Below are positions 1 through 64,000 of a stretch of DNA of 64,000 nucleotides, piece after piece. How positions within the stretch are numbered: position 1 is the first letter of the stretch; each line of letters starts with the position of its first letter. A program made the position numbers and the translations under genes. This DNA comes from Haloarcula marismortui ATCC 43049 (lineage in GTDB: Archaea > Halobacteriota > Halobacteria > Halobacteriales > Haloarculaceae), in contig NC_006396.1 of assembly GCF_000011085.1 (NCBI RefSeq), positions 2,790,001 through 2,854,000 of the forward strand, read 5' to 3'. The notes beneath the pieces are model-generated. The model was not told the origin of the DNA. It searched no databases and saw nothing but the letters and a program-made list of their open reading frames with translations.

Positions 1-201
1 GAGGAGATGCTCAACGACGACGACGTCGGTATCGTCGTGATGCACGACGACGACCTGTCGCATCTCTCACGCGGTGTCCGGCAGGATGCGGAGACGAGTG
101 TCGAGCCGGTGATGGTCACGCTCGGCGGCGGCACTGGGAGCGGCGGACTGCGTGAACAGATCAAGCGAGCCATCGGTATCGACCTGATGGACGAGGACTA
201 A
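1..201 (+). CDS. atpF: A-type ATP synthase subunit F, C-terminal part (start lies left of window)
   Basis: The last 66 residues of the small central-stalk subunit of the archaeal A-type ATP synthase enter the window in frame at base 1. The visible part has the [10 protein letters not shown] segment and an acidic tail, and it ends with TAA only 2 nt before the atpA start. That placement is the usual F-A-B order of the haloarchaeal operon. The identification rests mainly on that position plus the C-terminal fold pattern. The N-terminus cannot be seen. Confidence 0.85.
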
Positions 202-203
202 CC

Positions 204-1964
204 ATGAGTCAAGCAACAGACACAGACGTCCGTGAGGACGGCATTATCGAAAGCGTCTCGGGACCGGTCGTAACGGCTCGGGACCTCGACGCCCGGATGA
301 ACGACGTCGTTTACGTCGGCTCGGAAGGGCTGATGGGCGAGGTCATCGAGATTGAAGGAAATATCACCACGATTCAGGTGTACGAGGAGACCTCCGGTGT
401 CTCCCCCGGCGAACCCGTCGAAGGGACGGGCTCGCCCCTCTCCGTGGACCTCGGGCCGGGTATGCTCGACGCCATTTACGATGGTGTCCAGCGCCCGCTC
501 GATGTGCTCGAAGAGAAGATGGGGTCGGCGTTCCTCGACCGTGGTGTCGACGCGCCGGGCATCGACCTGGAGAAGACCTGGGAGTTCACCCCTGAAGTCG
601 AGGAAGGCGACGAGGTCGAGGCCGGCGACATCGTCGGCACCGTCCCCGAAACGCCGAGTATCGACCACAAGGTGATGGTCCCGCCCGACTCCGAGGGTGG
701 CGAAGTCGTCGCCATCGAATCGGGCAACTTCAACGTCGAAGAGACCGTCGTCGAACTGGATAACGGCGAAGAAATCCAGATGCACCAGGAGTGGCCGGTG
801 CGCCAGCAGCGACCAACCGTCGAGAAGGAGACCCCGACGGAACCGCTCATCTCCGGCCAGCGCGTGCTCGACGGGCTGTTCCCGATTGCGAAGGGCGGAA
901 CGGCCGCCATTCCCGGTCCGTTCGGGTCCGGGAAGACGGTCACCCAGCACCAGCTCGCCAAGTGGGCCGACGCGGACATCGTCGTCTACGTCGGCTGTGG
1001 CGAGCGTGGCAACGAGATGACTGAGGTCATTGAGGACTTCCCGGAACTCGAGGACCCGACCACCGGCAACGCGCTGATGGACCGGACCTGCCTCATCGCC
1101 AACACGTCGAATATGCCCGTCGCGGCACGCGAATCCTGCGTGTACACGGGGATTACCATCGCGGAGTACTTCCGCGACATGGGGTACGACGTGGCGCTGA
1201 TGGCTGACTCCACCTCACGGTGGGCCGAGGCCATGCGTGAGATTTCGTCCCGACTCGAGGAGATGCCGGGTGAGGAGGGGTACCCCGCGTACCTCTCCGC
1301 TCGCCTGAGCGAGTTCTACGAACGTGCCGGGTACTTCGAGAATATCAACGGCACCGAGGGCTCCGTCTCAGTTATCGGGGCCGTCTCACCGCCGGGCGGG
1401 GACTTCTCCGAGCCGGTCACCCAGAACACGCTGCGTATCGTCAAGACGTTCTGGGCGCTCGACGCGGACCTGGCCGAACGCCGGCACTTCCCCTCTATCA
1501 ACTGGAACGAGTCGTACTCGCTGTATCGCGACCAGCTCGACCCGTGGTTCGAGGACAACGTCCGAGCCGACTGGCCGGAGACGCGCCAGTGGGCTATCGA
1601 CACGCTGGACGAGGAAGCGGAACTGCAGGAGATTGTCCAGCTCGTCGGGAAGGACGCGCTGCCGGAGGACCAGCAGCTGACGCTCGAGATCGCCCGCTAC
1701 CTGCGCGAGGCGTGGCTCCAGCAGAACGCCTTCCACGACGTGGACACGTTCTGTGAGCCCGAGAAGACCTACCGCATCATGGACGCCGCCAAGACGTACA
1801 ACGATGCGGCCTTCGAGGCGCTGGATGCCGGTGTCCCCGTCGAGGAGATCACCGACATTGACGCCGCGCCGCGGCTCAACCGTATCGGCGTGCAGGAAGA
1901 CTACAACGAGTACATCGACGACCTCGAAGACGACATCGAGTCTCAACTGCGGGAGCTGTACTAA
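204..1964 (+). CDS. atpA: A-type ATP synthase catalytic subunit A
   Basis: Catalytic subunit of the membrane-bound A1Ao ATP synthase, which turns the proton or sodium gradient into ATP. It is 586 residues, the normal family length. An N-terminal beta-barrel is followed by the extra non-homologous region typical of A/V-type A subunits (about residues 110-200). The P-loop GPFGSGKT lies at residues 238-245. There is no intein insertion. The stop is 2 nt before atpB, so translation is probably coupled across F-A-B. Confidence 0.98.
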
Positions 1965-1966
1965 CA

Positions 1967-3379
1967 ATGAAAGAGTATCAGACAATCACAGAGATCAGCG
2001 GACCGCTGGTGTTCGTCGAGACCGACGAACCGGTCGGCTACGACGACATCGTCGAAATCGAGCTCAGCGACGGCGAGACCCGCCGTGGCCAGGTGCTCGA
2101 ATCCGCAAGCGACTACGTCGCCATTCAGGTGTTCGAGGGGACCGAAGGTATCGACCGCGATGCCTCGGTTCGCTTCCTTGGCGAGACGATGAAGATGCCC
2201 GTTACCGAGGACCTCCTCGGGCGGGTCATGGACGGGACCGGCCAGCCGATCGACGGCGGCCCGGAGATCGTCCCCGACGAACGCCGTGACATCGTCGGTG
2301 AGGCAATCAACCCGTTCTCCCGGGAGTACCCTGAGGAGTTCATCCAGACAGGCGTCTCGGCCATCGACGGCATGAATACGCTCGTCCGCGGGCAGAAGCT
2401 GCCGATCTTCTCCGCCTCTGGCCTGCCACACAACGACCTGGCGCTCCAGATCGCGCGACAGGCGACGGTGCCGGAAGAGGAAGACGGCGAAGACGACGAG
2501 GGTTCGGAGTTCGCTGTCATCTTCGGTGCGATGGGTATCACGGCCGAAGAGGCGAACGAGTTCATGGACGACTTCGAGCGCACCGGCGCGCTGGAACGCT
2601 CCGTCGTCTTCATGAACCTCGCGGATGACCCGGCCGTCGAGCGGACGATTACGCCGCGGCTGGCGCTGACCACCGCCGAGTACCTCGCCTTCGAGAAGGA
2701 CTATCACGTGCTGGTCATCCTGACGGACATGACCAACTACTGTGAGGCACTGCGTGAGATCGGTGCCGCGCGTGAGGAGGTCCCGGGCCGGCGTGGCTAC
2801 CCCGGCTACATGTACACTGACCTGGCACAGCTCTACGAGCGTGCTGGTCGGATCGAGGGCCGCGAGGGCTCTGTGACCCAGCTCCCGATCCTGACGATGC
2901 CGGGCGACGACGACACGCACCCGATTCCGGACCTGACCGGGTACATTACTGAGGGCCAGATCTACATCGACCGCGACCTCAACAGCCAGGGCATCCAGCC
3001 GCCGATCAATGTCCTGCCGAGCCTGTCGCGGCTGATGGACGACGGCATCGGCGAGGGGCTGACCCGCGCCGACCACGCTGACGTGAAAGACCAGATCTTC
3101 GCCGCCTACGCAGAGGGTGAGGACCTCCGCGACCTCGTGAACATCGTCGGTCGCGAGGCGCTGTCGGAACTGGACAACAAGTATCTGGACTTCGCCGACC
3201 GCTTCGAGGAGGAGTTCGTCGATCAGGGGACCGACACGGCCCGCAGTATCGACGAAACGCTCGAACTCGGCTGGGACTTGCTCTCGATGCTTCCGAAAGA
3301 TGCGCTGAACCGCATCGACGAGGACCTCATCGAGGAGCACTACCGCGAGGACGAGACCGCCGAAACCGTCGAGGCCTGA
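1967..3379 (+). CDS. atpB: A-type ATP synthase regulatory subunit B
   Basis: Non-catalytic nucleotide-binding subunit that alternates with AtpA in the A1 hexamer. It is 470 residues. The P-loop position reads [10 protein letters not shown] and lacks the GKT lysine, as expected for the B subunit. The region around residues 265-290 ([21 protein letters not shown]) is classic for the family. It starts 2 nt after atpA. Its usual neighbour atpD does not follow directly here, because a rhodopsin gene sits in between. Confidence 0.98.
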
Positions 3380-3416
3380 CGCGACGGCTTACTTTCTCCG
3401 GCATCCCTCAATCTAT

Positions 3417-3447
3417 ACCATATATTTTGGGTACGCGACTGTTTAGC
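3417..3447 (+). promoter_or_regulatory. Probable promoter of the rhodopsin gene
   Basis: The gap between atpB and the rhodopsin (3380-3473) has an AT-rich box, TATATTTT at 3421-3428, preceded by ACCA. A second weaker box, TTTAGC, lies at 3442-3447, 27-32 nt before the ATG. Either could be the TATA element; the second would give a nearly leaderless mRNA. No good match to the Bat-responsive upstream element known from Halobacterium was seen. Confidence 0.45.
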
Positions 3448-3473
3448 GTTGACCTCCTACACTAGAATGCACT

Positions 3474-4226
3474 ATGCCAGCACCAGGGAGCGAAGGAATT
3501 TGGCTGTGGTTAGGTACAGCGGGCATGTTCCTCGGCATGCTATACTTCATCGCGCGCGGCTGGGGCGAAACTGACGGCCGGCGTCAGAAGTTCTACATCG
3601 CGACAATACTGATCACGGCAATCGCGTTCGTGAATTACCTCGCGATGGCGCTTGGCTTCGGCCTGACGTTCATCGAGTTCGGCGGCGAACAACACCCCAT
3701 CTACTGGGCGCGATACACCGACTGGCTGTTCACAACGCCGTTGCTGCTGTATGACCTCGGACTGCTTGCAGGTGCAGACCGCAACACCATTTACTCGCTC
3801 GTCAGCCTCGACGTGCTGATGATCGGTACTGGTGTGGTCGCAACGCTGAGTGCAGGCAGTGGCGTGCTGTCTGCCGGTGCAGAACGGCTGGTCTGGTGGG
3901 GTATCAGCACTGCCTTCCTGCTGGTCCTGCTGTACTTCCTGTTCAGTTCGCTGTCTGGCCGGGTTGCAAACCTGCCCAGTGACACGCGAAGCACGTTCAA
4001 GACGTTGCGCAACCTCGTCACTGTCGTCTGGCTGGTCTACCCAGTCTGGTGGCTCGTCGGCAGTGAGGGGCTTGGCCTCGTCGGTATCGGAATCGAGACG
4101 GCCGGCTTCATGGTCATCGACCTCGTCGCGAAGGTCGGCTTCGGTATCATCCTGCTCCGGAGCCACGGCGTGCTCGACGGCGCGGCCGAGACGACCGGAA
4201 CTGGCGCAACGCCTGCAGACGACTAA
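3474..4226 (+). CDS. bop: Bacteriorhodopsin-type light-driven proton pump
   Basis: Seven-helix retinal protein, 250 residues. All residues needed for outward proton pumping are present, by comparison with bacteriorhodopsin. D83 is the acceptor (D85) in [16 protein letters not shown], and D94 is the donor (D96). R80 corresponds to R82, E198 and E208 to the release pair E194/E204, D216 to D212, and K220 to the Schiff-base lysine in DLVAKVGFG. It is therefore a pump rather than a sensory rhodopsin or chloride pump. The gene lies on the same strand inside the ATP synthase operon, between atpB and atpD. The ATG at 3474 gives the usual short N-terminus; an ATG 7 nt earlier is out of frame. The sequence resembles the cruxrhodopsins of Haloarcula. 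Confidence 0.97.
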
Positions 4227-4247
4227 CCGCGACCGTTCGTCGACTTC

Positions 4248-4256
4248 GCTTTTTTG
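4248..4256 (+). terminator. Oligo-T tract after the rhodopsin gene
   Basis: A run of six T (4250-4255) lies 24 nt after the rhodopsin stop and before atpD, without an obvious stem-loop. Archaeal RNA polymerase can terminate at such tracts. If it works, atpD would depend on read-through or on its own promoter in 4260-4335, where no clear TATA box was recognised. Confidence 0.35.
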
Positions 4257-4335
4257 CGTGTCAGTCCGGAAGCGGCAGCGCTCGAACCGAAATAACTGGA
4301 AACCGTTAACTGCCTACGTCGAAAAAAGACCCGTA

Positions 4336-5028
4336 ATGGCTAAGGACGTCAAACCCACGCGCAAGAATCTGATGCAGATCGAGGACCGCATCGAGCTGTC
4401 CGAGCGTGGGCACGACACGCTGGAGAAGAAGCGTGACGGCCTCATCATGGAGTTCATGGACATTCTGGACCAGGCACAGGACGTCCGTGAAGACCTCGAC
4501 GGCTCCTACGAGCGGGCCCAGCGCGCGATCAACATGGCCCGGGCGATGGAGGGCGACGTGGCCGTCCGTGGGGCCGCCGCAGCACTGAAAGAACACCCCG
4601 AACTGACGACCCAGTCCAAGAACATCATGGGTGTCGTTGTCCCGCAGATCGAGTCCAGCAAAGTCCGGAAATCGCTGGACGAGCGTGGGTACGGCGTCAT
4701 GGGGACCTCGGCCCGCATCGACGAGGCTGCCGAGGCCTACGAGGAACTGCTCGAAAATATCATCCTTGCCGCCGAAGTCGAGACGGCGATGAAGAAGATG
4801 CTCGAGGAGATCGAGACCACGAAGCGCCGTGTCAATGCCCTCGAATTCAAACTCCTGCCAGACCTCTACGACAATCAGGAGTACATCGAGCAGAAACTCG
4901 AAGAGCAGGAGCGCGAAGAGATCTTCCGCATGAAGAAGATCAAAGCCAAGAAGGAAGAAGAGGAAGACGCGTTAGCGGCCGAAGAGGAAGCGGAAGAAGA
5001 GCCCGAAGCGGTCACTGCTGACGACTGA
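4336..5028 (+). CDS. atpD: A-type ATP synthase subunit D
   Basis: Central rotor-stalk subunit of the A1Ao ATP synthase, 230 residues. It starts [13 protein letters not shown] and is dominated by long N- and C-terminal helices that form the coiled-coil shaft inserted into the A3B3 hexamer. The tail is Glu-rich, as in other haloarchaea. The start at 4336 matches the family's MA-x-x-VxPTR beginning. The reading frame stays open further upstream only because it runs through the rhodopsin gene out of frame. It is separated from atpB by the rhodopsin gene and a 109-nt gap. Confidence 0.97.
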
Positions 5029-5083
5029 ACAGGGGACCCGTCCTGACCGGTATCGTTTTTGCGCTTTCCCGTTCCTGTTGAGT

Positions 5084-5476
5084 ATGTCCTGTCCCGACTG
5101 CGGTGGCGACCTCGTTTCGTTCCCAGTTCCAGACGACCTCCAGCAGCTTCTCCCCGGAAACGAACCGGGCGCTGGCGTCTGCCGGTCCTGTCTGGCGCTT
5201 CACCCGGAAACGGAGCCGCCCGCTGCTGTGCCCGACCTCTCGGATCTGGACGGTGCAATTCCCGATGCCGACGGCGCAGCGGTCCCGCTGGTGTTGCTGG
5301 TCGGACTGCTCGACTCGCTCGCGATGCACCGTGAGGAGATCACCGCGTTACTGGAGCGAGTCGAGCGCGAGGGCGTCGACCCGCTGCTGGTACTGGACCG
5401 CCTCGACGCCAGTTACGGCGAGGCGGCCCACGTCGACCTCGGTCGCCGCCGTCGGCAACTCGAACAGTTGCTGTGA
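5084..5476 (+). CDS. Small zinc-finger-type haloarchaeal protein (DUF6276-like)
   Basis: A 130-residue protein of unknown function. Two CxxC pairs near the N-terminus (CPDC at 3-6 and CRSC about 30 residues later) suggest a zinc ribbon. The rest is Leu-rich and helical. I associate it with the haloarchaeal DUF6276 family from memory, unverified. ATG 5084 is preferred over a TTG two codons earlier. The tract TTTTTGC (5056-5062) sits at promoter distance before the start and could also end atpD transcripts. It lies just downstream of the ATP synthase operon, but no functional link is visible. Confidence 0.8.
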   Translation: MSCPDCGGDLVSFPVPDDLQQLLPGNEPGAGVCRSCLALHPETEPPAAVPDLSDLDGAIPDADGAAVPLVLLVGLLDSLAMHREEITALLERVEREGVDPLLVLDRLDASYGEAAHVDLGRRRRQLEQLL

Positions 5477-5597
5477 GCGGACAGGTCGACCGTTTCACCC
5501 ACGCTCTGAGAGACGGCTCTAACGTAGCGCGGTTCGGCGGAGTCTGTGGTGGGAGCCACCGTCAAAGACATACAGAGAGAAGAGAACGACTGGCGCG

Positions 5598-6854
5598 TTA
5601 GACGCCCGTCGAGTAGCGCAGCAGGCCGGCGACGCCACCGAAGGCGGTCAGCAGCTGTTCGCCTTTCTCGAAGTCAGTGGAGATAAATACCGTCTCAGTG
5701 CCGCGCTGGTCGGCCAGTTCCATCAGGTGGTCGATGGCGTCTTCACGCTCGCCGTCGTCGGCGTCGACCGTGGCCCCACAGCGGGAGCACTCGTGGTCGT
5801 CAGTCCCGGCGCTGCTGTTGATGAGGTCGTACTCATCGTGGCCGTTCTCGCAGGTGTAGGCGACCACGTCTTTCCGGAGGTCCTCGGAGATGAGCAGCTG
5901 TTCGACCGCGCCCATGTTGAGGTTCTGGCGGGTCTGGTCGAACCCGTAGGTGGCCTTGTCCCCGTTGTGGAGCTGCTTGAAGAAGTCCTCCATGAGCTCC
6001 TTGTCCCGGAGCATCTCGTGTTCGGCCAGCACATCGTCGGCCGCGTCCACGAGGTCGTACAGCCCTGACTCGTCGGTGTAGGCCACGTCGAACTTCCCGA
6101 GCACCATGTCCTGTAGCTCGTGGTGGAGATAATCGCCGTCGAGGAACTCGTCTTTCGTCGGTGAGGGGCCGCCTACGAGGATCCCGTCTATTTCGTGGCG
6201 GTCGGCGACGAACAGGTCGTTCGCCATGCCGGCGACCTCCTGATAGAAATTGTCGATGGCTTCCAACCGGAGGCGGGCGAAACGCTGGGCGGACTGGCCA
6301 CCTTTCCGCTGTTTGCCCGGGACCAGTGAGGAGGCGGACTTGACAGGCTCGACGCGTTTGCCCTTCAGCCAGCCGACGTTTGCCTCGCGCCGGTCGAGCA
6401 CGATGAGCCCGAACAGCCCTTTGTCGGCCAGCATGTGCTCCAGCGGCTCGGTGAGGAACTCCGAGTCACAGTGGTAGCGGAACGATTCGATGGGGTCTGG
6501 TGGGGATTCGAGGACCTTCGTCACCATGTCGGTCCGGCCGCCGCCGGTATCGAACGCGCCCGAGAACACGACCAGTCCGTTGTCGGGTGGCCGCACGTCG
6601 TAGTACCGGAGTCGGTCCTTGATCGAAGTGAGCGCGTCTTGCACCGCTGTCCGAGTGTCCTTCGATTTGATGTTCGAAGCTTCGGAGTGTTCCTGGGTGA
6701 CGTGGGCGACGACGTCGCTGATCAGCTTGCCTTCGGGGATGTAGATAGAGACGAGTTGGGTGCCCGAACCCTGGTACCCTTTGAGTTCCTCTATGACCTT
6801 CCGGAACTCGTATTTCTGCTTGTCAGATTGCTCCTGTTCCTGCTGCTCGCTCAT
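5598..6854 (-). CDS. prf1: Peptide chain release factor aRF1
   Basis: Class 1 archaeal release factor that recognises all three stop codons and triggers peptidyl-tRNA hydrolysis on the ribosome. It is 418 residues. The codon-recognition motif NIKS is at residues 61-64 and the catalytic GGQ at 185-187 (KQRKGGQS). A C-terminal domain carries CENGH...CSRCG, a zinc-binding insert. The ATG at 6854 gives MSEQQEQEQ, which fits the family start. The upstream in-frame extension reads through the repeat cluster and is not protein-like. Confidence 0.97.
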   Translation of the reverse strand: MSEQQEQEQSDKQKYEFRKVIEELKGYQGSGTQLVSIYIPEGKLISDVVAHVTQEHSEASNIKSKDTRTAVQDALTSIKDRLRYYDVRPPDNGLVVFSGAFDTGGGRTDMVTKVLESPPDPIESFRYHCDSEFLTEPLEHMLADKGLFGLIVLDRREANVGWLKGKRVEPVKSASSLVPGKQRKGGQSAQRFARLRLEAIDNFYQEVAGMANDLFVADRHEIDGILVGGPSPTKDEFLDGDYLHHELQDMVLGKFDVAYTDESGLYDLVDAADDVLAEHEMLRDKELMEDFFKQLHNGDKATYGFDQTRQNLNMGAVEQLLISEDLRKDVVAYTCENGHDEYDLINSSAGTDDHECSRCGATVDADDGEREDAIDHLMELADQRGTETVFISTDFEKGEQLLTAFGGVAGLLRYSTGV

Positions 6855-7141
6855 TACTCTATGTTGGCCGAGGTGGCGTAAGAACCTGTTGACAGCGAGG
6901 GGCGCGAACGGAGTGAGCGGCCCTCGTGCCGGAACGGCGACCGAAGAGAGGCGCGGAGGAAGCCAGTGCGATTCGAGCAAAGCGAGAATTGCAGGACGGG
7001 CGAGCGGGGAGGAACGACCCGCGAGCAGCGAGAGCCCGAGCGAAGCGAGGGGTCTCGAACCGGAACGGCGACCGACGGGAGCCGTGGAGGAAGTGAGAGG
7101 CGTGCGAATCGAGCGGTCCTCGTGCCGGAACGGCGACCGAC
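6855..7141. repeat. Intergenic GC-rich repeat cluster
   Basis: The 287-nt gap between prf1 and the surface-protein gene is a patchwork of short repeats rich in GCGAG and GAGCGA words. CCGGAACGGCGACCGA occurs three times exactly (6929-6944, 7060-7075, 7125-7140), with spacings of 131 and 65 nt. A 33-nt unit at 6894-6926 recurs at 58067-58099 with one mismatch. No convincing gene was found. These look like the GC-rich intergenic repeats seen in haloarchaeal chromosomes; their function is unknown. Confidence 0.7.
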
Positions 7142-8074
7142 TCAGCTCTGCTGACGAGCCAGCGCGGCAGCCGAGAGCAGTGCGATAACTGCGACGAGCA
7201 CGGTAAAGCCGGGACCGGACCCGGCCGTGGGTTCGTCTCTTGATTCGCCATCAGTGCCGCCGACGCTGTCAGCCATGGTTGCCGTCGCTGCCGTCCCGTC
7301 GGCTACGGTCGACTCGGCGGTGGCAGTCGTCGGCTGTTCTGGTTCGGCGGTGGCAGTGGGGTTGGTGGTCGCTGTCGGTTTTTCGCTTTCGGGCGTATCC
7401 TGTTCGGTGGTTGTCGTCGCCTCAGTAGTGGTTTCGCCATTGCCGCTGTCTCCGCCGTTGCTGCTCGAACCCGACACTGAGAGGGTGTCCGTCCCCGAGA
7501 GCGACTGGCCGTTGCCGCCGTCTGTGGTGACGGTGAGGTCGTAGTCGCCGCCGCTGTCAGCAGTGATGTCGTAGGTGACAGTCGTGGTCGTTCCGCCGGC
7601 GATGTCTCCACTCGCTGTCCCGGACGCTAGCGAGTACGAGTAGCCGTCGGAATCAGCGACTGAGACGGTGTAGCTCGTCGACGTGTCGCCGCTGTTGTGG
7701 ACGACAGCGTCGACGGTGGTCGTCTCGCCGTCATCGAGGTCGGTCGAGCCGACCGAGGTCGTCAGCGAGAGACTGGCGGGGCTGAGCACGTCGAGGCCGG
7801 TCTGTCTGGTGTCTGAGTAGGTGTTTGTGCCGCCGGACTCATCGGCGGTGACGGACACCGACACCTCGCCGTTGTAGTCACCGGTGGCGTCGGCAGTGCA
7901 GTCGAACGTGGCTGACCCGCTGCCGTCGCTGAGTCCGATGGTCTGTGAGCCAGACGGCGAGCAGGACAGACCATCCGGAGTGGAGAGCGTCGCTTCGACG
8001 TTCTGGACGCCATCGCCGGACACTGACACGTCGATGGTGAAGCTATCGCCCTGCGTGTCTTTGCCCGGGGTACA
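7142..8074 (-). pseudogene. PGF-CTERM surface protein lacking its N-terminus
   Basis: The reading frame encodes Ig-like beta-sandwich repeats rich in Ser, Thr and Gly, then a long Thr/Pro/Glu linker (about 70 residues). It ends with GSGPGF, a hydrophobic helix and RQQS. That ending is the archaeosortase A sorting signal of haloarchaeal S-layer-type proteins. Upstream, the frame is closed by TGA at 8075-8077, only 16 codons before the first usable start (GTG 8027-8029). No signal peptide is encoded in any frame upstream; the next 150 nt is AT-rich intergenic DNA. A protein that needs export but has no signal is best read as a 5'-truncated gene. If annotated as a CDS it would run 7142-8029 (295 residues). 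Confidence 0.7.
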
Positions 8075-8191
8075 TCACAAATAATAATTACTATGGGTAA
8101 CAGTAGCGTGCAAAGCTGACAGTGTATAGACGTTAAATCACTGTCTCCGGTATGCAGCGAACCGTTTGTGACGCGATGGATGACAATCGAA

Positions 8192-8199
8192 TTTATATG
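8192..8199 (+). promoter_or_regulatory. TATA box of the MinD/ParA-like gene
   Basis: TTTATATG lies 32-39 nt before the ATG at 8231, in an AT-rich 150-nt gap. That distance predicts transcription starting within about 10 nt of the start codon, so the mRNA is probably almost leaderless. Confidence 0.55.
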
Positions 8200-8230
8200 A
8201 CTGCCTGCATTGTACCCAAGCAATCAGACT

Positions 8231-9046
8231 ATGGCGGGGTATGTGTGTACGATTGCAGGCGGCAAGGGCGGCGTCGGGAAGACGACGACCGCGGTAAATC
8301 TCGGGGCCGTCTTGCAGGAGATGGACTACGACGTGGCCGTCGTCGACGCAGATCTGGGGATGGCGAATCTCGGCTCGATGCTCTCCGTGGAGCCCGAAAA
8401 GAGCCTCCACGAGATTCTGGCTGGCGAGGCTGCGGTGAGTGAGGCTCTGACTGATGCCCCGGGTGGGCTCACGGTGATTCCGGGCGAACAGTCCCTTGAG
8501 GCGTTTGCGGACGCTGACCCCGCAAAGCTCAGGAAAGTCATCAAGACGCTCCGAAATGCCTACGACGTGGTGCTGATCGACACCGGGGCTGGACTGAGCC
8601 ACGAAGTCGCCGTGCCGCTGGGACTGGCTGACGGCATCGTCCTCGTCACGACCCCCGATGACGTTGCGGTGGGCGATACGGTCAAAACGGCCCAGCTAGC
8701 GAACCGCATTGACGGGACCGTTCTCGGCTCAATCATCAATCGCGCGACCCGCCACACTGATGTCGCGTCCATCGCCGAGCAGATGGAGTTCCCGCTGCTT
8801 GCGGTCATCCCGGATGACCCGCAGGCGACGACCGAGGAACCGCTCGTACTCAACGCCCCTGAGAGCACGGCTGCCGATGCCTATCAGCGACTGTCCGAGG
8901 CGCTGGAAGGCGTGTTCTTCCACGGCGAAAGCCCCGAACGGGATATCGAGACAATACTTGACGACGAGTGGTTCATTGAAGACACCGAGGACCACTCCGA
9001 TGCCGACGACGAGGACTCTGGCGGCGTGTTTGGCCTGTTTAACTGA
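8231..9046 (+). CDS. MinD/ParA-family P-loop ATPase
   Basis: A 271-residue SIMIBI-class ATPase. The deviant Walker A KGGVGKTT is at residues 12-19, VVDADLGMANLG is the switch I region, and VLIDTGAGL is Walker B. MinD homologues act at the membrane in positioning or polarity, and haloarchaea have several paralogues. No MinE or ParB partner is adjacent. The C-terminus is a long Asp/Glu-rich tail ending GVFGLFN, which could act as a short amphipathic membrane-targeting end; this is inference. ATG 8231 is preferred over an in-frame TTG at 8210 because of the TATA box position. Confidence 0.88.
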   Translation: MAGYVCTIAGGKGGVGKTTTAVNLGAVLQEMDYDVAVVDADLGMANLGSMLSVEPEKSLHEILAGEAAVSEALTDAPGGLTVIPGEQSLEAFADADPAKLRKVIKTLRNAYDVVLIDTGAGLSHEVAVPLGLADGIVLVTTPDDVAVGDTVKTAQLANRIDGTVLGSIINRATRHTDVASIAEQMEFPLLAVIPDDPQATTEEPLVLNAPESTAADAYQRLSEALEGVFFHGESPERDIETILDDEWFIEDTEDHSDADDEDSGGVFGLFN

Positions 9047-9054
9047 TATTTTTG
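9047..9054 (+). terminator. Oligo-T tract after the MinD/ParA-like gene
   Basis: Five T followed by GC, starting 3 nt after the stop codon at 9046, without a stem-loop. It is a candidate archaeal terminator between convergent genes. Confidence 0.35.
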
Positions 9055-9113
9055 CACCCGCCTGCTGTTCCGGTCGCAGTCCGCCGCCCCGACCGCATTT
9101 CACTGCCCCTAGA

Positions 9114-9800
9114 TCATTCTGGAAGCGGCGGCCACAGCGTCGCGACCGTTTCCTGAATGAGCTGGGTCTGTGCCCGGCGCAGTCGCTCTGAGAGTGACGA
9201 CGCAGAAATGTCCAGTTCCGTTGCCACGGCGTCCAGTGATGCACGTCGCGGGATTTCGAAATGCCCCATCTCGTACGCCGTCCGTAGCGCCTCCAGTTGT
9301 CGGTCAGTGAGCCCGTTCCCGGGTGACTTCGGCTCCGCATCCCGAGTCAGCCGCTCCAGTCTGAACTCCGCGTTCCGTTGCCAGAACGAGGAAAAATCGG
9401 TGAACGCCGCCCGGTCGGCGAACCAGCCCATTTGCTCCCAGCCGTCCGCAGTCACAGTTATCTGTTCGATTATGGCGTCTGCCGTGGCGAGGGCTTCGAG
9501 TCCGTCGAGGTCGTCGATCTGGCCGCCAAGCTGCTCCTCGAAGCTCAGCGCCGGCACTGCCTGATACCGGCGGGTGTCGCCGGCCGTCCCGATTTGCGTC
9601 CACTCCTGAATGTCGTCGGCGTTAGTGAGTGCCCGCTCGACAGCCTGCTCGGTGCCACCTGTCACGGTTACAATAAACAGCGGCCGCCGGCCGTGGTTGT
9701 ACTGGAGGGAAAGGACAATCGACGCTTCGGGGACTGTCGCTGCAACCGACACGAGCGGCAACGCATCACAGTGTATCTGAAACTCCGCAATGAGCCCCAT
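9114..9800 (-). CDS. Bat-type HTH transcriptional regulator
   Basis: A 228-residue haloarchaeal regulator. The N-terminal sensor-like region begins MGLIAEFQIHC. The C-terminal domain has LTDRQLEALRTAYEMG, then EIPRRASLDAVATELD and SASSLSERLRRAQ, the bacterio-opsin-activator HTH pattern. No PAS or GAF domain precedes it, so it belongs to the short class. I choose ATG 9800 because a TTTAAAA box at about 9869-9875 would give a leader reaching it; ATG 9863 (249 residues) is possible but would sit almost on that box. The target genes are unknown; a divergent hydrolase gene is adjacent. Confidence 0.88.
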   Translation of the reverse strand: MGLIAEFQIHCDALPLVSVAATVPEASIVLSLQYNHGRRPLFIVTVTGGTEQAVERALTNADDIQEWTQIGTAGDTRRYQAVPALSFEEQLGGQIDDLDGLEALATADAIIEQITVTADGWEQMGWFADRAAFTDFSSFWQRNAEFRLERLTRDAEPKSPGNGLTDRQLEALRTAYEMGHFEIPRRASLDAVATELDISASSLSERLRRAQTQLIQETVATLWPPLPE

Positions 9801-9932
9801 ACACTGTTGCTCTTTGCGAGGCTGAAGCCCCTGTCGGAACAGCGCGTCTGCCCCTGCTGACATCCTCCCCTTTTAAACGGCCCAACCACTGAGAGAACGG
9901 CTTAGCCCGACTGCGCTCGACCGTACAGTTGT

Positions 9933-10724
9933 ATGCAGCCGACACAGTCTGCAGACGCGATCGAAGTCGAGTTCGAGCGCTACGGTGACGGCCAGCCCCT
10001 GCTCCTCCTGCACGGCGGGATGGCTCCCCGAGAGTACTGGCGACCGGTCATATCGGCCTCTGAGGGATACGGCGCTGTCGTCCCCCAGCGACCGGGGTTC
10101 GGCACCTGTCTCGACTCCCCCGCAGAGACGAGCGCTGACGAGGTGCTGGACCGCGAGGTCAGGTATGTTCAGGCGCTTGTCGACGCTGTCGATGGCGACC
10201 CAATCCTGTTCGGCCACTCGTACGGCGCACTCACCGCTATCGAGGCCGCGGCGGGTACGTCGGTCGAGGCAGTTATCGCGTACGAACCGGCGGTACTTCC
10301 CGCCGAGTACCGGGCCGACGCTGACCTCGCTGACCGAATGGCATCGCTCGTACAGGATGGAAAGCGAGAGGAAGCGGTGAAACGCTACATCGAACAGGTC
10401 CTTCACCCAGACGGTATCGAGGACCTCGACGCCTGGCTTGCGGAGTGGCCTGTCTGGCCCGACTGTGTGGCCCTCGCCGAGGAGGTCGTCCGGATGAATC
10501 GGTCCGTCGAACAGTACCGGCTCCCAGACTGCCTCGACGTTGACGTACCCACTCTCGTTCTGTCCGGCACCGACGGGCCGGACTTCCTTCGACAGAGTGC
10601 ACGGGACGTTCACGACGCACTGCCACAGAGTCGATTCGTCGAGTTCGATGGAGTCAGTCACAGCGGCCCCGCCGAGGCACCTGAACTAATCGCAGCAGAA
10701 GTCGACGCGTTCCGCAAAACGTAG
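9933..10724 (+). CDS. Alpha/beta-fold hydrolase
   Basis: A 263-residue soluble esterase or hydrolase of the alpha/beta fold. LLLLHGG marks the oxyanion-hole strand and GHSYG is the nucleophile elbow with the catalytic Ser. An acid follows in LVLSGTDGPD, and the catalytic His is in GVSHSGPAE near the C-terminus. The substrate cannot be predicted. It is transcribed away from the Bat-type regulator gene, with which it shares a 132-nt region, so regulation by that protein is possible but unproven. Confidence 0.87.
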   Translation: MQPTQSADAIEVEFERYGDGQPLLLLHGGMAPREYWRPVISASEGYGAVVPQRPGFGTCLDSPAETSADEVLDREVRYVQALVDAVDGDPILFGHSYGALTAIEAAAGTSVEAVIAYEPAVLPAEYRADADLADRMASLVQDGKREEAVKRYIEQVLHPDGIEDLDAWLAEWPVWPDCVALAEEVVRMNRSVEQYRLPDCLDVDVPTLVLSGTDGPDFLRQSARDVHDALPQSRFVEFDGVSHSGPAEAPELIAAEVDAFRKT

Positions 10725-10788
10725 CCCGGTCAGCCGGACCGGTTCTCTACTCGTCGCTTGTCACACCGGATACCCGAAACTGCCGCGC

Positions 10789-12528
10789 CTACATCGAGGT
10801 CGGTGCTTCGACGCCCAGTGCGTCCAGCGCGTTCGCAATCGTCGTTCGGGTCCCGTCGACGAGCGCCAGCCGCGCAGCGCGGGTCTCTGGGTCGGCATCG
10901 AGGACCGGGCACTCCCGGTAGAAGGCGTTGAACGTCTCGGCGAGGTCGCGGGTGTAGGTGGCGACGGTGTGGGGCGTCAGGTCGTCCGCGGCCGCCTCGA
11001 TGACGGCGGGGAACCGGGCCAGTTCGCGGAGCAGGTCGCGCTCCTCCGGTTCCGACAGCGGGTCAAGGTCGGGTTCGTCAGGGATGTCGGTTTCCACGTC
11101 GCCCAGGATGCCACAGCAACGCGCGTGGACGTACTGAACGTATGGCGCGGACTGGGCCTCGAAGTCCAGCGCGCGGTCCCACTCGAAGGTGATGCCTTTG
11201 GTCGGCTGTTTCGAAACGATGTCGTAGCGTACCGCGCCAATACCGACCTGACGGGCGATGCGGTCGATGTCGTCTTCATCAAGGTCTCCCCGGGTTCGGT
11301 CGTCCAGCCGGGACTCGACCTCCTCCCGTGCGCGGTCGATCGCTTCATCCAGCAGGTCGTCGAGGTCGATGCCGGTCCCCTCACGCGTGCTCATCCCGCC
11401 TTCCGGGAGGTTCACCCAGGAGTAAAACACCTGCCGGAGCTGGTCGGTGTCGTTGTCGAGCAGCTCGAGGGCTGCTGCGAGCTGGTCGGCCTGTAGCTTG
11501 TGGTCCTCGCCCAGCACTGTGACGGCACGGTCGTAGGTGTCGAACTTCCACTCGTGGTGAGCTAGGTCCCGAGTCGTGTACAGCGAGGTCCCATCGGAGC
11601 GCAGGAACACGAGATTCTTCTCGAAATCGGGCAGGTCCAGCTGCCAGGCATCCTCCTCGTAGACGGCGCAGTCGAGCCCCTTCAGGCGGTCGACCAGGTC
11701 GTCCGTGTCGCCGTTGCGCATGAACTTCGTCTCCTTGACGAACTCGTCAAACTCCGCCGGGAGGCGACCGAGCGTGTTCTGCATCCCGCCAAGAACGGTG
11801 TCGACCACCTCGGCGACGCGTTCGTACGTCTCTTCGTCGCCGTCTTCGAGGCCCTGCAAAATCGACTGGACCTCGGCCTCCGCCGCCTCGACTTCGTCGG
11901 GGTCGCCATCTTCGAGGATGGTGTTGCCCTTGCGGTAGTACCGGACCATCTCGTACTCCGGGGACTCCCGCTCAGGTTCGGGCAGGTCATCCTCGTCAAA
12001 GGTCTCGTACGCCCAGGTGAACACCGCAATCTGTCGGCCCGCGTCGTTGACGTAGTAGTGGCGGTCGACGTCGTAGCCGGCGTAATCAAGCACGCGAGCA
12101 ACGGCATCGCCGATGATAGGGTTGCGTGCCCGCCCGACGTGGACTGGGCCAGTCGGGTTCGCGGACGTATGCTCGACGACAACGCTGGTGTCGCGGTCGG
12201 GAAGCCGGCCAAACCCGCTCTCTGTGACTGACTGCAGGGTCTCGGCGAAGTATGCTTCGCTCGGGAGGAAATTGACGTACGGCCCCTGTGTCGTCACGTC
12301 GCTAACGTAGGTGAGGTCGTCGGCGGCAATCGCGTCGGCGATGTCGCTGGCGACGTTCGGCGGCGCGGTACCGACCTCGCCGGCCAGCCGGAAGGCGACG
12401 CTCGACGCTAGCACGGCGTCGACATCCTCCGGTGGCTCCTCGATACCGAGGTCCTCGGCCGGCAGGTCGAGGGTTGTGAGTGCGTCGGCGAGGGCGTCCT
12501 CGACCTCCGCACGGAGCTGCAGGAACAT
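10789..12528 (-). CDS. argS: Arginyl-tRNA synthetase
   Basis: Class Ia synthetase charging tRNA-Arg, 579 residues. It has an N-terminal tRNA-binding extension and a HIGH-type motif HVGR in [15 protein letters not shown]. The KMSKS loop is altered to GMSTREG, followed by a C-terminal anticodon-binding helical domain that ends [10 protein letters not shown]. The SANPTGP signature and the missing first lysine in KMSKS are known in many ArgRS. It lies downstream of a membrane protease gene on the same strand with a 134-nt gap. Confidence 0.97.
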
Positions 12529-12662
12529 ACGCCCGGATTTCGCGGCGGAGAGTAAATGGGTAACGAAACCCCGACCGCCACAGACGGTCCGGCCGACTCC
12601 ACAGCCACAACAACCGCCGCTATTCAGGCGAGTGTCGGGAGAAACTGGGACAGCAGTCCGTC

Positions 12663-14429
12663 TCAGGTCAGGAGCCGCGGACCAAACACCATCAACAGGA
12701 GGCCGCTGATCATCGATACCGTAATCGCGATCGAGACGGCCGTCGTCACCCGTCGCCCGTCCGAGACGGGCAGCCGCGAAACGAACGATTCGGTTGACGC
12801 CCGAAGAATGTGGCCGCCGTCGAGTGGGAACGTCGGAATGAGGTTGAACTGGCCGATGACGAGGTTGATCCAGCCGGTCCAGAAGAGGACGTTCGCAAGC
12901 AGGAACACCGGCGTCGTTCCGAGCGCCCCGAGCGGGCCCTGGACAGTGTAGAAGTTCGTCGCAATGCCGGTGAAGCCGGCGAAGTTATAGCCGAAGCCGC
13001 CGGCGACGCCGATGAACGGGAGCAAGAGCGTGCTGAAAATCCGCTGGGCGAACGAGAACTCGGAGACCGACGTTGGTGCGTCCGGCGAGCCGCCGATGAA
13101 TTCGAGGAACGCGGCCGCGGGGTAAGCGTCGATACCGAAGTCACTGACCTGAATGCCACTGATACCCTGCTGGATGCTAACGCCGATGATGCCGTTGTCG
13201 ACCTGCTCGCTTTCGGCCATCGTCACTTCGTAGGTCTCGCGGGAGCCGTCGGCGTAGCCGGTGACGGTCACCTCGTCACCGGGTTCACCGCCTTCAAGCG
13301 TCTGTATCAGTGCCGCCCCGCTGTGTGTTCGTTCCCCGTTGACCGCGGTGATAATCATGCTCTCGCCGCTCGGTGCCCCCTCTCCGGCGAGCGGGCCGTC
13401 TTCAGCGACCAGCACGTACGCGCCGAGCGGGGTCGTGACTGTCTCCCCAGACTCGGTTTCGAGCGTCGCTACGGGGTGGTCTTGGGCCGCCTGTTCGAAT
13501 TCACTGCGGGTTGCTACTGCGGTCCCGTTGACAGAGACAATCGTCTCCCCAGTTCCAAGTGACGCGCTCTGAAGGGCCGCAGAGACGACGACGGACCGTT
13601 CGACGGTGACGGTGTCGGCATCCTTGCGCGCCACTTCGACAGTCTGTGCGTCGCTTTCGGCGAGCACTGATTCGAGTGCCTGCTGGTTCTCGACCGACTG
13701 GCCGTTGACCGCCGTGATGACATCACCCGACTCGATACCCGCATCGGCGGCGGGGGTTCCGTTGATGGGGCTCCCGACCGGTACGCCGTCAACGACGGCG
13801 ACAGCGCCAGCGACCGGTCCAAACAGCAACAGGAGCGTGATGATAGCGAGTGCGAAGTTGTTCGTCACGCCGGCCGTGTACATCCGGGTCTGGGAGCCAC
13901 GGTCGGTGCGGAGGAGTTCATCTTCGTCGGGTTCGACGAACGCCCCAATCGGAATAATCGCCAGCAGGGCAAGCCCCATTGACTCGATATCGATGTCTTC
14001 GACGCGACAGAAGAGTCCGTGGCCGCCCTCGTGGACGACGAGGCCGAGCAACAATCCGAGCACGATTTCCGGGGCGACCGACAGCGGGAGGAAGTCATTG
14101 ACGCCGGGAATTGCCAGTGCGTTCCGCGGTTCGTTCAGTGCGGAGGGCTGTGGGTTGACGAGCGCCTGATAGGCTCCGAGCGCAACGAGGAGGAACGAGC
14201 CGACCATCACGACGAGGCCGAACCCGACGCCGAGGTTCCCCCAGGCCCGCCAGAACCGCTTTGGCCGTGCGAGCCAGTCGAGCACAGCTTTGCCCTTCTG
14301 TGTGTGAATCGTCGTAATCGGGCCGCTAAAACGAATATACTCGGGGACAACGCCGCGAGTCCGGAGCGCCATCGCGAGGAGGGTGTAGGCGACAAGGCCC
14401 GCGAGGACCCACGTCAGCGTACTCACCAT
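12663..14429 (-). CDS. Site-2 protease family (M50) membrane metalloprotease with PDZ domains
   Basis: A 588-residue multi-pass membrane protein. The zinc motif HEGGH lies in a transmembrane helix (about residue 133) and the second motif FPLDGGH is near the C-terminus. Between them are two PDZ-like domains ([14 protein letters not shown] and [14 protein letters not shown] regions). Such proteases cut membrane-bound regulators or signal-peptide remnants in the bilayer; the substrate here is unknown. Another S2P homologue with a different architecture lies at 18806. No anti-sigma-like partner is adjacent. Confidence 0.92.
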
Positions 14430-14532
14430 TTATCTGAAAATAGGCGTAGCCAAGCAAGAGGGTTTGGTTTGGGTCACACTGCTGGCCCACAGCAGCCAAC
14501 GGTGAAGTGACCCCGCCGCAAACGACAACGCA

Positions 14533-15429
14533 ATGTACGACCATATTCTGGTTCCCGTCGATGGGAGCGACGAAGCCACGGCAGCCGCACGACGTGGCCT
14601 CGCACTGGCAAAGGATTTCGACGCAACGGCTGAAGCGGTCTATGTCGTCGAGCAGCGCGCGCTCGCACTCACGCGAACAGACCCCGAGAGCGCCCGTCTC
14701 CGGGAACACGGCGAGTCGGTCCTCGCGGAGATCGAGTCACTCGCCGCCGACATTGGTCAGTCCGTCACGACGGAACTGCTAGAAGGGAAACCAAGTGCGC
14801 GGATAGACGAGTACGCTCGTGAAACTGACGCAGGACTCATTGTCCTTGGCCGACAGGGGATGACCGGCCTCGGGAAGCGACTACTCGGCGGCGTCACCGA
14901 GCAGGTCTTGCACCGAACTGCCGTGCCCGTGTTCGTCGTTTCGGCGGAGAAGCAGGCTGACAGGGACGAATTCGATTACTCGCGGCTACTCGTTACAACC
15001 GATGGGAGCGAGAACGCTGACACGGCGACACGACACGCCGCGGCGGTAGCAGACAGATACGACGCGCTAGTACACGTGCTCAATGTCGTTGATATCCAGG
15101 CCGCTGGCGGAGCGTTCAACGCTGGCGGGTTGAACGAGACGTTCATCGAACGACTGGAGGCGAATGGACGCGACGCCGTCGCAACAACCGCCGACGAACT
15201 TCGGACGGCGGCCCCGGACATCTCGGTTGAAACTGCCGTGGAACAGACGACCTCGCTTGACGGCGTTGCCGCCGGCATCCAAGAGTACGTCTCCGACAAT
15301 GACATTGACTTCGTCGTGATGGCGTCACACGGCCGTTCGAACCTGAAACGCCAGTTGCTCGGTAGCGTTACGTCGCAACTGCTCCGAACCGTCGATGTCC
15401 CTGTGCTGGTGACGCCCCGTTCGAACTGA
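14533..15429 (+). CDS. Tandem-domain universal stress protein
   Basis: Two fused UspA domains, 298 residues. The first starts MYDHILVPVDGSD and ends near GRQGMTGLGKRLLGGVTEQV. The second starts RLLVTTDGSE and contains ASHGRSNLKRQLLGSVTSQL. Both halves keep the G-x2-G-x9-G ATP-binding pattern in some form, so both may bind ATP. Role: general stress or energy signalling in the cytoplasm, by family. A single-domain paralogue lies at 59032. Confidence 0.92.
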   Translation: MYDHILVPVDGSDEATAAARRGLALAKDFDATAEAVYVVEQRALALTRTDPESARLREHGESVLAEIESLAADIGQSVTTELLEGKPSARIDEYARETDAGLIVLGRQGMTGLGKRLLGGVTEQVLHRTAVPVFVVSAEKQADRDEFDYSRLLVTTDGSENADTATRHAAAVADRYDALVHVLNVVDIQAAGGAFNAGGLNETFIERLEANGRDAVATTADELRTAAPDISVETAVEQTTSLDGVAAGIQEYVSDNDIDFVVMASHGRSNLKRQLLGSVTSQLLRTVDVPVLVTPRSN

Positions 15430-15490
15430 GGGGTGGACGAACCACCCGTTCTATGTAGTGTGGAAACGTAGTACAATGAGGTGCCGGACA

Positions 15491-15667
15491 ATGCCAGAAA
15501 CCTGCGGTATCTGTGGCGAGACGGTCCCTTTTGACGCTACCGTCCACGCGATGATTCACACGCACAGCGAGACGGGCGTCATCGACGCGTACGTCTGTCA
15601 GGACTGCTACGACGAGCAGCTCGGACCGATGTTCGAGCGGGTCGACACGCAGGAACAGTCACCCTGA
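15491..15667 (+). CDS. 58-residue zinc-finger protein
   Basis: A very small protein with CGIC near the N-terminus (residues 5-8) and CQDC after a His-rich stretch (HAMIHTHSE). This suggests one zinc site of the CPxCG-like kind common in haloarchaea. I choose the ATG at 15491, giving MPETCGICGE. Earlier in-frame starts at 15458 and 15476 add an Arg-rich stretch unlike the acidic proteome. It lies 61 nt after the UspA gene on the same strand; function unknown. Confidence 0.7.
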   Translation: MPETCGICGETVPFDATVHAMIHTHSETGVIDAYVCQDCYDEQLGPMFERVDTQEQSP

Positions 15668-15669
15668 AG

Positions 15670-15715
15670 ACACCCTTCAACAGGGTGTTACGGACGGGTA
15701 GGCCCCTCCTACCCG
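15670..15715. terminator. Pair of perfect hairpins between convergent genes
   Basis: Two stem-loops fill the gap between the zinc protein and lysS. The first, ACACCCT-TCAAC-AGGGTGT, is at 15670-15688. The second is an 8-bp stem CGGGTAGG-CCCCT-CCTACCCG at 15695-15715. They sit between convergent stop codons (15667 and 15718), so a bidirectional terminator or mRNA 3'-end stabiliser is likely. No long T-tract follows. Confidence 0.55.
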
Positions 15716-15717
15716 GA

Positions 15718-17355
15718 TTACTCGTTGCGACGGAAACGCTCCACGACGAACTCCCGGTCAAGTTTCGCGATGAACGTCCCGAGCTGTGGGCCTTCGGTGT
15801 CGTCGAACAGCAGCCGGTAGCCGGCCGAGAAGAACTCGCTGATGTCGATGTCGTTTCGCTTTGCCGTCTCGTAGATTTCCGACTGGATTGCCTCGCCGTC
15901 GTGGCCTTCGGCGATGAAATCGGCCAGTTCATCCAGTGCGGCCGCCGTTGCGTCGTCGAATGAGACCTCGGGTATCTCGGCGCGCTTGAGTTCGTAGTTG
16001 AATTCGTTGTTCGTCAGGCTGGCCCACTCTTGGGCTCGCTCGACGCGGGCAAGCGCCTGCTCGACGGCCCACTCCGGCGCATCGTCCGGGATATGGCCTT
16101 CTTTCCGGGCGATCTGCTCCCGGAGCGCCGGGTCGTCGGTCATCCCGAGCACGGCCGCAAATGTGTAGGGAATCCGTATCCGCTGTTCGCGTGGGTCGTC
16201 CACGACCATCGGATAGGCTCGCTCCGCAAGTTCGGCGTCGTCCTCGCTGGCCTCGATTTCTTCGAAATATCGCCGTTCGAACCGGTCGAACTCGTCGACG
16301 AGCTGGTCGATATTCTCGACGGAGAAGTCCCGCTGTTTCCGCGGGTCCTTCACAAAGAAGTACTTGAATACCTCCGGTTCGAGGATGTCCAGCACTTCGT
16401 CGACGGTGATGACGTTGCCGGAGGAAGAGGAGAGCGGTTCGCCGTCGAGGGTGAACCACTCGTACACCATCGGGACCGGCGGCTGGATGTCCAGCACGTT
16501 CTCAGCGACATCCTCACCTGATGGCCAGGAGCCCTCGGCGTGGTCCTTGCCGAAGGGCTCGAAGTCGACGCCCAGGATCTCCCACTGAGCGGGCCACTCG
16601 AACCGCCACGGGAGCTTTCCGTCCCGGAGCGTCGCCGTGCCTTCGTGGCCACAGCCATCAATGGTCTGGTCGCCGGCCTCGACGTCTTCACAGACGTATT
16701 CGACTTCGCCGGCGTCGAGGTCGACCGCGGTGACGCCCTCAGTAATCTTCCCACACTCGGCACACTGGGGCAGGAACGGGACGTAGTCGTCGTCGACCTT
16801 GTTCTGATACTCCGCGAGCACGTCACGGGCCCGGTCGGCGCGTTCGAGCACCCGGCGCGTGACTGCTTCGAACTCGCCGTCGGCGTACAGCTCGGTGTTC
16901 GAGACGAACTCCACGTCGACGCCGACCAGCTCGGCGCTTTTCTGCAGGAGCGCCGTGAAGTGGGCGCCGTAGGAATCACAGCAGCCGAATGGGTCCGGAA
17001 TATCCGTGTACGGCTTCCCGAGGTTCCGCCCGAGTGCGCCGGCGTCGACTTCCCCGAGGCCGACGACGTTCCAGTCGAGGTCGGCGAGCTGGCGGGGGAC
17101 CGCCCGGAGCCGGTCTTTGTCGTCGGCAGTGAACACCTGTCGGACCTCGTGACCGCGGTCCCGCAGGGCCTCGGCGACGTAGTAGCCCCGCATAATCTCG
17201 TTGAAGTGGCCGATGTGGGGGACGCCGGATGGCGAGACGCCGCCCTTGATGACGATTGGTTCGTCGGGGTCTCGTGCCTCGATGGCGTCGGCGACGGAGT
17301 CGGCCCAGAACGCCCGGGAAACGCCGCGGCCGACCTCGTAGGGGTCTTCCGCCAT
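15718..17355 (-). CDS. lysS: Lysyl-tRNA synthetase, class I
   Basis: Class I LysRS, the archaeal form unrelated to the class II enzyme of most bacteria. It is 545 residues, with the HIGH motif in GVPHIGHFNE (near residue 45) and a KMSKS-like LSSSSGN. A four-cysteine zinc cluster lies in the middle (CAEC...C...C). It starts immediately after the pyrH stop (TAG then ATG with no gap), so the two genes form one transcript with coupled translation. Confidence 0.97.
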   Translation of the reverse strand: MAEDPYEVGRGVSRAFWADSVADAIEARDPDEPIVIKGGVSPSGVPHIGHFNEIMRGYYVAEALRDRGHEVRQVFTADDKDRLRAVPRQLADLDWNVVGLGEVDAGALGRNLGKPYTDIPDPFGCCDSYGAHFTALLQKSAELVGVDVEFVSNTELYADGEFEAVTRRVLERADRARDVLAEYQNKVDDDYVPFLPQCAECGKITEGVTAVDLDAGEVEYVCEDVEAGDQTIDGCGHEGTATLRDGKLPWRFEWPAQWEILGVDFEPFGKDHAEGSWPSGEDVAENVLDIQPPVPMVYEWFTLDGEPLSSSSGNVITVDEVLDILEPEVFKYFFVKDPRKQRDFSVENIDQLVDEFDRFERRYFEEIEASEDDAELAERAYPMVVDDPREQRIRIPYTFAAVLGMTDDPALREQIARKEGHIPDDAPEWAVEQALARVERAQEWASLTNNEFNYELKRAEIPEVSFDDATAAALDELADFIAEGHDGEAIQSEIYETAKRNDIDISEFFSAGYRLLFDDTEGPQLGTFIAKLDREFVVERFRRNE

Positions 17356-18042
17356 CTATGCCTCCGGAAGGATTTCGGACCCGTCGAACTCGCCGTCTTC
17401 GACTGCGCGCACGACACGTTCGGGATCAGTGCCGTCGAGCACCATCGTCCGGATGCCGGACCGCTGGATGATTTTCGCGGCTAGCAGGTCGACCGGTGCG
17501 CTGCTGCCGGCGTCCATCTCGATGTCGGCGATCACGTCGACGAGTTCGTCCGCGCCGAGTTCGTCGAACCGCGTCGCGTCGTCGTCCTCGTTCGGGTCGG
17601 CGTTGTAGACGCCGGGAACCGATGTTGCGTACACGAGCAGGTCAGCGCCGACGTACTCCGCGAAGGCGGCCGCCACGGCGTCGGTGGTCTGTGCGGCGAC
17701 GATGCCACCGAGAACGGGGATATCGCCGCGTCGGATGGCTTCTCGACCTTCGTCGTAGCTCTCGGCTGGCGTCGGTGCCGCGCGGTCGTCCAGGGCGGCG
17801 ATGAGCAGCCGGCCGTTCAGCCGCGTGACGGCGATGCCGAGCTGGTCGAGTTCGATCTCGTTCGCGCCCAGATCCCGAGCGCTGCCGATGTAATCACGTG
17901 CTGTCGGGCCACCGCCGACAACGGTCCCGAGTGTATGTCCCTGTGCATCGAGTGACTGAATGGCGTCGGCGTAGTCGGCGACCCGGTCCGCGTCGAGGTC
18001 CGGGGCCAGTACGCTTCCGCCAATGGAGACGACGACTTTCAT
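17356..18042 (-). CDS. pyrH: UMP kinase
   Basis: Archaeal uridylate kinase of the amino-acid-kinase fold, making UDP from UMP for pyrimidine synthesis. It is 228 residues. The N-terminus is MKVVVSIGGS, followed by VVGGGPTARDYI, the acidic segment VPGVYNADPNED, and SSAPVDLLAAKI near the end. ATG 18042 fits the family; the longer in-frame start adds eight atypical residues. It is first in a two-gene operon with lysS (0-nt gap). Confidence 0.95.
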   Translation of the reverse strand: MKVVVSIGGSVLAPDLDADRVADYADAIQSLDAQGHTLGTVVGGGPTARDYIGSARDLGANEIELDQLGIAVTRLNGRLLIAALDDRAAPTPAESYDEGREAIRRGDIPVLGGIVAAQTTDAVAAAFAEYVGADLLVYATSVPGVYNADPNEDDDATRFDELGADELVDVIADIEMDAGSSAPVDLLAAKIIQRSGIRTMVLDGTDPERVVRAVEDGEFDGSEILPEA

Positions 18043-18461
18043 TAGCCCGCCGTAACCGCGATGCACTCTTAAGGGTTGTCAAGGCCACTGACTGCTGTCT
18101 CTCTAGTCCGCCCTTTCTGGTGCCCACAGTGACTGCTGTCGGTCGCGTACCGGTGGGAATGTCTGTATGACGTGTGCCCGACGTGCTGACGCACGTCTGA
18201 CGGTCTGACACTCTACCGGCGAAATATGCCGTTTATCGCCCTTCCCAGAGGGTGATATCTCTCTTTCACAGACCGTTCAAAGCACCACGGAACTAGTGCC
18301 AATCCACTGACTAAGAAGGCTTTGTAAAACGTCTAAAGAAATCTGAAATGGTTATAAAAAATGCGTTTTAGCTCGATTTGTCCTGAAAGTGACCGAAGTG
18401 ACCTGAAGGTTCCTTCCTTTATATACTCTCGGCGGGGTTACGAGAAAGTGAGGTGACAAAG
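18043..18461. other. 419-nt intergenic region with promoter elements
   Basis: No gene was found here on either strand. The half near pyrH is ordinary GC-rich leader DNA. The half from about 18300 is AT-rich. It holds two direct copies of AAGTGACC (18387-18394 and 18396-18403, 9-nt period) inside a larger CCTGAA...CCTGAA frame, just upstream of a strong TATA box (TTTATATAC, 18418-18426) for the gene at 18462. The repeats may be a regulator site. A non-coding RNA cannot be excluded. Confidence 0.5.
18418..18456 (+). promoter_or_regulatory. TATA box and Shine-Dalgarno of the 82-residue protein gene
   Basis: TTTATATAC (18418-18426) would place the RNA start near 18448. A GAGGTGA ribosome-binding sequence at 18450-18456, 5 nt before ATG 18462, decides that start over the GTG at 18453 inside it. 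Confidence 0.6.
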
Positions 18462-18710
18462 ATGAGCGCTACCGCAACGCCCTCCGGCGAGGAAGAGCCC
18501 TCCAAAGAAGAGCGACTGAAGTCGTTCCTCGCAGAGAAGGCCAGTGACGGCGAGATGTATTTCAAGAGCAAGTTCATCGCTGATGAAGTCGGTCTCTCCC
18601 CCAAAGAGATCGGTGCCCTGATGGTCAAGCTCAAGGACAGCGCGTCCGAGATTAATGTCGAAAAGTGGTCGTACACGAGCGCGACCACCTGGCGTATTGA
18701 GCCGGCGTAG
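18462..18710 (+). CDS. Small conserved haloarchaeal protein (DUF7123-like, possible winged helix)
   Basis: An 82-residue acidic protein. Residues 25-80 predict as a helix-turn-helix-like module: FKSKFIADEVGLSPKEIG, then a second helix and a short beta wing ending TSATTWRIEPA. This resembles a small DNA-binding or protein-interaction domain. I link it to the haloarchaeal DUF7123 family from memory only. It has a strong promoter, a clear Shine-Dalgarno and upstream direct repeats, which suggest high or controlled expression. Its function is not known. Confidence 0.8.
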   Translation: MSATATPSGEEEPSKEERLKSFLAEKASDGEMYFKSKFIADEVGLSPKEIGALMVKLKDSASEINVEKWSYTSATTWRIEPA

Positions 18711-18805
18711 GCGACTGGTCCCCGAGTACAGTTTTTGCACGGAGTACCTGCTAGCTGTGCGATCGTTCGCGGAGTATTTGTGCCCGCATCGTTTACGAGC
18801 AGTTG

Positions 18806-20053
18806 ATGAGTGGCTCCGCCGCGGACCCGCCGTCGCCTGACCGATTGGCCGGCGTGTTCTCCGTCTCGTCAGTGCGGCGGACGGACGGAACTGTCCAGTA
18901 TCTCGGCAACCCACTAGTGCCACCGGATGCCGTCGCTGAGCAACTCAGGCCGGTGTTCCGACAGCGGGGCTACGACGTTCGGCTCGAAGAACTTGGTCCC
19001 GAATCGGCTACTGGGACTACTGTGACGAGCAACGGTGAGACTACCGTTGTCGACGACCCGGGCGCCAATGACTCGATTGCTCCCGGTGGCGCGGTGAACA
19101 CGCGGCCGGGCCAGTACGCACTGGTGGCGGAGCCTGTCGGTACGGACACCGGCGGCGTTCCGTGGCTCAACATCGGGCTGTTGCTCGCGACTATCGCGTC
19201 GACCCTCTATGTCGGGGCGAGCGCCTGGTACTATATCCCGGTCGCTAAGAACCCACTTCGCGTGTTCGAAGCTTGGCCGTTCATGGTCGCGATGCTCGGT
19301 GTGCTCGGTATCCACGAACTGGGTCACTACGCCGCGGCCCGCTACCACGGCGTCGACGTGACGCTCCCGTATTTCATCCCGTTCCCGTCGTATCTCGGCA
19401 CGATGGGAGCGGTCATCAACATCCGTGGACGCATCCCCGACCGGACGGCGCTGTTCGATATCGGCGTGGCCGGCCCGCTTGCCGGCCTCGTTGCGACAAC
19501 AATCGTCACGGTCATCGGCCTCTCGATAGACCCGATTACCGTCCCGGAACGCGTGGCAAACAGCGACACCGGCGTCATCATCACGTTCAACTATCCGCTT
19601 CTGTTCCAAGCGCTGGAAGCCCTAGTCAACGCGCTGGGGCTCGGAACCGAGGTCGGTCCCGGCGAGTCAGTCCACCCCATCGTGTTCGCCGGCTGGGCCG
19701 GGATGTTCTTCACGTTCCTGAATCTGCTTCCGGTGGGGCAACTTGACGGCGGTCACATCGTGCGGTCCATCGTCGGACGTCGTCAGGAAACCATCGCCGC
19801 CGCGGTGCCTGGCGCGTTGTTCGCACTCGCCGGCTACCTGTACTTTACCCGCGACCCCCCGCCGGTCGGCTTCGGCGTCTGGGGCCTGTGGGTGTTCTGG
19901 GGTCTGTTCGCCACCGGGCTCGCGTACGCCGGTCCGGCCCGCCCGACCGTGGATACGGCGCTGGACCGACGGCGAGCGCTGCTTGGCCTGTTTACATTCC
20001 TGCTGGGAATCGCCTGTTTCACGCCGGTTCCGTTCGAGATCAGCGCGGTCTAA
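18806..20053 (+). CDS. Site-2 protease family (M50) membrane protein with N-terminal soluble domain
   Basis: A 415-residue protein. About 130 residues of soluble domain are followed by several transmembrane helices. HELGHYAAARYHG carries the zinc motif (near residue 170), PFPSYLGTMGA lies in the substrate loop, and the second motif is LLPVGQLDGGH. This is the FtsH-independent EGY1/S2P-like branch of M50 proteases. The substrate is unknown. ATG 18806 is used; an in-frame TTG lies one codon before. Confidence 0.92.
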   Translation: MSGSAADPPSPDRLAGVFSVSSVRRTDGTVQYLGNPLVPPDAVAEQLRPVFRQRGYDVRLEELGPESATGTTVTSNGETTVVDDPGANDSIAPGGAVNTRPGQYALVAEPVGTDTGGVPWLNIGLLLATIASTLYVGASAWYYIPVAKNPLRVFEAWPFMVAMLGVLGIHELGHYAAARYHGVDVTLPYFIPFPSYLGTMGAVINIRGRIPDRTALFDIGVAGPLAGLVATTIVTVIGLSIDPITVPERVANSDTGVIITFNYPLLFQALEALVNALGLGTEVGPGESVHPIVFAGWAGMFFTFLNLLPVGQLDGGHIVRSIVGRRQETIAAAVPGALFALAGYLYFTRDPPPVGFGVWGLWVFWGLFATGLAYAGPARPTVDTALDRRRALLGLFTFLLGIACFTPVPFEISAV

Positions 20054-20081
20054 CTGTCAGGCGGTGTCGCTGTGGCTGTTC

Positions 20082-20948
20082 TCAGTGTGAGTACCCTTGG
20101 TCCGGAAGCGGCTCGCCATTGAGCGTCACGCCGTCCTCGGTGACCGTTCCGATCCGGTGGAGCGGGCACGGCGTGGCCTCTCTGGCTCCGAGCACGTCGG
20201 ATTCAGGCAGCGTACACACCAGCTCGAAGTCCTCACCGAAGAACACACCCAGATCTCTGCGCTCCTGCTCCGTCTCTGCGAACGTGTCGACCTGCGGGTC
20301 TATCGGCAGTGGCGCTTCGATAGCGAAGCCACAGCCGCTGGCCTCGGCCAGCTGGTGCAGCGAGCGGGCCAGCCCGTCGCTCGAATCCATCATCGCTGTC
20401 GCGTGCGGTCGGAGCGCGACGCCCGCACGGACGCGAGGCTCGAACTGGAATAGCTCGTTCGCCCGGTCGGTGTCGCCACGGTCGAACAGTTTGAGGGCGG
20501 CGGCTGACCGGCCGAGCGTTCCGGTGACACAGACCGCGTCGCCGGGCGAAGCGCCCGAGCGACGAACCGGCTCAGCTGCGGAGCCGATGGCCGTCGACGC
20601 GACGGTGAACTCGTCGTGGCTATCCAGGTCGCCGCCGACGTACTCCGCGCCGACCGCGTGACACACGTCCTGTGCGCCGTCGACGAACGCCGCGAGTTCG
20701 TCCGCGTCGAACGACGGCGCGCCGTACGCGGCCACCGCCGCCGTTGCCTCGGCCCCCATCGCCGCAACGTCCGACAGCGAGGCGGCGACGGCCCGCCAGC
20801 CCGCCGTGTAGCGGCTCGTCCCCGCCGGGAAGTCCGTCCGCTCGTGGAGCATATCGGTCGTGATGACTTGCCCGTCCACGACGGCGCAGTCGTCGCCTGC
20901 GTCGGGAAGTCGGTCGGCGAGGTCAGCGAGTGCGGCCCGCTCGTCCAT
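20082..20948 (-). CDS. thiL: Thiamine-monophosphate kinase
   Basis: Phosphorylates thiamine monophosphate to the cofactor thiamine diphosphate. It is 288 residues of the PurM/AIR-synthase fold: LPDAGDDCAVVDG metal-binding segment, TDMLHERTDF, YVGGDLDSHDEFTV, MDSSDGLARSL and FFGEDFELVCTLP. ATG 20948 gives MDERAALADL. A longer in-frame start at 21044 would overlap the divergent gene's start and is not protein-like. It is divergent from the flippase-like gene, with a gap of about 96 nt. Confidence 0.94.
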   Translation of the reverse strand: MDERAALADLADRLPDAGDDCAVVDGQVITTDMLHERTDFPAGTSRYTAGWRAVAASLSDVAAMGAEATAAVAAYGAPSFDADELAAFVDGAQDVCHAVGAEYVGGDLDSHDEFTVASTAIGSAAEPVRRSGASPGDAVCVTGTLGRSAAALKLFDRGDTDRANELFQFEPRVRAGVALRPHATAMMDSSDGLARSLHQLAEASGCGFAIEAPLPIDPQVDTFAETEQERRDLGVFFGEDFELVCTLPESDVLGAREATPCPLHRIGTVTEDGVTLNGEPLPDQGYSH

Positions 20949-21044
20949 ACCCCGTCGTCGGGTTCCCGGGGCAAAACCCCCGTGGATATCCGCCGGCGAG
21001 ACAGGGTCGGTGGGTTGAAATCGGAGACTGCCAATCCCATCCAC

Positions 21045-22079
21045 ATGGATGGGAACCGGGTGGCGACGGTCGTCGGGTTCGCGGCAGCGCTCGCCGTCCT
21101 CTCGGGGCTGGTGTGGCTTGTCGGCATCGGCGAGACGCTGGATGCGCTTGCGACGGCGGACCCAGAGGCGCTTCTCGCCGTCGCAGGCATCGCCATACTG
21201 TGGCTCGTCTCGTGGGGGCTAGCGCTGTGGACGGTTCTTCAGGCGCTTGGCGCGCCAGTGGCGCCACACACCGCCGTCCTCGTGTTCGTCGCCGCCGTGT
21301 TCTCGAACAACGTCACGCCCTTCGGGCAAGCCGGTGGCGAGCCAGTGAGTGCGTTGCTCATTTCGACGGCCGCCGACACCGAGTACGAGACCGGGCTGGC
21401 GGCCATCGCCACCGTCGACACGGTCCATTTCCTGCCGTCAGTCGGGTACGCCATCGTCGGCTTCACCTTCGTCGCAGCCGGTGCGGTCCAGTTGACCCGG
21501 AACCTGGCGTTTGCCGCCGGTGCTGTCGCGGTGCTCGCGGTCGGCATCCCCACTGCTGCTGTCCTTGGCTGGCGACACCGAGACCGGGTTCAGGCGCTGG
21601 TCATTCGCGGTGTCTCACCGGCTCTGACCGCGCTGTCGAACGTCGTGCCCCGATGGTCACCGCCGTCCGCAGAAAACATCGAGGCACGAATCGAGGGGTT
21701 CTTTTCCGCCATCGAGCGCATCGCGACCGACCGGCGGACGGTCCTCCAGACCTTTGGGCTCTCAGCGTTTGGCTGGGTCTGCCTGTCGGCGTCGCTGTGG
21801 ACGTCGCTGTACGCCGTTGGGGCACCAGTCCCGGTCGAGGTCGTCCTGCTTGTCGTCCCTGTCGGGAGCATCGCCAGCGTCGTACCGCTTCCCGGCGGGT
21901 CCGGGGCTATTGAGACGGTGCTCGTGACGCTGCTGGTCTCGACAGCCCCGGTTTCGGCCGCCCTCGCCACCTCTGCGGTGCTGATCCACCGCGTTGGGAG
22001 CTACCTGCTGCCGACTGTTATCGGCGGCGGTGTCGCCGCTGCACTCGGTGTCGACCGGGCCGCGTCGCCAGGGGAGTGA
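21045..22079 (+). CDS. Flippase-like integral membrane protein (lysylphosphatidylglycerol synthase TM/UPF0104 family)
   Basis: A 344-residue protein with about eight hydrophobic helices. It has the family landmarks NNVTPFGQAGGEPVSA in the first half and PLPGGSGAIETVL in the second. Members include the membrane part of MprF and the archaeal AglD-type proteins, thought to move or modify lipids; the substrate here is unknown. The start codon sits inside an imperfect palindrome, CCCATCCACATGGATGGG (16 of 18 symmetric). The stop is 115 nt before the rps19e operon. Confidence 0.85.
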   Translation: MDGNRVATVVGFAAALAVLSGLVWLVGIGETLDALATADPEALLAVAGIAILWLVSWGLALWTVLQALGAPVAPHTAVLVFVAAVFSNNVTPFGQAGGEPVSALLISTAADTEYETGLAAIATVDTVHFLPSVGYAIVGFTFVAAGAVQLTRNLAFAAGAVAVLAVGIPTAAVLGWRHRDRVQALVIRGVSPALTALSNVVPRWSPPSAENIEARIEGFFSAIERIATDRRTVLQTFGLSAFGWVCLSASLWTSLYAVGAPVPVEVVLLVVPVGSIASVVPLPGGSGAIETVLVTLLVSTAPVSAALATSAVLIHRVGSYLLPTVIGGGVAAALGVDRAASPGE

Positions 22080-22163
22080 CCCTCGCGACTCCTGATGGGA
22101 GTGGGAGCATTGCTGCCCTGTGGGCGAGTGAACGGTTCACGCCCGCCGACTGCGAACGACGCG

Positions 22164-22169
22164 TTTAAA
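22164..22169 (+). promoter_or_regulatory. TATA box of the S19e operon
   Basis: TTTAAA lies 26-31 nt upstream of the rps19e ATG, which predicts a leaderless transcript. Confidence 0.55.
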
Positions 22170-22194
22170 TGACGGCGACGGAAAGAAATCTGCA

Positions 22195-22656
22195 ATGGCT
22201 ACACTCTACGACGTTCCCCCCGAGGAACTCATCGAGGCACTCACGGAGACGCTCGCAGACGAAGACGACATCGAAGCGCCGGACTGGGCCGAGTTCACCA
22301 AGACCGGTGTCGACCGCGAACTCCCACCTGAGCAGGAGGACTTCTGGACGCGACGGGCCGCCAGCCTCCTCCGAAAGGTCGCCGTCGACGGTCCTGTCGG
22401 CGTTAACGCCCTCCGCTCCGAGTACGGTACATCGAAGCAGGGGACGACCCGCTACCGCGTCCGCCCCCACCAGAAGACCAAGGGCTCGGGCAACATCATC
22501 CGGACGGCGCTCCAGCAGCTCGAAGACGCCGGCTACGTCGAGACCAGCGAAAACGACGGCCGCCGTGTCACGGGTGACGGTCGCAGCCTCCTTGATGACA
22601 CCGCAGGCGACCTCCTGACGGAACTCGACCGTCCGGAACTCGAACGCTACGCGTAA
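22195..22656 (+). CDS. rps19e: 30S ribosomal protein S19e
   Basis: Archaeal and eukaryotic small-subunit protein S19e, 153 residues. The N-terminus is YDVPPEELI, then DWAEFTKTGVDRELPP, DFWTRRAASLLRKVA and the GSGNIIRTALQQLEDAGYV segment. The protein assembles on the 30S head. It is first in an operon with the PDCD5-like protein and a PP-loop protein; this order is conserved in archaea. Confidence 0.97.
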   Translation: MATLYDVPPEELIEALTETLADEDDIEAPDWAEFTKTGVDRELPPEQEDFWTRRAASLLRKVAVDGPVGVNALRSEYGTSKQGTTRYRVRPHQKTKGSGNIIRTALQQLEDAGYVETSENDGRRVTGDGRSLLDDTAGDLLTELDRPELERYA

Positions 22657-22741
22657 CTGACGCCTTTCTCGCTGTTTTTCTCGTTCCGTAGCCTCTGCTC
22701 CGAAATCGTTTTCCGACCGACTCCAGTACGTTGATACAACT

Positions 22742-23086
22742 ATGAGTGGCGACCCCAGCGAGGAAGAACTTGAAGAGCTCCGAAAAAAGAAGATGGAGCA
22801 GCTCAAGGAACAGCAGGGCGGCGAGGGCGAGGGCCAGGAGGCCGCGCAACAACAGGCTGAGGCCCAGAAACAGGCCGTCCTCAAACAGAACCTTACTGAC
22901 GGCGCACGCAAGCGGCTCAACACGGTCAAGATGTCGAAACCGCAGGTTGGCGAACAGATCGAACAGCAAGTCGTCGCGCTGGCACGTAGCGGTCGCGTGC
23001 AGGGCCAGATCGACGAGGACCAGATGAAAGAACTCCTCTCGGAGCTGACGCCCGACTCCAAGAGCTTCGATATCAAGCGCCGGTAG
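22742..23086 (+). CDS. PDCD5/TFAR19-related DNA-binding protein
   Basis: A 114-residue helical protein of the archaeal and eukaryotic PDCD5 family. It opens with a charged Glu/Lys/Gln coiled region rich in QQQAEAQKQ. The conserved core [27 protein letters not shown] and the end [13 protein letters not shown] are present. The family binds DNA in vitro; its cellular role in archaea is unclear, and its linkage to S19e points to translation or a chaperone-like job. The stop codon directly touches the next ATG (23087). Confidence 0.94.
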
Positions 23087-23704
23087 ATGCACTGTGCTCT
23101 GTTGTACAGCGGCGGAAAAGACTCGACGCTGGCGGCGCTTTTGCTTGACCCCTTTTATGACGTGACGCTCGTCAGCGGCTCTTTCGGCGTCCGTGACACC
23201 GACCCTGCACAGGAGAGCGCAACAGCCGTCGGCTTCGATCACGTGACGGTCGATCTGGACCCGGACGTGGCCCACGACGCCGTCAAGCAGATGTTCGATG
23301 ACGGCTACCCGCGAAATGGCATCCAGCGGGTCCACGAGCACGCCGTCGAAACCGTCGCCCGCGCCGACTGGGTCGCCGATGCCGACGGTCTCGGTACACT
23401 CGACGCCGTGGCTGACGGCACCCGCCGCGACGACCGGGTGCCGACGGTGGACCGCCCGCTCGCCCAGAGCATCGAGGACCGTTTCGACGTGGACTACCTC
23501 GCGCCGCTTGCGGGCATCGGTCGCGGTGCTATCGACGCGATGGCCGCCGACCGCCTCGTCGTCGAGAGCGGCCCTAGCGCCGAGATTCCGAAGGCCGACT
23601 ACGAGGTCGAACTCCGCGCACTCCTGCGGAAGCGCTACGGCGAGGGTGCCGTGGCTGACGTGTTCCCCGAGCACACGCAGTCCCGCGTCCAGGGCCTGCG
23701 ATAG
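23087..23704 (+). CDS. PP-loop ATP-pyrophosphatase family protein
   Basis: A 205-residue protein with SGGKDS at residues 8-13, the PP-loop that binds ATP for adenylation. It belongs to the small archaeal branch sometimes labelled asparagine-synthase or alpha-hydrolase related. A tRNA-modification role is plausible because family members thiolate or amidate nucleotides and because it is co-transcribed with ribosomal protein S19e. No CxxC sulfur-carrier cysteines are seen. The start abuts the PDCD5 stop with zero spacing. Confidence 0.88.
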   Translation: MHCALLYSGGKDSTLAALLLDPFYDVTLVSGSFGVRDTDPAQESATAVGFDHVTVDLDPDVAHDAVKQMFDDGYPRNGIQRVHEHAVETVARADWVADADGLGTLDAVADGTRRDDRVPTVDRPLAQSIEDRFDVDYLAPLAGIGRGAIDAMAADRLVVESGPSAEIPKADYEVELRALLRKRYGEGAVADVFPEHTQSRVQGLR

Positions 23705-23740
23705 CCGCTGGCGGTTCGAGTCTGCGGTGTGCCCGTCAAA

Positions 23741-24406
23741 CTAAGCAATATCCCGGGTGGTGTCCACGCTGATGCGGTCAGTGAGGTCGAGGCATATCGG
23801 TTCAGTGAGCGCGCGGCCCCCGCGGAACTTCGGGATAAAGAGCCTGTTTTCGATGGCGTCGTCGCGTCGCTTCGTTTCGAGGTCGAGCACGACGTCGCTC
23901 GTGTACTCCGTTCGGTGTCGTTGCGACGGCGTACTGTCGTGTTTGAGCGCGTACAGGACCGCGGCGCTGTCTGTCTGTGTGAGTCTGGCCTGCAGCGTTT
24001 CGAGGAAGGCCCGAAACTCTCCCGTGTCCGCGCGTTCGAGCGGTTCGACCGGGTCGACGACGAGGAGCGACCCTTCGGTGAGTCCCTCGACGTGGGCGAG
24101 CGCATCGCTGACCGGGGCCTCCCGGTCCAGTTGGCTGACTGCGAGATCGTCGTAAGACCCTCGCTGTGACCGCAGCGCCGACGTGACCGTCGTGGGTGCC
24201 TGCTCGCCGGAGAGATACACCGTTTCCTGCCGGGCGACGAACTCGGAGAGGAACAGCTCCGCCTGGCTCGCCGGTTCGGCAAGCAGTGTGACGAGGCTTC
24301 CAGTCGGAATGCCGCCGTTGAGCTTCCGGTCTAGCGCTCGAATCCCCGTCTCGAATCGTTGTGTCACTGTCTCACCCCGCGATGTCCCCACCGATTCACT
24401 GCCCAT
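23741..24406 (-). CDS. RadA/KaiC-like protein without a P-loop
   Basis: A 221-residue protein with the RecA-superfamily opening ALDRKLNGGIPTGSLVTLL. The P-loop that should follow is replaced by AEPASQAELFL, so the Gly, Lys and Thr of GKT are absent. A Walker-B-like strand SLLVVDPVEPL is kept. Such degenerate RAD55/KaiC-like proteins (often called HTR-like in haloarchaea) are numerous and uncharacterised. ATP hydrolysis is unlikely; a scaffold or regulatory role is inferred. ATG 24406 was chosen; 24421 is an alternative. Confidence 0.8.
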   Translation of the reverse strand: MGSESVGTSRGETVTQRFETGIRALDRKLNGGIPTGSLVTLLAEPASQAELFLSEFVARQETVYLSGEQAPTTVTSALRSQRGSYDDLAVSQLDREAPVSDALAHVEGLTEGSLLVVDPVEPLERADTGEFRAFLETLQARLTQTDSAAVLYALKHDSTPSQRHRTEYTSDVVLDLETKRRDDAIENRLFIPKFRGGRALTEPICLDLTDRISVDTTRDIA

Positions 24407-24661
24407 CCCATACAGCCACACTCGGTGGAGCGTCTCTTTGTTGTCCGTTCTCTAATACGGGCCATTCACCGCATAGTCAGCCTCTAGCTCGCTTACCGCC
24501 AGCGTCTGCTAGCCATGCCCGCCCGTCCTCACAGTCCATTGGCAGAGACAGTCGTGACAGACAGTTTAGCCACTCTCTACCGGGCGGTACCGGCCCATGG
24601 TTCGTGGGTCTGGTCAGCGTGAACGAACAGGTTCAAGCGCGCCCTTGCTGTAGACGCCGGT
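24407..24661. other. Intergenic region between divergent genes
   Basis: A 255-nt gap between the RadA-like gene and hisS. I saw no RNA gene, repeat or clear TATA box that I would defend, only mixed-composition leader sequence. Confidence 0.4.
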
Positions 24662-25969
24662 ATGTACGACTCCGTCAAGGGCTTTCGCGATTTCTACCCC
24701 AAGGAGATGCAGGCCCGGCGGTGGGCCATGGATACGCTTGAAGACGTCGCACAGCGCTATGGCTTCCGAGAGATCGGCACCCCAGCGCTGGAGCCGACCG
24801 AGATGTACGTCGACAAGAGCGGCGAGGAGATCGTCGAGGAACTGTACAGCTTCGAGGACAAGGGCGGGCGGAAGGTCGCACTCACGCCGGAGCTAACGCC
24901 GACCGTTGCGCGGATGTTTGTCGCCAAGCAACAGGAACTCTCGAAGCCGATCAAGTGGGTATCGACGCGGCCGTTCTGGCGCTACGAGGAGCCCCAGCAA
25001 GGGCGGTTCCGGGAGTTCTACCAGACCAACGTCGACATCTTCGGGTCGGCGGAGCCGACGGCCGACGCCGAGATTCTGGCCGTTGCCGTGGATATGCTCA
25101 CTGACCTCGGGCTGACGGGCGAGGACTTCGAAATCCGCGTCTCGCACCGAGATATCCTCTCGGGCGTACTCGAGTCGTTCGAGGCGGACGTGGACGTGCC
25201 CGAGGCCATTCGCGCGGTCGACAAGCGGGCGAAGGTCGACCACGACGAGTACCTTGACGCGCTCGCCGAAGCGGGACTCAGCTATGGACAGGCCGACACG
25301 TTCGACGAGATGCTGCAGATCGACGCCGAGGAAATCGAAACGCTCGGGGACCTCACCGGGTCCGAGGATGTCCGTACGGCGACCGACAATCTTCAGGCAG
25401 TGCTCGACGCAGCCGAGGACTTCGGCGTCCGCGAGCACCTCACCGTCTCGCTGACGACCGCGCGCGGGCTGGACTACTACACCGGCGTCGTCTTCGAGTG
25501 CTTCGACTCGACGGGCGAGGTGTCCCGCTCGGTGTTCGGCGGCGGCCGCTACGACGACCTCATCGAAGGCTTCGGCGGCCAGCCGACGCCGGCCGTCGGG
25601 TTCGCGCCCGGCCACGCCACGCTCCAACTCCTCTGTCAGCGCGCCGGCGTCTGGCCCGCCGAGGAACTGTCGACGGACTACTACGTCCTGCAGGTCGGCG
25701 ACACGCGTCCGACCGCGGCCCGCATCGCTCGCGACCTGCGCGAGCGGGGCCACGTCGTCGAGAGCGACGTTGCCGACCGCTCCTTTGGCGCGCAGATGGG
25801 GTACGCAGACGGCATCAACGCCGAGACGGTCGTCATCGTCGGCGAGCAGGACCTGGAAAACGACGAAGTGACGCTCAAGGAGATGGACGACGGCGAGCAG
25901 GTCAGCGTCCCGCTCTCGGCGTTCCCCGGCGACTACGACCGGCCGACGTTCGAGGACTTCGCGGAGTAA
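24662..25969 (+). CDS. hisS: Histidyl-tRNA synthetase
   Basis: Class II synthetase for tRNA-His, 435 residues. KGFRDFYPKEM opens the protein and FREFYQTNVDIFG is motif 2. The HisA signatures are ARGLDYYTGVVFE and FGGGRYDDLIEGFGG, and an anticodon-binding domain (ADRSFGAQMGYADGINA) ends the protein. It is monocistronic or followed by the SHOCT protein gene 61 nt later. It has the normal archaeal length. Confidence 0.97.
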   Translation: MYDSVKGFRDFYPKEMQARRWAMDTLEDVAQRYGFREIGTPALEPTEMYVDKSGEEIVEELYSFEDKGGRKVALTPELTPTVARMFVAKQQELSKPIKWVSTRPFWRYEEPQQGRFREFYQTNVDIFGSAEPTADAEILAVAVDMLTDLGLTGEDFEIRVSHRDILSGVLESFEADVDVPEAIRAVDKRAKVDHDEYLDALAEAGLSYGQADTFDEMLQIDAEEIETLGDLTGSEDVRTATDNLQAVLDAAEDFGVREHLTVSLTTARGLDYYTGVVFECFDSTGEVSRSVFGGGRYDDLIEGFGGQPTPAVGFAPGHATLQLLCQRAGVWPAEELSTDYYVLQVGDTRPTAARIARDLRERGHVVESDVADRSFGAQMGYADGINAETVVIVGEQDLENDEVTLKEMDDGEQVSVPLSAFPGDYDRPTFEDFAE

Positions 25970-26030
25970 CACGGCTGAGCGGCCGGCCCACGACAGCAGC
26001 TTTTTGCGACCAGCGTGTTGAGTGGTCGAC

Positions 26031-26453
26031 ATGACACTCCCCTCCATCGCTCTCCCGAGGTGGAAGCTCGTCGCGACCATCGCGATACTGTCGACGGGCC
26101 TTGCTATGCTCGCAGGTGCGGCCGGCCTTGGCGGGTCGATTGCACCGGTGTCGATCATCCTCGGCTGGTTCATTCTGGCCCCGCTCGTCGCCCTTCTGGG
26201 TTCGAAACTACCGATGATCGAGTCCCCGGAAGACGAGACAGCCCAGGATGAAACCGATGCACCCAACGCAACGGAACCGACGGTGGACCCGGTCGATCAC
26301 CTCCGAGAGCGCTACGCCCGCGGTGAACTGACAGACAGCGAGTTCGAGCGGCGGCTGGACCGCCTGCTGGAGACCGAATCGCTCTCAGCGACCAGCGAGG
26401 CAGAGAACACGACCGGTGAGGCCGACAGGGAAGTCAGCCTCGAAACCGAGTGA
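26031..26453 (+). CDS. Small membrane protein with a SHOCT domain
   Basis: A 140-residue protein. Two hydrophobic helices (about residues 11-30 and 38-58) are followed by an acidic linker. A C-terminal SHOCT motif follows: VDHLRERYARGELTDSEFERRLDRLL. SHOCT modules are found in many haloarchaeal membrane proteins and probably mediate oligomerisation; the function is unknown. TTTTTGC lies at 26001-26007, 24-30 nt before the ATG, and may serve as a promoter element or as the hisS terminator. Confidence 0.82.
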   Translation: MTLPSIALPRWKLVATIAILSTGLAMLAGAAGLGGSIAPVSIILGWFILAPLVALLGSKLPMIESPEDETAQDETDAPNATEPTVDPVDHLRERYARGELTDSEFERRLDRLLETESLSATSEAENTTGEADREVSLETE

Positions 26454-26516
26454 ACTGGCGAGTCATCGCCCTCTGACCGTACCGCGGGTGCGTGTGCAGC
26501 CGAGGCACTTGCGGCC

Positions 26517-26786
26517 TCACTCCTTCGAGCTAACGACCTCGAGATCACTGTCGGTCAGGCGAACGTACAGAAGCGCATCGTCCGGGCCCGGATCGACCAC
26601 GTCGTCGAGTTCGGGCGCACAGCCGGTCATTCCGAGGTCGTTGAAGCCACAGGCGTCACAGACCGCCGCGTCGACCAGCGGGTGGTACGTTTCGTCCCGC
26701 TCTGTCGCCGGCAAGTAGCCCGCGTCCTCGATTGTCGAGCCACACTCCGCACAAATCAGTGTCTCCGGGTGTGAGGCGAGGTCCAT
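26517..26786 (-). CDS. Zinc-ribbon protein of unknown function
   Basis: An 89-residue protein with two CxxC pairs (CAEC at 12-15 and CDACG at about 43-46) that should hold one zinc. The tail LLYVRLTDSDLEVVSSKE forms short beta strands. The sequence is acidic and haloarchaeal in style. Possible roles are nucleic-acid or protein binding; none can be assigned. It is preceded on its strand by the GNAT gene, separated by a 48-nt AT-rich gap. Confidence 0.75.
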   Translation of the reverse strand: MDLASHPETLICAECGSTIEDAGYLPATERDETYHPLVDAAVCDACGFNDLGMTGCAPELDDVVDPGPDDALLYVRLTDSDLEVVSSKE

Positions 26787-26834
26787 ACACAGTTTTTGTG
26801 TAGCCGCTATTTATCGCTGTGTGGAGCCGTCCGC

Positions 26835-27341
26835 TCAGAGCGCCCGCTGCATCTCCATTTCGACGCGCTCTTTGGCGATGGTCTCGAAGCCGACTGACTC
26901 GTACAGTGCCCGGGCGACGTGGTTCGTGTTCGAGACCGAAAGCCAGACGCGGTCGAGTCCATTCTCCTGCCCGTAGCCAAGCAGGACGCGGATGAGCTGT
27001 GAACCGATGCCGGCGTGCTGGTAGTCCGGGTGGACGAAAATTGCCAGCTCCGACGTGTCCTGGTATGGGACGAGGACGGAGTGGCCGACGGCTTGATCCT
27101 CGTGCCAGACAACGACGTTCAGGCCGTCCTCGACAAGATTCGGGAGCCAGTCGCGGATGTCCGCTTCGGTCCGGGGTGGGACGCCCTGTGACCGGGAGTC
27201 GGTCCCGAAGTCAGCATACATCTCCACCAGTGGGTCGATGTCGCCGTCATAGGCCTCGATTGTCACCGTCCGCCCGTCGTGGTCGGTGAACGTTTCGGGC
27301 GGGCGAGGGAAGTCGTGATCCGCCGCGGCGGCGTTGGACAT
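26835..27341 (-). CDS. GNAT family N-acetyltransferase
   Basis: A 168-residue acetyltransferase. The acetyl-CoA signature is HPDYQHAGIGSQLIRVLL (the R/Q-x-x-G-x-G/A loop). It is followed by VWLSVSNTNHVARALYESVGFE, the usual C-terminal strand-helix. The target (amine, peptide or small molecule) is unknown. ATG 27341 begins the conserved region. An in-frame open stretch continues upstream antisense to truA but is Arg-rich and not real. Confidence 0.88.
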   Translation of the reverse strand: MSNAAAADHDFPRPPETFTDHDGRTVTIEAYDGDIDPLVEMYADFGTDSRSQGVPPRTEADIRDWLPNLVEDGLNVVVWHEDQAVGHSVLVPYQDTSELAIFVHPDYQHAGIGSQLIRVLLGYGQENGLDRVWLSVSNTNHVARALYESVGFETIAKERVEMEMQRAL

Positions 27342-27436
27342 ACCCCCGTCTTTGTCCTCAGGACGCCTAAGTTCGTCTATCCTTCCCAGCGACTGAGATT
27401 CGGGTGAGACAAGTGGTTCGCAGTCGACAAATCGGT

Positions 27437-28264
27437 ATGCGCGCCTATCGCGTGGCCTACGACGGCCAACCGTATCACGGGTTCCAGCGCCAGCCCGACG
27501 TCGACACCGTCGAGGGCCGACTGCGTTCAGCGCTCGTCCGCCTCGGTGTCTGTGAGCGTGGCGAGGGGCTGCCTGACCGGTACGCGGCCGCCGGCCGGAC
27601 TGATGCCGGCGTCTCTGCGCGGACACAGACCGTCGCCTTCGACGCGCCAGCGTGGCTCTCACCGGCGGCGTTCAACGGCGAACTCCCAAACGACGTTCGC
27701 GTGTGGGCCAGCGCCGATGTTCCCGAGGACTTCCACGCAACCCACGACGCCGCCGAGCGCACCTACACCTACTACCTGTACGCGCCGGCGGATGCGGACC
27801 GACCCGAACACGAACCGGTCGACGACGGGCGGTGGGCCGACGCTGTCGACGCGCTCGCCGGGACACACGACTTCCACAATCTTACCACGGACGAGACCGG
27901 TACTGAGCGGACCGTCGCCATCGACTGGACCCGGGACGGTCAGTTCCTCGTCGTCCAGCTTACGGCCGGCGGGTTCTGCCGCCAGCTGGTTCGCCGACTC
28001 GTCTCGCTCGCGGCGGCCGTCGCGGACGGCTCGGCCCCGCTCTCGAAGGTCGACCGCATCCTCTCGCCGGAACCCGTTAGCGGCCCCGACGGGGTTCCAC
28101 CGGCCCCGCCCGAACCGCTGGTGCTGACCGACGTCCGCTACCCGAACGTGAGCTTCACTCGGGACGAAGACGCCGCGGTTGACGCCCGAACGGTCTTCGC
28201 CCGCCGGCGAGCGACCGCCAGAACAACTGCACGGGTCGCCGACCACATCACCGACGGGCTGTAG
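27437..28264 (+). CDS. truA: tRNA pseudouridine synthase A
   Basis: Modifies uridines 38-40 in the anticodon stem-loop. It is 275 residues. The start MRAYRVAYDG is followed by YHGFQRQPD, the catalytic aspartate in AAGRTDAGVSA, and GGFCRQLVRRLV. An insertion-free archaeal form. ATG 27437 begins the conserved strand; an earlier in-frame GTG (27404) adds an unconserved basic stretch. It is 46 nt ahead of pepF on the same strand. Confidence 0.95.
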   Translation: MRAYRVAYDGQPYHGFQRQPDVDTVEGRLRSALVRLGVCERGEGLPDRYAAAGRTDAGVSARTQTVAFDAPAWLSPAAFNGELPNDVRVWASADVPEDFHATHDAAERTYTYYLYAPADADRPEHEPVDDGRWADAVDALAGTHDFHNLTTDETGTERTVAIDWTRDGQFLVVQLTAGGFCRQLVRRLVSLAAAVADGSAPLSKVDRILSPEPVSGPDGVPPAPPEPLVLTDVRYPNVSFTRDEDAAVDARTVFARRRATARTTARVADHITDGL

Positions 28265-28309
28265 CTCCCGAAACGAAGGCTTACTTCGGCCCCGTCCCAA
28301 GAGCGGGCT

Positions 28310-30100
28310 ATGAGTTCGGTACCCGCACGGAGCGACATCGATGAGGCGTACAAGTGGGACCTCGACTCCCTCTACGCCACCGACGAAGACTGGGAGGCCG
28401 CCTACGAGGAGGCGGAGGAACTGATCGAGGACCTGTCCGCCTACGAGGGACGGGCCACCGAGGACGCTGCGACTCTGCTAGAGACACTGGAGACCTACGA
28501 GGACCTGATGCGGACCGTCTCGAACGTCGCCGCCTACGCCCGAATGCGACGGGACGAGGACACGACCGACGACACGTATCAGGCACTGACCGCCCGCTCA
28601 CAGTCACTCTCGTCGGAGGCCAGTTCGGCGGCCTCGTTCCTCGACCCCGAACTGCAGGATCTGGACTACGACGACATCGAGGCGATGGTCGACGAGGAAC
28701 CGGCGCTGGAGCCCTACGAGCACTACTTCGACGACGTGCTCCGGATGAAAGACCACACCCGCTCGGCCGAGGTCGAGAACCTCCTCGCCGAACTCGGCGA
28801 GGTCACCGGCGCGCCCGGCGAGGTGTACAATATGCTGGCCAACGCCGATATGACGTTCCCGACCGTCGAGGACCCCGATGGCGACCAGCAGCCGATCACG
28901 CTCAACAACTTCACGACGCTCCAGAAACACCCTGACCGCGACTTCCGCCAGCGCGTCTACGAGGCGTTCTACGACGAGTGGGAGACCGTCCGCAACGCCG
29001 TCGGCACGGCCTACAAGAACGCCGTCAAGACGGATGTGAAGATGGCCAACGCCCGCGACTATGACACCGCCCGCGAGGCAGCATTGGACGGCCCGAACGT
29101 CCCTGTTGAGGTGTACGACACGCTCGTCGACACCGTCCACGACAACCTCGATACGCTCCACCGCCACGCCGACCTCAAACGCCAGTCAATCGGGGCCGAC
29201 GAACTCCGAATGTGGGACCTTTACACCCCACTCGTTCAGGAGGAATCGCCGGAAATCGAGTACGAACAGGCCTGTGAGTACGTCACCGAAGCTGTCGCAC
29301 CACTGGGCGATGACTACCAGTCTCGGCTCGCCGACGGGCTAGACTCGCGGTGGGTCGACGTCTATGAGACCGAGCACAAGCAGTCCGGCGCGTACTCCGG
29401 CGGGACCTACGACTCCCAGCCGTTCATCCTGATGAACTACCAGGACGACGTGGAGTCGATGTACACGCTGGCCCACGAACTCGGCCACTCGATGCACTCG
29501 GAGTACACCAGCGAGGAACAGCCCTACGTCTACTCCGGCTACGAGATATTCGTCGCCGAGGTCGCGAGCACCGTCAACGAGACGTTGCTGACCCACCACC
29601 TGCTGGATACCGTCGAGGACGAACGCCTGCGCCGACATATCCTCAACGAGTACCTCGAGCGGTTCCGGTCGACGCTGTACCGCCAGACGATGTTCGCCGA
29701 GTTCGAGCACCGCACCCACGAGATGTCCGAGGCCGGCGAGCCGCTGACCCCCGACCGCCTGGACGACCTCTATCGGGACCTGAAAGGCGACTACTACGAG
29801 CCGGCGGTGCTCGACGACCGCATCGCCCGCGAGTGGATGCGCATCCCGCACTTCTACCGGGCGTTCTACGTCTACCAGTACGCGACCGGCATCTCGGCGG
29901 CCGTCGCGCTTGTCGACGGCATCCTCGATGACGGCGAGCCCGCTGCCCAGCGGTATATCGACTTCCTCCGGAGCGGGTCGCGGCAGTACCCGCTGGAACT
30001 GCTGCGCGACGCCGGCGTCGACATGGCCAGTCCGGACCCGGTCGAGTCCGCGCTCTCGACGTACAGCGACTACCTCGATGAGTTCGCCGAGCTGCTGTAG
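28310..30100 (+). CDS. pepF: Oligoendopeptidase F (M3B metallopeptidase)
   Basis: Cytoplasmic zinc oligopeptidase that trims peptides released by larger proteases. It is 596 residues. The zinc motif HELGHSMHSEY lies near residue 385, with the third ligand Glu downstream in IFVAEVASTVNE. It follows truA by 45 nt. A PAN proteasome ATPase gene comes next (148 nt), so two protein-degradation genes are side by side, though the second has its own promoter-like AT-rich stretch. Confidence 0.95.
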   Translation: MSSVPARSDIDEAYKWDLDSLYATDEDWEAAYEEAEELIEDLSAYEGRATEDAATLLETLETYEDLMRTVSNVAAYARMRRDEDTTDDTYQALTARSQSLSSEASSAASFLDPELQDLDYDDIEAMVDEEPALEPYEHYFDDVLRMKDHTRSAEVENLLAELGEVTGAPGEVYNMLANADMTFPTVEDPDGDQQPITLNNFTTLQKHPDRDFRQRVYEAFYDEWETVRNAVGTAYKNAVKTDVKMANARDYDTAREAALDGPNVPVEVYDTLVDTVHDNLDTLHRHADLKRQSIGADELRMWDLYTPLVQEESPEIEYEQACEYVTEAVAPLGDDYQSRLADGLDSRWVDVYETEHKQSGAYSGGTYDSQPFILMNYQDDVESMYTLAHELGHSMHSEYTSEEQPYVYSGYEIFVAEVASTVNETLLTHHLLDTVEDERLRRHILNEYLERFRSTLYRQTMFAEFEHRTHEMSEAGEPLTPDRLDDLYRDLKGDYYEPAVLDDRIAREWMRIPHFYRAFYVYQYATGISAAVALVDGILDDGEPAAQRYIDFLRSGSRQYPLELLRDAGVDMASPDPVESALSTYSDYLDEFAELL

Positions 30101-30248
30101 GGCGGTCAGTAGCTATTCGGTGCCTGCCCGGCTAGTCGAGCCACCGGTCTAACTGAACGGTACAGCCCCGTCTCGACACGGATAACTGTTTCACCCCCTG
30201 TGACCCGAAGGCACTTTGTGTCTCAACCGTATAGTACCGACCATCCAA

Positions 30249-31469
30249 ATGTCGCGCAGTCCCTCGCTTCCGGAACGACCACGGTTGGAACTTGATCCCG
30301 ATATGACGCCTGACGAGCGTCTGGAGGCACTCCGGGAACATTTCAAAGAGATAGTACAGGTCAACGAACAGCTGACTGAGCAGCTCGACGCTGCCCGTGA
30401 CCGGCAACACGACCTCACGGACGAGGTCGACCAGCTCGAACGGGAAAACGAGACGCTCAAAACCTCGTCGCTGTACATCGCGACAGCCGAGGAGCTGACC
30501 GACGACGGCGTCGTCGTCAAACAGCACGGCAACAATCAGGAAGTGCTGACGGAAGTCTCGCCGTCCATCCGTGACGGCCTTGAGGCCGGTGACCGCGTCG
30601 CCATCAACGACTCTTTCGGCGTCAAACAGATCCTCGATCCCGAAACCGACGCCCGCGCACAGGCGATGCAGGTCGATGGCTCGCCGGACGTTTCCTACTC
30701 GGACATCGGCGGCCTCGAAGAACAGATCCGTGAGGTCCGAGAGGCCGTCGAGGAACCGCTCGTCAACGCCGAACAGTTCCGTGAGGTCGGTATCGAACCG
30801 CCAAGCGGTGTCCTGCTACACGGCCCGCCCGGCACCGGGAAAACGATGCTGGCGAAGGCCGTCGCCAACGAGACCGACGCGACGTTCATCAAGATGGCCG
30901 GCTCCGAACTGGTCCGGAAGTTCATTGGTGAGGGCGCGCGACTGGTCCGAGACCTGTTCGAGCTTGCCGCCGAGCGCGAACCGGCTATCATCTTCATCGA
31001 CGAGATCGACGCCATCGCAGCCAAGCGAACGGAGTCGAAGACCTCCGGCGACGCCGAGGTCCAGCGGACGATGATGCAACTGCTCTCGGAGATGGACGGC
31101 TTCGACGAGCGCGGGGAAATCCGTATCATCGCCGCGACGAACCGCTTCGATATGCTCGACCGGGCTATCCTCCGCCCTGGCCGCTTCGACCGCCTCATCG
31201 AAGTTCCGAACCCCGATGTCGAAGGCCGCGAGCGCATCCTCGAAATCCACACGCAGGAGATGAACCTCGACGACGACGTGGACTTGGGCGCGTTTGCCAC
31301 CGAAACTGACGGCCTCTCCGGCGCGGAACTGGCCTCACTGGCGACCGAGGCTGGGATGTTCGCCATCCGCGACGGCCGAACAACGGTCCAGCAGGCCGAC
31401 CTCCACGACGCCTTAGAGAAAATCGAAGCCGACGACGACGCCAGCAGCGTTCCGGTCGCGTTCGCCTGA
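30249..31469 (+). CDS. pan: Proteasome-activating nucleotidase (PAN)
   Basis: AAA ATPase that unfolds proteins and feeds them to the 20S proteasome. It is 406 residues: N-terminal coiled coil (about 20-75), OB domain (LYIATAEEL to QILDPETD), Walker A GPPGTGKT, Walker B IIFIDEIDAI, and the SRH region ATNRFDMLDRAILRPGRFDR. Haloarchaea usually have two PAN paralogues; I cannot say which this is. The C-terminus ends VPVAFA. The HbYX motif (hydrophobic-Tyr-any) that docks PAN on the proteasome has Phe in place of Tyr. Confidence 0.94.
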   Translation: MSRSPSLPERPRLELDPDMTPDERLEALREHFKEIVQVNEQLTEQLDAARDRQHDLTDEVDQLERENETLKTSSLYIATAEELTDDGVVVKQHGNNQEVLTEVSPSIRDGLEAGDRVAINDSFGVKQILDPETDARAQAMQVDGSPDVSYSDIGGLEEQIREVREAVEEPLVNAEQFREVGIEPPSGVLLHGPPGTGKTMLAKAVANETDATFIKMAGSELVRKFIGEGARLVRDLFELAAEREPAIIFIDEIDAIAAKRTESKTSGDAEVQRTMMQLLSEMDGFDERGEIRIIAATNRFDMLDRAILRPGRFDRLIEVPNPDVEGRERILEIHTQEMNLDDDVDLGAFATETDGLSGAELASLATEAGMFAIRDGRTTVQQADLHDALEKIEADDDASSVPVAFA

Positions 31470-31504
31470 CGCTGGAGGAAAGCAGATTTTAGACAGGGAC
31501 AGGA

Positions 31505-32272
31505 TCACGGAACGGCCAGCAAATTGTCGATCACCGCGACGTTCGCCTGCTCGAACACTGCCCGCATCTCGTCGCTCAGCGACACGTCCGTTATGAACAT
31601 GTCAATATCCTCGACAGTCGCGAACTCGCGGAAGCTCTGACTGTCCAGTTTGCTCCCGTCGGCCACCAGAATGACGTGTCGGCCGCCTTCACAGAGCAGT
31701 GTCTTGATGCGCGCTTCGTCTTCGTTCGAGACGGAGAGACCGCCATCGATCTGGACCGCATCGGTTTCGAGAAACACGATGTCGAAGTTCGTTTTCCGAA
31801 GGTATGACTCGGCGCTGGGACCGACGAGCGCGTCCGAGGTCTGGCGCAGTGAGTCGCCGACGACCTTGACCTCGCCACAAGTCTCGCGGAGTTCGAACGC
31901 GCTCTCCGGTGAGTTCGTCGCGGCAAGCAGCGACAACTGCTCCGGGATGGCTTTCGCTATTTCGCGCGCTGTCGGCCCCGTGTCGAAGAAGACGGCGTCG
32001 CCGTCGCTCAGTTCATCGACGGCGCGCTTAGCGATAGCCCGCTTGCCACTTGGGTTGTCGATACTATCGGCCGTACTGGACCCGTCTTTCTCCGACGCCG
32101 GAAGGGCACCGCCGTGAAACCGTTCGATAAGCCCGTCTTCTGCGAGTGACGAGAGGTCTCGTCGGATCGTCGCCTCGGAGACACCGAACTCTTCGGTGAG
32201 TTCTTCGACGGTGACCCGATCCGATCTGTTTACTTGTCGAACGATTTCTTTCCGTCGTTCATCAGGAATCAT
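31505..32272 (-). CDS. DeoR/GlpR-family sugar-responsive transcriptional regulator
   Basis: A 255-residue regulator. The N-terminal DeoR-type HTH is VTVEELTEEFGVSEATIRRDLSSL, followed by a phosphosugar-binding DeoRC domain (DGDAVFFDTGPTAREIAKAI, DGGLSVSNEDEARIK). It follows the sugar ABC operon on the same strand, separated by a hairpin and about 200 nt, so it probably has its own promoter. By family and position it is the likely regulator of that operon or of a sugar catabolic pathway elsewhere. Confidence 0.9.
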   Translation of the reverse strand: MIPDERRKEIVRQVNRSDRVTVEELTEEFGVSEATIRRDLSSLAEDGLIERFHGGALPASEKDGSSTADSIDNPSGKRAIAKRAVDELSDGDAVFFDTGPTAREIAKAIPEQLSLLAATNSPESAFELRETCGEVKVVGDSLRQTSDALVGPSAESYLRKTNFDIVFLETDAVQIDGGLSVSNEDEARIKTLLCEGGRHVILVADGSKLDSQSFREFATVEDIDMFITDVSLSDEMRAVFEQANVAVIDNLLAVP

Positions 32273-32360
32273 GTTCTAGTACAGCGGGCCCGGACTCTGC
32301 AGGTGAGGGTGGCCTCCGACTGATGTATGTGTTAGTTCGTATCATCTCTTTCAATAGAAT

Positions 32361-32380
32361 CGGCCCTGCTCTCAGGGCCG
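32361..32380 (-). terminator. Hairpin terminator after the sugar ABC operon
   Basis: A perfect 8-bp stem CGGCCCTG-CTCT-CAGGGCCG lies 94 nt downstream of the last operon gene (32474), between the operon and the DeoR-type regulator. On the minus strand the stem is followed by a moderately T/A-rich stretch. It probably ends the operon mRNA. Confidence 0.55.
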
Positions 32381-32473
32381 GCGACACAGTCTAGTGATTT
32401 GCGAGATTGCTCGATGGCGTTTAGGGGTATATCATTCAGTATGTAGACGTTCATGAAAAACTCTCTCCCGGTA

Positions 32474-32647
32474 CTAATCGGTGAAAACACCAAACAGCGT
32501 CGTGACGACTGTCCCGACACTGCTGACGATTGCGCCGCCGTAGACACCGGTCGCGTAATTGAAGACTGCGAGGCCTGCCAGCCCGAACGCAGTCCCGAAC
32601 ACGAGCATATCGGCGGGTGCCATCCTATCGGCGAGTTCCATAGCCAT
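32474..32647 (-). CDS. 57-residue membrane protein, last gene of the sugar ABC operon
   Basis: A short gene that starts only 2 nt after the TGA of the ABC ATPase gene. The protein is 57 residues and begins MAMELADRMAPADMLVFG. Two hydrophobic stretches follow (about residues 14-30 and 36-54) with an aromatic NYATGVYGG turn, and it ends TLFGVFTD. The tight spacing, same strand, clean hydrophobic pattern and position before the operon hairpin support a real gene. Its role is unknown; a small accessory subunit of the permease complex is a reasonable inference. The second Met (residue 3) is an alternative start. Confidence 0.75.
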   Translation of the reverse strand: MAMELADRMAPADMLVFGTAFGLAGLAVFNYATGVYGGAIVSSVGTVVTTLFGVFTD

Positions 32648-32649
32648 CG

Positions 32650-33780
32650 TCAGATCGTCGCCTGCTGTTCGATCTTCGCGTCGTACGTGAGCGATTCGCC
32701 CGTGGCGGGATCGAAATACTGGAGCGAGTCCCTGTCGAACCGGAGGTTCACCGCATCCCCCATCTCGACCGTCGTGTCGGGGTCAACCGCGGCCTTGATG
32801 CTCTGGCCGGTTTCGAGTTCGAGTTCGAGTACGGTCTTCTCGCCCTGCGGTTCGACGACCTCCACTGTTGCCGGGTGGACGTTCGCCGGGACGCCGTCCT
32901 GATTAAGCGCGATGTTCTCCGGGCGGATGCCCAGCGTCACGCGGTCTCCGAGATACGAGCTGAGCGCATCGGTGAACTCGTCGGGAACGTTGTGGATAGC
33001 GCCGCCGAGGTCCAGTTCGAACTTGCCGGCAGACGACTCTTCGAGCGTGCCTTCGAGGAAGTTCATGCTCGGTGAGCCGAGGAATCCGGCGACGAACATG
33101 TTCCGCGGGTTCGAGTACACGTGCGTCGGTTCGCCGACCTGCTGTATCTGCCCGTTGTCCATGACTGCGATCTGGTCGGCCAGGGTCATCGCCTCCACCT
33201 GATCGTGGGTGACGTAGACAGTCGTCGTCGAGAGTTCCTCGTGAAGTTTGTTCAGTTCGGCGCGCATCTGGACGCGGAGCTTCGCGTCTAAGTTCGACAG
33301 TGGCTCGTCCATCAGGAACACTGCCGGGTCACGGACGATTGCGCGGCCCAGCGCGACCCGCTGTTGCTGACCGCCGGATAGCTCCGACGGCCGCCGTTCC
33401 AGTAACTCTTCGATCTGTAGCAGCTCCGCTGTCTCTCGGACTCGTTCGGTGATGATCTCTTCGTCCGTGTCGTGTTGCTCCAGCCCGAACCGCATGTTGT
33501 CCCGCACCGTCTTGTGCGGATACAGCGCGTAGTTCTGGAACACCATCGCGATGTCCCGCTCGTATGCGCGAGCGTCGTTGACGACATTCTCGCCGATTCT
33601 GATTTCACCGTCGGTCGCCCGTTCGAGCCCCGCGATGAGGCGCAGAGTCGTGGTCTTCCCACACCCTGACGGGCCGACGAGGACAGTGAAACTTTCGTCG
33701 GGGATGTCCAGCGAGATGCCATCAACTGCCGTAACGTCGTCGAATTCCTTTACGAGGTCGGTGAGTTCTACGTGTGCCAT
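32650..33780 (-). CDS. Sugar ABC transporter ATP-binding protein (CUT1, MalK/UgpC type)
   Basis: A 376-residue ATPase. Walker A is GPSGCGKTT, the Q-loop region FQNYALYPHKTV is the MalK-type form, the signature is LSGGQQQR, Walker B is VFLMDEPLSNLD, and the H-loop is YVTHDQVEAM. A C-terminal MOBE/TOBE beta-domain (about 240-376) marks it as a carbohydrate importer. It is fourth in the operon. It energises the two permeases upstream and is followed by the 57-residue membrane protein. Confidence 0.95.
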   Translation of the reverse strand: MAHVELTDLVKEFDDVTAVDGISLDIPDESFTVLVGPSGCGKTTTLRLIAGLERATDGEIRIGENVVNDARAYERDIAMVFQNYALYPHKTVRDNMRFGLEQHDTDEEIITERVRETAELLQIEELLERRPSELSGGQQQRVALGRAIVRDPAVFLMDEPLSNLDAKLRVQMRAELNKLHEELSTTTVYVTHDQVEAMTLADQIAVMDNGQIQQVGEPTHVYSNPRNMFVAGFLGSPSMNFLEGTLEESSAGKFELDLGGAIHNVPDEFTDALSSYLGDRVTLGIRPENIALNQDGVPANVHPATVEVVEPQGEKTVLELELETGQSIKAAVDPDTTVEMGDAVNLRFDRDSLQYFDPATGESLTYDAKIEQQATI

Positions 33781-33786
33781 AGTTAG

Positions 33787-34707
33787 TTACTCCTTGACTG
33801 CTCCTTGTGTGAGTCCGCTCACGATGTACTGCTGGAAGAACAGGCCGAACAGGATGCCGGGTAACGCGGCAATCATCCCGCCGGCTGCCAGATGCGCCCA
33901 GTCCACGAAGTCGTCAGCTACGAACAGTGAGACCGCGATCGGAAGCGTCTGGGCCTGTTCCGAGGATGTGAGAACGAGCGCGAAGACAAACTCGTTCCAC
34001 GAGAAAATGAACGCGAGGATAGCAGTGGCCGCGATGCCCGGCTTCGCCATCGGCAGGATTATTTTGACAAACGCTTCCCAACGGGAACAACCGTCGATTC
34101 GGGCCTGCTCGTCCAATGATTCGGGAATACCGTCGAAGTAGTTCTTCATTATCCAGACGGCAAACGGGAGGTTGAAGAACGTGTACGTGAGGATGAGCGC
34201 GAGCCGCGTGTCGTACAGGCTCCCGGTGAGTCCGCCGATGAGCGGCGGGTTCGACATGATCTGGAAGAACGGGACGATCAGCGCGATGGGTGGAATCATC
34301 CGCGCGCCGACGATCGACAGCAGCAGCGACTTGTTCCCCAGGAAGTCATATCGGGAGAAACTGTAGCCGGTGACCGTTCCCAGAGTGATACAGATGAGCG
34401 TCGTCGTCGTCGCGACGATCATGCTGTTGATTGTATAGTTGTCGAACGGTCGGTTCGTGAAGATATCCACGTAGTTCTGTGCCGTCGGGCTCTGTGGGAG
34501 GAAGGTGATCGGCAGCGACAGCACTTCGCTTGATGGCTTGATGCTCGTAATGAAGATGTAGTAGATCGGGAACCAGATGATCAGGACGTATACGGCGAGC
34601 AGTCCGTAAGCCAGCAGTCGCTCGCGGGCAACGGACGGCCACTCGTTCTGTGTCTCCAGTCCCAGCGACCGACGTAGTCGGTTGAGTGGTGATTTCTTCG
34701 TGCTCAT
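33787..34707 (-). CDS. Sugar ABC transporter permease (MalG-like)
   Basis: A 306-residue inner-membrane permease with six helices. The EAA loop DEQARIDGCSRWEAFVKIILP contacts the ATPase. It begins MSTKKSPLNRLRR, with the ATG overlapping the stop of the preceding permease by 4 nt (ATGA), and ends 6 nt before the ATPase gene. It is the MalG/UgpE-type partner in a heterodimeric CUT1 channel. Confidence 0.94.
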   Translation of the reverse strand: MSTKKSPLNRLRRSLGLETQNEWPSVARERLLAYGLLAVYVLIIWFPIYYIFITSIKPSSEVLSLPITFLPQSPTAQNYVDIFTNRPFDNYTINSMIVATTTTLICITLGTVTGYSFSRYDFLGNKSLLLSIVGARMIPPIALIVPFFQIMSNPPLIGGLTGSLYDTRLALILTYTFFNLPFAVWIMKNYFDGIPESLDEQARIDGCSRWEAFVKIILPMAKPGIAATAILAFIFSWNEFVFALVLTSSEQAQTLPIAVSLFVADDFVDWAHLAAGGMIAALPGILFGLFFQQYIVSGLTQGAVKE

Positions 34708-35642
34708 GCTTCGTAGGGTGATTCGCCGAATATCTTGTACAGACTGGCCACGATGGCGAAGGTCACGGCCAGTAGGACGACCCCAAGTGCAGCGCCGGTC
34801 CCGGGTTCGTTGAATACCTGTGCGGTCCGGTACAGCCAGGAGGCCCATACCTCAGTCGCCTTCCCAGGGCCGCCCTGTGTCATCACCCAGACCAGATCCA
34901 GCGCCCGGATGTCGAAGATGATACGGATAGTCAGCGCGACCAGTATCGATGGTTTCAGGAACGGATACGTGACGTTCCAGAACCGGGACCACCGACTCGC
35001 GCCATCGACTTCGGCGGCGTCGTACAGCTGCTCTGGGACGTTCTGCAGGCCTGCGAGCAGGATGATGATGATGAAGGGGGTGAACACCCAGACGTCGGCG
35101 ATGATAAGCGCCATCATGGCGAGTGCGCCATCCGAAAGGAACGGGATGTTCCCCGAGATGACGCCGAGCCGCTGAAGCGCCCCGTTTATCGCGCCGAAGT
35201 CTGACTGGAACATCCAGCGCCACATCAGCCCGCTCATTACGTAGGGAAGAATCCACGGAACGATGACCGCTGTTCGGAACCAACCCCGCCCTTTCAGATC
35301 CTTATCGAGCAACAGCGCGATGCCAAGGCCGAGCAGGAACGAGATGGAGACGCTGAAACCGACGTAAATGACTGTGTTCGTCGTAATCGAAACGAAACTG
35401 GGACTGAACACGCCGAGGACGGCCTCGCCCCCTTCGCGTGCGAAGATCAACCGCCGGAAGTTCCGCAGGCCGACGAACTCCATCTCGTTCGTTACCGGGT
35501 TACGGAACTGGAAGCTGCTGAGAAACAGCTTCGCGGTCGGATAGACGATTATTGCGGCGATCCACAGCAGTGTCGGCCCAACCGTCAAAGGGACGAACAG
35601 CTTGTCGAGTTTGCGACGCAGTGGGCTCTTTTCAATGGACAT
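34704..35642 (-). CDS. Sugar ABC transporter permease (MalF-like)
   Basis: A 312-residue permease with six helices. The EAA loop is YDAAEVDGASRWSRFWNVTYP, and it is the MalF/UgpA partner of the next gene. The N-terminus is MSIEKSPLRRKLDK, similar in style to the other permease (MSTKKSPLNRLRR), suggesting old duplication or shared targeting. It overlaps the next gene by 4 nt and is 26 nt after the binding-protein gene. Confidence 0.94.
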   Translation of the reverse strand: MSIEKSPLRRKLDKLFVPLTVGPTLLWIAAIIVYPTAKLFLSSFQFRNPVTNEMEFVGLRNFRRLIFAREGGEAVLGVFSPSFVSITTNTVIYVGFSVSISFLLGLGIALLLDKDLKGRGWFRTAVIVPWILPYVMSGLMWRWMFQSDFGAINGALQRLGVISGNIPFLSDGALAMMALIIADVWVFTPFIIIILLAGLQNVPEQLYDAAEVDGASRWSRFWNVTYPFLKPSILVALTIRIIFDIRALDLVWVMTQGGPGKATEVWASWLYRTAQVFNEPGTGAALGVVLLAVTFAIVASLYKIFGESPYEA

Positions 35643-35668
35643 GATATATAAAACCTGAATCGCGTCAA

Positions 35669-37009
35669 TCAGAGCAGACCGATGTCCTGGTAGAGGCGCT
35701 CAATGTTGCTGTAGGCGTCGTTGAGTGCTTTTTCGGGGTCTTTGTTACCGAGCAGCGCCGGCGTGAGCTGCTCGTTCAGATAGTCATCGACCTGTGGCTG
35801 TGCCATGTACGTCTCGCTTTTTGCGTTCTCGAGGTTGAACCGCATGTCTTCGAGCAGCCAGGACGGGTACTCGCTTTGGACCTCGTCGTCTTCGTACACC
35901 TCCGGAACGACAGCCGGGTTCCCTTCGACGAGCATGTTGTTCTTGGACGACTCGCGTGTCGTCATGAAGCGGGCGAACTCCTTGGCTGCGTCCTTCCGCT
36001 CGGAGAACGCAGAGACGCTGATGCCGTTCGTGTCCTGGAACGTTGCACGGCTTTCCGGCCCCTTCGGTGGCTTGGCGCTGCCGATGCGATTCTCGTCCCA
36101 TTCGTCAATTGCGCGGGCTCCAAGCGGCGTCCAGGATTCGACGGTCGCGTACTGGCCGGCGATGAAGTTGTCACCGACGCCACCCTCGCCGAGACTGGAC
36201 ATCCCGTCAGGCATGATGCCGCGCTCACGGAGCCCATTGAAGAACTCCAGTACCTCTTTGCCTTCCTCGACAAACACCGGCTCGTAGCCGTCGTTGAATA
36301 GCTGGCCGCCGGCTTGGTAGAGGAACTGCTTGAAACTGAATACGGACTTGCCGGCCCAGGTGAACGCGAACCCGGATTTGTCGCCCTGTGATAGCTGTTC
36401 GCCCTGACTCAGGACCTCATCCCACGTGTCCGGCGGCGCGTCGAAGCCCTGGTCGTTCAGGTACTGCTGGTCGTAGAGGTAGCTCCCCCACTTCCCGAAT
36501 TCGGGAGCCATGTAGGTCTGGCCGTCGAATTGGACGAGGTCGTTCAGCGAGTCGGGGAACTTGCTCATGTGGTCGCTTCCGAGGCCGATCGGCTCGAGCC
36601 AGTCGGAACTGACGAAGTCAGCCAGCCACCAGGTCGGGCCGTTGAACGCGTCGACGGTGCTGTCCTGGTTCCGCCAAATCGTCGTCAGACTGGTCTTGAG
36701 GTTGCTCCACGGAACCTCGTTGACTTCCACGGAGATACCGGTCTCCTCCTCGAAGCGTTCAATGTTGGCTTCGGTTCCGGGGTCGAACTCCAGCGACCCG
36801 GCGTTGTAGAACACGATTTCGTCTGCCATCGTCTCCGACCCAGTGCCGGTTGTGGCACCGTCTGAACTCTCACCGTCGGAACTATCGCCACCGGAGCCGT
36901 CTTCGGTGCTCGAATCGGAGCCGCCACTGCAGCCAGCAAGCGCCGCTGCCCCGATGACACCGGCACTTTTGATGAACGTTCGACGAGTGCGGTTTGAACT
37001 CTCTTGCAT
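35669..37009 (-). CDS. Sugar ABC transporter substrate-binding lipoprotein
   Basis: Extracellular solute-binding protein, family 1, 446 residues. The Tat signal RRTFIKSAG runs into the lipobox LAGC, so it is exported folded and anchored by lipid. A Ser/Gly/Asp linker follows, then the binding domain (EIVFYNAGSLEFDPGTEANIE onward). The substrate is not predictable; the UgpB/MalE-like fold points to an oligosaccharide or glycerol-phosphate type sugar. ATG 37009 gives MQESSNRTRR and fits a TATA box 26-35 nt upstream; a GTG at 37021 is less likely. First gene of the operon. Confidence 0.93.
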   Translation of the reverse strand: MQESSNRTRRTFIKSAGVIGAAALAGCSGGSDSSTEDGSGGDSSDGESSDGATTGTGSETMADEIVFYNAGSLEFDPGTEANIERFEEETGISVEVNEVPWSNLKTSLTTIWRNQDSTVDAFNGPTWWLADFVSSDWLEPIGLGSDHMSKFPDSLNDLVQFDGQTYMAPEFGKWGSYLYDQQYLNDQGFDAPPDTWDEVLSQGEQLSQGDKSGFAFTWAGKSVFSFKQFLYQAGGQLFNDGYEPVFVEEGKEVLEFFNGLRERGIMPDGMSSLGEGGVGDNFIAGQYATVESWTPLGARAIDEWDENRIGSAKPPKGPESRATFQDTNGISVSAFSERKDAAKEFARFMTTRESSKNNMLVEGNPAVVPEVYEDDEVQSEYPSWLLEDMRFNLENAKSETYMAQPQVDDYLNEQLTPALLGNKDPEKALNDAYSNIERLYQDIGLL

Positions 37010-37371
37010 ACAATCGCTCACGAAACAGCCATGGATTATAAATTATGGGGGTTATTAAATATGAAGATAAATATCATAGTTTATAGCATGAGCTTTTCTA
37101 TTGGCTCTTCAGCGTCTAAAATAGAATTTGAAGGTACAACTATCTTATAGTAATATTATTTATTAATTTGGAACTACTGTTTTGCGTGATTGATTTCGCT
37201 CACAAACCTGAATTGGGGCATGATTTGAACGAACCATTCACCGAATCGTGCAGACCTGGTAACCGTCTCGATCGGACTGCCGTCATTCGGTCCTGCATCG
37301 AGACTCCACAGGTCGCCTGTGACCCACATAACGCCGCGCGATTTAAGCCACCCCGCCCGGTATCGGTGCCC
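37010..37371. other. 362-nt AT-rich divergent promoter region
   Basis: It separates the sugar ABC operon (left) from the PQQ-propeller gene (right). The first 150 nt is strongly AT-rich with many ATTA words. It contains the ABC-operon TATA box at 37035-37044 and an inverted repeat TATGA-N9-TCATA at 37060-37078 that could be an operator. The second half is GC-richer leader DNA with a TATA-like GATTTAAG at about 37340-37347. No gene was found here. Confidence 0.5.
37035..37044 (-). promoter_or_regulatory. TATA box of the sugar ABC operon
   Basis: On the minus strand AATTTATAAT lies 26-35 nt before the ATG at 37009, predicting a leaderless mRNA for the binding-protein gene. Confidence 0.55.
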
Positions 37372-38586
37372 GTGACAGAGCGCGGACGGACACGGCGGGC
37401 ATTTCTGGGGACGCTCGCAGCGACAACAGTCGGGTCGGTCGCGGGGTGTCAGTCACAGTTCAATCCGCTTGCATCGACGGCGCTCGATGAACACGCCGCC
37501 ACGCAGTTCCGGCAGGGGCTGTTGAACCAGGGGCATCAGGATATGTCCGTTCCGGACGCCATCGAGCGGGCCTGGGAACTGCCGGCGAACCGCGGGGACC
37601 ACACCGCGGCAAAAGGGAGCCCTGCGCTGGCACCGACTGGCGACTTGATTCTGGCCGACGACACCGGCCGCGTGCGGGCCATCGCGCCGGACGGCGAGGT
37701 CCAGTGGGCAACAACAATTACACAGGCGACGCGAGGGAGCCACGGCACGCCGGCCATCGCCAACGATACCGTCTACATCGGGGCCTACGACGGCGCGCTG
37801 TCGGCACTGGACCTCGAAACCGGCCGGCGGCGCTGGCGGACGGACCTGGGCGATGCCATCGGCGCGAGTCCGACCTACTACAACGGGTCGCTGTACGTCG
37901 CTGTCGAGCACGCGGCTCCGAGCGGGAGCGTTGTCGCTGTCAACGCCGCGACCGGTGACGTGCAGTGGCGCGACAGCCGACCGACCGACCACCCCCACTC
38001 GACGGTGGCACTGGACCGCGAGCACGGCCGCCTGCTGTTTGGCTCGAACGACGGCTACTGCTACGCGTGGTCGTTTCCGGGTCTCGAACAGGTCTGGCGC
38101 TACGACACTGGCGGCGACGTGAAAGCCCCCATCGCCGTTGCTGATGGGACCGCCATCGTGCCGTCGTGGGCTGAGACAGTCACTGCCGTCGACGTGACCG
38201 ACGGTTCGGAACGGTGGACCTTCGAAGCCGACGCCGACGTGATGTGTGCGCCAGCGGTCCACGACGGCACCGTCTACGTCGGCAGCCACGACGACCGCGT
38301 GTATGCAATCAATCTCGCCAGCGGCGAAGAACTGTGGCGCTACGACACCGGCGGGTGGATTATCGGGAGCGTCGTCGCCACCCGGGACCACGTACTCGTC
38401 GGGTCCTACAACGGGCGGCTGTACGCACTGGAGCGGGACTCGGGTGCGGTGGCCTGGACCGTTGAGAACCGCGGCCACGTGACGAGTGCGCCGCTGGTGA
38501 CCGCTGATGGCATCTACTACACAGAACGCGCTGTCGACGGCGACCCCGACCGCCCGGGGATGTGCTACGGACTCGTTCCGGCATAA
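37372..38586 (+). CDS. PQQ-type beta-propeller lipoprotein
   Basis: A 404-residue exported protein. The Tat signal RTRRAFLGTLAAT is followed by the lipobox VAGC. Then come about seven propeller blades, each with the tryptophan-docking type pattern (for example GAYDGALSALDLETGRRRW, GSHDDRVYAINLASGEELW). Such proteins bind PQQ or act as BamB-like scaffolds; no catalytic dehydrogenase residues are recognised. The start is GTG (37372, or 37366), with a TATA-like box about 25 nt upstream giving a leaderless mRNA. Confidence 0.88.
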   Translation: MTERGRTRRAFLGTLAATTVGSVAGCQSQFNPLASTALDEHAATQFRQGLLNQGHQDMSVPDAIERAWELPANRGDHTAAKGSPALAPTGDLILADDTGRVRAIAPDGEVQWATTITQATRGSHGTPAIANDTVYIGAYDGALSALDLETGRRRWRTDLGDAIGASPTYYNGSLYVAVEHAAPSGSVVAVNAATGDVQWRDSRPTDHPHSTVALDREHGRLLFGSNDGYCYAWSFPGLEQVWRYDTGGDVKAPIAVADGTAIVPSWAETVTAVDVTDGSERWTFEADADVMCAPAVHDGTVYVGSHDDRVYAINLASGEELWRYDTGGWIIGSVVATRDHVLVGSYNGRLYALERDSGAVAWTVENRGHVTSAPLVTADGIYYTERAVDGDPDRPGMCYGLVPA

Positions 38587-38628
38587 CGAAGCGAAACCCC
38601 TTACACCACGGACCGTCGACTCTCGCCT

Positions 38629-39099
38629 ATGAGTACCATTCGGGTCGTATGGGGGACTGCGACCGGCCCGACCGCGCTGGCCGCGTACGACGCGGCACTC
38701 GCCGAGGCGGGCGTCCACAACTACAACCTCATCTCGCTCTCGTCGGTCATTCCTGCCGAACCGACTATCGAGGTGACTGAGACAGCGCCGGATCTGGGGC
38801 CGCCCGGCGAAGCGCTAGAGGTCGTCCAGTCCTCGGCGACCGTCGCACCGGGTGAACGCGGCGCGGCGGGCATCGGCTGGGCCCGTAGCGAGGACGGGCC
38901 GGGTATCTTCTACGAGGTCGACGGCACCAGCGAGGATGCGGTCCGGATGGAAATCCGTGAGGGGCTGGCCGCTGGTCGGGACCTCCGGGACTGGGAGTTC
39001 GTCGAGGAGAACGTCTACGTTGAATCGGCGTCCGACGACGCCGAGTACGCCAGTGCCGTCGTTCTCGCTACCTACGGCGAGAGCCACCCCGTCGTGTAG
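38629..39099 (+). CDS. pdaD: Pyruvoyl-dependent arginine decarboxylase
   Basis: Converts arginine to agmatine. It is 156 residues. The self-cleavage site is in NLISLSSVIP, between Ser38 and Ser39, with Ser39 becoming the pyruvoyl group. A GIGWARSEDGPGI segment and EENVYVESASDD follow. In archaea the agmatine feeds polyamine synthesis and the agmatidine modification of tRNA-Ile. It is 42 nt after the propeller gene, but its function is unrelated. Confidence 0.95.
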   Translation: MSTIRVVWGTATGPTALAAYDAALAEAGVHNYNLISLSSVIPAEPTIEVTETAPDLGPPGEALEVVQSSATVAPGERGAAGIGWARSEDGPGIFYEVDGTSEDAVRMEIREGLAAGRDLRDWEFVEENVYVESASDDAEYASAVVLATYGESHPVV

Positions 39100-39180
39100 T
39101 GCGTGTGCCGACGGTGCCGGTCAGAACTGTGCTCGACACTGGGTTTTTAGTGCTCCCCCCCATAGAGACAGAGAACGTTC

Positions 39181-39534
39181 ATGTACGGTAATACGTCGTT
39201 TGGTGGGGAGACGGAAGAAGTGACGCTGACCGCGGAACAGCGCGAGAACCTCCGCCGGGACCTCTCGAGCGTCGCCGCCCGGACCCGCGAACTCCTGCCC
39301 GGCGAGTTCGTCGTCGGCTCGGAAATCAGTAACAGCACGACGGGCCCACGGGCCACAATCGCAGTCCAGCCTCCGGTCGGGTCGGTCGTCAGCGCTGACT
39401 ACACGCCGGAAGACCCGGAAAGCGCGAGCATCTCCGATGCCGAGCGCGACGACCTCGCGCAGGGCATCGCCGCCTCCGCCGCCCTGCAGGTCAAGCAAGT
39501 GATGGGCGACGACACGTCGCCGACAGCGCAGTAA
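39181..39534 (+). CDS. Conserved haloarchaeal protein (DUF5811-like)
   Basis: A 117-residue soluble acidic protein of unknown function. It begins MYGNTSFGGETEEVTL, with a helix rich in Glu/Arg (LTAEQRENLRRDLSSV), a beta region (EFVVGSEISNSTTGP) and a C-terminal helix. I recall the name DUF5811 for this haloarchaeal family; not verified. TTTTTAG at 39144-39150, 31-37 nt before the ATG, is the likely TATA box. Confidence 0.8.
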   Translation: MYGNTSFGGETEEVTLTAEQRENLRRDLSSVAARTRELLPGEFVVGSEISNSTTGPRATIAVQPPVGSVVSADYTPEDPESASISDAERDDLAQGIAASAALQVKQVMGDDTSPTAQ

Positions 39535-39590
39535 CAGTCGCTGCTCTCAGTTTTCTGCAGCACAGTCATGGTGACGCGTAGTCGTTGTTA

Positions 39591-39767
39591 TCAGTCGTGA
39601 CCGCCGCTGGTGACCGGCGGGTCATAAAACAGCGCGTAGCCGATGGAGCCGGTCGCTGGGAGGCTGCCGGCACTCAGCGCTGTGACGAAACTAAGCGAAG
39701 TAACCACGGCACCGAGCGACGCCAGTAGCATCGAGAGGGCGATGCTGGCAAGCACGAGGTCAGGCAT
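39591..39767 (-). CDS. Small two-helix membrane protein
   Basis: A 58-residue protein from ATG 39767 (or 64 from 39785). Most of it is hydrophobic: MPDLVLASIALSMLLASLG, then a second helix ending SIGYALFYDPPVTSGGHD. The His-Asp end is conserved-looking but the family is not recognised. It borders the AT-rich island, and its own promoter would lie in the AT-rich sequence around 39810-39830. Confidence 0.55.
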   Translation of the reverse strand: MPDLVLASIALSMLLASLGAVVTSLSFVTALSAGSLPATGSIGYALFYDPPVTSGGHD

Positions 39768-40033
39768 CGACAGGGACCCAGGCATTCGTGTCTGTATGGA
39801 GACACGCCTCCTAATTAAATATTATTACTCGCGCAAACAGCGCACCGAGTACCGCCTATTTGCCCCAGAATTAATCTTCTGATTCTACCAAATTTGTATA
39901 ACAGAACCATCACCAGCACCAGATGGTCACTCCAGCGGTGTCAATCGCTCTTGAATGGAAATAAGTCGTATCCCACAGCTGGTGACCATTTACCTCCCAA
40001 ACAGTTTTTATTACTCAGAACGCTGAATTGTTA
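39768..40033. other. AT-rich left edge of the low-GC island
   Basis: A 266-nt gap in which composition drops sharply. It contains a perfect inverted repeat ATGGTCAC (39923-39930) / GTGACCAT (39982-39989). A TTTTTATT box lies at 40005-40012, 22-29 nt before the next ATG. No gene was found. Confidence 0.45.
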
Positions 40034-41842
40034 ATGACTGACTATTTGGACGGCTCGTCCGAACCTGATGAGGTCAGGTATTCGTATTGTGTTTCACGGC
40101 GAGAAATCCTTGCAGCAGGGGCCGCAGGTGTAGCAACTGGACTTGCAGGCTGTAACGCATTCAATCAAGATGAGTCACTAGATGGCACTGACTCCACGCC
40201 ACCACCTGAAGAAGATCAACAATTAGATATTCAGGTCAATCTGGTTGAGGTATCCTTGGATACTATCAGGTTCAAATTATTCGGAATCAAAGATTATGAC
40301 CCAGATACATTTAGAGTCGATATATATTCAAACGCCCCAGTAGCAGATGACGACGATCGACGACCACTTGCAAGAGAAGAATACCAAGCATTTCCTCAAG
40401 TCTATGGAGCAAAAGCGAGATTTGAAGACGCAAATGAATATTTTGACGGGTATCTGAACACGCCTCAGGAGTTGATTTTTGAAATAGCGATTGATGACGG
40501 TGAGGCACAGGAAGTCCACAGAACTCACGAAGCAATCATGATGTTTGAAAATAAAGCCCGAGTAACAACAGAAATTCGCTCGCTCGGGCCAAAGTTTGCA
40601 TCAAGAGAAACATGGGACAGTGATACCACTCCAAAACAAAAAGTTGAACTCTGGTATAATGAACCAGACGAGTCACCATTTAATGTTCCAAAACTTGACA
40701 AATCAGAGTATTCTGAAACGGATGTAGACGGTGACGATTGGTTTGACCTCAAGAACATCGAAATCACAGTTCTTGTTCGTACACCAATATTCACTACTGC
40801 GTTTTATGTTGACGATGACGATGAAGTACAAGGGCCATATTATGATTGGACCGTCTTTACCGTTCGAATGTCAGAGATTGAGTATTTAGAAGCAGTATAC
40901 TTCAATTCACCGTCTACTATGAGAATTGCGGTTCCTGATACAGAATGGAGTATTGGTGATGGGGGCGCTCGTCAAAAAGAAATTCCTCATAAAACGAACT
41001 ACGGAAGTAATGTGACTGTAGGCAATATTTCTGAGCCAGTTGCTCAAGAATCAGATGATGCGGTAGTGCAACTACTAGAAGCCGCTGTTTTTCCAGATAG
41101 AAGCCCTAATGAATTTGTTGGTGCAAATCCGCTACGGTTCGCAGTTGGGCGAGCAGTAAGTAAACGCTGGGCACGCAAAATCGAAGAAGCATTCGAAAAC
41201 AAACACTATCTATCATCGCTTGAAACCCCTGACTACCACAAGCTAACAGTATTGAAAGCATTTGTTGGCGATGCACTCCCATATAAATGGACTCTTGGTA
41301 GATACCACAATTCACCAGAAGAAAGCATTATCGAACTGTTCAAGAATGGAACAGAAGGTGTCGAGAACACGGAGGGTGCAGACTGTGTGACAGCATCTAT
41401 TCTATTCGCAGGTATTGGCTATTGGCTTGTTGATGCTGAACCAGTACTTCCGTGGGTATATGTAAGTGGGCGTGTAAAACACTTGTTCACAGGGTGGGGT
41501 GGATTAGATATGCCAGACTTGAGTAGAAACCGAAGCCCTAACGCATTAGGGTATGAAGGTCCAGACACACCGCATTCTAGTGATAAAATTTCATATGATT
41601 ATTGGAATGTTGAATGTACAGAAGGGTTTTCATCGATTGGATTTATCCGAGGTTCGATTGCTGACACGCAGTATCTCGCAGCTTGGTCAAATGGAGACCC
41701 TCTTCAACTGACAACACACATTCGATTAAATGAAGCCGATGAACCAGATATCGATGGTGAGATTAAAGTTGACCGAACCGAAAATGAGGGGATAATCAAA
41801 GTGTTTGACGATAATCCGCTATATCGATTCGAGTCAGAATAG
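40034..41842 (+). CDS. Tat lipoprotein with a transglutaminase-like core, AT-rich
   Basis: A 602-residue protein encoded in DNA far richer in A/T than everything around it. The N-terminus has SRREIL followed by a hydrophobic stretch and the lipobox LAGC (Cys40), so it is exported by Tat and lipid-anchored. Near residue 420-535 the pattern matches archaeal transglutaminase-like cysteine proteins: ALPYKW, then ADCVTASILFAGIGY (nucleophile Cys451), KHLFTGW (His483), and YDYWNVECTEGFSSIG, where a YYYVETT-type strand is expected. The first 400 residues resemble nothing I recognise. Catalysis, substrate and even the third active-site residue are inferred, not shown. ATG 40034 fits the promoter distance; TTG 40028 is in frame. 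Confidence 0.75.
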   Translation: MTDYLDGSSEPDEVRYSYCVSRREILAAGAAGVATGLAGCNAFNQDESLDGTDSTPPPEEDQQLDIQVNLVEVSLDTIRFKLFGIKDYDPDTFRVDIYSNAPVADDDDRRPLAREEYQAFPQVYGAKARFEDANEYFDGYLNTPQELIFEIAIDDGEAQEVHRTHEAIMMFENKARVTTEIRSLGPKFASRETWDSDTTPKQKVELWYNEPDESPFNVPKLDKSEYSETDVDGDDWFDLKNIEITVLVRTPIFTTAFYVDDDDEVQGPYYDWTVFTVRMSEIEYLEAVYFNSPSTMRIAVPDTEWSIGDGGARQKEIPHKTNYGSNVTVGNISEPVAQESDDAVVQLLEAAVFPDRSPNEFVGANPLRFAVGRAVSKRWARKIEEAFENKHYLSSLETPDYHKLTVLKAFVGDALPYKWTLGRYHNSPEESIIELFKNGTEGVENTEGADCVTASILFAGIGYWLVDAEPVLPWVYVSGRVKHLFTGWGGLDMPDLSRNRSPNALGYEGPDTPHSSDKISYDYWNVECTEGFSSIGFIRGSIADTQYLAAWSNGDPLQLTTHIRLNEADEPDIDGEIKVDRTENEGIIKVFDDNPLYRFESE

Positions 41843-41852
41843 AGACGCTACG

Positions 41853-42113
41853 CTATATCTCAAACAGTTCGTGTATGCTGTCTCGTATTGTTTGTAGTGT
41901 TGGTCGCTCGTCAACTTCACTTGAACATCCGTGTAACAATACTTTTGATACATCTTTTTGGAGTTCAGACGACTGTAACACATCCACAAAGAAACAGCAC
42001 AACTGATAATTCTCTGTCAACCGTAATTGCGACTCAGTAATAGCTCCGGACCACTCTGAAACGTCAGGCGGAACCCGCCAAATAATAGATACAGAGTCGT
42101 TTCTGAGCAGGGA
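41853..42113 (-). pseudogene. Possible kinase C-lobe fragment abutting aIF5B
   Basis: An open frame of 86 codons starts right after the aIF5B stop, in another frame, and is AT-rich like the island. Its end, VLLHGCSSEVDERPTLQTI, resembles the last helix of eukaryotic-type protein kinases (x-DP-x-x-RPT). The NYQLCCFFVDVLQ stretch before it is vaguely like DVYQLGxxxYEL. There is no plausible start codon or signal, and no catalytic loop. It looks like the 3' scrap of a gene whose upstream part was lost when it joined the aIF5B end. Low confidence. Confidence 0.35.
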
Positions 42114-42114
42114 C

Positions 42115-43920
42115 TCACTTCCCCCAGAAGGGGTCGCGGTTCCGGTGTTTCTCCAGATACATCGACAGCGCCTCGCGCTCGTCGACGGAGATGTCTTCCT
42201 TGAGTTCCTGTTCGAGAATCTTTGCGTGCTTTTCGGGGATTTCGACCCAGAGGTCGTCGCCTTCCTCGACTTGGCGGCCGACGGTCGGCCCCTGAATGGA
42301 GACAGCCATGCGCTCACCGGCGCGGGCCGAGTCGACGTCTTCGCCCTCGTCCTGAATCGTTTTGAGAGTCCCGACGCGGTTCGCCTCGCCGTTCTCCCAC
42401 CTGACGACGTTGACGTTCCGACGGAGTTCACCGGAGAGGATTTCGACGCCGACGACGGCCGGGTCGGACTGGCGGAAGGTGTGATCCTGCAGAATGCGGA
42501 ACTTCGCCGGGCGGGTGATGTTCTCCAGAATCTGCTCCTGCTGGGCCTCCTCGATGGCGGTGACGTGGTCGTCGTAGGACTCGACGAGCTGGTAGATGAC
42601 GTCGTCTTCGAACAGTTTCACGTCCTCCTGTTCGGCGAGGTCCCGCGCGTCGTCGAGCACGTCGACGCTGAACGCCAGAATCGCCTGATTGGTCGACTCG
42701 CCGGCCGTTTCGGCGACTCGCACGTCCCGCGGTGCGACCGCGCCGACCTCGGCCCGCATCACCGGGATTTCTTCCTCTTCGAGCGTACTGGAGAGGGCCT
42801 CCAGCGACCCGAGCGTGTCGGCCTTGATGACGACCCCTTCTTCCTGTGTCGTCACTTCGATTTCGGCGAGTTCCTCCTCCACCTCGGCGATGACCTCGCT
42901 TCGGTCGCGGTCGCGGATGACGCGGATCGGCGCGCCGGCCATCGCATCGCCGAGTTCCGGCGCGGCGATTTTGACACCGTCGGCGGCGGCGACCTCGTCG
43001 ACCTGCTCGAACTCCTGTTCGGTCCGGATCTCTTCGAGCGGGCGTGGCCGAAGCAGCGCACGCACGTCAGTGATGATCGGCCCTTGCAGCCCGCCGACGA
43101 CGATGGTATCGTCGTTGCGGATGGTCCCGTCGTAGATGATGGCGTCGAGCGTCGTCCCGAACCCCTGGGTGTCTTTCACTTCGAGGACAGTCCCAACACC
43201 GGGACCGCTGGTGTCGATTTCCATCTCCTCTTTCATGTAGCGCTGGGACAGCCCCATCATCACCGTCAGCAGGTCAGGGATGCCCTCGCTCGTTTCGGCC
43301 GAGACCGGCACGACGCCGATGTTGGCCTGGAAGTTCTGGACGCGCCAGTACATATCCGCGGAGAAGCCGTTGTCCGAGAGTTCGCCGATAATCTCGTACA
43401 GCTTCTCGTTGAGGTCGGACTGCACGCGGTCGGACTGTGCGTCCATCGTCTGCTGGACCGGTTGCCCCTCGTTAGGGTTCCAGCCGGGGACGGTGTCAAT
43501 CTTGTTTGCGGCGACGATAAACGGCGTCTGGGTTCGCTTGAGGATGTCGATGGCCTCCAGCGTCTGGGGCTGGAAGCCGTCGTTGACATCGACGACGAGG
43601 ATGGCGATGTCGGCGAGCGCGCCACCGCGGGAACGGAGCGTCGAGAAGGAGTGGTGGCCCGGCGTGTCAATGAACAGCAGGCCGGGCAGGTCGAAGTCCG
43701 TCGGGTCGACCAGGTCACCAGCAATCTCGGAAATCACGTCAAGCGGGACGGCTGTCGCGCCGATGTGCTGTGTAATCGCGCCCGATTCGCCGGCGGTGAC
43801 GGCCGAACCGCGGATCTTGTCGAGCAGGCTCGTCTTCCCGTGGTCGACGTGGCCCAGAACGGCGACGATGGGCGTCCGCAGGGTGTCGTCGGTGGCTGTT
43901 GTGGGGTCCGTGTCAGACAT
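42115..43920 (-). CDS. infB: Translation initiation factor aIF5B (IF-2 type)
   Basis: GTPase that joins ribosomal subunits at the end of initiation. It is 601 residues. G1 GHVDHGKTSLLDKIRG (near residue 20) is followed by FIDTPGHHSFSTLR (G3), ANKIDTVPG (G4), beta-barrel domains and the long linker helix. There is no intein. The gene is transcribed towards the AT-rich island, and its TGA lies at the island's right edge. Confidence 0.97.
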   Translation of the reverse strand: MSDTDPTTATDDTLRTPIVAVLGHVDHGKTSLLDKIRGSAVTAGESGAITQHIGATAVPLDVISEIAGDLVDPTDFDLPGLLFIDTPGHHSFSTLRSRGGALADIAILVVDVNDGFQPQTLEAIDILKRTQTPFIVAANKIDTVPGWNPNEGQPVQQTMDAQSDRVQSDLNEKLYEIIGELSDNGFSADMYWRVQNFQANIGVVPVSAETSEGIPDLLTVMMGLSQRYMKEEMEIDTSGPGVGTVLEVKDTQGFGTTLDAIIYDGTIRNDDTIVVGGLQGPIITDVRALLRPRPLEEIRTEQEFEQVDEVAAADGVKIAAPELGDAMAGAPIRVIRDRDRSEVIAEVEEELAEIEVTTQEEGVVIKADTLGSLEALSSTLEEEEIPVMRAEVGAVAPRDVRVAETAGESTNQAILAFSVDVLDDARDLAEQEDVKLFEDDVIYQLVESYDDHVTAIEEAQQEQILENITRPAKFRILQDHTFRQSDPAVVGVEILSGELRRNVNVVRWENGEANRVGTLKTIQDEGEDVDSARAGERMAVSIQGPTVGRQVEEGDDLWVEIPEKHAKILEQELKEDISVDEREALSMYLEKHRNRDPFWGK

Positions 43921-44014
43921 AGATGGCTCCAGAAGTTGTCAGAACCGAGTCGTCGGTGGCAGTTAAGTTCGTCGTCATCAAACGCACGCAACCGAACGTG
44001 GGGCTAAGCGGGCG

Positions 44015-44569
44015 TCACTCGGTTACAGTGAACGACCCTGTCATGCCGATGCTCTGGTGAGGGACGCAGTGGTACTCGTATTCTCCGGGGACCTCAAACG
44101 TGTAGGCGTACTCGTAGCCGGAACTGTACGTCTTTCCGTCGTCTCCGGGCGTCCCCGTCCAGTCGCTGCCTTCCGGCGTCGCGGTCGATTTGACGTTGTG
44201 GCCGCCGGCCTCCCAGACCCATAGCACGGTGCTTCCAGCGGGGACCTCGAACGTTTCCGGGGCGAAACTGAAGCTTCCCGGCGCGACGGCGACCTCCTGT
44301 TCGGCGTCCACCGACGTTCCAGTGGAGGCCGGCGTTTCGGTCGAAGTGGCAGTCTCAGTCGGTGTTGGTGTTTCGGTTGGGGTTGCGGTCTCCGTCGACG
44401 TCGTCACCGAATCAGTCGGCGTTGCTGTCGCAGTACGGGTTGATACTTGCGTAGCGGTGGCCGTCGCTGTTGGGGATGATTCACCGCTGTCGCCACCACT
44501 GCAGCCCGCGATAGTCCCGGTAACGACGGCCGTGAGCGCGCCGAGAAACTGACGCCTGTTCCGGTCCAT
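44015..44569 (-). CDS. Halocyanin-like blue copper lipoprotein
   Basis: A 184-residue exported electron carrier. Tat motif RRQFLGALT, lipobox IAGC, a roughly 60-residue Thr/Pro/Glu linker of TPTET units, then a plastocyanin-type domain. The four copper ligands are visible: His in GGHNV, then Cys, His and Met in HCVPHQSIGM. It probably carries electrons on the outer face of the membrane, as in other halocyanins. Confidence 0.93.
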   Translation of the reverse strand: MDRNRRQFLGALTAVVTGTIAGCSGGDSGESSPTATATATQVSTRTATATPTDSVTTSTETATPTETPTPTETATSTETPASTGTSVDAEQEVAVAPGSFSFAPETFEVPAGSTVLWVWEAGGHNVKSTATPEGSDWTGTPGDDGKTYSSGYEYAYTFEVPGEYEYHCVPHQSIGMTGSFTVTE

Positions 44570-44736
44570 GCGTACTCGTAGGACGCCTGCCGCTTAGGGC
44601 TGCTGCCTACTGTGACTGTGCGATCCCGGTCACAGAACGACTCCACTGGGACTCTCAACACTTGCTTACCCAGCGTTTCTATCCGTGACTGTCGCTGTCG
44701 GCGACCATCGTTCTCTCGTCGGATATCCCCGTGGCG

Positions 44737-44766
44737 TTTATGTAACCTCGTTCGGAACAAGGAGGT
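44737..44766 (+). promoter_or_regulatory. Promoter of the PRC-barrel/nob1 pair
   Basis: TTTATGTA (44737-44744) sits 23-30 nt before the ATG at 44767. A GGAGGT sequence (44761-44766) touches the ATG directly. With such spacing the transcript is probably leaderless and the GGAGGT is not a working Shine-Dalgarno. Confidence 0.45.
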
Positions 44767-45006
44767 ATGGCTGCAATACTCGCAGAAAACCTGTCGGGGA
44801 AAGACGTGATGGGGACTGATGGCGCGGAGATCGGCAGTCTCTACAACATCACGATGGACTTCTCCTCGGGCGCGCTGCACAACCTCGTTATCGACCCCGC
44901 GGAGTCGCTCCGTAACACAAACTTCGAGTACAGCGACCAGGGCCGCCTGCTTGTCCCGGTTGAGCGGGTCAAGGCAGTGAAAGACCACATGATCGTTAAA
45001 CGCTAG
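44767..45006 (+). CDS. PRC-barrel domain protein
   Basis: A 79-residue single PRC-barrel: LAENLSGKDVMGTDGAEIGSLYNITMD, then LVPVERVKAVKDHMIVKR. PRC-barrels are small beta-barrels that bind RNA-processing or photosynthetic partners. Directly followed by nob1 (stop codon then ATG, zero gap), a pairing that recalls the RimM-like role of such domains in ribosome assembly. Confidence 0.9.
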   Translation: MAAILAENLSGKDVMGTDGAEIGSLYNITMDFSSGALHNLVIDPAESLRNTNFEYSDQGRLLVPVERVKAVKDHMIVKR

Positions 45007-45465
45007 ATGTACGTTCTTGACTCCTCGGCATTTATCAACGAGTATCACACCGACGAGCAGATAGCAACGATTCCACTCGTCAGAGAAGAACTGGAGGACG
45101 AGGCCGCCTATCGCTTCGACGCGCTCGAAGGCTCTGGGATGCACCTTCACATTCCCGAGGACAACACTGTTGAGCGCATCGAGCGCGCTGCCAGCGAGAC
45201 CGGTGATCTTGCGGAGCTCTCGGCAACCGATATCCGGCTGATTGCGGCCGCGTTCGAACTCGACAGCCGCCTCGTCACGGACGATTACGCGATGCAAAAC
45301 GTCGCGGAGAAACTCGATGTGGCGGTCGAAGTTATCGCCCGTGAGGGGATCTCCGAACAGCGGGAGTGGCTGTTCCAGTGTGCTGGCTGTGGCCGCGAGT
45401 TCGACGAGAACCGCGACCGCTGTCCCATCTGTGGGAGTTCGCTCTCGCGGAAAAACCCGGCTTAG
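45007..45465 (+). CDS. nob1: Nob1-type rRNA maturation endonuclease
   Basis: A 152-residue PIN-domain nuclease with C-terminal zinc ribbon, the archaeal Nob1 that trims the 3' end of 16S rRNA. Visible acidic PIN residues are in YVLDSSAFI (Asp5), ELSATDIRLIAAA and LVTDDYAMQ. The ribbon reads CAGCGREFDENRDRCPICG. It is translated right after the PRC-barrel gene. Its TAG overlaps the convergent small gene's stop codon. Confidence 0.93.
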   Translation: MYVLDSSAFINEYHTDEQIATIPLVREELEDEAAYRFDALEGSGMHLHIPEDNTVERIERAASETGDLAELSATDIRLIAAAFELDSRLVTDDYAMQNVAEKLDVAVEVIAREGISEQREWLFQCAGCGREFDENRDRCPICGSSLSRKNPA

Positions 45466-45608
45466 ACGGTCTGTTCGTCCCGGGCGTTGAGCCCGAGCTC
45501 GACTAGCTGCGACAGCACTTCCGCCTCTGTGATGCCGTAGCGCCGCGCAAGCGTTTCGATACTCCGCGCTTGGTCGTCATCACAGACGATAGTGAACCGC
45601 CGAGCCAT
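45462..45608 (-). CDS. 48-residue ribbon-helix-helix-like protein
   Basis: A short gene convergent with nob1, sharing 4 nt at the stop codons. The protein starts MARRFTIVCDDDQARSIE, with a basic beta strand followed by two helices (RSIETLARRYGITEAEV and LSQLVELGLNARDEQ). This is the size and pattern of a CopG/Arc-type ribbon-helix-helix domain, which would bind DNA as a dimer. The family is not certain. No toxin partner is adjacent. Confidence 0.65.
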   Translation of the reverse strand: MARRFTIVCDDDQARSIETLARRYGITEAEVLSQLVELGLNARDEQTV

Positions 45609-45664
45609 GTCATCGCATACAACAGTAGGTCGCATAAACACCCGTCAGACAGCGGTCAGACACC

Positions 45665-46807
45665 TCAGATCGCCGGATTTCCTGTAATCTCGATGTACAA
45701 TGTGAGAAACTGGATTGCGTTGAACGCCCCGTGAATAAAGATGGGCACGAGCAGGTTCTCGGTCTTGAGATAGCTGAGGCCCAGCAGCGTCGACAGGACG
45801 AACACCAGGAGCAGCGAGAGCACGGTCTGTGTCGGCGTGCCGGCGGCGTACTGTCCGAAGTGGACGACACCGAAAACGGCGCTGGTGAGTATAATCGCCT
45901 GAAATTCACCGAAATCGTCGTAGAGGTACTTCTGGATGAGGTTCCGGTAAATAAACTCCTCGCTCGGCGCGATAGTCAGAAACGCGAGTGGGACCATCAC
46001 GAGCAGGAATGACGGGTCCTCGCGGGCCAGTTCCTCGACGCTGCTCCGGGCCGCTTCGAGCCCGAGCGCCTGAATAAGGTAACTGAAGCCAAACAGCGCG
46101 ACCATGAGGACGACGACGCCGCCGACGCTGTAGCCGATGTCACGGAGACCGGGGCGCTGCAGGTCTAGGTCGGTCCAAGTACGGTCTAGCCGGCTGGCGA
46201 CGGCCGCCCCGAAACCGATGAATCCGACGCCGATGCCGATAGTGAGCGTGACATACGCGGGGCCGGTGACAGTCCCGCCTTCCAGCGCTGTGGCGCTGAC
46301 AAGCCCTGCGGCCGCGACCCCGAGAACGACGAACTGGGCAAACACCGTGCCCACGAGGAAGCCGGCCAGCCCGATTCCCGTTGCGACCGAGAGCGCTCTG
46401 GCGACCGTGTACAGCCGGTCGTTCGGGATGCCGGTCGCCAGCGCCCAGCCCAGCGCAACCGTCAGACCCCCGGCCAGCACTGTGAGATACACGGCGATGC
46501 CGACGGTCGCCGCAACGCCAGCACGGAACTCCGGCCCGAAGAAGGCGACGAGCGTGGCGAGGGTTGTGACGATGCTCGCGCCTGCTGCGCCCAGACCCGC
46601 CTGTCTGCGGTCGAGTGCGCCGTGACGAACAAGCGAGAAGGCGAGCGCGGCGACGACGAAGCCGGCGGCGGCGACCTGTCGGGCGGTGACCGGGCCGACA
46701 GTTGTCGCCGGTGTCATCCAGCCAGCGATGCCGGTTTCTGTGGCGACGAGTACGACGAGACCGAGGCCAGCGGCGAGAACACCCCAGTTCGCGGCGGTAT
46801 CGTCCAT
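45665..46807 (-). CDS. CPBP family intramembrane glutamic endopeptidase
   Basis: A 380-residue protein with about ten hydrophobic helices. The Rce1/CPBP motifs are at the C-terminal end: SEEFIYRN (EExxxR), FGVVHFGQ (second motif with His) and FIHGAFNA (third). The family includes CAAX prenyl proteases and bacterial immunity-related Abi proteins; the substrate here is unknown. ATG 46807 gives MDDTAANWG. It is 23 nt after pgi on the same strand, so the two may be co-transcribed. Confidence 0.9.
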   Translation of the reverse strand: MDDTAANWGVLAAGLGLVVLVATETGIAGWMTPATTVGPVTARQVAAAGFVVAALAFSLVRHGALDRRQAGLGAAGASIVTTLATLVAFFGPEFRAGVAATVGIAVYLTVLAGGLTVALGWALATGIPNDRLYTVARALSVATGIGLAGFLVGTVFAQFVVLGVAAAGLVSATALEGGTVTGPAYVTLTIGIGVGFIGFGAAVASRLDRTWTDLDLQRPGLRDIGYSVGGVVVLMVALFGFSYLIQALGLEAARSSVEELAREDPSFLLVMVPLAFLTIAPSEEFIYRNLIQKYLYDDFGEFQAIILTSAVFGVVHFGQYAAGTPTQTVLSLLLVFVLSTLLGLSYLKTENLLVPIFIHGAFNAIQFLTLYIEITGNPAI

Positions 46808-46830
46808 TATCGGCAGTCCGTTGCGCCGGC

Positions 46831-48141
46831 CTAAAGGGACTCCGTTTCGCCGATACGCAGTCGCTCGCGCTCGTCGATGACCGCCGTCTCGTCCGTCGCT
46901 TCGCCGCGGATGAGCGCCCGCGTGGCGTTTTTGCCCCACTCGACGGCCGGCTGGGTGAACGTCTCCACGTCCGCGAGTTCGCCGACGAGGACACAAGCCG
47001 CCTCCATCGCGTACAGCAATTCGCCGACGCTTTCGGCGTCGAGACGGTCGATTTCGACTTCCAGTGCCGGCCGGTCAGCCGCCGGCAGGCTCGCCACCGT
47101 CGCCTCGTACTCGGCGTCAATGAGGCCGCCGAGGTCAGTTCCGGCGAGATACGACAGGTCTTCGTGGTCCGGGTCGGGAATCGACACGTCGGCACGCTCG
47201 CGCGGTCGGACGAACGTGACGACCTTGTCGCGGTGGCCGGCGCGGTACAGCTGGAGCTGGGAGTGCTGGTCGGTCGCGCCCAGCGCTCGCGCCGGCGTCT
47301 GACCTCGCCCGTCCTTACCCAGGCTCTCGGCCCAGAGCTGTGCGAACCACTCGCCGAAGGACTCCAGGCGCTCGGCGTAGGGCATGACGGCGTTGACCGT
47401 CGCGCCCGCTTCTTCCAGCGCGTAGGCCATCGCGCCGTAGGCGTAGGCCGGCGAGTCATACAGCGACGGCGCGAGGTCGTCAGCCGCCTGCTGACCGCCG
47501 GCAAGCAGCCCCTCGATGTCGATACCGAGGATGGCTGGCGGGACGAGCCCGACCGCCGACAGCGCGCTGAAGCGGCCCGGAACGCCCTCGGGGACCGGCA
47601 GCGTCGGCAGGTCGTGCTGATCGGCGAGCGCCCGGAGCGGGCCGGACTCGCCCGTCGTGACGACGATTCGCTCGGTCCAGTCGACGCCGCGGTCCTCGTA
47701 GGCCTCGCGGACGACGAGGAAGTTTGCCAGCGTCTCCGCCGTCGTCCCCGAACGCGAGACGACGTTGATGGCCGTGTCGGCGAGTGAGAGGCCATCGAGC
47801 GTCCGCCGGACGTGCTCCGGGTCGACGTTGTCCAGCACGACGTGACTGCCCGGGTCCTCAGCCAGCGCCTCTGTGATGGTTTTCGCTCCCAGCGCGGAGC
47901 CACCGATGCCGACGGTGATGACCGATTCGGCGTCGGCCACCGGCGCGACGGCGTCGTGGATGGTCTCGGCATCGGTTGCTTCGAGGAGGTTCAGCGAGGC
48001 GTAGCCGAACTCGCCCTTGTTTCGACCCTGCTCGATTCGCTCGTGGGCTACGGCCACCTGCTCGTCCAAGTCGTCAAGCGTCGCACGCTCGACGCCCGGG
48101 TCGGCGGCACTGGCAAGCGCGGCTCCGATATCGACGTGCAT
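46831..48141 (-). CDS. pgi: Glucose-6-phosphate isomerase
   Basis: Interconverts glucose-6-phosphate and fructose-6-phosphate. It is 436 residues of the SIS-fold form: VGIGGSALGAKTI, VVSRSGTTAETLANFL, and GATDQHSQLQLYRAG with the catalytic region. It is the shorter bacterial/haloarchaeal type, not the cupin-type archaeal isomerase. ATG 48141 starts MHVDIGAAL. An alternative in-frame start exists 15 codons upstream. Confidence 0.95.
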   Translation of the reverse strand: MHVDIGAALASAADPGVERATLDDLDEQVAVAHERIEQGRNKGEFGYASLNLLEATDAETIHDAVAPVADAESVITVGIGGSALGAKTITEALAEDPGSHVVLDNVDPEHVRRTLDGLSLADTAINVVSRSGTTAETLANFLVVREAYEDRGVDWTERIVVTTGESGPLRALADQHDLPTLPVPEGVPGRFSALSAVGLVPPAILGIDIEGLLAGGQQAADDLAPSLYDSPAYAYGAMAYALEEAGATVNAVMPYAERLESFGEWFAQLWAESLGKDGRGQTPARALGATDQHSQLQLYRAGHRDKVVTFVRPRERADVSIPDPDHEDLSYLAGTDLGGLIDAEYEATVASLPAADRPALEVEIDRLDAESVGELLYAMEAACVLVGELADVETFTQPAVEWGKNATRALIRGEATDETAVIDERERLRIGETESL

Positions 48142-48263
48142 ACTGGGGGTGTCGATGGGCGGGTACAAACAACTCCCGGACGGCATGGCAGCAGACGTGG
48201 CTCCGTTGTCACCGCTGGCCAGACAACACCGCGCTTAACCACGCGCTTGCCTAAGGATCAGGT

Positions 48264-48809
48264 ATGACAGACGCGACGGCAGAGCAGTCCGTCACAGCCG
48301 ACGCCGACGACAAGCCCGAACCGTACAACGGGCTCCCCGGCGCATTCCCGTACGCGTTCCGGGCCACTGACTCGTTGCTGTTCAAAGCCTACGTTCCGGT
48401 CGCGTTGTTGCTGTCCGTGGCGATTACGCTCGTGTTCTCGTTCGGGCTGATAACGCAACTCGCCGAAACCGGCAGTGTCCGCGGCGGGACGTTCACCTTC
48501 TCCCGGAGCTTCTTCCTGTTCGTCGGGCTGTTGCTCGTCGCGCCGCTGCTGGCTCCAGTGCTCTCCGTCGCGCGCCGCCATCGACGGACCGCATCCTCGG
48601 TCGCCTACGACCGCGCCCTCGCCCTTTCGGCGTTTCTGTTCATCGGGTCGATATACCTCGCGCTGTTGACCTCCGCTCCGGCGGAGCTTCGAGAGCCGAC
48701 ACAGAGCGCTGTCGTCGGCTTCTTCTACTCGTTGCCGCCGATTGCCGGCGTCGTCCCGCCGATGCTCGCGACGCTGGGGATATACCTGACTCACCGGCTG
48801 TTGAAGTAG
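48264..48809 (+). CDS. Haloarchaeal membrane protein of unknown function
   Basis: A 181-residue protein with an acidic cytoplasmic N-terminus (about 35 residues) and then four hydrophobic helices. The first is VALLLSVAITLVFSFGLI and the last ends in the tail THRLLK. There is no recognised domain. It lies between pgi (divergent, 122-nt gap) and the gene at 48905. Confidence 0.75.
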   Translation: MTDATAEQSVTADADDKPEPYNGLPGAFPYAFRATDSLLFKAYVPVALLLSVAITLVFSFGLITQLAETGSVRGGTFTFSRSFFLFVGLLLVAPLLAPVLSVARRHRRTASSVAYDRALALSAFLFIGSIYLALLTSAPAELREPTQSAVVGFFYSLPPIAGVVPPMLATLGIYLTHRLLK

Positions 48810-48904
48810 CACCGCCAGTCCACGGCTGTCCACTCTTACGGCATACCACTCCAGCCCGTTCCCGGGTCGAAACGGGCAAGAACGCCCGCCACGAACGTGT
48901 GTCC

Positions 48905-49372
48905 ATGACAGCGATTGAAGGGACATTTCTTGTCACGAACGCCGACGACGGGTCGGCGACGCTTCGGAATGTCGCAGACTCACAGGTGCTGACACTGTCT
49001 GACAATCCCGGCGTTGAGGCCGGCGAAGTAGTGGAGGGAACAGTCGAACCGGAGCCGCCGATGGAGGTCACCTACACCGTCACCGAGGTCGCCGAGCGGC
49101 GCACAATTCCCGTCGAGACGGTCGACCTCGCGCCGACGACCCAGACGACCGAAATCGCGGCTGAGCAGGCCCCCGGCGAGCTAACGACGGTCGAACGCGC
49201 TGGTGAGGGCGAGGTACACGTCCTCACGGTCCCGGAAGACGAGACGGCCGAGGCCGCAACGGATGTCGTCGAGGACGAGGCGACCCTCTCGCGGGCGGCC
49301 AGGCTCGGCGTCGACCGTGTCGAGGTTCGGACCGCAGCGGGCGTTGTCAGCGTGCGCTACTTGCCGGACTGA
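48905..49372 (+). CDS. Conserved haloarchaeal protein (DUF5812-like)
   Basis: A 155-residue acidic soluble protein that starts MTAIEGTFLVTNADDG. It contains an OB-like beta region (VVEGTVEPEPPMEVTYTVTEV) and an Ala/Glu-rich helix, and ends VEVRTAAGVVSVRYLPD. I recall DUF5812 as its label, unverified. A GTG two codons earlier is an alternative start. Function unknown. Confidence 0.8.
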   Translation: MTAIEGTFLVTNADDGSATLRNVADSQVLTLSDNPGVEAGEVVEGTVEPEPPMEVTYTVTEVAERRTIPVETVDLAPTTQTTEIAAEQAPGELTTVERAGEGEVHVLTVPEDETAEAATDVVEDEATLSRAARLGVDRVEVRTAAGVVSVRYLPD

Positions 49373-49398
49373 CGCGTTCTCTCACTCGCCTCGACTTC

Positions 49399-49713
49399 TT
49401 ATTCGGTCGGGCCCGCGGCGCTCTGGACCTGCCAGCCACCGGCGATGCCACACGCCTCGCGCTCGGTGTACACGAACTCGGTGTCTTCGGTCACCGCGGA
49501 CCCGCCCTCGACGGATTCGACCTGGAGCGGGAAGTCCAGCGTGTCGCCACAGCAGCCAACGCCGACAAACTCTGTCCACACGTCGCCCGGTGTGGCGGTG
49601 TTGTGTGTCTTCCGGAGGTACGCGCGGAACGGCGACCCGTCTATTTTGTCGCGACCCCACCCGCTGAGGTCTGCTGGATACGAGAGTTCGACCCTGCTTG
49701 CGTGCTCGGACAT
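49399..49713 (-). CDS. Small haloarchaeal protein with a Cys-Cys pair
   Basis: A 104-residue soluble protein of unknown family. It has GVGCCGD in the middle (adjacent cysteines) and a single Cys in EREACGIAGGW near the C-terminus, which could coordinate metal. ATG 49713 is used; the upstream in-frame stretch is divergent to secF and not protein-like. Its start is 101 nt from the secF start, so the two may share a divergent promoter. Confidence 0.7.
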   Translation of the reverse strand: MSEHASRVELSYPADLSGWGRDKIDGSPFRAYLRKTHNTATPGDVWTEFVGVGCCGDTLDFPLQVESVEGGSAVTEDTEFVYTEREACGIAGGWQVQSAAGPTE

Positions 49714-49813
49714 ACCGGATATACGTGATAGACTGGCATAGATGTACGGCACAGCGGATGTCAGCGGCAGTGATTGGGAAGGCTTATTCCGGCCCGTCTC
49801 ACACCGTTCCGTC

Positions 49814-50677
49814 ATGTTCGAGTTCGAGGTCCCGGAAGTCGATTACACCCAGTATTCGAACCGTCAGCTAGTGGCGGTTCCGCTGGTGGTGCTCGGTCTG
49901 GCGCTTGCGGTGCTCGGTGGCTGGTATCTGGTCACCGGCGCGCCGGTCTCTCCGAGCATCGACTTCACGGGCGGTTCGGAACTCACCGTCGAGTCGTCTC
50001 TCTCACAGGCGGAGCTCAGGGACAATACGTTCGACGAACCCGTGGTTTCCGTCCAACAGGTCGAGGGTGAGAACCGGTATATCATCACGTTTGATTCGTC
50101 GAATCTGGAGCCAATCGAGGAAACCGCGCGTTCGAGCGATCAGATGGAGTTCCTCGGTAGCGGGACCACGTCGCCGATATTCGGTCAGGAGAACCAGCGG
50201 CTAGCGGTCGTCGGCATCGGTGTCGCCTTCCTCGGGATGAGTTTGCTTGTCTTTGCGATGTTCCGGTCGGTCGTACCGAGCATCGCAGTCGTTCTGTCGG
50301 CGTTTTCGGACCTTGTCATCCCGCTCGCGGTAATGAACCTGCTCGGAATCAAGCTCTCACTGGGAACCGTCGCCGCGTTGCTGATGCTCATCGGTTACAG
50401 CGTCGACTCAGACATTCTGTTGAACAATCACGTCCTCCGGCGCTCCGGTGGGTTCTACGAGTCGACGTACCGCGCGATGCGGACCGGTGTGACGATGACG
50501 CTGACGTCGATGGCGGCGATGGCGGTGATGGCGATTTCGGCGACGATATTCGGTATCGAACTGATGGCTTCTATCGGGTTCGTTCTCGTCGTGGGCTTGG
50601 CTGCTGACCTGATGAACACCTATATGCTTAACGTCACGTTGCTTCGCTGGTACAAGTATGAGGGGGTCAAACGATGA
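49814..50677 (+). CDS. secF: Protein-export membrane protein SecF
   Basis: Membrane subunit that helps the Sec translocon complete export using the ion gradient. It is 287 residues with six helices. The DFTGGSELTVE segment follows the first helix, and the RND-type segments GYSVDSDILLNNHVLRR and MRTGVTMTLTSMAAMAVMA are present. In haloarchaea secF precedes secD, as here; the ATG of secD overlaps the stop by 4 nt. ATG 49814 starts MFEFEVPEV. Confidence 0.95.
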   Translation: MFEFEVPEVDYTQYSNRQLVAVPLVVLGLALAVLGGWYLVTGAPVSPSIDFTGGSELTVESSLSQAELRDNTFDEPVVSVQQVEGENRYIITFDSSNLEPIEETARSSDQMEFLGSGTTSPIFGQENQRLAVVGIGVAFLGMSLLVFAMFRSVVPSIAVVLSAFSDLVIPLAVMNLLGIKLSLGTVAALLMLIGYSVDSDILLNNHVLRRSGGFYESTYRAMRTGVTMTLTSMAAMAVMAISATIFGIELMASIGFVLVVGLAADLMNTYMLNVTLLRWYKYEGVKR

Positions 50678-52230
50678 GCACACTCAAGGAAAACTGGCGC
50701 GTCGTTGCGCTGGTCACGCTGTTGCTACTCAGCGCCGTCGCGCTGTTCATCCCCGGCGTTCCGCCAGGGACCTCGGATACTGAAGGAGCTGGGGCCGCGA
50801 ACCAGTCGACGAACCTCCAGTACGGGATTCAGCTCAGCGGCGGGACGCGTATTCAGGCCCCGATCGTTGGCACTACCGCTGAAGGTGTCGATGTTGCACC
50901 CGCAGACGAGGCCGACTTGGCACAAGCGACGGCGGACCGGTTGGGTCTCGACCCGATTGACGTGCGCGTTTCGAACCAGACTGAGACCGTCGAGGTGTTC
51001 TCGAACAACGTCTCCACCGGAGAGGTCGAAGCCGCACTCGAAGCCGAAGGGTACGAACCGAGCGAGGTCCGTCCTGGCGTGACCCGGGACACCCGAGAGA
51101 ACATGGTGTCGGTTATCAACGACAAACTGCGCGAATCGGCGCTGACAGGGGGTTCGGTGCAGCAAGTCAGCTCGCCGGGTGGTCGGAGCTTCATCAGCGT
51201 CACAGCCCCGGACAGGGGGCGCGAGGAGCTCATCGGCTTGCTCGAAGAGCGTGGTGTCGTCCGCGTGTACGCTGTCCACGACAATACTGAGAACGGCTCC
51301 TACGTCCGTGAGCAAGTCCTCTCACAGGGCGACTTCGCGGGTATCGGGGCAGCACAGCGAAGCGAAACGCAGGGAACGCACGTCCCGGTGACTGTCAAAC
51401 AAAGCGTGGCCGAGCGCTACGCGAACGACATGGTCGAGGCCGGCTTCGGGAGCGGGTCGACCTGCCGCGACTCGGACTACGACCACGAGAACCTCCAGAA
51501 CTCACAGGCAGACTGCCTGGTGACGACACTGAACGGCGAGCCGGTGTTCATCGGTGGTGTCGACCCGGGGCTGGGACAGTCCTATCGGAACGGTGAGTTC
51601 GCCAACAATCCGCAGTTCATCATGCAGACCAGCAATATGTCTGAAGCGACCGAGCTGGAACTCGCACTCAAGGCCGGTCGGCTACCGGCCCCGCTTGACT
51701 TCGACAGCGCCGAAAGTCAGACGCTTTCGTCTGCGCTCGCTCAGGAGTTCCAGCAGCGCTCCCTCCTGACGGGCATTCTCGCCGTCATCGCGGTGAGCCT
51801 GGTGGTGTATCTCCGGTACGGGCGTCCAGAGGTCGCCCTGCCGATGATCGTCACGGCGCTGTCGGAGGTGTTCATCCTCCTCGGATTCGTTGCCTTCGTC
51901 CAGTATCCGCTGAACCTCTCGCATCTGGCCGGGTTTATCGCAGTCATCGGGACGGGGGTGGACGACCTCATCATTATCGCCGACGAGATCCTCCAGCAGG
52001 GGAAAGTTGAAACGGGCCGCGTGTTCCAGAGCCGCTTCCGCAAGGCGTTCTGGGTCATCGGCGCGGCCGCGGCGACGACCATCGTCGCGATGAGTCCGCT
52101 GATGGTCCTCTCGCTTGGCGACCTCTCCGGGTTCGCCATCATCACCATCGTCGGCGTGCTGGTCGGCGTGCTCGTGACGCGCCCGGCCTACGGTGATATC
52201 CTCCGGAGTCTCGTGCTGGACGAAGACTGA
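50674..52230 (+). CDS. secD: Protein-export membrane protein SecD
   Basis: Partner of SecF, 518 residues. It has one N-terminal helix, a large extracellular domain (about 45-340) and five C-terminal helices with GVDDLIIIADEILQQG and FWVIGAAAATTIVAMS. It contains two cysteines in the external domain (TCRDSDY and ADCLVTTLNG) that may form a disulfide. Translation is coupled to secF through the ATGA overlap. Confidence 0.95.
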   Translation: MSTLKENWRVVALVTLLLLSAVALFIPGVPPGTSDTEGAGAANQSTNLQYGIQLSGGTRIQAPIVGTTAEGVDVAPADEADLAQATADRLGLDPIDVRVSNQTETVEVFSNNVSTGEVEAALEAEGYEPSEVRPGVTRDTRENMVSVINDKLRESALTGGSVQQVSSPGGRSFISVTAPDRGREELIGLLEERGVVRVYAVHDNTENGSYVREQVLSQGDFAGIGAAQRSETQGTHVPVTVKQSVAERYANDMVEAGFGSGSTCRDSDYDHENLQNSQADCLVTTLNGEPVFIGGVDPGLGQSYRNGEFANNPQFIMQTSNMSEATELELALKAGRLPAPLDFDSAESQTLSSALAQEFQQRSLLTGILAVIAVSLVVYLRYGRPEVALPMIVTALSEVFILLGFVAFVQYPLNLSHLAGFIAVIGTGVDDLIIIADEILQQGKVETGRVFQSRFRKAFWVIGAAAATTIVAMSPLMVLSLGDLSGFAIITIVGVLVGVLVTRPAYGDILRSLVLDED

Positions 52231-52264
52231 CACCGTCGGTCGCTTTCTCCCGAGTTCACGACGC

Positions 52265-52900
52265 TCAAAAGTCACTGAGCGTTGACTGTGATGCCGCTGC
52301 CAGTACGTCGTCACACGTCGACCACGACCGGCGGGCACACGCCGGCAATTCGCCGTGTCGGTCAACGTAGTCCGCTAGGAAGGTCCGCGTTGTCGGGTCA
52401 CTGGGATAGCCTGACCCCACGTCGCCGTACTCCGCTGCCAGCTCTGCGACATGGGTGTCGCGGGCCACCTTCGCAATAATTGAGGCCGCACCGACTAGCG
52501 AGTCCGTCTCGTCGGCTCCATGTTCCGCGGTTACAGCCACGTCGGTGTCGACTGCGTCCGCGACCCGACGACCGAACCGCGCCGCGTCGGTGTCGCCGGC
52601 GTCGACCGTCCCTGACAGGCCGTCTCGGGCCACCGCGGATAGAGCCTCTGCCTGCCCTTCGACAGTCAGTGTGTTCATGTCCGTCTCGTCGGCATCGATG
52701 CGCTCGACAGATATTTCAGCAATACCAACGGCGTCTGCCGATTCGCGGATTTCCTTGGCCAGTCGCTCGCGTCGCTCCGGCCTGATGTCCTTCGAGTCGC
52801 CGACCCCGCCGGGCAGGGCCGCAGGGTCGGCCCGGACGGCGGCGGCGAACATCGACCCCAGAACCGGCCCTTTCCCGGCCTCGTCAACGCCAAATCGCAT
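52265..52900 (-). CDS. rnhB: Ribonuclease HII
   Basis: Removes RNA from RNA/DNA hybrids, including misincorporated ribonucleotides. It is 211 residues. The N-terminal FGVDEAGKGPVLG has the catalytic Asp-Glu pair. GDSKDI and the GAASIIAKVARDTHV segment follow, with the family's SGYPSDPTTRTFL loop near the end. ATG 52900 begins MRFGVDEAG. It follows pus10 on the same strand (58-nt gap). Confidence 0.94.
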   Translation of the reverse strand: MRFGVDEAGKGPVLGSMFAAAVRADPAALPGGVGDSKDIRPERRERLAKEIRESADAVGIAEISVERIDADETDMNTLTVEGQAEALSAVARDGLSGTVDAGDTDAARFGRRVADAVDTDVAVTAEHGADETDSLVGAASIIAKVARDTHVAELAAEYGDVGSGYPSDPTTRTFLADYVDRHGELPACARRSWSTCDDVLAAASQSTLSDF

Positions 52901-52958
52901 GGCTGGCACATCGATGCCGGTGTAAAAACAGGTTCCGGTTGGACGGCAGTCCAGCGAG

Positions 52959-54236
52959 CTACTCTTTGAGGAACTCGTCTGTCGCGAACGGTTCGTCCTC
53001 GCCCTGCACGTCGATTACGTCGAGCGCCGTCACCACGGCGTCGGTGTCGAGCAGGCCGGCTAGGCTCGGCTCCGTGCGGCCCTCATCGCTGGAGACGAGT
53101 TCTTTCACGTACAGGCCGCCCTCGCCGTGGATGCGGAGTTCGGCGTGACGGTCGTCGGTCAGTTCGCCCTCGGCGTCGTACACTGCTCGCGTCCGTGTGA
53201 TGTCGGCCCGTCGGTGGGTGACCCGCTGGGGCGTCTCCTGCTGGATGGTCGCACCGTCCAGTTCCGCCAGTGCGTCCTGTAGGGCCTCGGCGTCGACCGC
53301 ATCGCCGAACTCCACGTCCATCCGGTAGGTCTTGGCGGCGTCCAGTTCCTTGACGCGCTCGACCATCTCGTGGGTCGCCAGGTGGAGGTCCGTCACTTCG
53401 ACCTTCCCGTCGGCGAAATCGTTGATGTCGGCTTCGAGTTCGTCGGCGTCCACGTCACGTTTTCGCGGTTCCATCACCTCGATGACGAACGGGCGGCCGG
53501 AGTCGAGCATGCGTGCGTCCACATCCTCGCGGCCGGCGCCGTGGAACACGGCTTCCTCGCCGTCCATTGCCTCACGGACGACAGGCGCGGACAGTTGCTC
53601 GACGCTCTCGTCGTAGCGGTAGCCGCTGCCGTCACAGCCGTCACAGGGTTCGCCTTGCCACAGCCCGGTCCCGTTGCAGTCGTTGCAGGGCCACTTCGTC
53701 TGGGGAATGTCGCGTTCGAGTTTGCGGTAGCGGCCGTAGACGAACGCCGAGTTGACGTGTGTCTCTACTTCGTCCGTCGCGAGGTCGAGCGTGAGCTGGA
53801 CTGCTGGACGGCCAAACTCCACCTCCGCGCCGGTCAGGTCGCCGATTCGCTTGCCGACTTCGCGGTTGAGTTCGGTCTTCAGCGCCTCTCCGGCGTCGGG
53901 GTCCAGCCCCACGTCCTCCCGGAGCAGTTCGTCGTTTTCTTCGAGTAGCGGCGGCACTTTCGTCCCGACTTGGTAGGTGTCGAATTCGTAGCCGCGGACG
54001 GCGCTTGCGGCCTGCTCGGCCCACCAGTCAAAGCGGTCACACTCTCCTTCACAGACCCAGCAGTCCTCGCTCTCCTCAAATGGGTCGTCGTCTGCAAGCG
54101 CAAGCGTCACCCGAAGGGCGTGGCCCCGTTCGGCGTTGGCCAGCCCGAAGCTCCGGTCGGCGAAAAGCCGGCCGAGACAGGAATCACACAGCGGCCCGGT
54201 GGCAAGCGCCGCACGGGCGTCCTCAAGTATACTCAT
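52959..54236 (-). CDS. pus10: tRNA pseudouridine synthase Pus10
   Basis: Archaeal enzyme making pseudouridine 54 (and 55) in the tRNA T-loop. It is 425 residues. The N-terminal zinc module is CDSC...CWVCEGEC, with a THUMP-like region in the middle and a second cysteine set in CNDCNGTGLWQGEPCDGCDGSG. The catalytic aspartate lies in GREDVDARMLDSGRP. It may share an operon with rnhB. Confidence 0.94.
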   Translation of the reverse strand: MSILEDARAALATGPLCDSCLGRLFADRSFGLANAERGHALRVTLALADDDPFEESEDCWVCEGECDRFDWWAEQAASAVRGYEFDTYQVGTKVPPLLEENDELLREDVGLDPDAGEALKTELNREVGKRIGDLTGAEVEFGRPAVQLTLDLATDEVETHVNSAFVYGRYRKLERDIPQTKWPCNDCNGTGLWQGEPCDGCDGSGYRYDESVEQLSAPVVREAMDGEEAVFHGAGREDVDARMLDSGRPFVIEVMEPRKRDVDADELEADINDFADGKVEVTDLHLATHEMVERVKELDAAKTYRMDVEFGDAVDAEALQDALAELDGATIQQETPQRVTHRRADITRTRAVYDAEGELTDDRHAELRIHGEGGLYVKELVSSDEGRTEPSLAGLLDTDAVVTALDVIDVQGEDEPFATDEFLKE

Positions 54237-54322
54237 TGCCTGAGCCGACGCGTCGCCCCCGTAATTGCGTTTCGACCTCTCGGTCGTCTGGGCCGGGGAG
54301 GGCCCTGTGACCTTGCTTTCGC

Positions 54323-55438
54323 TTACTCACCGGTCACGCCGCCGTCATCTGTGGGTTTGCTCTTCGACTGCGCTTGGTCGAATAGCTCGCCCGGAATCTC
54401 TTCGGTTGAGATGGAGATGGACCGCTGGGGGAACGGGATATCGATGTTATCGGCCCGGAACCGTTTGTAAATCGCGCTGTTGAGTTCGTGGGTTGCACGA
54501 GCTGTCAGGGCCGGGTTGCTGACCCAGCACAGCAGTTCGAAGTTCAGCGCTGAGTCGCCGAACTCTCGGAACCGGACCCGCGGGTTCGGGCGGTCCTGCA
54601 CGAGGTCCTCGGCTTCGGCTAGTTCCAGCAGGATATTCTCGACTTTGTCGATGTCCGTCCCGTAGGCGACGCCGACAGGGACCCGAATCCGGCGCTTGCG
54701 TCGCGGCGTCGACTCGTTGACGATAGCAGCGCTATTGAGCTTCGAATTCGGAACTGTGACGAGAATGTCGTCGCGGGTGCGGATGACCGTCGAGCGGACA
54801 GAGATGTCCTCGACGCGGCCGCGTTCGCCGCTTTCGAGGACGACGAAGTCGCCGACTGCGTACGTCCCGTCGAGATACAACGATAGCGACCCGAAAAAGT
54901 TCGCCAGCGTGTCCCGGGCCGCTAGGCCGACAATGATGCCCATAATCCCCGCTGAGGCCAGCAGCGGCGTCACGTCGATGTCCCACAGAACCAACAGGAG
55001 CAGAACCCCGCCGCCCGAGATGAGCGCGCTCCAGACGTTCTGGAGGATGGGGACCATCTGGCGGTCGATGTACGCTGAATCTGTCGCGATGGCGGACGCC
55101 TGCCGGCCAATGCGAAGCAGCGTCACCATCCAGACGATGACGACCAACGAGAGCGTCCCGGCCTCAAGCGAGACGGCGATGGCCGGCCGAATATCGTAAA
55201 TCTGTGCGCCGGCGTACGCGCCGCCGAGACCGACCGTGACGTACACGGCGGTGTGGATTCCACGGAACACAATATCGTCGACGTCGCCCTCAATGTGTGG
55301 GGTGACCCGTCTGATCAGCCGGTCACCGAGGACACGGATGACCAGCGCGAGCGCGACCCCGCTGCCGACGAGTACCAGAAACCCCTGCCAGGCCGGCAGC
55401 CCCGACAGCAGGTCTACCACCCCACTTCCCAGTTGCAT
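54323..55438 (-). CDS. MscS-family mechanosensitive channel
   Basis: A 371-residue membrane protein. Four or five N-terminal helices are followed by the pore-lining TM3 region with GIIVGLAARDTLANFFGSL, and then the cytoplasmic beta domain (VPNSKLNSAAIVNEST). Homologues open on osmotic downshock. The C-terminal tail is basic then acidic. It is convergent with nothing; it lies after pus10 in the opposite direction of uppP. Confidence 0.92.
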   Translation of the reverse strand: MQLGSGVVDLLSGLPAWQGFLVLVGSGVALALVIRVLGDRLIRRVTPHIEGDVDDIVFRGIHTAVYVTVGLGGAYAGAQIYDIRPAIAVSLEAGTLSLVVIVWMVTLLRIGRQASAIATDSAYIDRQMVPILQNVWSALISGGGVLLLLVLWDIDVTPLLASAGIMGIIVGLAARDTLANFFGSLSLYLDGTYAVGDFVVLESGERGRVEDISVRSTVIRTRDDILVTVPNSKLNSAAIVNESTPRRKRRIRVPVGVAYGTDIDKVENILLELAEAEDLVQDRPNPRVRFREFGDSALNFELLCWVSNPALTARATHELNSAIYKRFRADNIDIPFPQRSISISTEEIPGELFDQAQSKSKPTDDGGVTGE

Positions 55439-55527
55439 ACCCCCGTTTGGACACCGGCGCTATATATACTGCCACGTCGACGGGCCGAACCGAACGGCCT
55501 TTGTCCCGTGGCGTCCGCTCCGTGGAT

Positions 55528-56340
55528 ATGAACCCGATTCTCGTCGCTATTCTGCTGGGTCTGCTGCAGGGGGTGCTGGAGTGGATTCCAGTCTCCAGTG
55601 AGGGCGGTGTCGCCCTCGCGTCGACGGTGGTCACAGGCGTCTCACCCGCCGCTTCGACCCGCCTCGCACTCTTTCTCCACGCCGGGACGGCGGTTGCGGC
55701 CACGGCCTACTATCGCACCGAGGTCCGAACCATCCTCCATTCGATACGGCAACTCTCGCGTCGCCCGTTCGCCGACGAGACGGCGGACCTCTCGTTTATT
55801 GTCATCGCGACGGCGGCAACCGCTGTCACCGGCCTCCCCGCGTATATGGTCCTCGACGCGGCTGTTTCGGAGCTAGAGGGCGGGCTCTTTCTGGCGCTAG
55901 TCGGCGGCCTACTCGTCATCACTGGTCTCCTCCAGCGGTTCGCTGCGGCGCTGTCGCTGGGCGAGCGTGAGATTCCGGACGGGTTCGACGCTGTTCTAGT
56001 CGGGGTGTTGCAGGGGCTGGCCATCCTCCCCGGAGTCTCCCGGTCTGGGACGACGGTGAGTGCGCTGTTGCTCAGGGGCCACGAGGGTGAGTCGTCACTT
56101 CGACTCTCGTTTCTACTGTCGATTCCGGCCGCGCTCGCTGCCAACGTCCTGGTTCTCGTTGACGACGGCATTCCCGCAATCGAGCCGCTGCCAGCCGTCG
56201 TCGCGCTCATCGTGAGCGCCGTCGTCGGCTATCTCACCGTCGACGCGCTGGTCCGGCTGGTACGGCAGGTCCCGTTCTGGGCGGTCTGTACGGTGTTTGG
56301 CGGCCTGGGCGTCGTCGGCGGCCTGCTTGTCGCGCTGTAA
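55528..56340 (+). CDS. uppP: UppP/BacA-type undecaprenyl-diphosphatase family protein
   Basis: A 270-residue membrane phosphatase of the BacA family with about eight helices. It has the first catalytic block GVLEWIPVSSEGG and the second PGVSRSGTT. In archaea such enzymes act on dolichyl-type lipid diphosphates. The block usually ends STGH; here the His position is Gly. ATG 55528 starts MNPILVAILLG. Confidence 0.88.
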   Translation: MNPILVAILLGLLQGVLEWIPVSSEGGVALASTVVTGVSPAASTRLALFLHAGTAVAATAYYRTEVRTILHSIRQLSRRPFADETADLSFIVIATAATAVTGLPAYMVLDAAVSELEGGLFLALVGGLLVITGLLQRFAAALSLGEREIPDGFDAVLVGVLQGLAILPGVSRSGTTVSALLLRGHEGESSLRLSFLLSIPAALAANVLVLVDDGIPAIEPLPAVVALIVSAVVGYLTVDALVRLVRQVPFWAVCTVFGGLGVVGGLLVAL

Positions 56341-56361
56341 GGACCGGTGAACTCCGAGTGC

Positions 56362-56967
56362 TTACTCCTTGTACTCGATTTCAGTACCGCTGGCGACCGG
56401 CTGAAGGATGTACTCACCGGTTTGGCCGCGTTTGACCGGCGTGAAGTCGGCTGTGAACACGGTGCGGGTGTCCGCACGGATTTCGTACTCCTGCGTGAAC
56501 TGCAGCGGCGCGTCACCGGGCGTGTCAACCGTCGCGTCGCCGCCCTCTGCGAGCGTCCCGTCGACGCCCGTCACATCGAGCTGGAGGTACTCGTAGGTGT
56601 CAACCTCAAGTTCAGTCTCGTCAACGAGGGCGGTGTTGCCGTCCTGAAGCTGTACTAGGTCGGCCTTCTGGGCTTCGTCGAACTGGTGGTACTCGCGGGC
56701 ATCGCTCGTGTCCGCTGTCGTCGATTCCTCAGTCGCTGTGTCTTCCTCCGAGACTGGCCTTACCCAGATACCGGCCATGGTGATGACACACGATTCGAAA
56801 TCACCGATATCGCCTGGCTGGTCAGTCACTTGCGTCGCGAGTGTTCCTGTTTCGCTGCCGCTCCCGGAACAGCCAGCGAGGCCGACTGTACTCGCTGCTG
56901 CGAGGCCGCCGGCGGCTTTCAGATAGTCACGTCGAGATGCCGTTCCTGACTGCTGTTGGTCGCGCAT
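56362..56967 (-). CDS. DUF4382 lipoprotein
   Basis: A 201-residue exported lipoprotein. The Tat motif SRRDYLKAAG is followed by the lipobox LAGC. Then TQVTDQPGDIGDFESCVITMAGIWV opens the DUF4382 carbohydrate-binding-like beta domain, which continues with YEYLQLDVTGVDGTL. The substrate is unknown. It is convergent with uppP (22-nt gap). Confidence 0.85.
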   Translation of the reverse strand: MRDQQQSGTASRRDYLKAAGGLAAASTVGLAGCSGSGSETGTLATQVTDQPGDIGDFESCVITMAGIWVRPVSEEDTATEESTTADTSDAREYHQFDEAQKADLVQLQDGNTALVDETELEVDTYEYLQLDVTGVDGTLAEGGDATVDTPGDAPLQFTQEYEIRADTRTVFTADFTPVKRGQTGEYILQPVASGTEIEYKE

Positions 56968-57157
56968 ACACTGGTCGAGAGCCGTCCCAGGGTAAAGGAG
57001 CCGGGAGATAGTCGGCCCGAGTTCAGCCGCATTTCGCCCGATTTGCCGGATGTAAACGGTCTCTGTGTCGACACAGACCGGTGGTCCCGACCAGTCCCGT
57101 GTCGGCGACGATGGAACTTATTTACCCTTCGGCGTCAAATCTCTAATATCAGCGGCT

Positions 57158-58024
57158 ATGAGTGGTGACGAACGCAAGCTAGTCGACACGTCGGGGGACT
57201 TCCAGTACGTCGTCCGCGACGGCGACACGGTGACCGACCCGAAGTGGCGCTCCTGTCGACTCATCGTCACCAACAAGCGACTCATTCTGGCGACAAACGG
57301 CTCGAAACAGCCGATCCCACACTCCAGTATTACCCTCCCGTCGAACCCTGACGATCTGATTCCCGACGGTGGGACCGGCGGCGCAACCGCGCTGGAGGTG
57401 GGCAACAACGTCCTCCTCGTCGACACCCCGAACTTGGACGACTTCCAGACGGAGTACGTCCGCGCGACGCTACAGGGTGAGGTTATCCTCGCACGACAGC
57501 AAGCGGTCGTCGGCGGCGTCGTTCAGGAGGACGCCGAGTGGAGCAAGGCACGGTTTCAACTGGATGACGACATCATCCGCCTCCAGTTCCCCGGCGGCAA
57601 GAGCATGTCATTCGAAATTGAGGACGTCGGAACTATCGAAACGGGGACCAGTACCGTGATGGGTCAGGAGCGGGAGGTCATTGAGGTCGAACACACTGAC
57701 AATCAGGACCGTAGCGTCGAAACCCACATCTCGGGGATGGACCACCACACGCGGGCGCTGAAGACGCTCTTTACCCGCGTTATCGAGGACCGTGAGGACG
57801 ATTACGAACTCTCGGAGATGGAGAGTCAGGTGTTGATGGCGCTCTACTCCGGTGTTTCACCGTTCGAGATGTCCGATTTCGTCGGAACAACGCCCGACGA
57901 GGTCGAGGAAATCTATCAGAAACTGCTCGATGTTGGTGCGGTTGATGAGGTCCGGGTTCGGACCGAGGTTGCGTTGAATGCGCAAGGACGGAATATGGCG
58001 AGTGAAGCGATGAGTGAGAAATAG
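57158..58024 (+). CDS. cheF: Taxis protein CheF
   Basis: A 288-residue archaeal adaptor that links CheY to the archaellum motor (DUF439 family). It starts MSGDERKLVDTSGDFQYVV and contains WRSCRLIVTNKRLIL and a C-terminal helical, HTH-like part (LSEMESQVLMALYSGVSPFEMSDFVGTT). No other chemotaxis or archaellum gene is within this window, so it stands alone. A TTATTTAC box (57117-57124) is its probable promoter. Its stop is followed directly by a strong hairpin. Confidence 0.9.
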   Translation: MSGDERKLVDTSGDFQYVVRDGDTVTDPKWRSCRLIVTNKRLILATNGSKQPIPHSSITLPSNPDDLIPDGGTGGATALEVGNNVLLVDTPNLDDFQTEYVRATLQGEVILARQQAVVGGVVQEDAEWSKARFQLDDDIIRLQFPGGKSMSFEIEDVGTIETGTSTVMGQEREVIEVEHTDNQDRSVETHISGMDHHTRALKTLFTRVIEDREDDYELSEMESQVLMALYSGVSPFEMSDFVGTTPDEVEEIYQKLLDVGAVDEVRVRTEVALNAQGRNMASEAMSEK

Positions 58025-58043
58025 AGAGGCGCTACGCGCCTCT
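58025..58043 (+). terminator. Hairpin directly after cheF
   Basis: An 8-bp stem with a TAC loop, AGAGGCGC-TAC-GCGCCTCT, starts at the base after the cheF stop. It shares its core GGCGCTACGCGCC with a second hairpin at 58138-58156. It is a possible mRNA end or stabiliser, and part of a repeat cluster. Confidence 0.5.
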
Positions 58044-58329
58044 GAACGAACGGCGAAGCCGTGAGTAGCGAGGGGCGCGAACGTAGTGAGCGGCCCTCGG
58101 ATAGCGAACGGGGAGCAGCGCGACCCGTGAGCAGTAGTGTGGCGCTACGCGCCACAGAACGATTTTCCCTGACGCCGAGCCAACAAAAGTCGGGCGAGGA
58201 CCGATTCTGATCCGGGGCAGTGGAGCGGTACCGCCACTGCGACCCGTGGCTTGCCTCTAGCGGTGGTCGGGTTCCGATGTAGCCCAGTCAGTACAGCCGG
58301 ACTCGTGCCCTGCTTCCGTCTCGCCGTTT
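58044..58329. repeat. GC-rich repeat and hairpin cluster
   Basis: It contains the 33-nt unit at 58067-58099 that recurs at 6894-6926 with one mismatch. A second 8-bp hairpin, TGTGGCGC-TAC-GCGCCACA, lies at 58138-58156. The sequence between them is rich in GAGCG/GCGAA words. The rest to 58329 shows nothing I recognise; an open minus-strand frame there (from 58333) is basic and unlikely. Confidence 0.55.
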
Positions 58330-58581
58330 TCACTCACGCAGGTACTCGACGTCCTCAGCTTCCGTCACCGACACCCCGTCCGGGAGGTCCGACTCCGGGA
58401 CCGGCGTCAGGGTGAGAACTTCACCCGCCTCGGTCTGGACCCATTCCTCACCCGTCCCTTGACTCCAATCGTGTGGTTCCCAGAACCCCGACTCGAAGCG
58501 CATCCAGATGTCGAGACCACTGTAGTACTCTCCCGTTGAACTTTCGTATATCATTGCTGACTCCACGGCGTCTGCTGCCAT
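58330..58581 (-). CDS. Small protein of unknown function
   Basis: An 83-residue acidic protein that starts MAADAVESAMIYESS and has aromatic-rich LDIWMRFESGFWEPHDWSQ, then LTLTPVPESDLPDG. No domain is recognised. A TTG at 58593 is an alternative start. It sits alone between repeat DNA and a gene-poor stretch; the case for it rests on composition and acidic haloarchaeal style only. Confidence 0.5.
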   Translation of the reverse strand: MAADAVESAMIYESSTGEYYSGLDIWMRFESGFWEPHDWSQGTGEEWVQTEAGEVLTLTPVPESDLPDGVSVTEAEDVEYLRE

Positions 58582-58765
58582 CGAAAAAGTCAATGCACCT
58601 ACATGGTATTATTACTACCGGCAGGGCAGAAATTCGCCTGGCTTGAGAATGGAGGGGTGCTTGGATAGCACGGGTAAAGCGGTGGTTCGGCCACCGAATG
58701 AGTATGTTTAACAGGGGCGCCGTGAACCAGCTATGGAGCCGCCGCCGCGGAAAACGGAGTCCGGC

Positions 58766-59035
58766 CTACTGCTGTTCCATCGCCAGCTCGAGCGACCAGA
58801 AGAAGCCGTAGTACGCGACGACGCCGGCGGCGAGCGTCAGGTAGTAAGCCCACTGGGGAGCCGACAGTAGGTCGAAGATGACGCTCACAGCAGTCACCCA
58901 GGCGATAGCGAACACGAGGTCGACGAACATGCCTCGTTTGTGGTCTCGCACGTGGTTTCGGAGGGTGTCGACGACGCTCATCGGCGGCCTCGTGTCGTCC
59001 ATGACGGTCGGAGTCGGTGCTGTCCCATTAGTCAC
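58766..59035 (-). CDS. Small membrane protein in the acetate-uptake cluster
   Basis: An 89-residue protein. An acidic N-terminus (about 20 residues) and a basic segment (RNHVRDHKRG) are followed by two hydrophobic helices ending YYGFFWSLELAMEQQ. The ATG overlaps the UspA stop by 4 nt, so it is the last gene of the acetate transport operon. Function unknown. Confidence 0.75.
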   Translation of the reverse strand: MTNGTAPTPTVMDDTRPPMSVVDTLRNHVRDHKRGMFVDLVFAIAWVTAVSVIFDLLSAPQWAYYLTLAAGVVAYYGFFWSLELAMEQQ

Positions 59036-59505
59036 GCCTCGATATCCGTCTCGCCGTGAACGTCGACGACGAGTACTGGTAGCCGCGTCCGGCGCAGCAC
59101 CTTCTCCGTGACGCTGCCAAGGATGACGCGCTTGAGGCCCGAGCGGCCGTGGGACCCCATCACGACGAGGTCGATGTCGTTGTCCTCGACGAACTTTCGG
59201 ATAGCGCGGGCCGGTTCGCCGGCGGTGATGTGCTCTTCGACCTCGACGCCGTGTTCGGCGGCACGGTCGCGGACGTAGCCGGTGGCCTCATCGGCGTCTT
59301 CTTTTATATCGGTCATCTCCGCCAGGTTTCCTTGGCGGATGCGGTCGACCTGTTCTGTCCCCAGCGAGTAGCTGGTCGCGTCGACGTCGACGACGTACAG
59401 TGCGTGGACCGTTGCGCCGTATTTCGAGGCGATGTCGACCGCCTGATCGACCGCGTTTTCGGCGGTTTCGCTGCCGTCGGTCGGAACGAGGATATTGTCG
59501 TACAT
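59032..59505 (-). CDS. Universal stress protein (single domain)
   Basis: A 157-residue UspA-type protein: MYDNILVPTDGSE at the start and GSHGRSGLKRVILGSVTEKVL near the end, the G-x2-G-x9-G ATP-binding pattern. It lies 4 nt after the symporter gene and 4 nt into the next gene, so it is likely a regulatory partner of the transporter. ATG 59505 is used. Confidence 0.9.
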   Translation of the reverse strand: MYDNILVPTDGSETAENAVDQAVDIASKYGATVHALYVVDVDATSYSLGTEQVDRIRQGNLAEMTDIKEDADEATGYVRDRAAEHGVEVEEHITAGEPARAIRKFVEDNDIDLVVMGSHGRSGLKRVILGSVTEKVLRRTRLPVLVVDVHGETDIEA

Positions 59506-59509
59506 GGGT

Positions 59510-61180
59510 TTAATCGTCCGCGGGGGTACTGCCACTGGTGCTGTCGCCGACGACGTCTGCGGCGGTCTCCTGTTGCCCCATCGGTTCGGGGCTGTGACAC
59601 TGTCGAACCATCTTTTTCGTCTCCAGCGGTGGCTCGGGCGTCGCCAGCGAGACGGCGATAGTGACGATGAACACGAGCGGCGTCCCGATCAGCGCAGCGC
59701 CGATCGGTGGGACGTACTGGGCGTATATCGGGACGAGTGCGCCGCCTTCTCCAGCGGCTGCGCCGAGCGCGCCGATGTAGCTCGGGAGGACGCTGTTGAT
59801 AATCGAGGTGATCCAGATGAGCAGGCCGAGCACCATCCCGGCCAGTGCGCCCTGACGGTTCGTGTTCTCCCACCAGAGGCCGAGGAAGAACATCGGGAAC
59901 AGGACGACGCCGGCCAGCGAGAACGCGTAGGCGACCAGCTCGCCGATGAGCGCCGGTGGGTTGAACGCGGTCACTGTTACCAGCGCGCCCATGCCAATGA
60001 TCGTCCCGCGACCGATGAGCACCTGCTGTCGCTGGGTCGCGTCGGGATTAACCAGCTCGGTGTAGATGTCGTGTGCGACCGCGGAGGAGGCCGTGATGAA
60101 CAGGCCAGCCGTCGTCGCGATAGCCGCGGCCATCGCACCGGCCGCCACGAGGCCGACGAACCACGTCGGGAGGTTGGCGAACTGTGCGGCGAGCACGACG
60201 ATCACGTCACCTTCAGCGCCGGACATGCCGCCTTCTGCGGCGTAGGCGCTCGCGCCCGTCGTCGTCTGGAAGAGGTCGACGCCGAAGGCCGCCATTGCGG
60301 GCGACGCCCAGTAGAGCAGGAGGATAAAAAACAGCCCCCACACGCAGGACCAGCGAGCGACGCGCTCGCTTCTGACCGTGTAGAATCGGACGAGGACGTG
60401 CGGGAGGCCACAGGTCCCGACGATGAGTGAGAACGCCGTCGCGACCCAGAGGTAGAACGGCTGGTTCACGAACGGCGCAGAGAACTCGCGGCCGAGGTCA
60501 GCGATCAGTGCGCCGTACTCGATCTGCGGGAGCACCGTCGAGTACCCCTGCGAGAAGCCGACGACGTACACGCCTGCGAGGAACGCAACAATGAGGATGG
60601 TGTACTGGACGGCCATGTTCTTCGTTGCGCCCAGCATCCCCGAGAGCGCGAGATAGCCGACGGTGATGGTCATCATCACGACGATCATCGGGATGATATC
60701 GAGCCCGAAGACGTACTGTCCGACCAGTCCCATGCCGCGGGCCTGACCGACGGAGTAGACGTACGCGATGAGCAGCGTGGTGAATGCGGCCAGCGCGCGG
60801 GCAGTTGGGGAGTTGAACCGGTCGCCAACGAAGTCCGGCGCGGTGTACTTCCCGAACCGGCGCATCTGTGCTGCCAGGAAGATGAGCAGGACGAAGTAGC
60901 CGGTCGTCCAGCCGACGATGAACGCCAGCCCGTAGAAGCCAGAGAGCGCGACCAGCCCGGCGAGTCCCAGATACGAGGCGGCGGACATCCAGTTCGCGCC
61001 GATGGCCATCCCGTTCTCGATATTGCCGATGCCGCGGCCCGCGACCCACATCCCCTCTGTGTCGGCCACCTTGAACACGTAGCCGATGACGAGGAACGAC
61101 GCCATCATCAGGAAGACGATAATCGCCGGGACGAGCTTGAACGAGATGTCGAGCGCTTCTGCCTGTAGCGGGACCGTCAC
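59510..61180 (-). CDS. Sodium:solute symporter, acetate-permease-like large subunit
   Basis: A 556-residue SSS-family carrier with about 13 helices. GANWMSAASYLGLAGLVAL lies in the second to third helix, followed by GKYTAPDFVGDRF and VARWSCVWGL. It resembles the actP-type group that works with a small DUF4212 subunit, which is encoded just upstream and overlaps it by 4 nt. Together with acs, this predicts acetate or a similar monocarboxylate as the substrate. The cation is Na+ by family. Confidence 0.9.
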   Translation of the reverse strand: MTVPLQAEALDISFKLVPAIIVFLMMASFLVIGYVFKVADTEGMWVAGRGIGNIENGMAIGANWMSAASYLGLAGLVALSGFYGLAFIVGWTTGYFVLLIFLAAQMRRFGKYTAPDFVGDRFNSPTARALAAFTTLLIAYVYSVGQARGMGLVGQYVFGLDIIPMIVVMMTITVGYLALSGMLGATKNMAVQYTILIVAFLAGVYVVGFSQGYSTVLPQIEYGALIADLGREFSAPFVNQPFYLWVATAFSLIVGTCGLPHVLVRFYTVRSERVARWSCVWGLFFILLLYWASPAMAAFGVDLFQTTTGASAYAAEGGMSGAEGDVIVVLAAQFANLPTWFVGLVAAGAMAAAIATTAGLFITASSAVAHDIYTELVNPDATQRQQVLIGRGTIIGMGALVTVTAFNPPALIGELVAYAFSLAGVVLFPMFFLGLWWENTNRQGALAGMVLGLLIWITSIINSVLPSYIGALGAAAGEGGALVPIYAQYVPPIGAALIGTPLVFIVTIAVSLATPEPPLETKKMVRQCHSPEPMGQQETAADVVGDSTSGSTPADD

Positions 61181-61605
61181 TGCTCGACACCCCCGTCAGT
61201 GGCCGCTGCCTCGCCCGTCTCTGGAGCCGTGCTCTCGACGGAATCGATGCCGTACTTCTGGTCAAGCCGGTCCCGGTAGCGCGTGTATACGACCGCCAGA
61301 ATGAGCGCGCCCGTCGGCGCACCGAACGAGACGAGGAAGTAGTGCAGCGGGAAGCCAAACAGGGGCGTCTGCACGGTCATCATCTCCGGCGCAAGTGCGG
61401 TCAGCGTCACCGGGCCGAACACGACCAGCGCCCAGAGCACGAAACTGCTCCAGATGATCTTCAGGTGGTCGCGCATAAACGGCGTACTCGGCCGTAACAG
61501 GTTCACCTCCCTGTCGAGGTAATCGATGTCGTCGTGGGCGGCTGCTGTGCCGCCGTCTGGTTGGATAGTTGACTCTTCTCGGTCCGCAGGCGTGTCTCTT
61601 GACAT
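61177..61605 (-). CDS. Sodium/substrate symporter small subunit (DUF4212)
   Basis: A 142-residue protein with two hydrophobic helices (IIWSSFVLWALVVFGPVTL and HYFLVSFGAPTGALILAVVY) and the YLDREVNLLRPS leader. DUF4212 proteins pair with SSS carriers. Its stop overlaps the symporter start by 4 nt (ATGA), and acs ends 45 nt upstream. Confidence 0.88.
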   Translation of the reverse strand: MSRDTPADREESTIQPDGGTAAAHDDIDYLDREVNLLRPSTPFMRDHLKIIWSSFVLWALVVFGPVTLTALAPEMMTVQTPLFGFPLHYFLVSFGAPTGALILAVVYTRYRDRLDQKYGIDSVESTAPETGEAAATDGGVEQ

Positions 61606-61650
61606 GGGTATGAAAGCTTGAAAATTCGTGGTGCTGTTCGCTGTTAGGGC

Positions 61651-63645
61651 TCAGTCACCCTGGACCTTGGTCTCGATATCACTGACAACGTCAGGGTTTC
61701 GCAGCGTACTCGTATCGCCCAGTTCCTCGCCGTTGGCGATGTCTTCCAGCAGGCGGCGCATGATCTTCCCGGAGCGGGTCTTCGGCAGTTCGGGCGTGAA
61801 GATGACCGCTTCCGGCCGCGCGATCGGGCCGATAGCATCCTCGACGCCGTCGATAATCGCACTGCGGAGTTCCTCGTCCTCGTCGTAGCCGTCCTCGGTG
61901 ATGACGTAGGCGTACACCGCCTCGCCCTTGATATCGTGGTCGCCACCGACGACAGCGGCTTCGGCAACGCCTTCCACGCCGACGATAGCGCTCTCGATTT
62001 CCATCGTCCCGAGACGGTGGCCGGAGACGTTGATCACGTCGTCGACCCGTCCCAGCACGGTGATGTAGCCGTCGTCGTCGATTTTTGCGCCGTCCTCGGG
62101 GAAGTACACCCAGTCGTCAGAGTCGTCGCTATCGGTATCCGAGTACTCGGCCCAGTATTCGTCGATGAACCGTTCGTCGTTCTTGTACAGCGTCCGGAGC
62201 ATCCCGGGCCACGGCTTGTCGACGGTCAGGTAGCCGGCGCGGCCGGGTTCGACTTCCTCACCCTCGGTGTCGACGATGCGTACGTCGTTGCCCGGTAGCG
62301 GCGGCCCGGCCGACCCCGGTTTCATGTCCTTGACGCCGGGTAACGTCGTTATCATCATGCCGCCGGTTTCGGTCTGCCACCAGGTGTCGACGACGGGACA
62401 CTCCTCGTTGCCGATATGTTTGTAGTACCATTTCCAGGCACGGGGGTTGATTGGCTCACCGACCGTGCCAAGCAGGCGCAGGCTAGAGAGGTCGTGTTGC
62501 TCGGGGTACTGTTTGCCCCACTTCATGAACGCCCGGATAGCTGTCGGCGCGGTGTACAGTTGGTCGGCTTCGTACTCCTCGACGATGTCCCAGAGGCGGT
62601 CCTTGTCGGGGTAGTCCGGCGTCCCCTCGTACATCATCGTCGTCGTCCCGAGCGCGAGCGGGCCGTAGACGATGTAGGAGTGACCGGTAATCCAGCCGAT
62701 ATCGGCAGAGCAGAAGTACGTGTCCTCGGGTTTGATGTCGAGCACCGCCTGCGATGTCCAGGCCGCCCAGGCGAGGTAGCCGCCGGTGGAGTGTTTGACG
62801 CCTTTTGGTTTCCCGGTGGTCCCGGAGGTGTACATGAGGAACAGCATGTCCTCGGCGTCGCGGTCGACTGGTTCGACAGTCTCGCCTTCGTTGTCGTCGA
62901 TGACATCCTCGAAGGCGACCTGATTGTCCGCGTAGTCGTGGTCGAAGCCGTCGCCGTCCATCAGCCGTTCGGCGACGATGGCGCGTTCCACCTCGTGGTC
63001 AACGCCGCTCAGCCCTTCGTTGGCTTTGTCGAGGTGGTCAAGCGGGTCGCCGCGGCGGTAGTAGCCGTCGCAGGTAACCAGATACTCCGAGTCGGCGGAG
63101 TTCATTCGGGTCGCGAGCGCGTCCGCGGAGAAGCCGGCGAACACAACGGAGTGGGGCGCGCCGATGCGGGCACAGGCCAGCATGGCGATGGGAAGCTGCG
63201 GAATCATCGGCATATACATCGTCACGACATCATCTTCGCCGACACCCATCTCACGCAGGCCGGCCGCGAACTCGTTGACCTTCTGATGGAGTTCCTCGTA
63301 CGTGTAGGTGATATTGTCTTCCTCGACTGGCTCGCCGACCCACTCGATAGCGGCTTCGTCGCCGCGCTCGTCGAGGTGGCGGTCCAGACAGTTCGCTGAG
63401 GCGTTTAGCGTCCCGTCTGTGAACCACTCGTAGAACGGCGGGTTCGAGTCGTCGAGTACCTGATCGTACTCCTCCTCCCAGTCGAGAAGGTCAGCGGCCC
63501 CCTCCCAGCACTCCGGCCAGTTCTCCTCGAACTCGTCGTAGATACCCTCATCCGTGACGTTCGCCTGCTCGACGAACGACTCCGGCGGCTCGAAAACCTC
63601 CTGCTCTTCGAGCCGTGCTTCGAGTTGGACATCTTCATCTGACAT
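61651..63645 (-). CDS. acs: Acetyl-CoA synthetase (AMP-forming)
   Basis: Activates acetate to acetyl-CoA at the cost of ATP to AMP. It is 664 residues. The ANL-family signature YTSGTTGKPKGVKH is present, and the C-terminal catalytic loop PKTRSGKIMRRLL has Lys627, the residue acetylated in bacterial Acs. It is the first gene of the acetate cluster. A TATA-like TTTATATGG (minus strand, 63672-63681) lies 27-36 nt before the ATG, so it is probably leaderless. Confidence 0.97.
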   Translation of the reverse strand: MSDEDVQLEARLEEQEVFEPPESFVEQANVTDEGIYDEFEENWPECWEGAADLLDWEEEYDQVLDDSNPPFYEWFTDGTLNASANCLDRHLDERGDEAAIEWVGEPVEEDNITYTYEELHQKVNEFAAGLREMGVGEDDVVTMYMPMIPQLPIAMLACARIGAPHSVVFAGFSADALATRMNSADSEYLVTCDGYYRRGDPLDHLDKANEGLSGVDHEVERAIVAERLMDGDGFDHDYADNQVAFEDVIDDNEGETVEPVDRDAEDMLFLMYTSGTTGKPKGVKHSTGGYLAWAAWTSQAVLDIKPEDTYFCSADIGWITGHSYIVYGPLALGTTTMMYEGTPDYPDKDRLWDIVEEYEADQLYTAPTAIRAFMKWGKQYPEQHDLSSLRLLGTVGEPINPRAWKWYYKHIGNEECPVVDTWWQTETGGMMITTLPGVKDMKPGSAGPPLPGNDVRIVDTEGEEVEPGRAGYLTVDKPWPGMLRTLYKNDERFIDEYWAEYSDTDSDDSDDWVYFPEDGAKIDDDGYITVLGRVDDVINVSGHRLGTMEIESAIVGVEGVAEAAVVGGDHDIKGEAVYAYVITEDGYDEDEELRSAIIDGVEDAIGPIARPEAVIFTPELPKTRSGKIMRRLLEDIANGEELGDTSTLRNPDVVSDIETKVQGD

Positions 63646-63671
63646 GGTCTATCATCGATATTTCACAGCGG

Positions 63672-63681
63672 CCATATAAAC
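63672..63681 (-). promoter_or_regulatory. TATA box of the acs operon
   Basis: GTTTATATGG on the minus strand, 27-36 nt before the acs ATG at 63645. It sits 34 nt after the stop of the Bat-type regulator at 63716. Confidence 0.5.
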
Positions 63682-63715
63682 GGGGGGTCTAACTACGATA
63701 ACATGAAACAGGGTT

Positions 63716-64000
63716 TCAGTTGTCGGCCGGCTGCCGCGGCTCCGCCGGCCGGTCGTCGAAAAACGCGGTCAGGACCTTCTGCTGTGCTTTCCTGAGGTGA
63801 TTGTGCAACGTCGGCGACGAGACGTCCAGCGAGTCTGCTAGCTCCTCTGCGGTTGAGCCGCGAGGCCACTCGAAGTAGCCGCTGTGGTAGGCCGCCTGCA
63901 GGACCGTCTCTTGTCGGTCTGAGAGCGTGTCAGTCAGTCGGTCGCGGAACCCGGTGTCCGTCTCGGCCGGCCGCTCTGTCTCTCGCTTCGCCGCTAGCGA
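63716..64000 (-). CDS. Bat-type HTH regulator, C-terminal part (start lies right of window)
   Basis: The 94 visible residues run off the right edge. They contain LSDRQETVLQAAYHSGYFEWP followed by STAEELADSLDVSS and PTLHNHLRKAQQKVL, the bacterio-opsin-activator HTH pattern, then a short Pro/Arg tail. It is on the same strand and directly upstream of acs, so acetate-related regulation is a fair guess. The N-terminal sensor cannot be seen. Confidence 0.88.
   Translation of the reverse strand, partial: SLAAKRETERPAETDTGFRDRLTDTLSDRQETVLQAAYHSGYFEWPRGSTAEELADSLDVSSPTLHNHLRKAQQKVLTAFFDDRPAEPRQPADN

Follow-up and report, generated by a model that had tools for sequence, protein, structure and literature searches.

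The 57-codon open reading frame called at positions 32474–32647 on the minus strand of the window, the 64,000-nucleotide stretch of Haloarcula marismortui ATCC 43049 DNA analysed here, is a conserved gene and not a chance ORF. Its translation (MAMELADRMAPADMLVFGTAFGLAGLAVFNYATGVYGGAIVSSVGTVVTTLFGVFTD) corresponds to an uncharacterised 57-residue membrane protein predicted to form two helices, and the gene is nearly strictly linked to, and closely coupled in position with, the CUT1 transporter genes that precede it. We consider it reasonably likely that the small protein is an accessory subunit of this importer, which it would stabilise or tune.

The genome that contains the window is of Haloarcula type and comprises 4,274,642 bases, divided into 9 contigs. 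The minus strand encodes, in this order, a substrate-binding protein (35669–37021; SBP_bac_8/SBP_bac_1), a MalF-type permease 1 (34704–35642), a MalG-type permease 2 (33787–34707), a MalK/UgpC-like ATPase (32650–33780) and the 57-codon ORF. The closest solved relative of the binding protein is the Thermococcus trehalose/maltose-binding protein (PDB 1eu8, E=1.5e-24), both permeases carry a BPD_transp_1 domain, and the ATPase combines ABC_tran with TOBE_2 and OB_MalK domains and scores above the cutoff of NF008653 (UgpC), which together make up a CUT1 ABC importer operon. The two permease genes overlap by 4 nt, and permease 2 is separated from the ATPase by 6 nt. The ATPase stop codon ends at 32650 and the ATG of the small ORF lies at 32647, leaving the 2 nt that a sequence-only reading of this DNA had already reported, although without naming the minus strand. 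Downstream on the same strand, after a spacer, lies the gene of the DeoR-type repressor GlpR (31505–32272; NF041397 TranRegGlpR_Halo, above cutoff). Directly upstream of the binding-protein gene, a divergent gene (37168–38586, plus strand) encodes a beta-propeller protein (BamB/PQQ-repeat-like) with a lipobox-like motif.

An orthologue of the ATPase, defined by at least 85% identity, is present in 16 of the 32 Haloarcula genomes, and in all 16 it is followed by an ORF of 56–58 codons that begins at +2 nt or, in genome G032, at –1 nt (a one-base overlap); 15 of these ORFs are clearly homologous to that of the window. Among the seven closest Haloarcula, dN/dS values range from 0.05 to 0.39 (Nei-Gojobori), indicating purifying selection, and the variable sites are distributed as 19, 10 and 38 over the first, second and third codon positions. 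Comparison of the window with genome G014 gives approximately 9 non-synonymous changes over 129 sites and 14 synonymous changes over 42 (Fisher p ~7e-5, with rounded counts). At larger distances pN/pS climbs to 0.5–0.8; as synonymous sites saturate there, the argument for selection rests on the close clade. As a control for chance, we searched the window for stop triplets preceding a coupled ORF of 50–70 amino acids with two hydrophobic peaks: 5 of 2705 do so, whereas the same pattern occurs at 34 of the 35 orthologous ATPase ends read. The small size of the ORF and its position at the operon end could also fit a non-functional or purely cis-acting sequence, serving for instance to end translation near the end of the operon. 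We find this barely credible: synonymous change far exceeds non-synonymous change in close species and a motif is conserved across four families, so that these comparisons already speak against it.

The proteins of the family are 54–68 residues long and consist of a variable N-terminus, a hydrophobic helix, a conserved turn and a second helix. The turn follows the pattern (N/D/G)-(Y/F)-x-x-G-x-Y-(G/A), and L23, A27, Y31, G34 and G45 are nearly invariant. An AlphaFold2 model computed from six sequences places the helices at residues 11–33 and 38–56 with a moderate mean pLDDT of 68, in agreement with the earlier description of a protein made almost wholly of two hydrophobic helices. Short length and membrane-spanning helices, as predicted here, are features of small accessory subunits. 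Scans of Pfam, NCBIfam and PHROG gave sub-threshold matches only (best E ~0.04), and a PDB profile search with the small protein returned nothing up to E=10; none of these libraries thus offers a curated model of the family. A match to DUF6903 (E=0.047), obtained for one of 34 members, was judged to be noise. In the members encoded by a second type of operon, described below, the N-termini are basic and the turn reads G-(Y/F)-L-R-G-A-Y. Four of five such proteins carry 3–5 net positive charges within their first 12 residues, which would place the N-terminus inside and therefore suggests that both ends of the protein are inside.

A profile built from the Haloarcula small proteins also matches other haloarchaeal families, where the genuine relatives sit directly behind the same ATPase. 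In the 392 genomes of the order, the extended profile recovered 31 copies of the small ORF and the ATPase orthologue was found in 32 copies in 27 genomes (73–100% identical, E <1e-130), in searches that scored the best few candidates per genome and in which absences are therefore soft. The two sets of copies pair one to one, with the exception of genome G015. Adding four Haloarcula genomes outside the order-wide sample brings the totals to 36 ATPase copies in 31 haloarchaeal genomes, 35 of them directly followed by a homologous hairpin ORF. In genus g38, where scoring covered all, or almost all, of the candidates, 8 of the 18 genomes carry the ATPase and these also carry the small ORF, with 13 copies of each, whereas the remaining 10 have neither. 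For Haloarcula and g38 taken together, 23 genomes carry both genes, one the ATPase only, none the ORF only and 26 neither; as these genomes are related to one another, a Fisher p for this table does not represent a true probability. At all 35 junctions read (35 of the 36 loci), a start codon lies between –4 and +3 nt from the ATPase stop; ATGA and GTGA overlaps are frequent, and a start with a 4-nt overlap is available at 18 of the 35. Genetic linkage to a single transporter across lineages, which is expected of small accessory subunits, is thus a property of this gene. The conservation of the frame at 35 of the 36 orthologous loci, the purifying selection and the nearly strict one-to-one association with the ATPase lend support to the suggestion, made when the ORF was first noticed, that its product could be a transporter subunit with a regulatory or stabilising role.

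That reading had also proposed a search for short homologues beside haloarchaeal CUT1 operons; they accompany one subfamily, but not CUT1 operons at large. The same genome has nine readable CUT1-like paralogous ATPases, and a homologue follows none of them, so the small gene is a trait of one CUT1 subfamily and the idea that every CUT1 ATPase gene is followed by a small ORF of this sort was rejected. At one of these paralogous loci (L042), the next gene looks like a split permease. A phylum-wide profile search detected nothing outside haloarchaea; within the order, a weak extra match (E=7e-4) inside a 936-aa frame was treated as chance. The operon of Haloarcula pelagica is carried by a 479-kb plasmid (NZ_CP126162.1) and may therefore move between strains. 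Its small gene is annotated by NCBI as a hypothetical protein (WP_284011409.1), so at least one relative has escaped the fate ascribed to small genes of this kind, namely that they are usually missed. A tblastn search of plasmids with the 57-aa protein gave no match, a result of low sensitivity for such a short query, since the H. pelagica copy, present in the collection, was itself not matched.

The small protein might instead have a job of its own, in stress response, in lipid metabolism or as a toxin-like protein, and be kept in the operon for co-expression only. At the amino-acid level its rate of evolution is roughly threefold that of the transporter core, and one lineage retains the importer after decay of the ORF, as would be expected in that case. 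However, no copy was detected away from this ATPase at E<1e-8 in the genomes searched, whereas a protein with an independent function would not be expected to be so confined, and we regard this explanation as unlikely. The lineage in question, G015 (L145/L058), has an ORF that is open and of similar length and position (L058:2637–2804), with mostly polar residues, 27–38% identity and pN/pS of 0.55–0.88. Its transporter genes are intact and 83–91% identical to those of the window, with 85–91% for the permeases and the ATPase. An assembly error is possible, although many changes would be needed; the small gene has probably decayed in this one lineage while the importer was retained. If so, at least one lineage can do without the gene, which suggests that the putative accessory subunit tunes or stabilises the importer rather than being essential to it, and G015 offers a comparison as a natural loss lineage.

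The surroundings of the operon bear on two further explanations, which would connect the small protein with its genetic neighbours. The four core transporter genes accompany the small ORF in the operons examined; at L142 the frame of the binding protein is split. The glpR gene follows the small gene in the loci examined from Haloarcula, from families f4 and f7 and, for the first type of operon, from family f17. In f7 and in the first-type g38 loci (f17), glpR is itself followed by pfkB and by the fructose PTS genes EIIC, EIIA, EI and EIIB, which were named by NCBIfam for L137 and recognised by sequence in the other loci. At L137 (2226–7811), L140 and L144 (f17) and at L132 and L133 (f7), the CUT1 operon is immediately followed by glpR, pfkB and the fructose PTS genes, so that the ABC importer and the PTS seem to be combined there in a single GlpR-linked locus. 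The second-type operons with their small ORF, found in f17 genomes (L138, L139, L141 and L143), are placed by unrelated genes.

Proximity to glpR, as observed in Haloarcula, in families f4 and f7 and at the first-type loci of f17, would fit a signalling link in which the small protein anchors the GlpR repressor at the membrane or releases it according to transport activity, in the way that the E. coli glucose PTS permease acts with Mlc. Such a link is quite improbable, since the four second-type loci keep the small ORF without an adjacent glpR and the parts of the protein outside the helices are short tails with no conserved surface. The PTS genes after the operon in f7 and g38 could likewise reflect a link between importer and PTS, for example inhibition of the importer when a PTS sugar is present (inducer exclusion). 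This we hold to be highly improbable, as Haloarcula and the second-type loci have no PTS genes adjoining the operon and the small protein is kept there. Retention of the small gene by the second-type operons without glpR argues that it belongs with the importer, and not with GlpR or the PTS. The same neighbourhoods say something about the cargo: because glpR, pfkB and the fructose PTS adjoin the operon in other families, they suggest that the substrate is a fructose-containing or fructose-yielding sugar, and Haloarcula marismortui grows on fructose (PMC3102087). Identity with the mannitol/sorbitol importer Msc was set aside from its described neighbourhood, which has dehydrogenases and an IclR-like regulator and lacks glpR (PMC11519228).

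Returning to the accessory subunit that we favour, we propose that translation of the small ORF would be coupled to that of the ATPase and follow it directly. The product would insert into the membrane as a tight hairpin, with a first helix at residues ~11–33, the turn N-Y-x-x-G-x-Y-G-G and a second helix at ~38–56. This hairpin may then pack against the permease dimer and would stabilise the assembled importer or tune its activity, by analogy with the action of AcrZ on AcrB. A bolder version, in which these transporters form a distinct haloarchaeal CUT1 subfamily whose built-in fifth membrane subunit, the two-helix hairpin, acts as a gate for transport or adjusts it, perhaps in concert with the fructose PTS that neighbours the operon in several families, seems to us rather unlikely.

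CUT1 sugar importers serve as models for ABC transporters, and a small companion of this well-known class would be new. In KdpFABC, the small operon-encoded membrane peptide KdpF stabilises the transport complex and is in these respects a parallel, but it serves a P-type ATPase system, has a single helix and is encoded by the first gene of its operon. AcrZ is encoded away from its partner. Small membrane proteins known to act on transporters include AcrZ, MgtS, MgtU and LucB (PMC10710835). The 49-aa AcrZ of E. coli is likewise tied to one transporter, AcrB, which it tunes (PMC10710835, PMC7267776); it differs in having one helix and in acting on an RND efflux pump, and no sequence relation is expected. 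LucB, a small transmembrane protein seen in the structure of a mycobacterial ABC importer and proposed to be a regulator (PMC10710835), is also comparable by function, but its partner is a lipid importer and not a CUT1 system, and it was found by structure rather than by operon linkage. The MscEFGK importer of Haloarcula hispanica and the Thermococcus MalEFGK have the same four core subunits as the importer described here, a binding protein, two permeases and an ATPase, and a set of four genes is the usual description of a CUT1 importer (PMC11519228); the present haloarchaeal subfamily differs by its fifth, closely coupled membrane gene. Should the product of this gene prove to be a fifth component, it would represent a new control or assembly part, kept in 35 of 36 operon copies of one subfamily.

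Beyond the stop codon, the spacer before glpR contains a G+C-rich hairpin with a stem of 7–8 bp (32361–32380, minus strand), about 93 nt downstream, which confirms that the ORF ends ahead of the operon hairpin as first described. All seven closest Haloarcula species retain the stem, while in one of them the loop is wholly replaced, and an Rfam search with this intergenic hairpin found no family. A run of five T residues (T5; 32456–32460, minus strand) lies nearer, 13 nt past the stop codon, and is kept in the alignment of the same seven species. From what is generally known of archaeal termination, this conserved run is a possible archaeal terminator and no weaker a candidate for that role than the hairpin.
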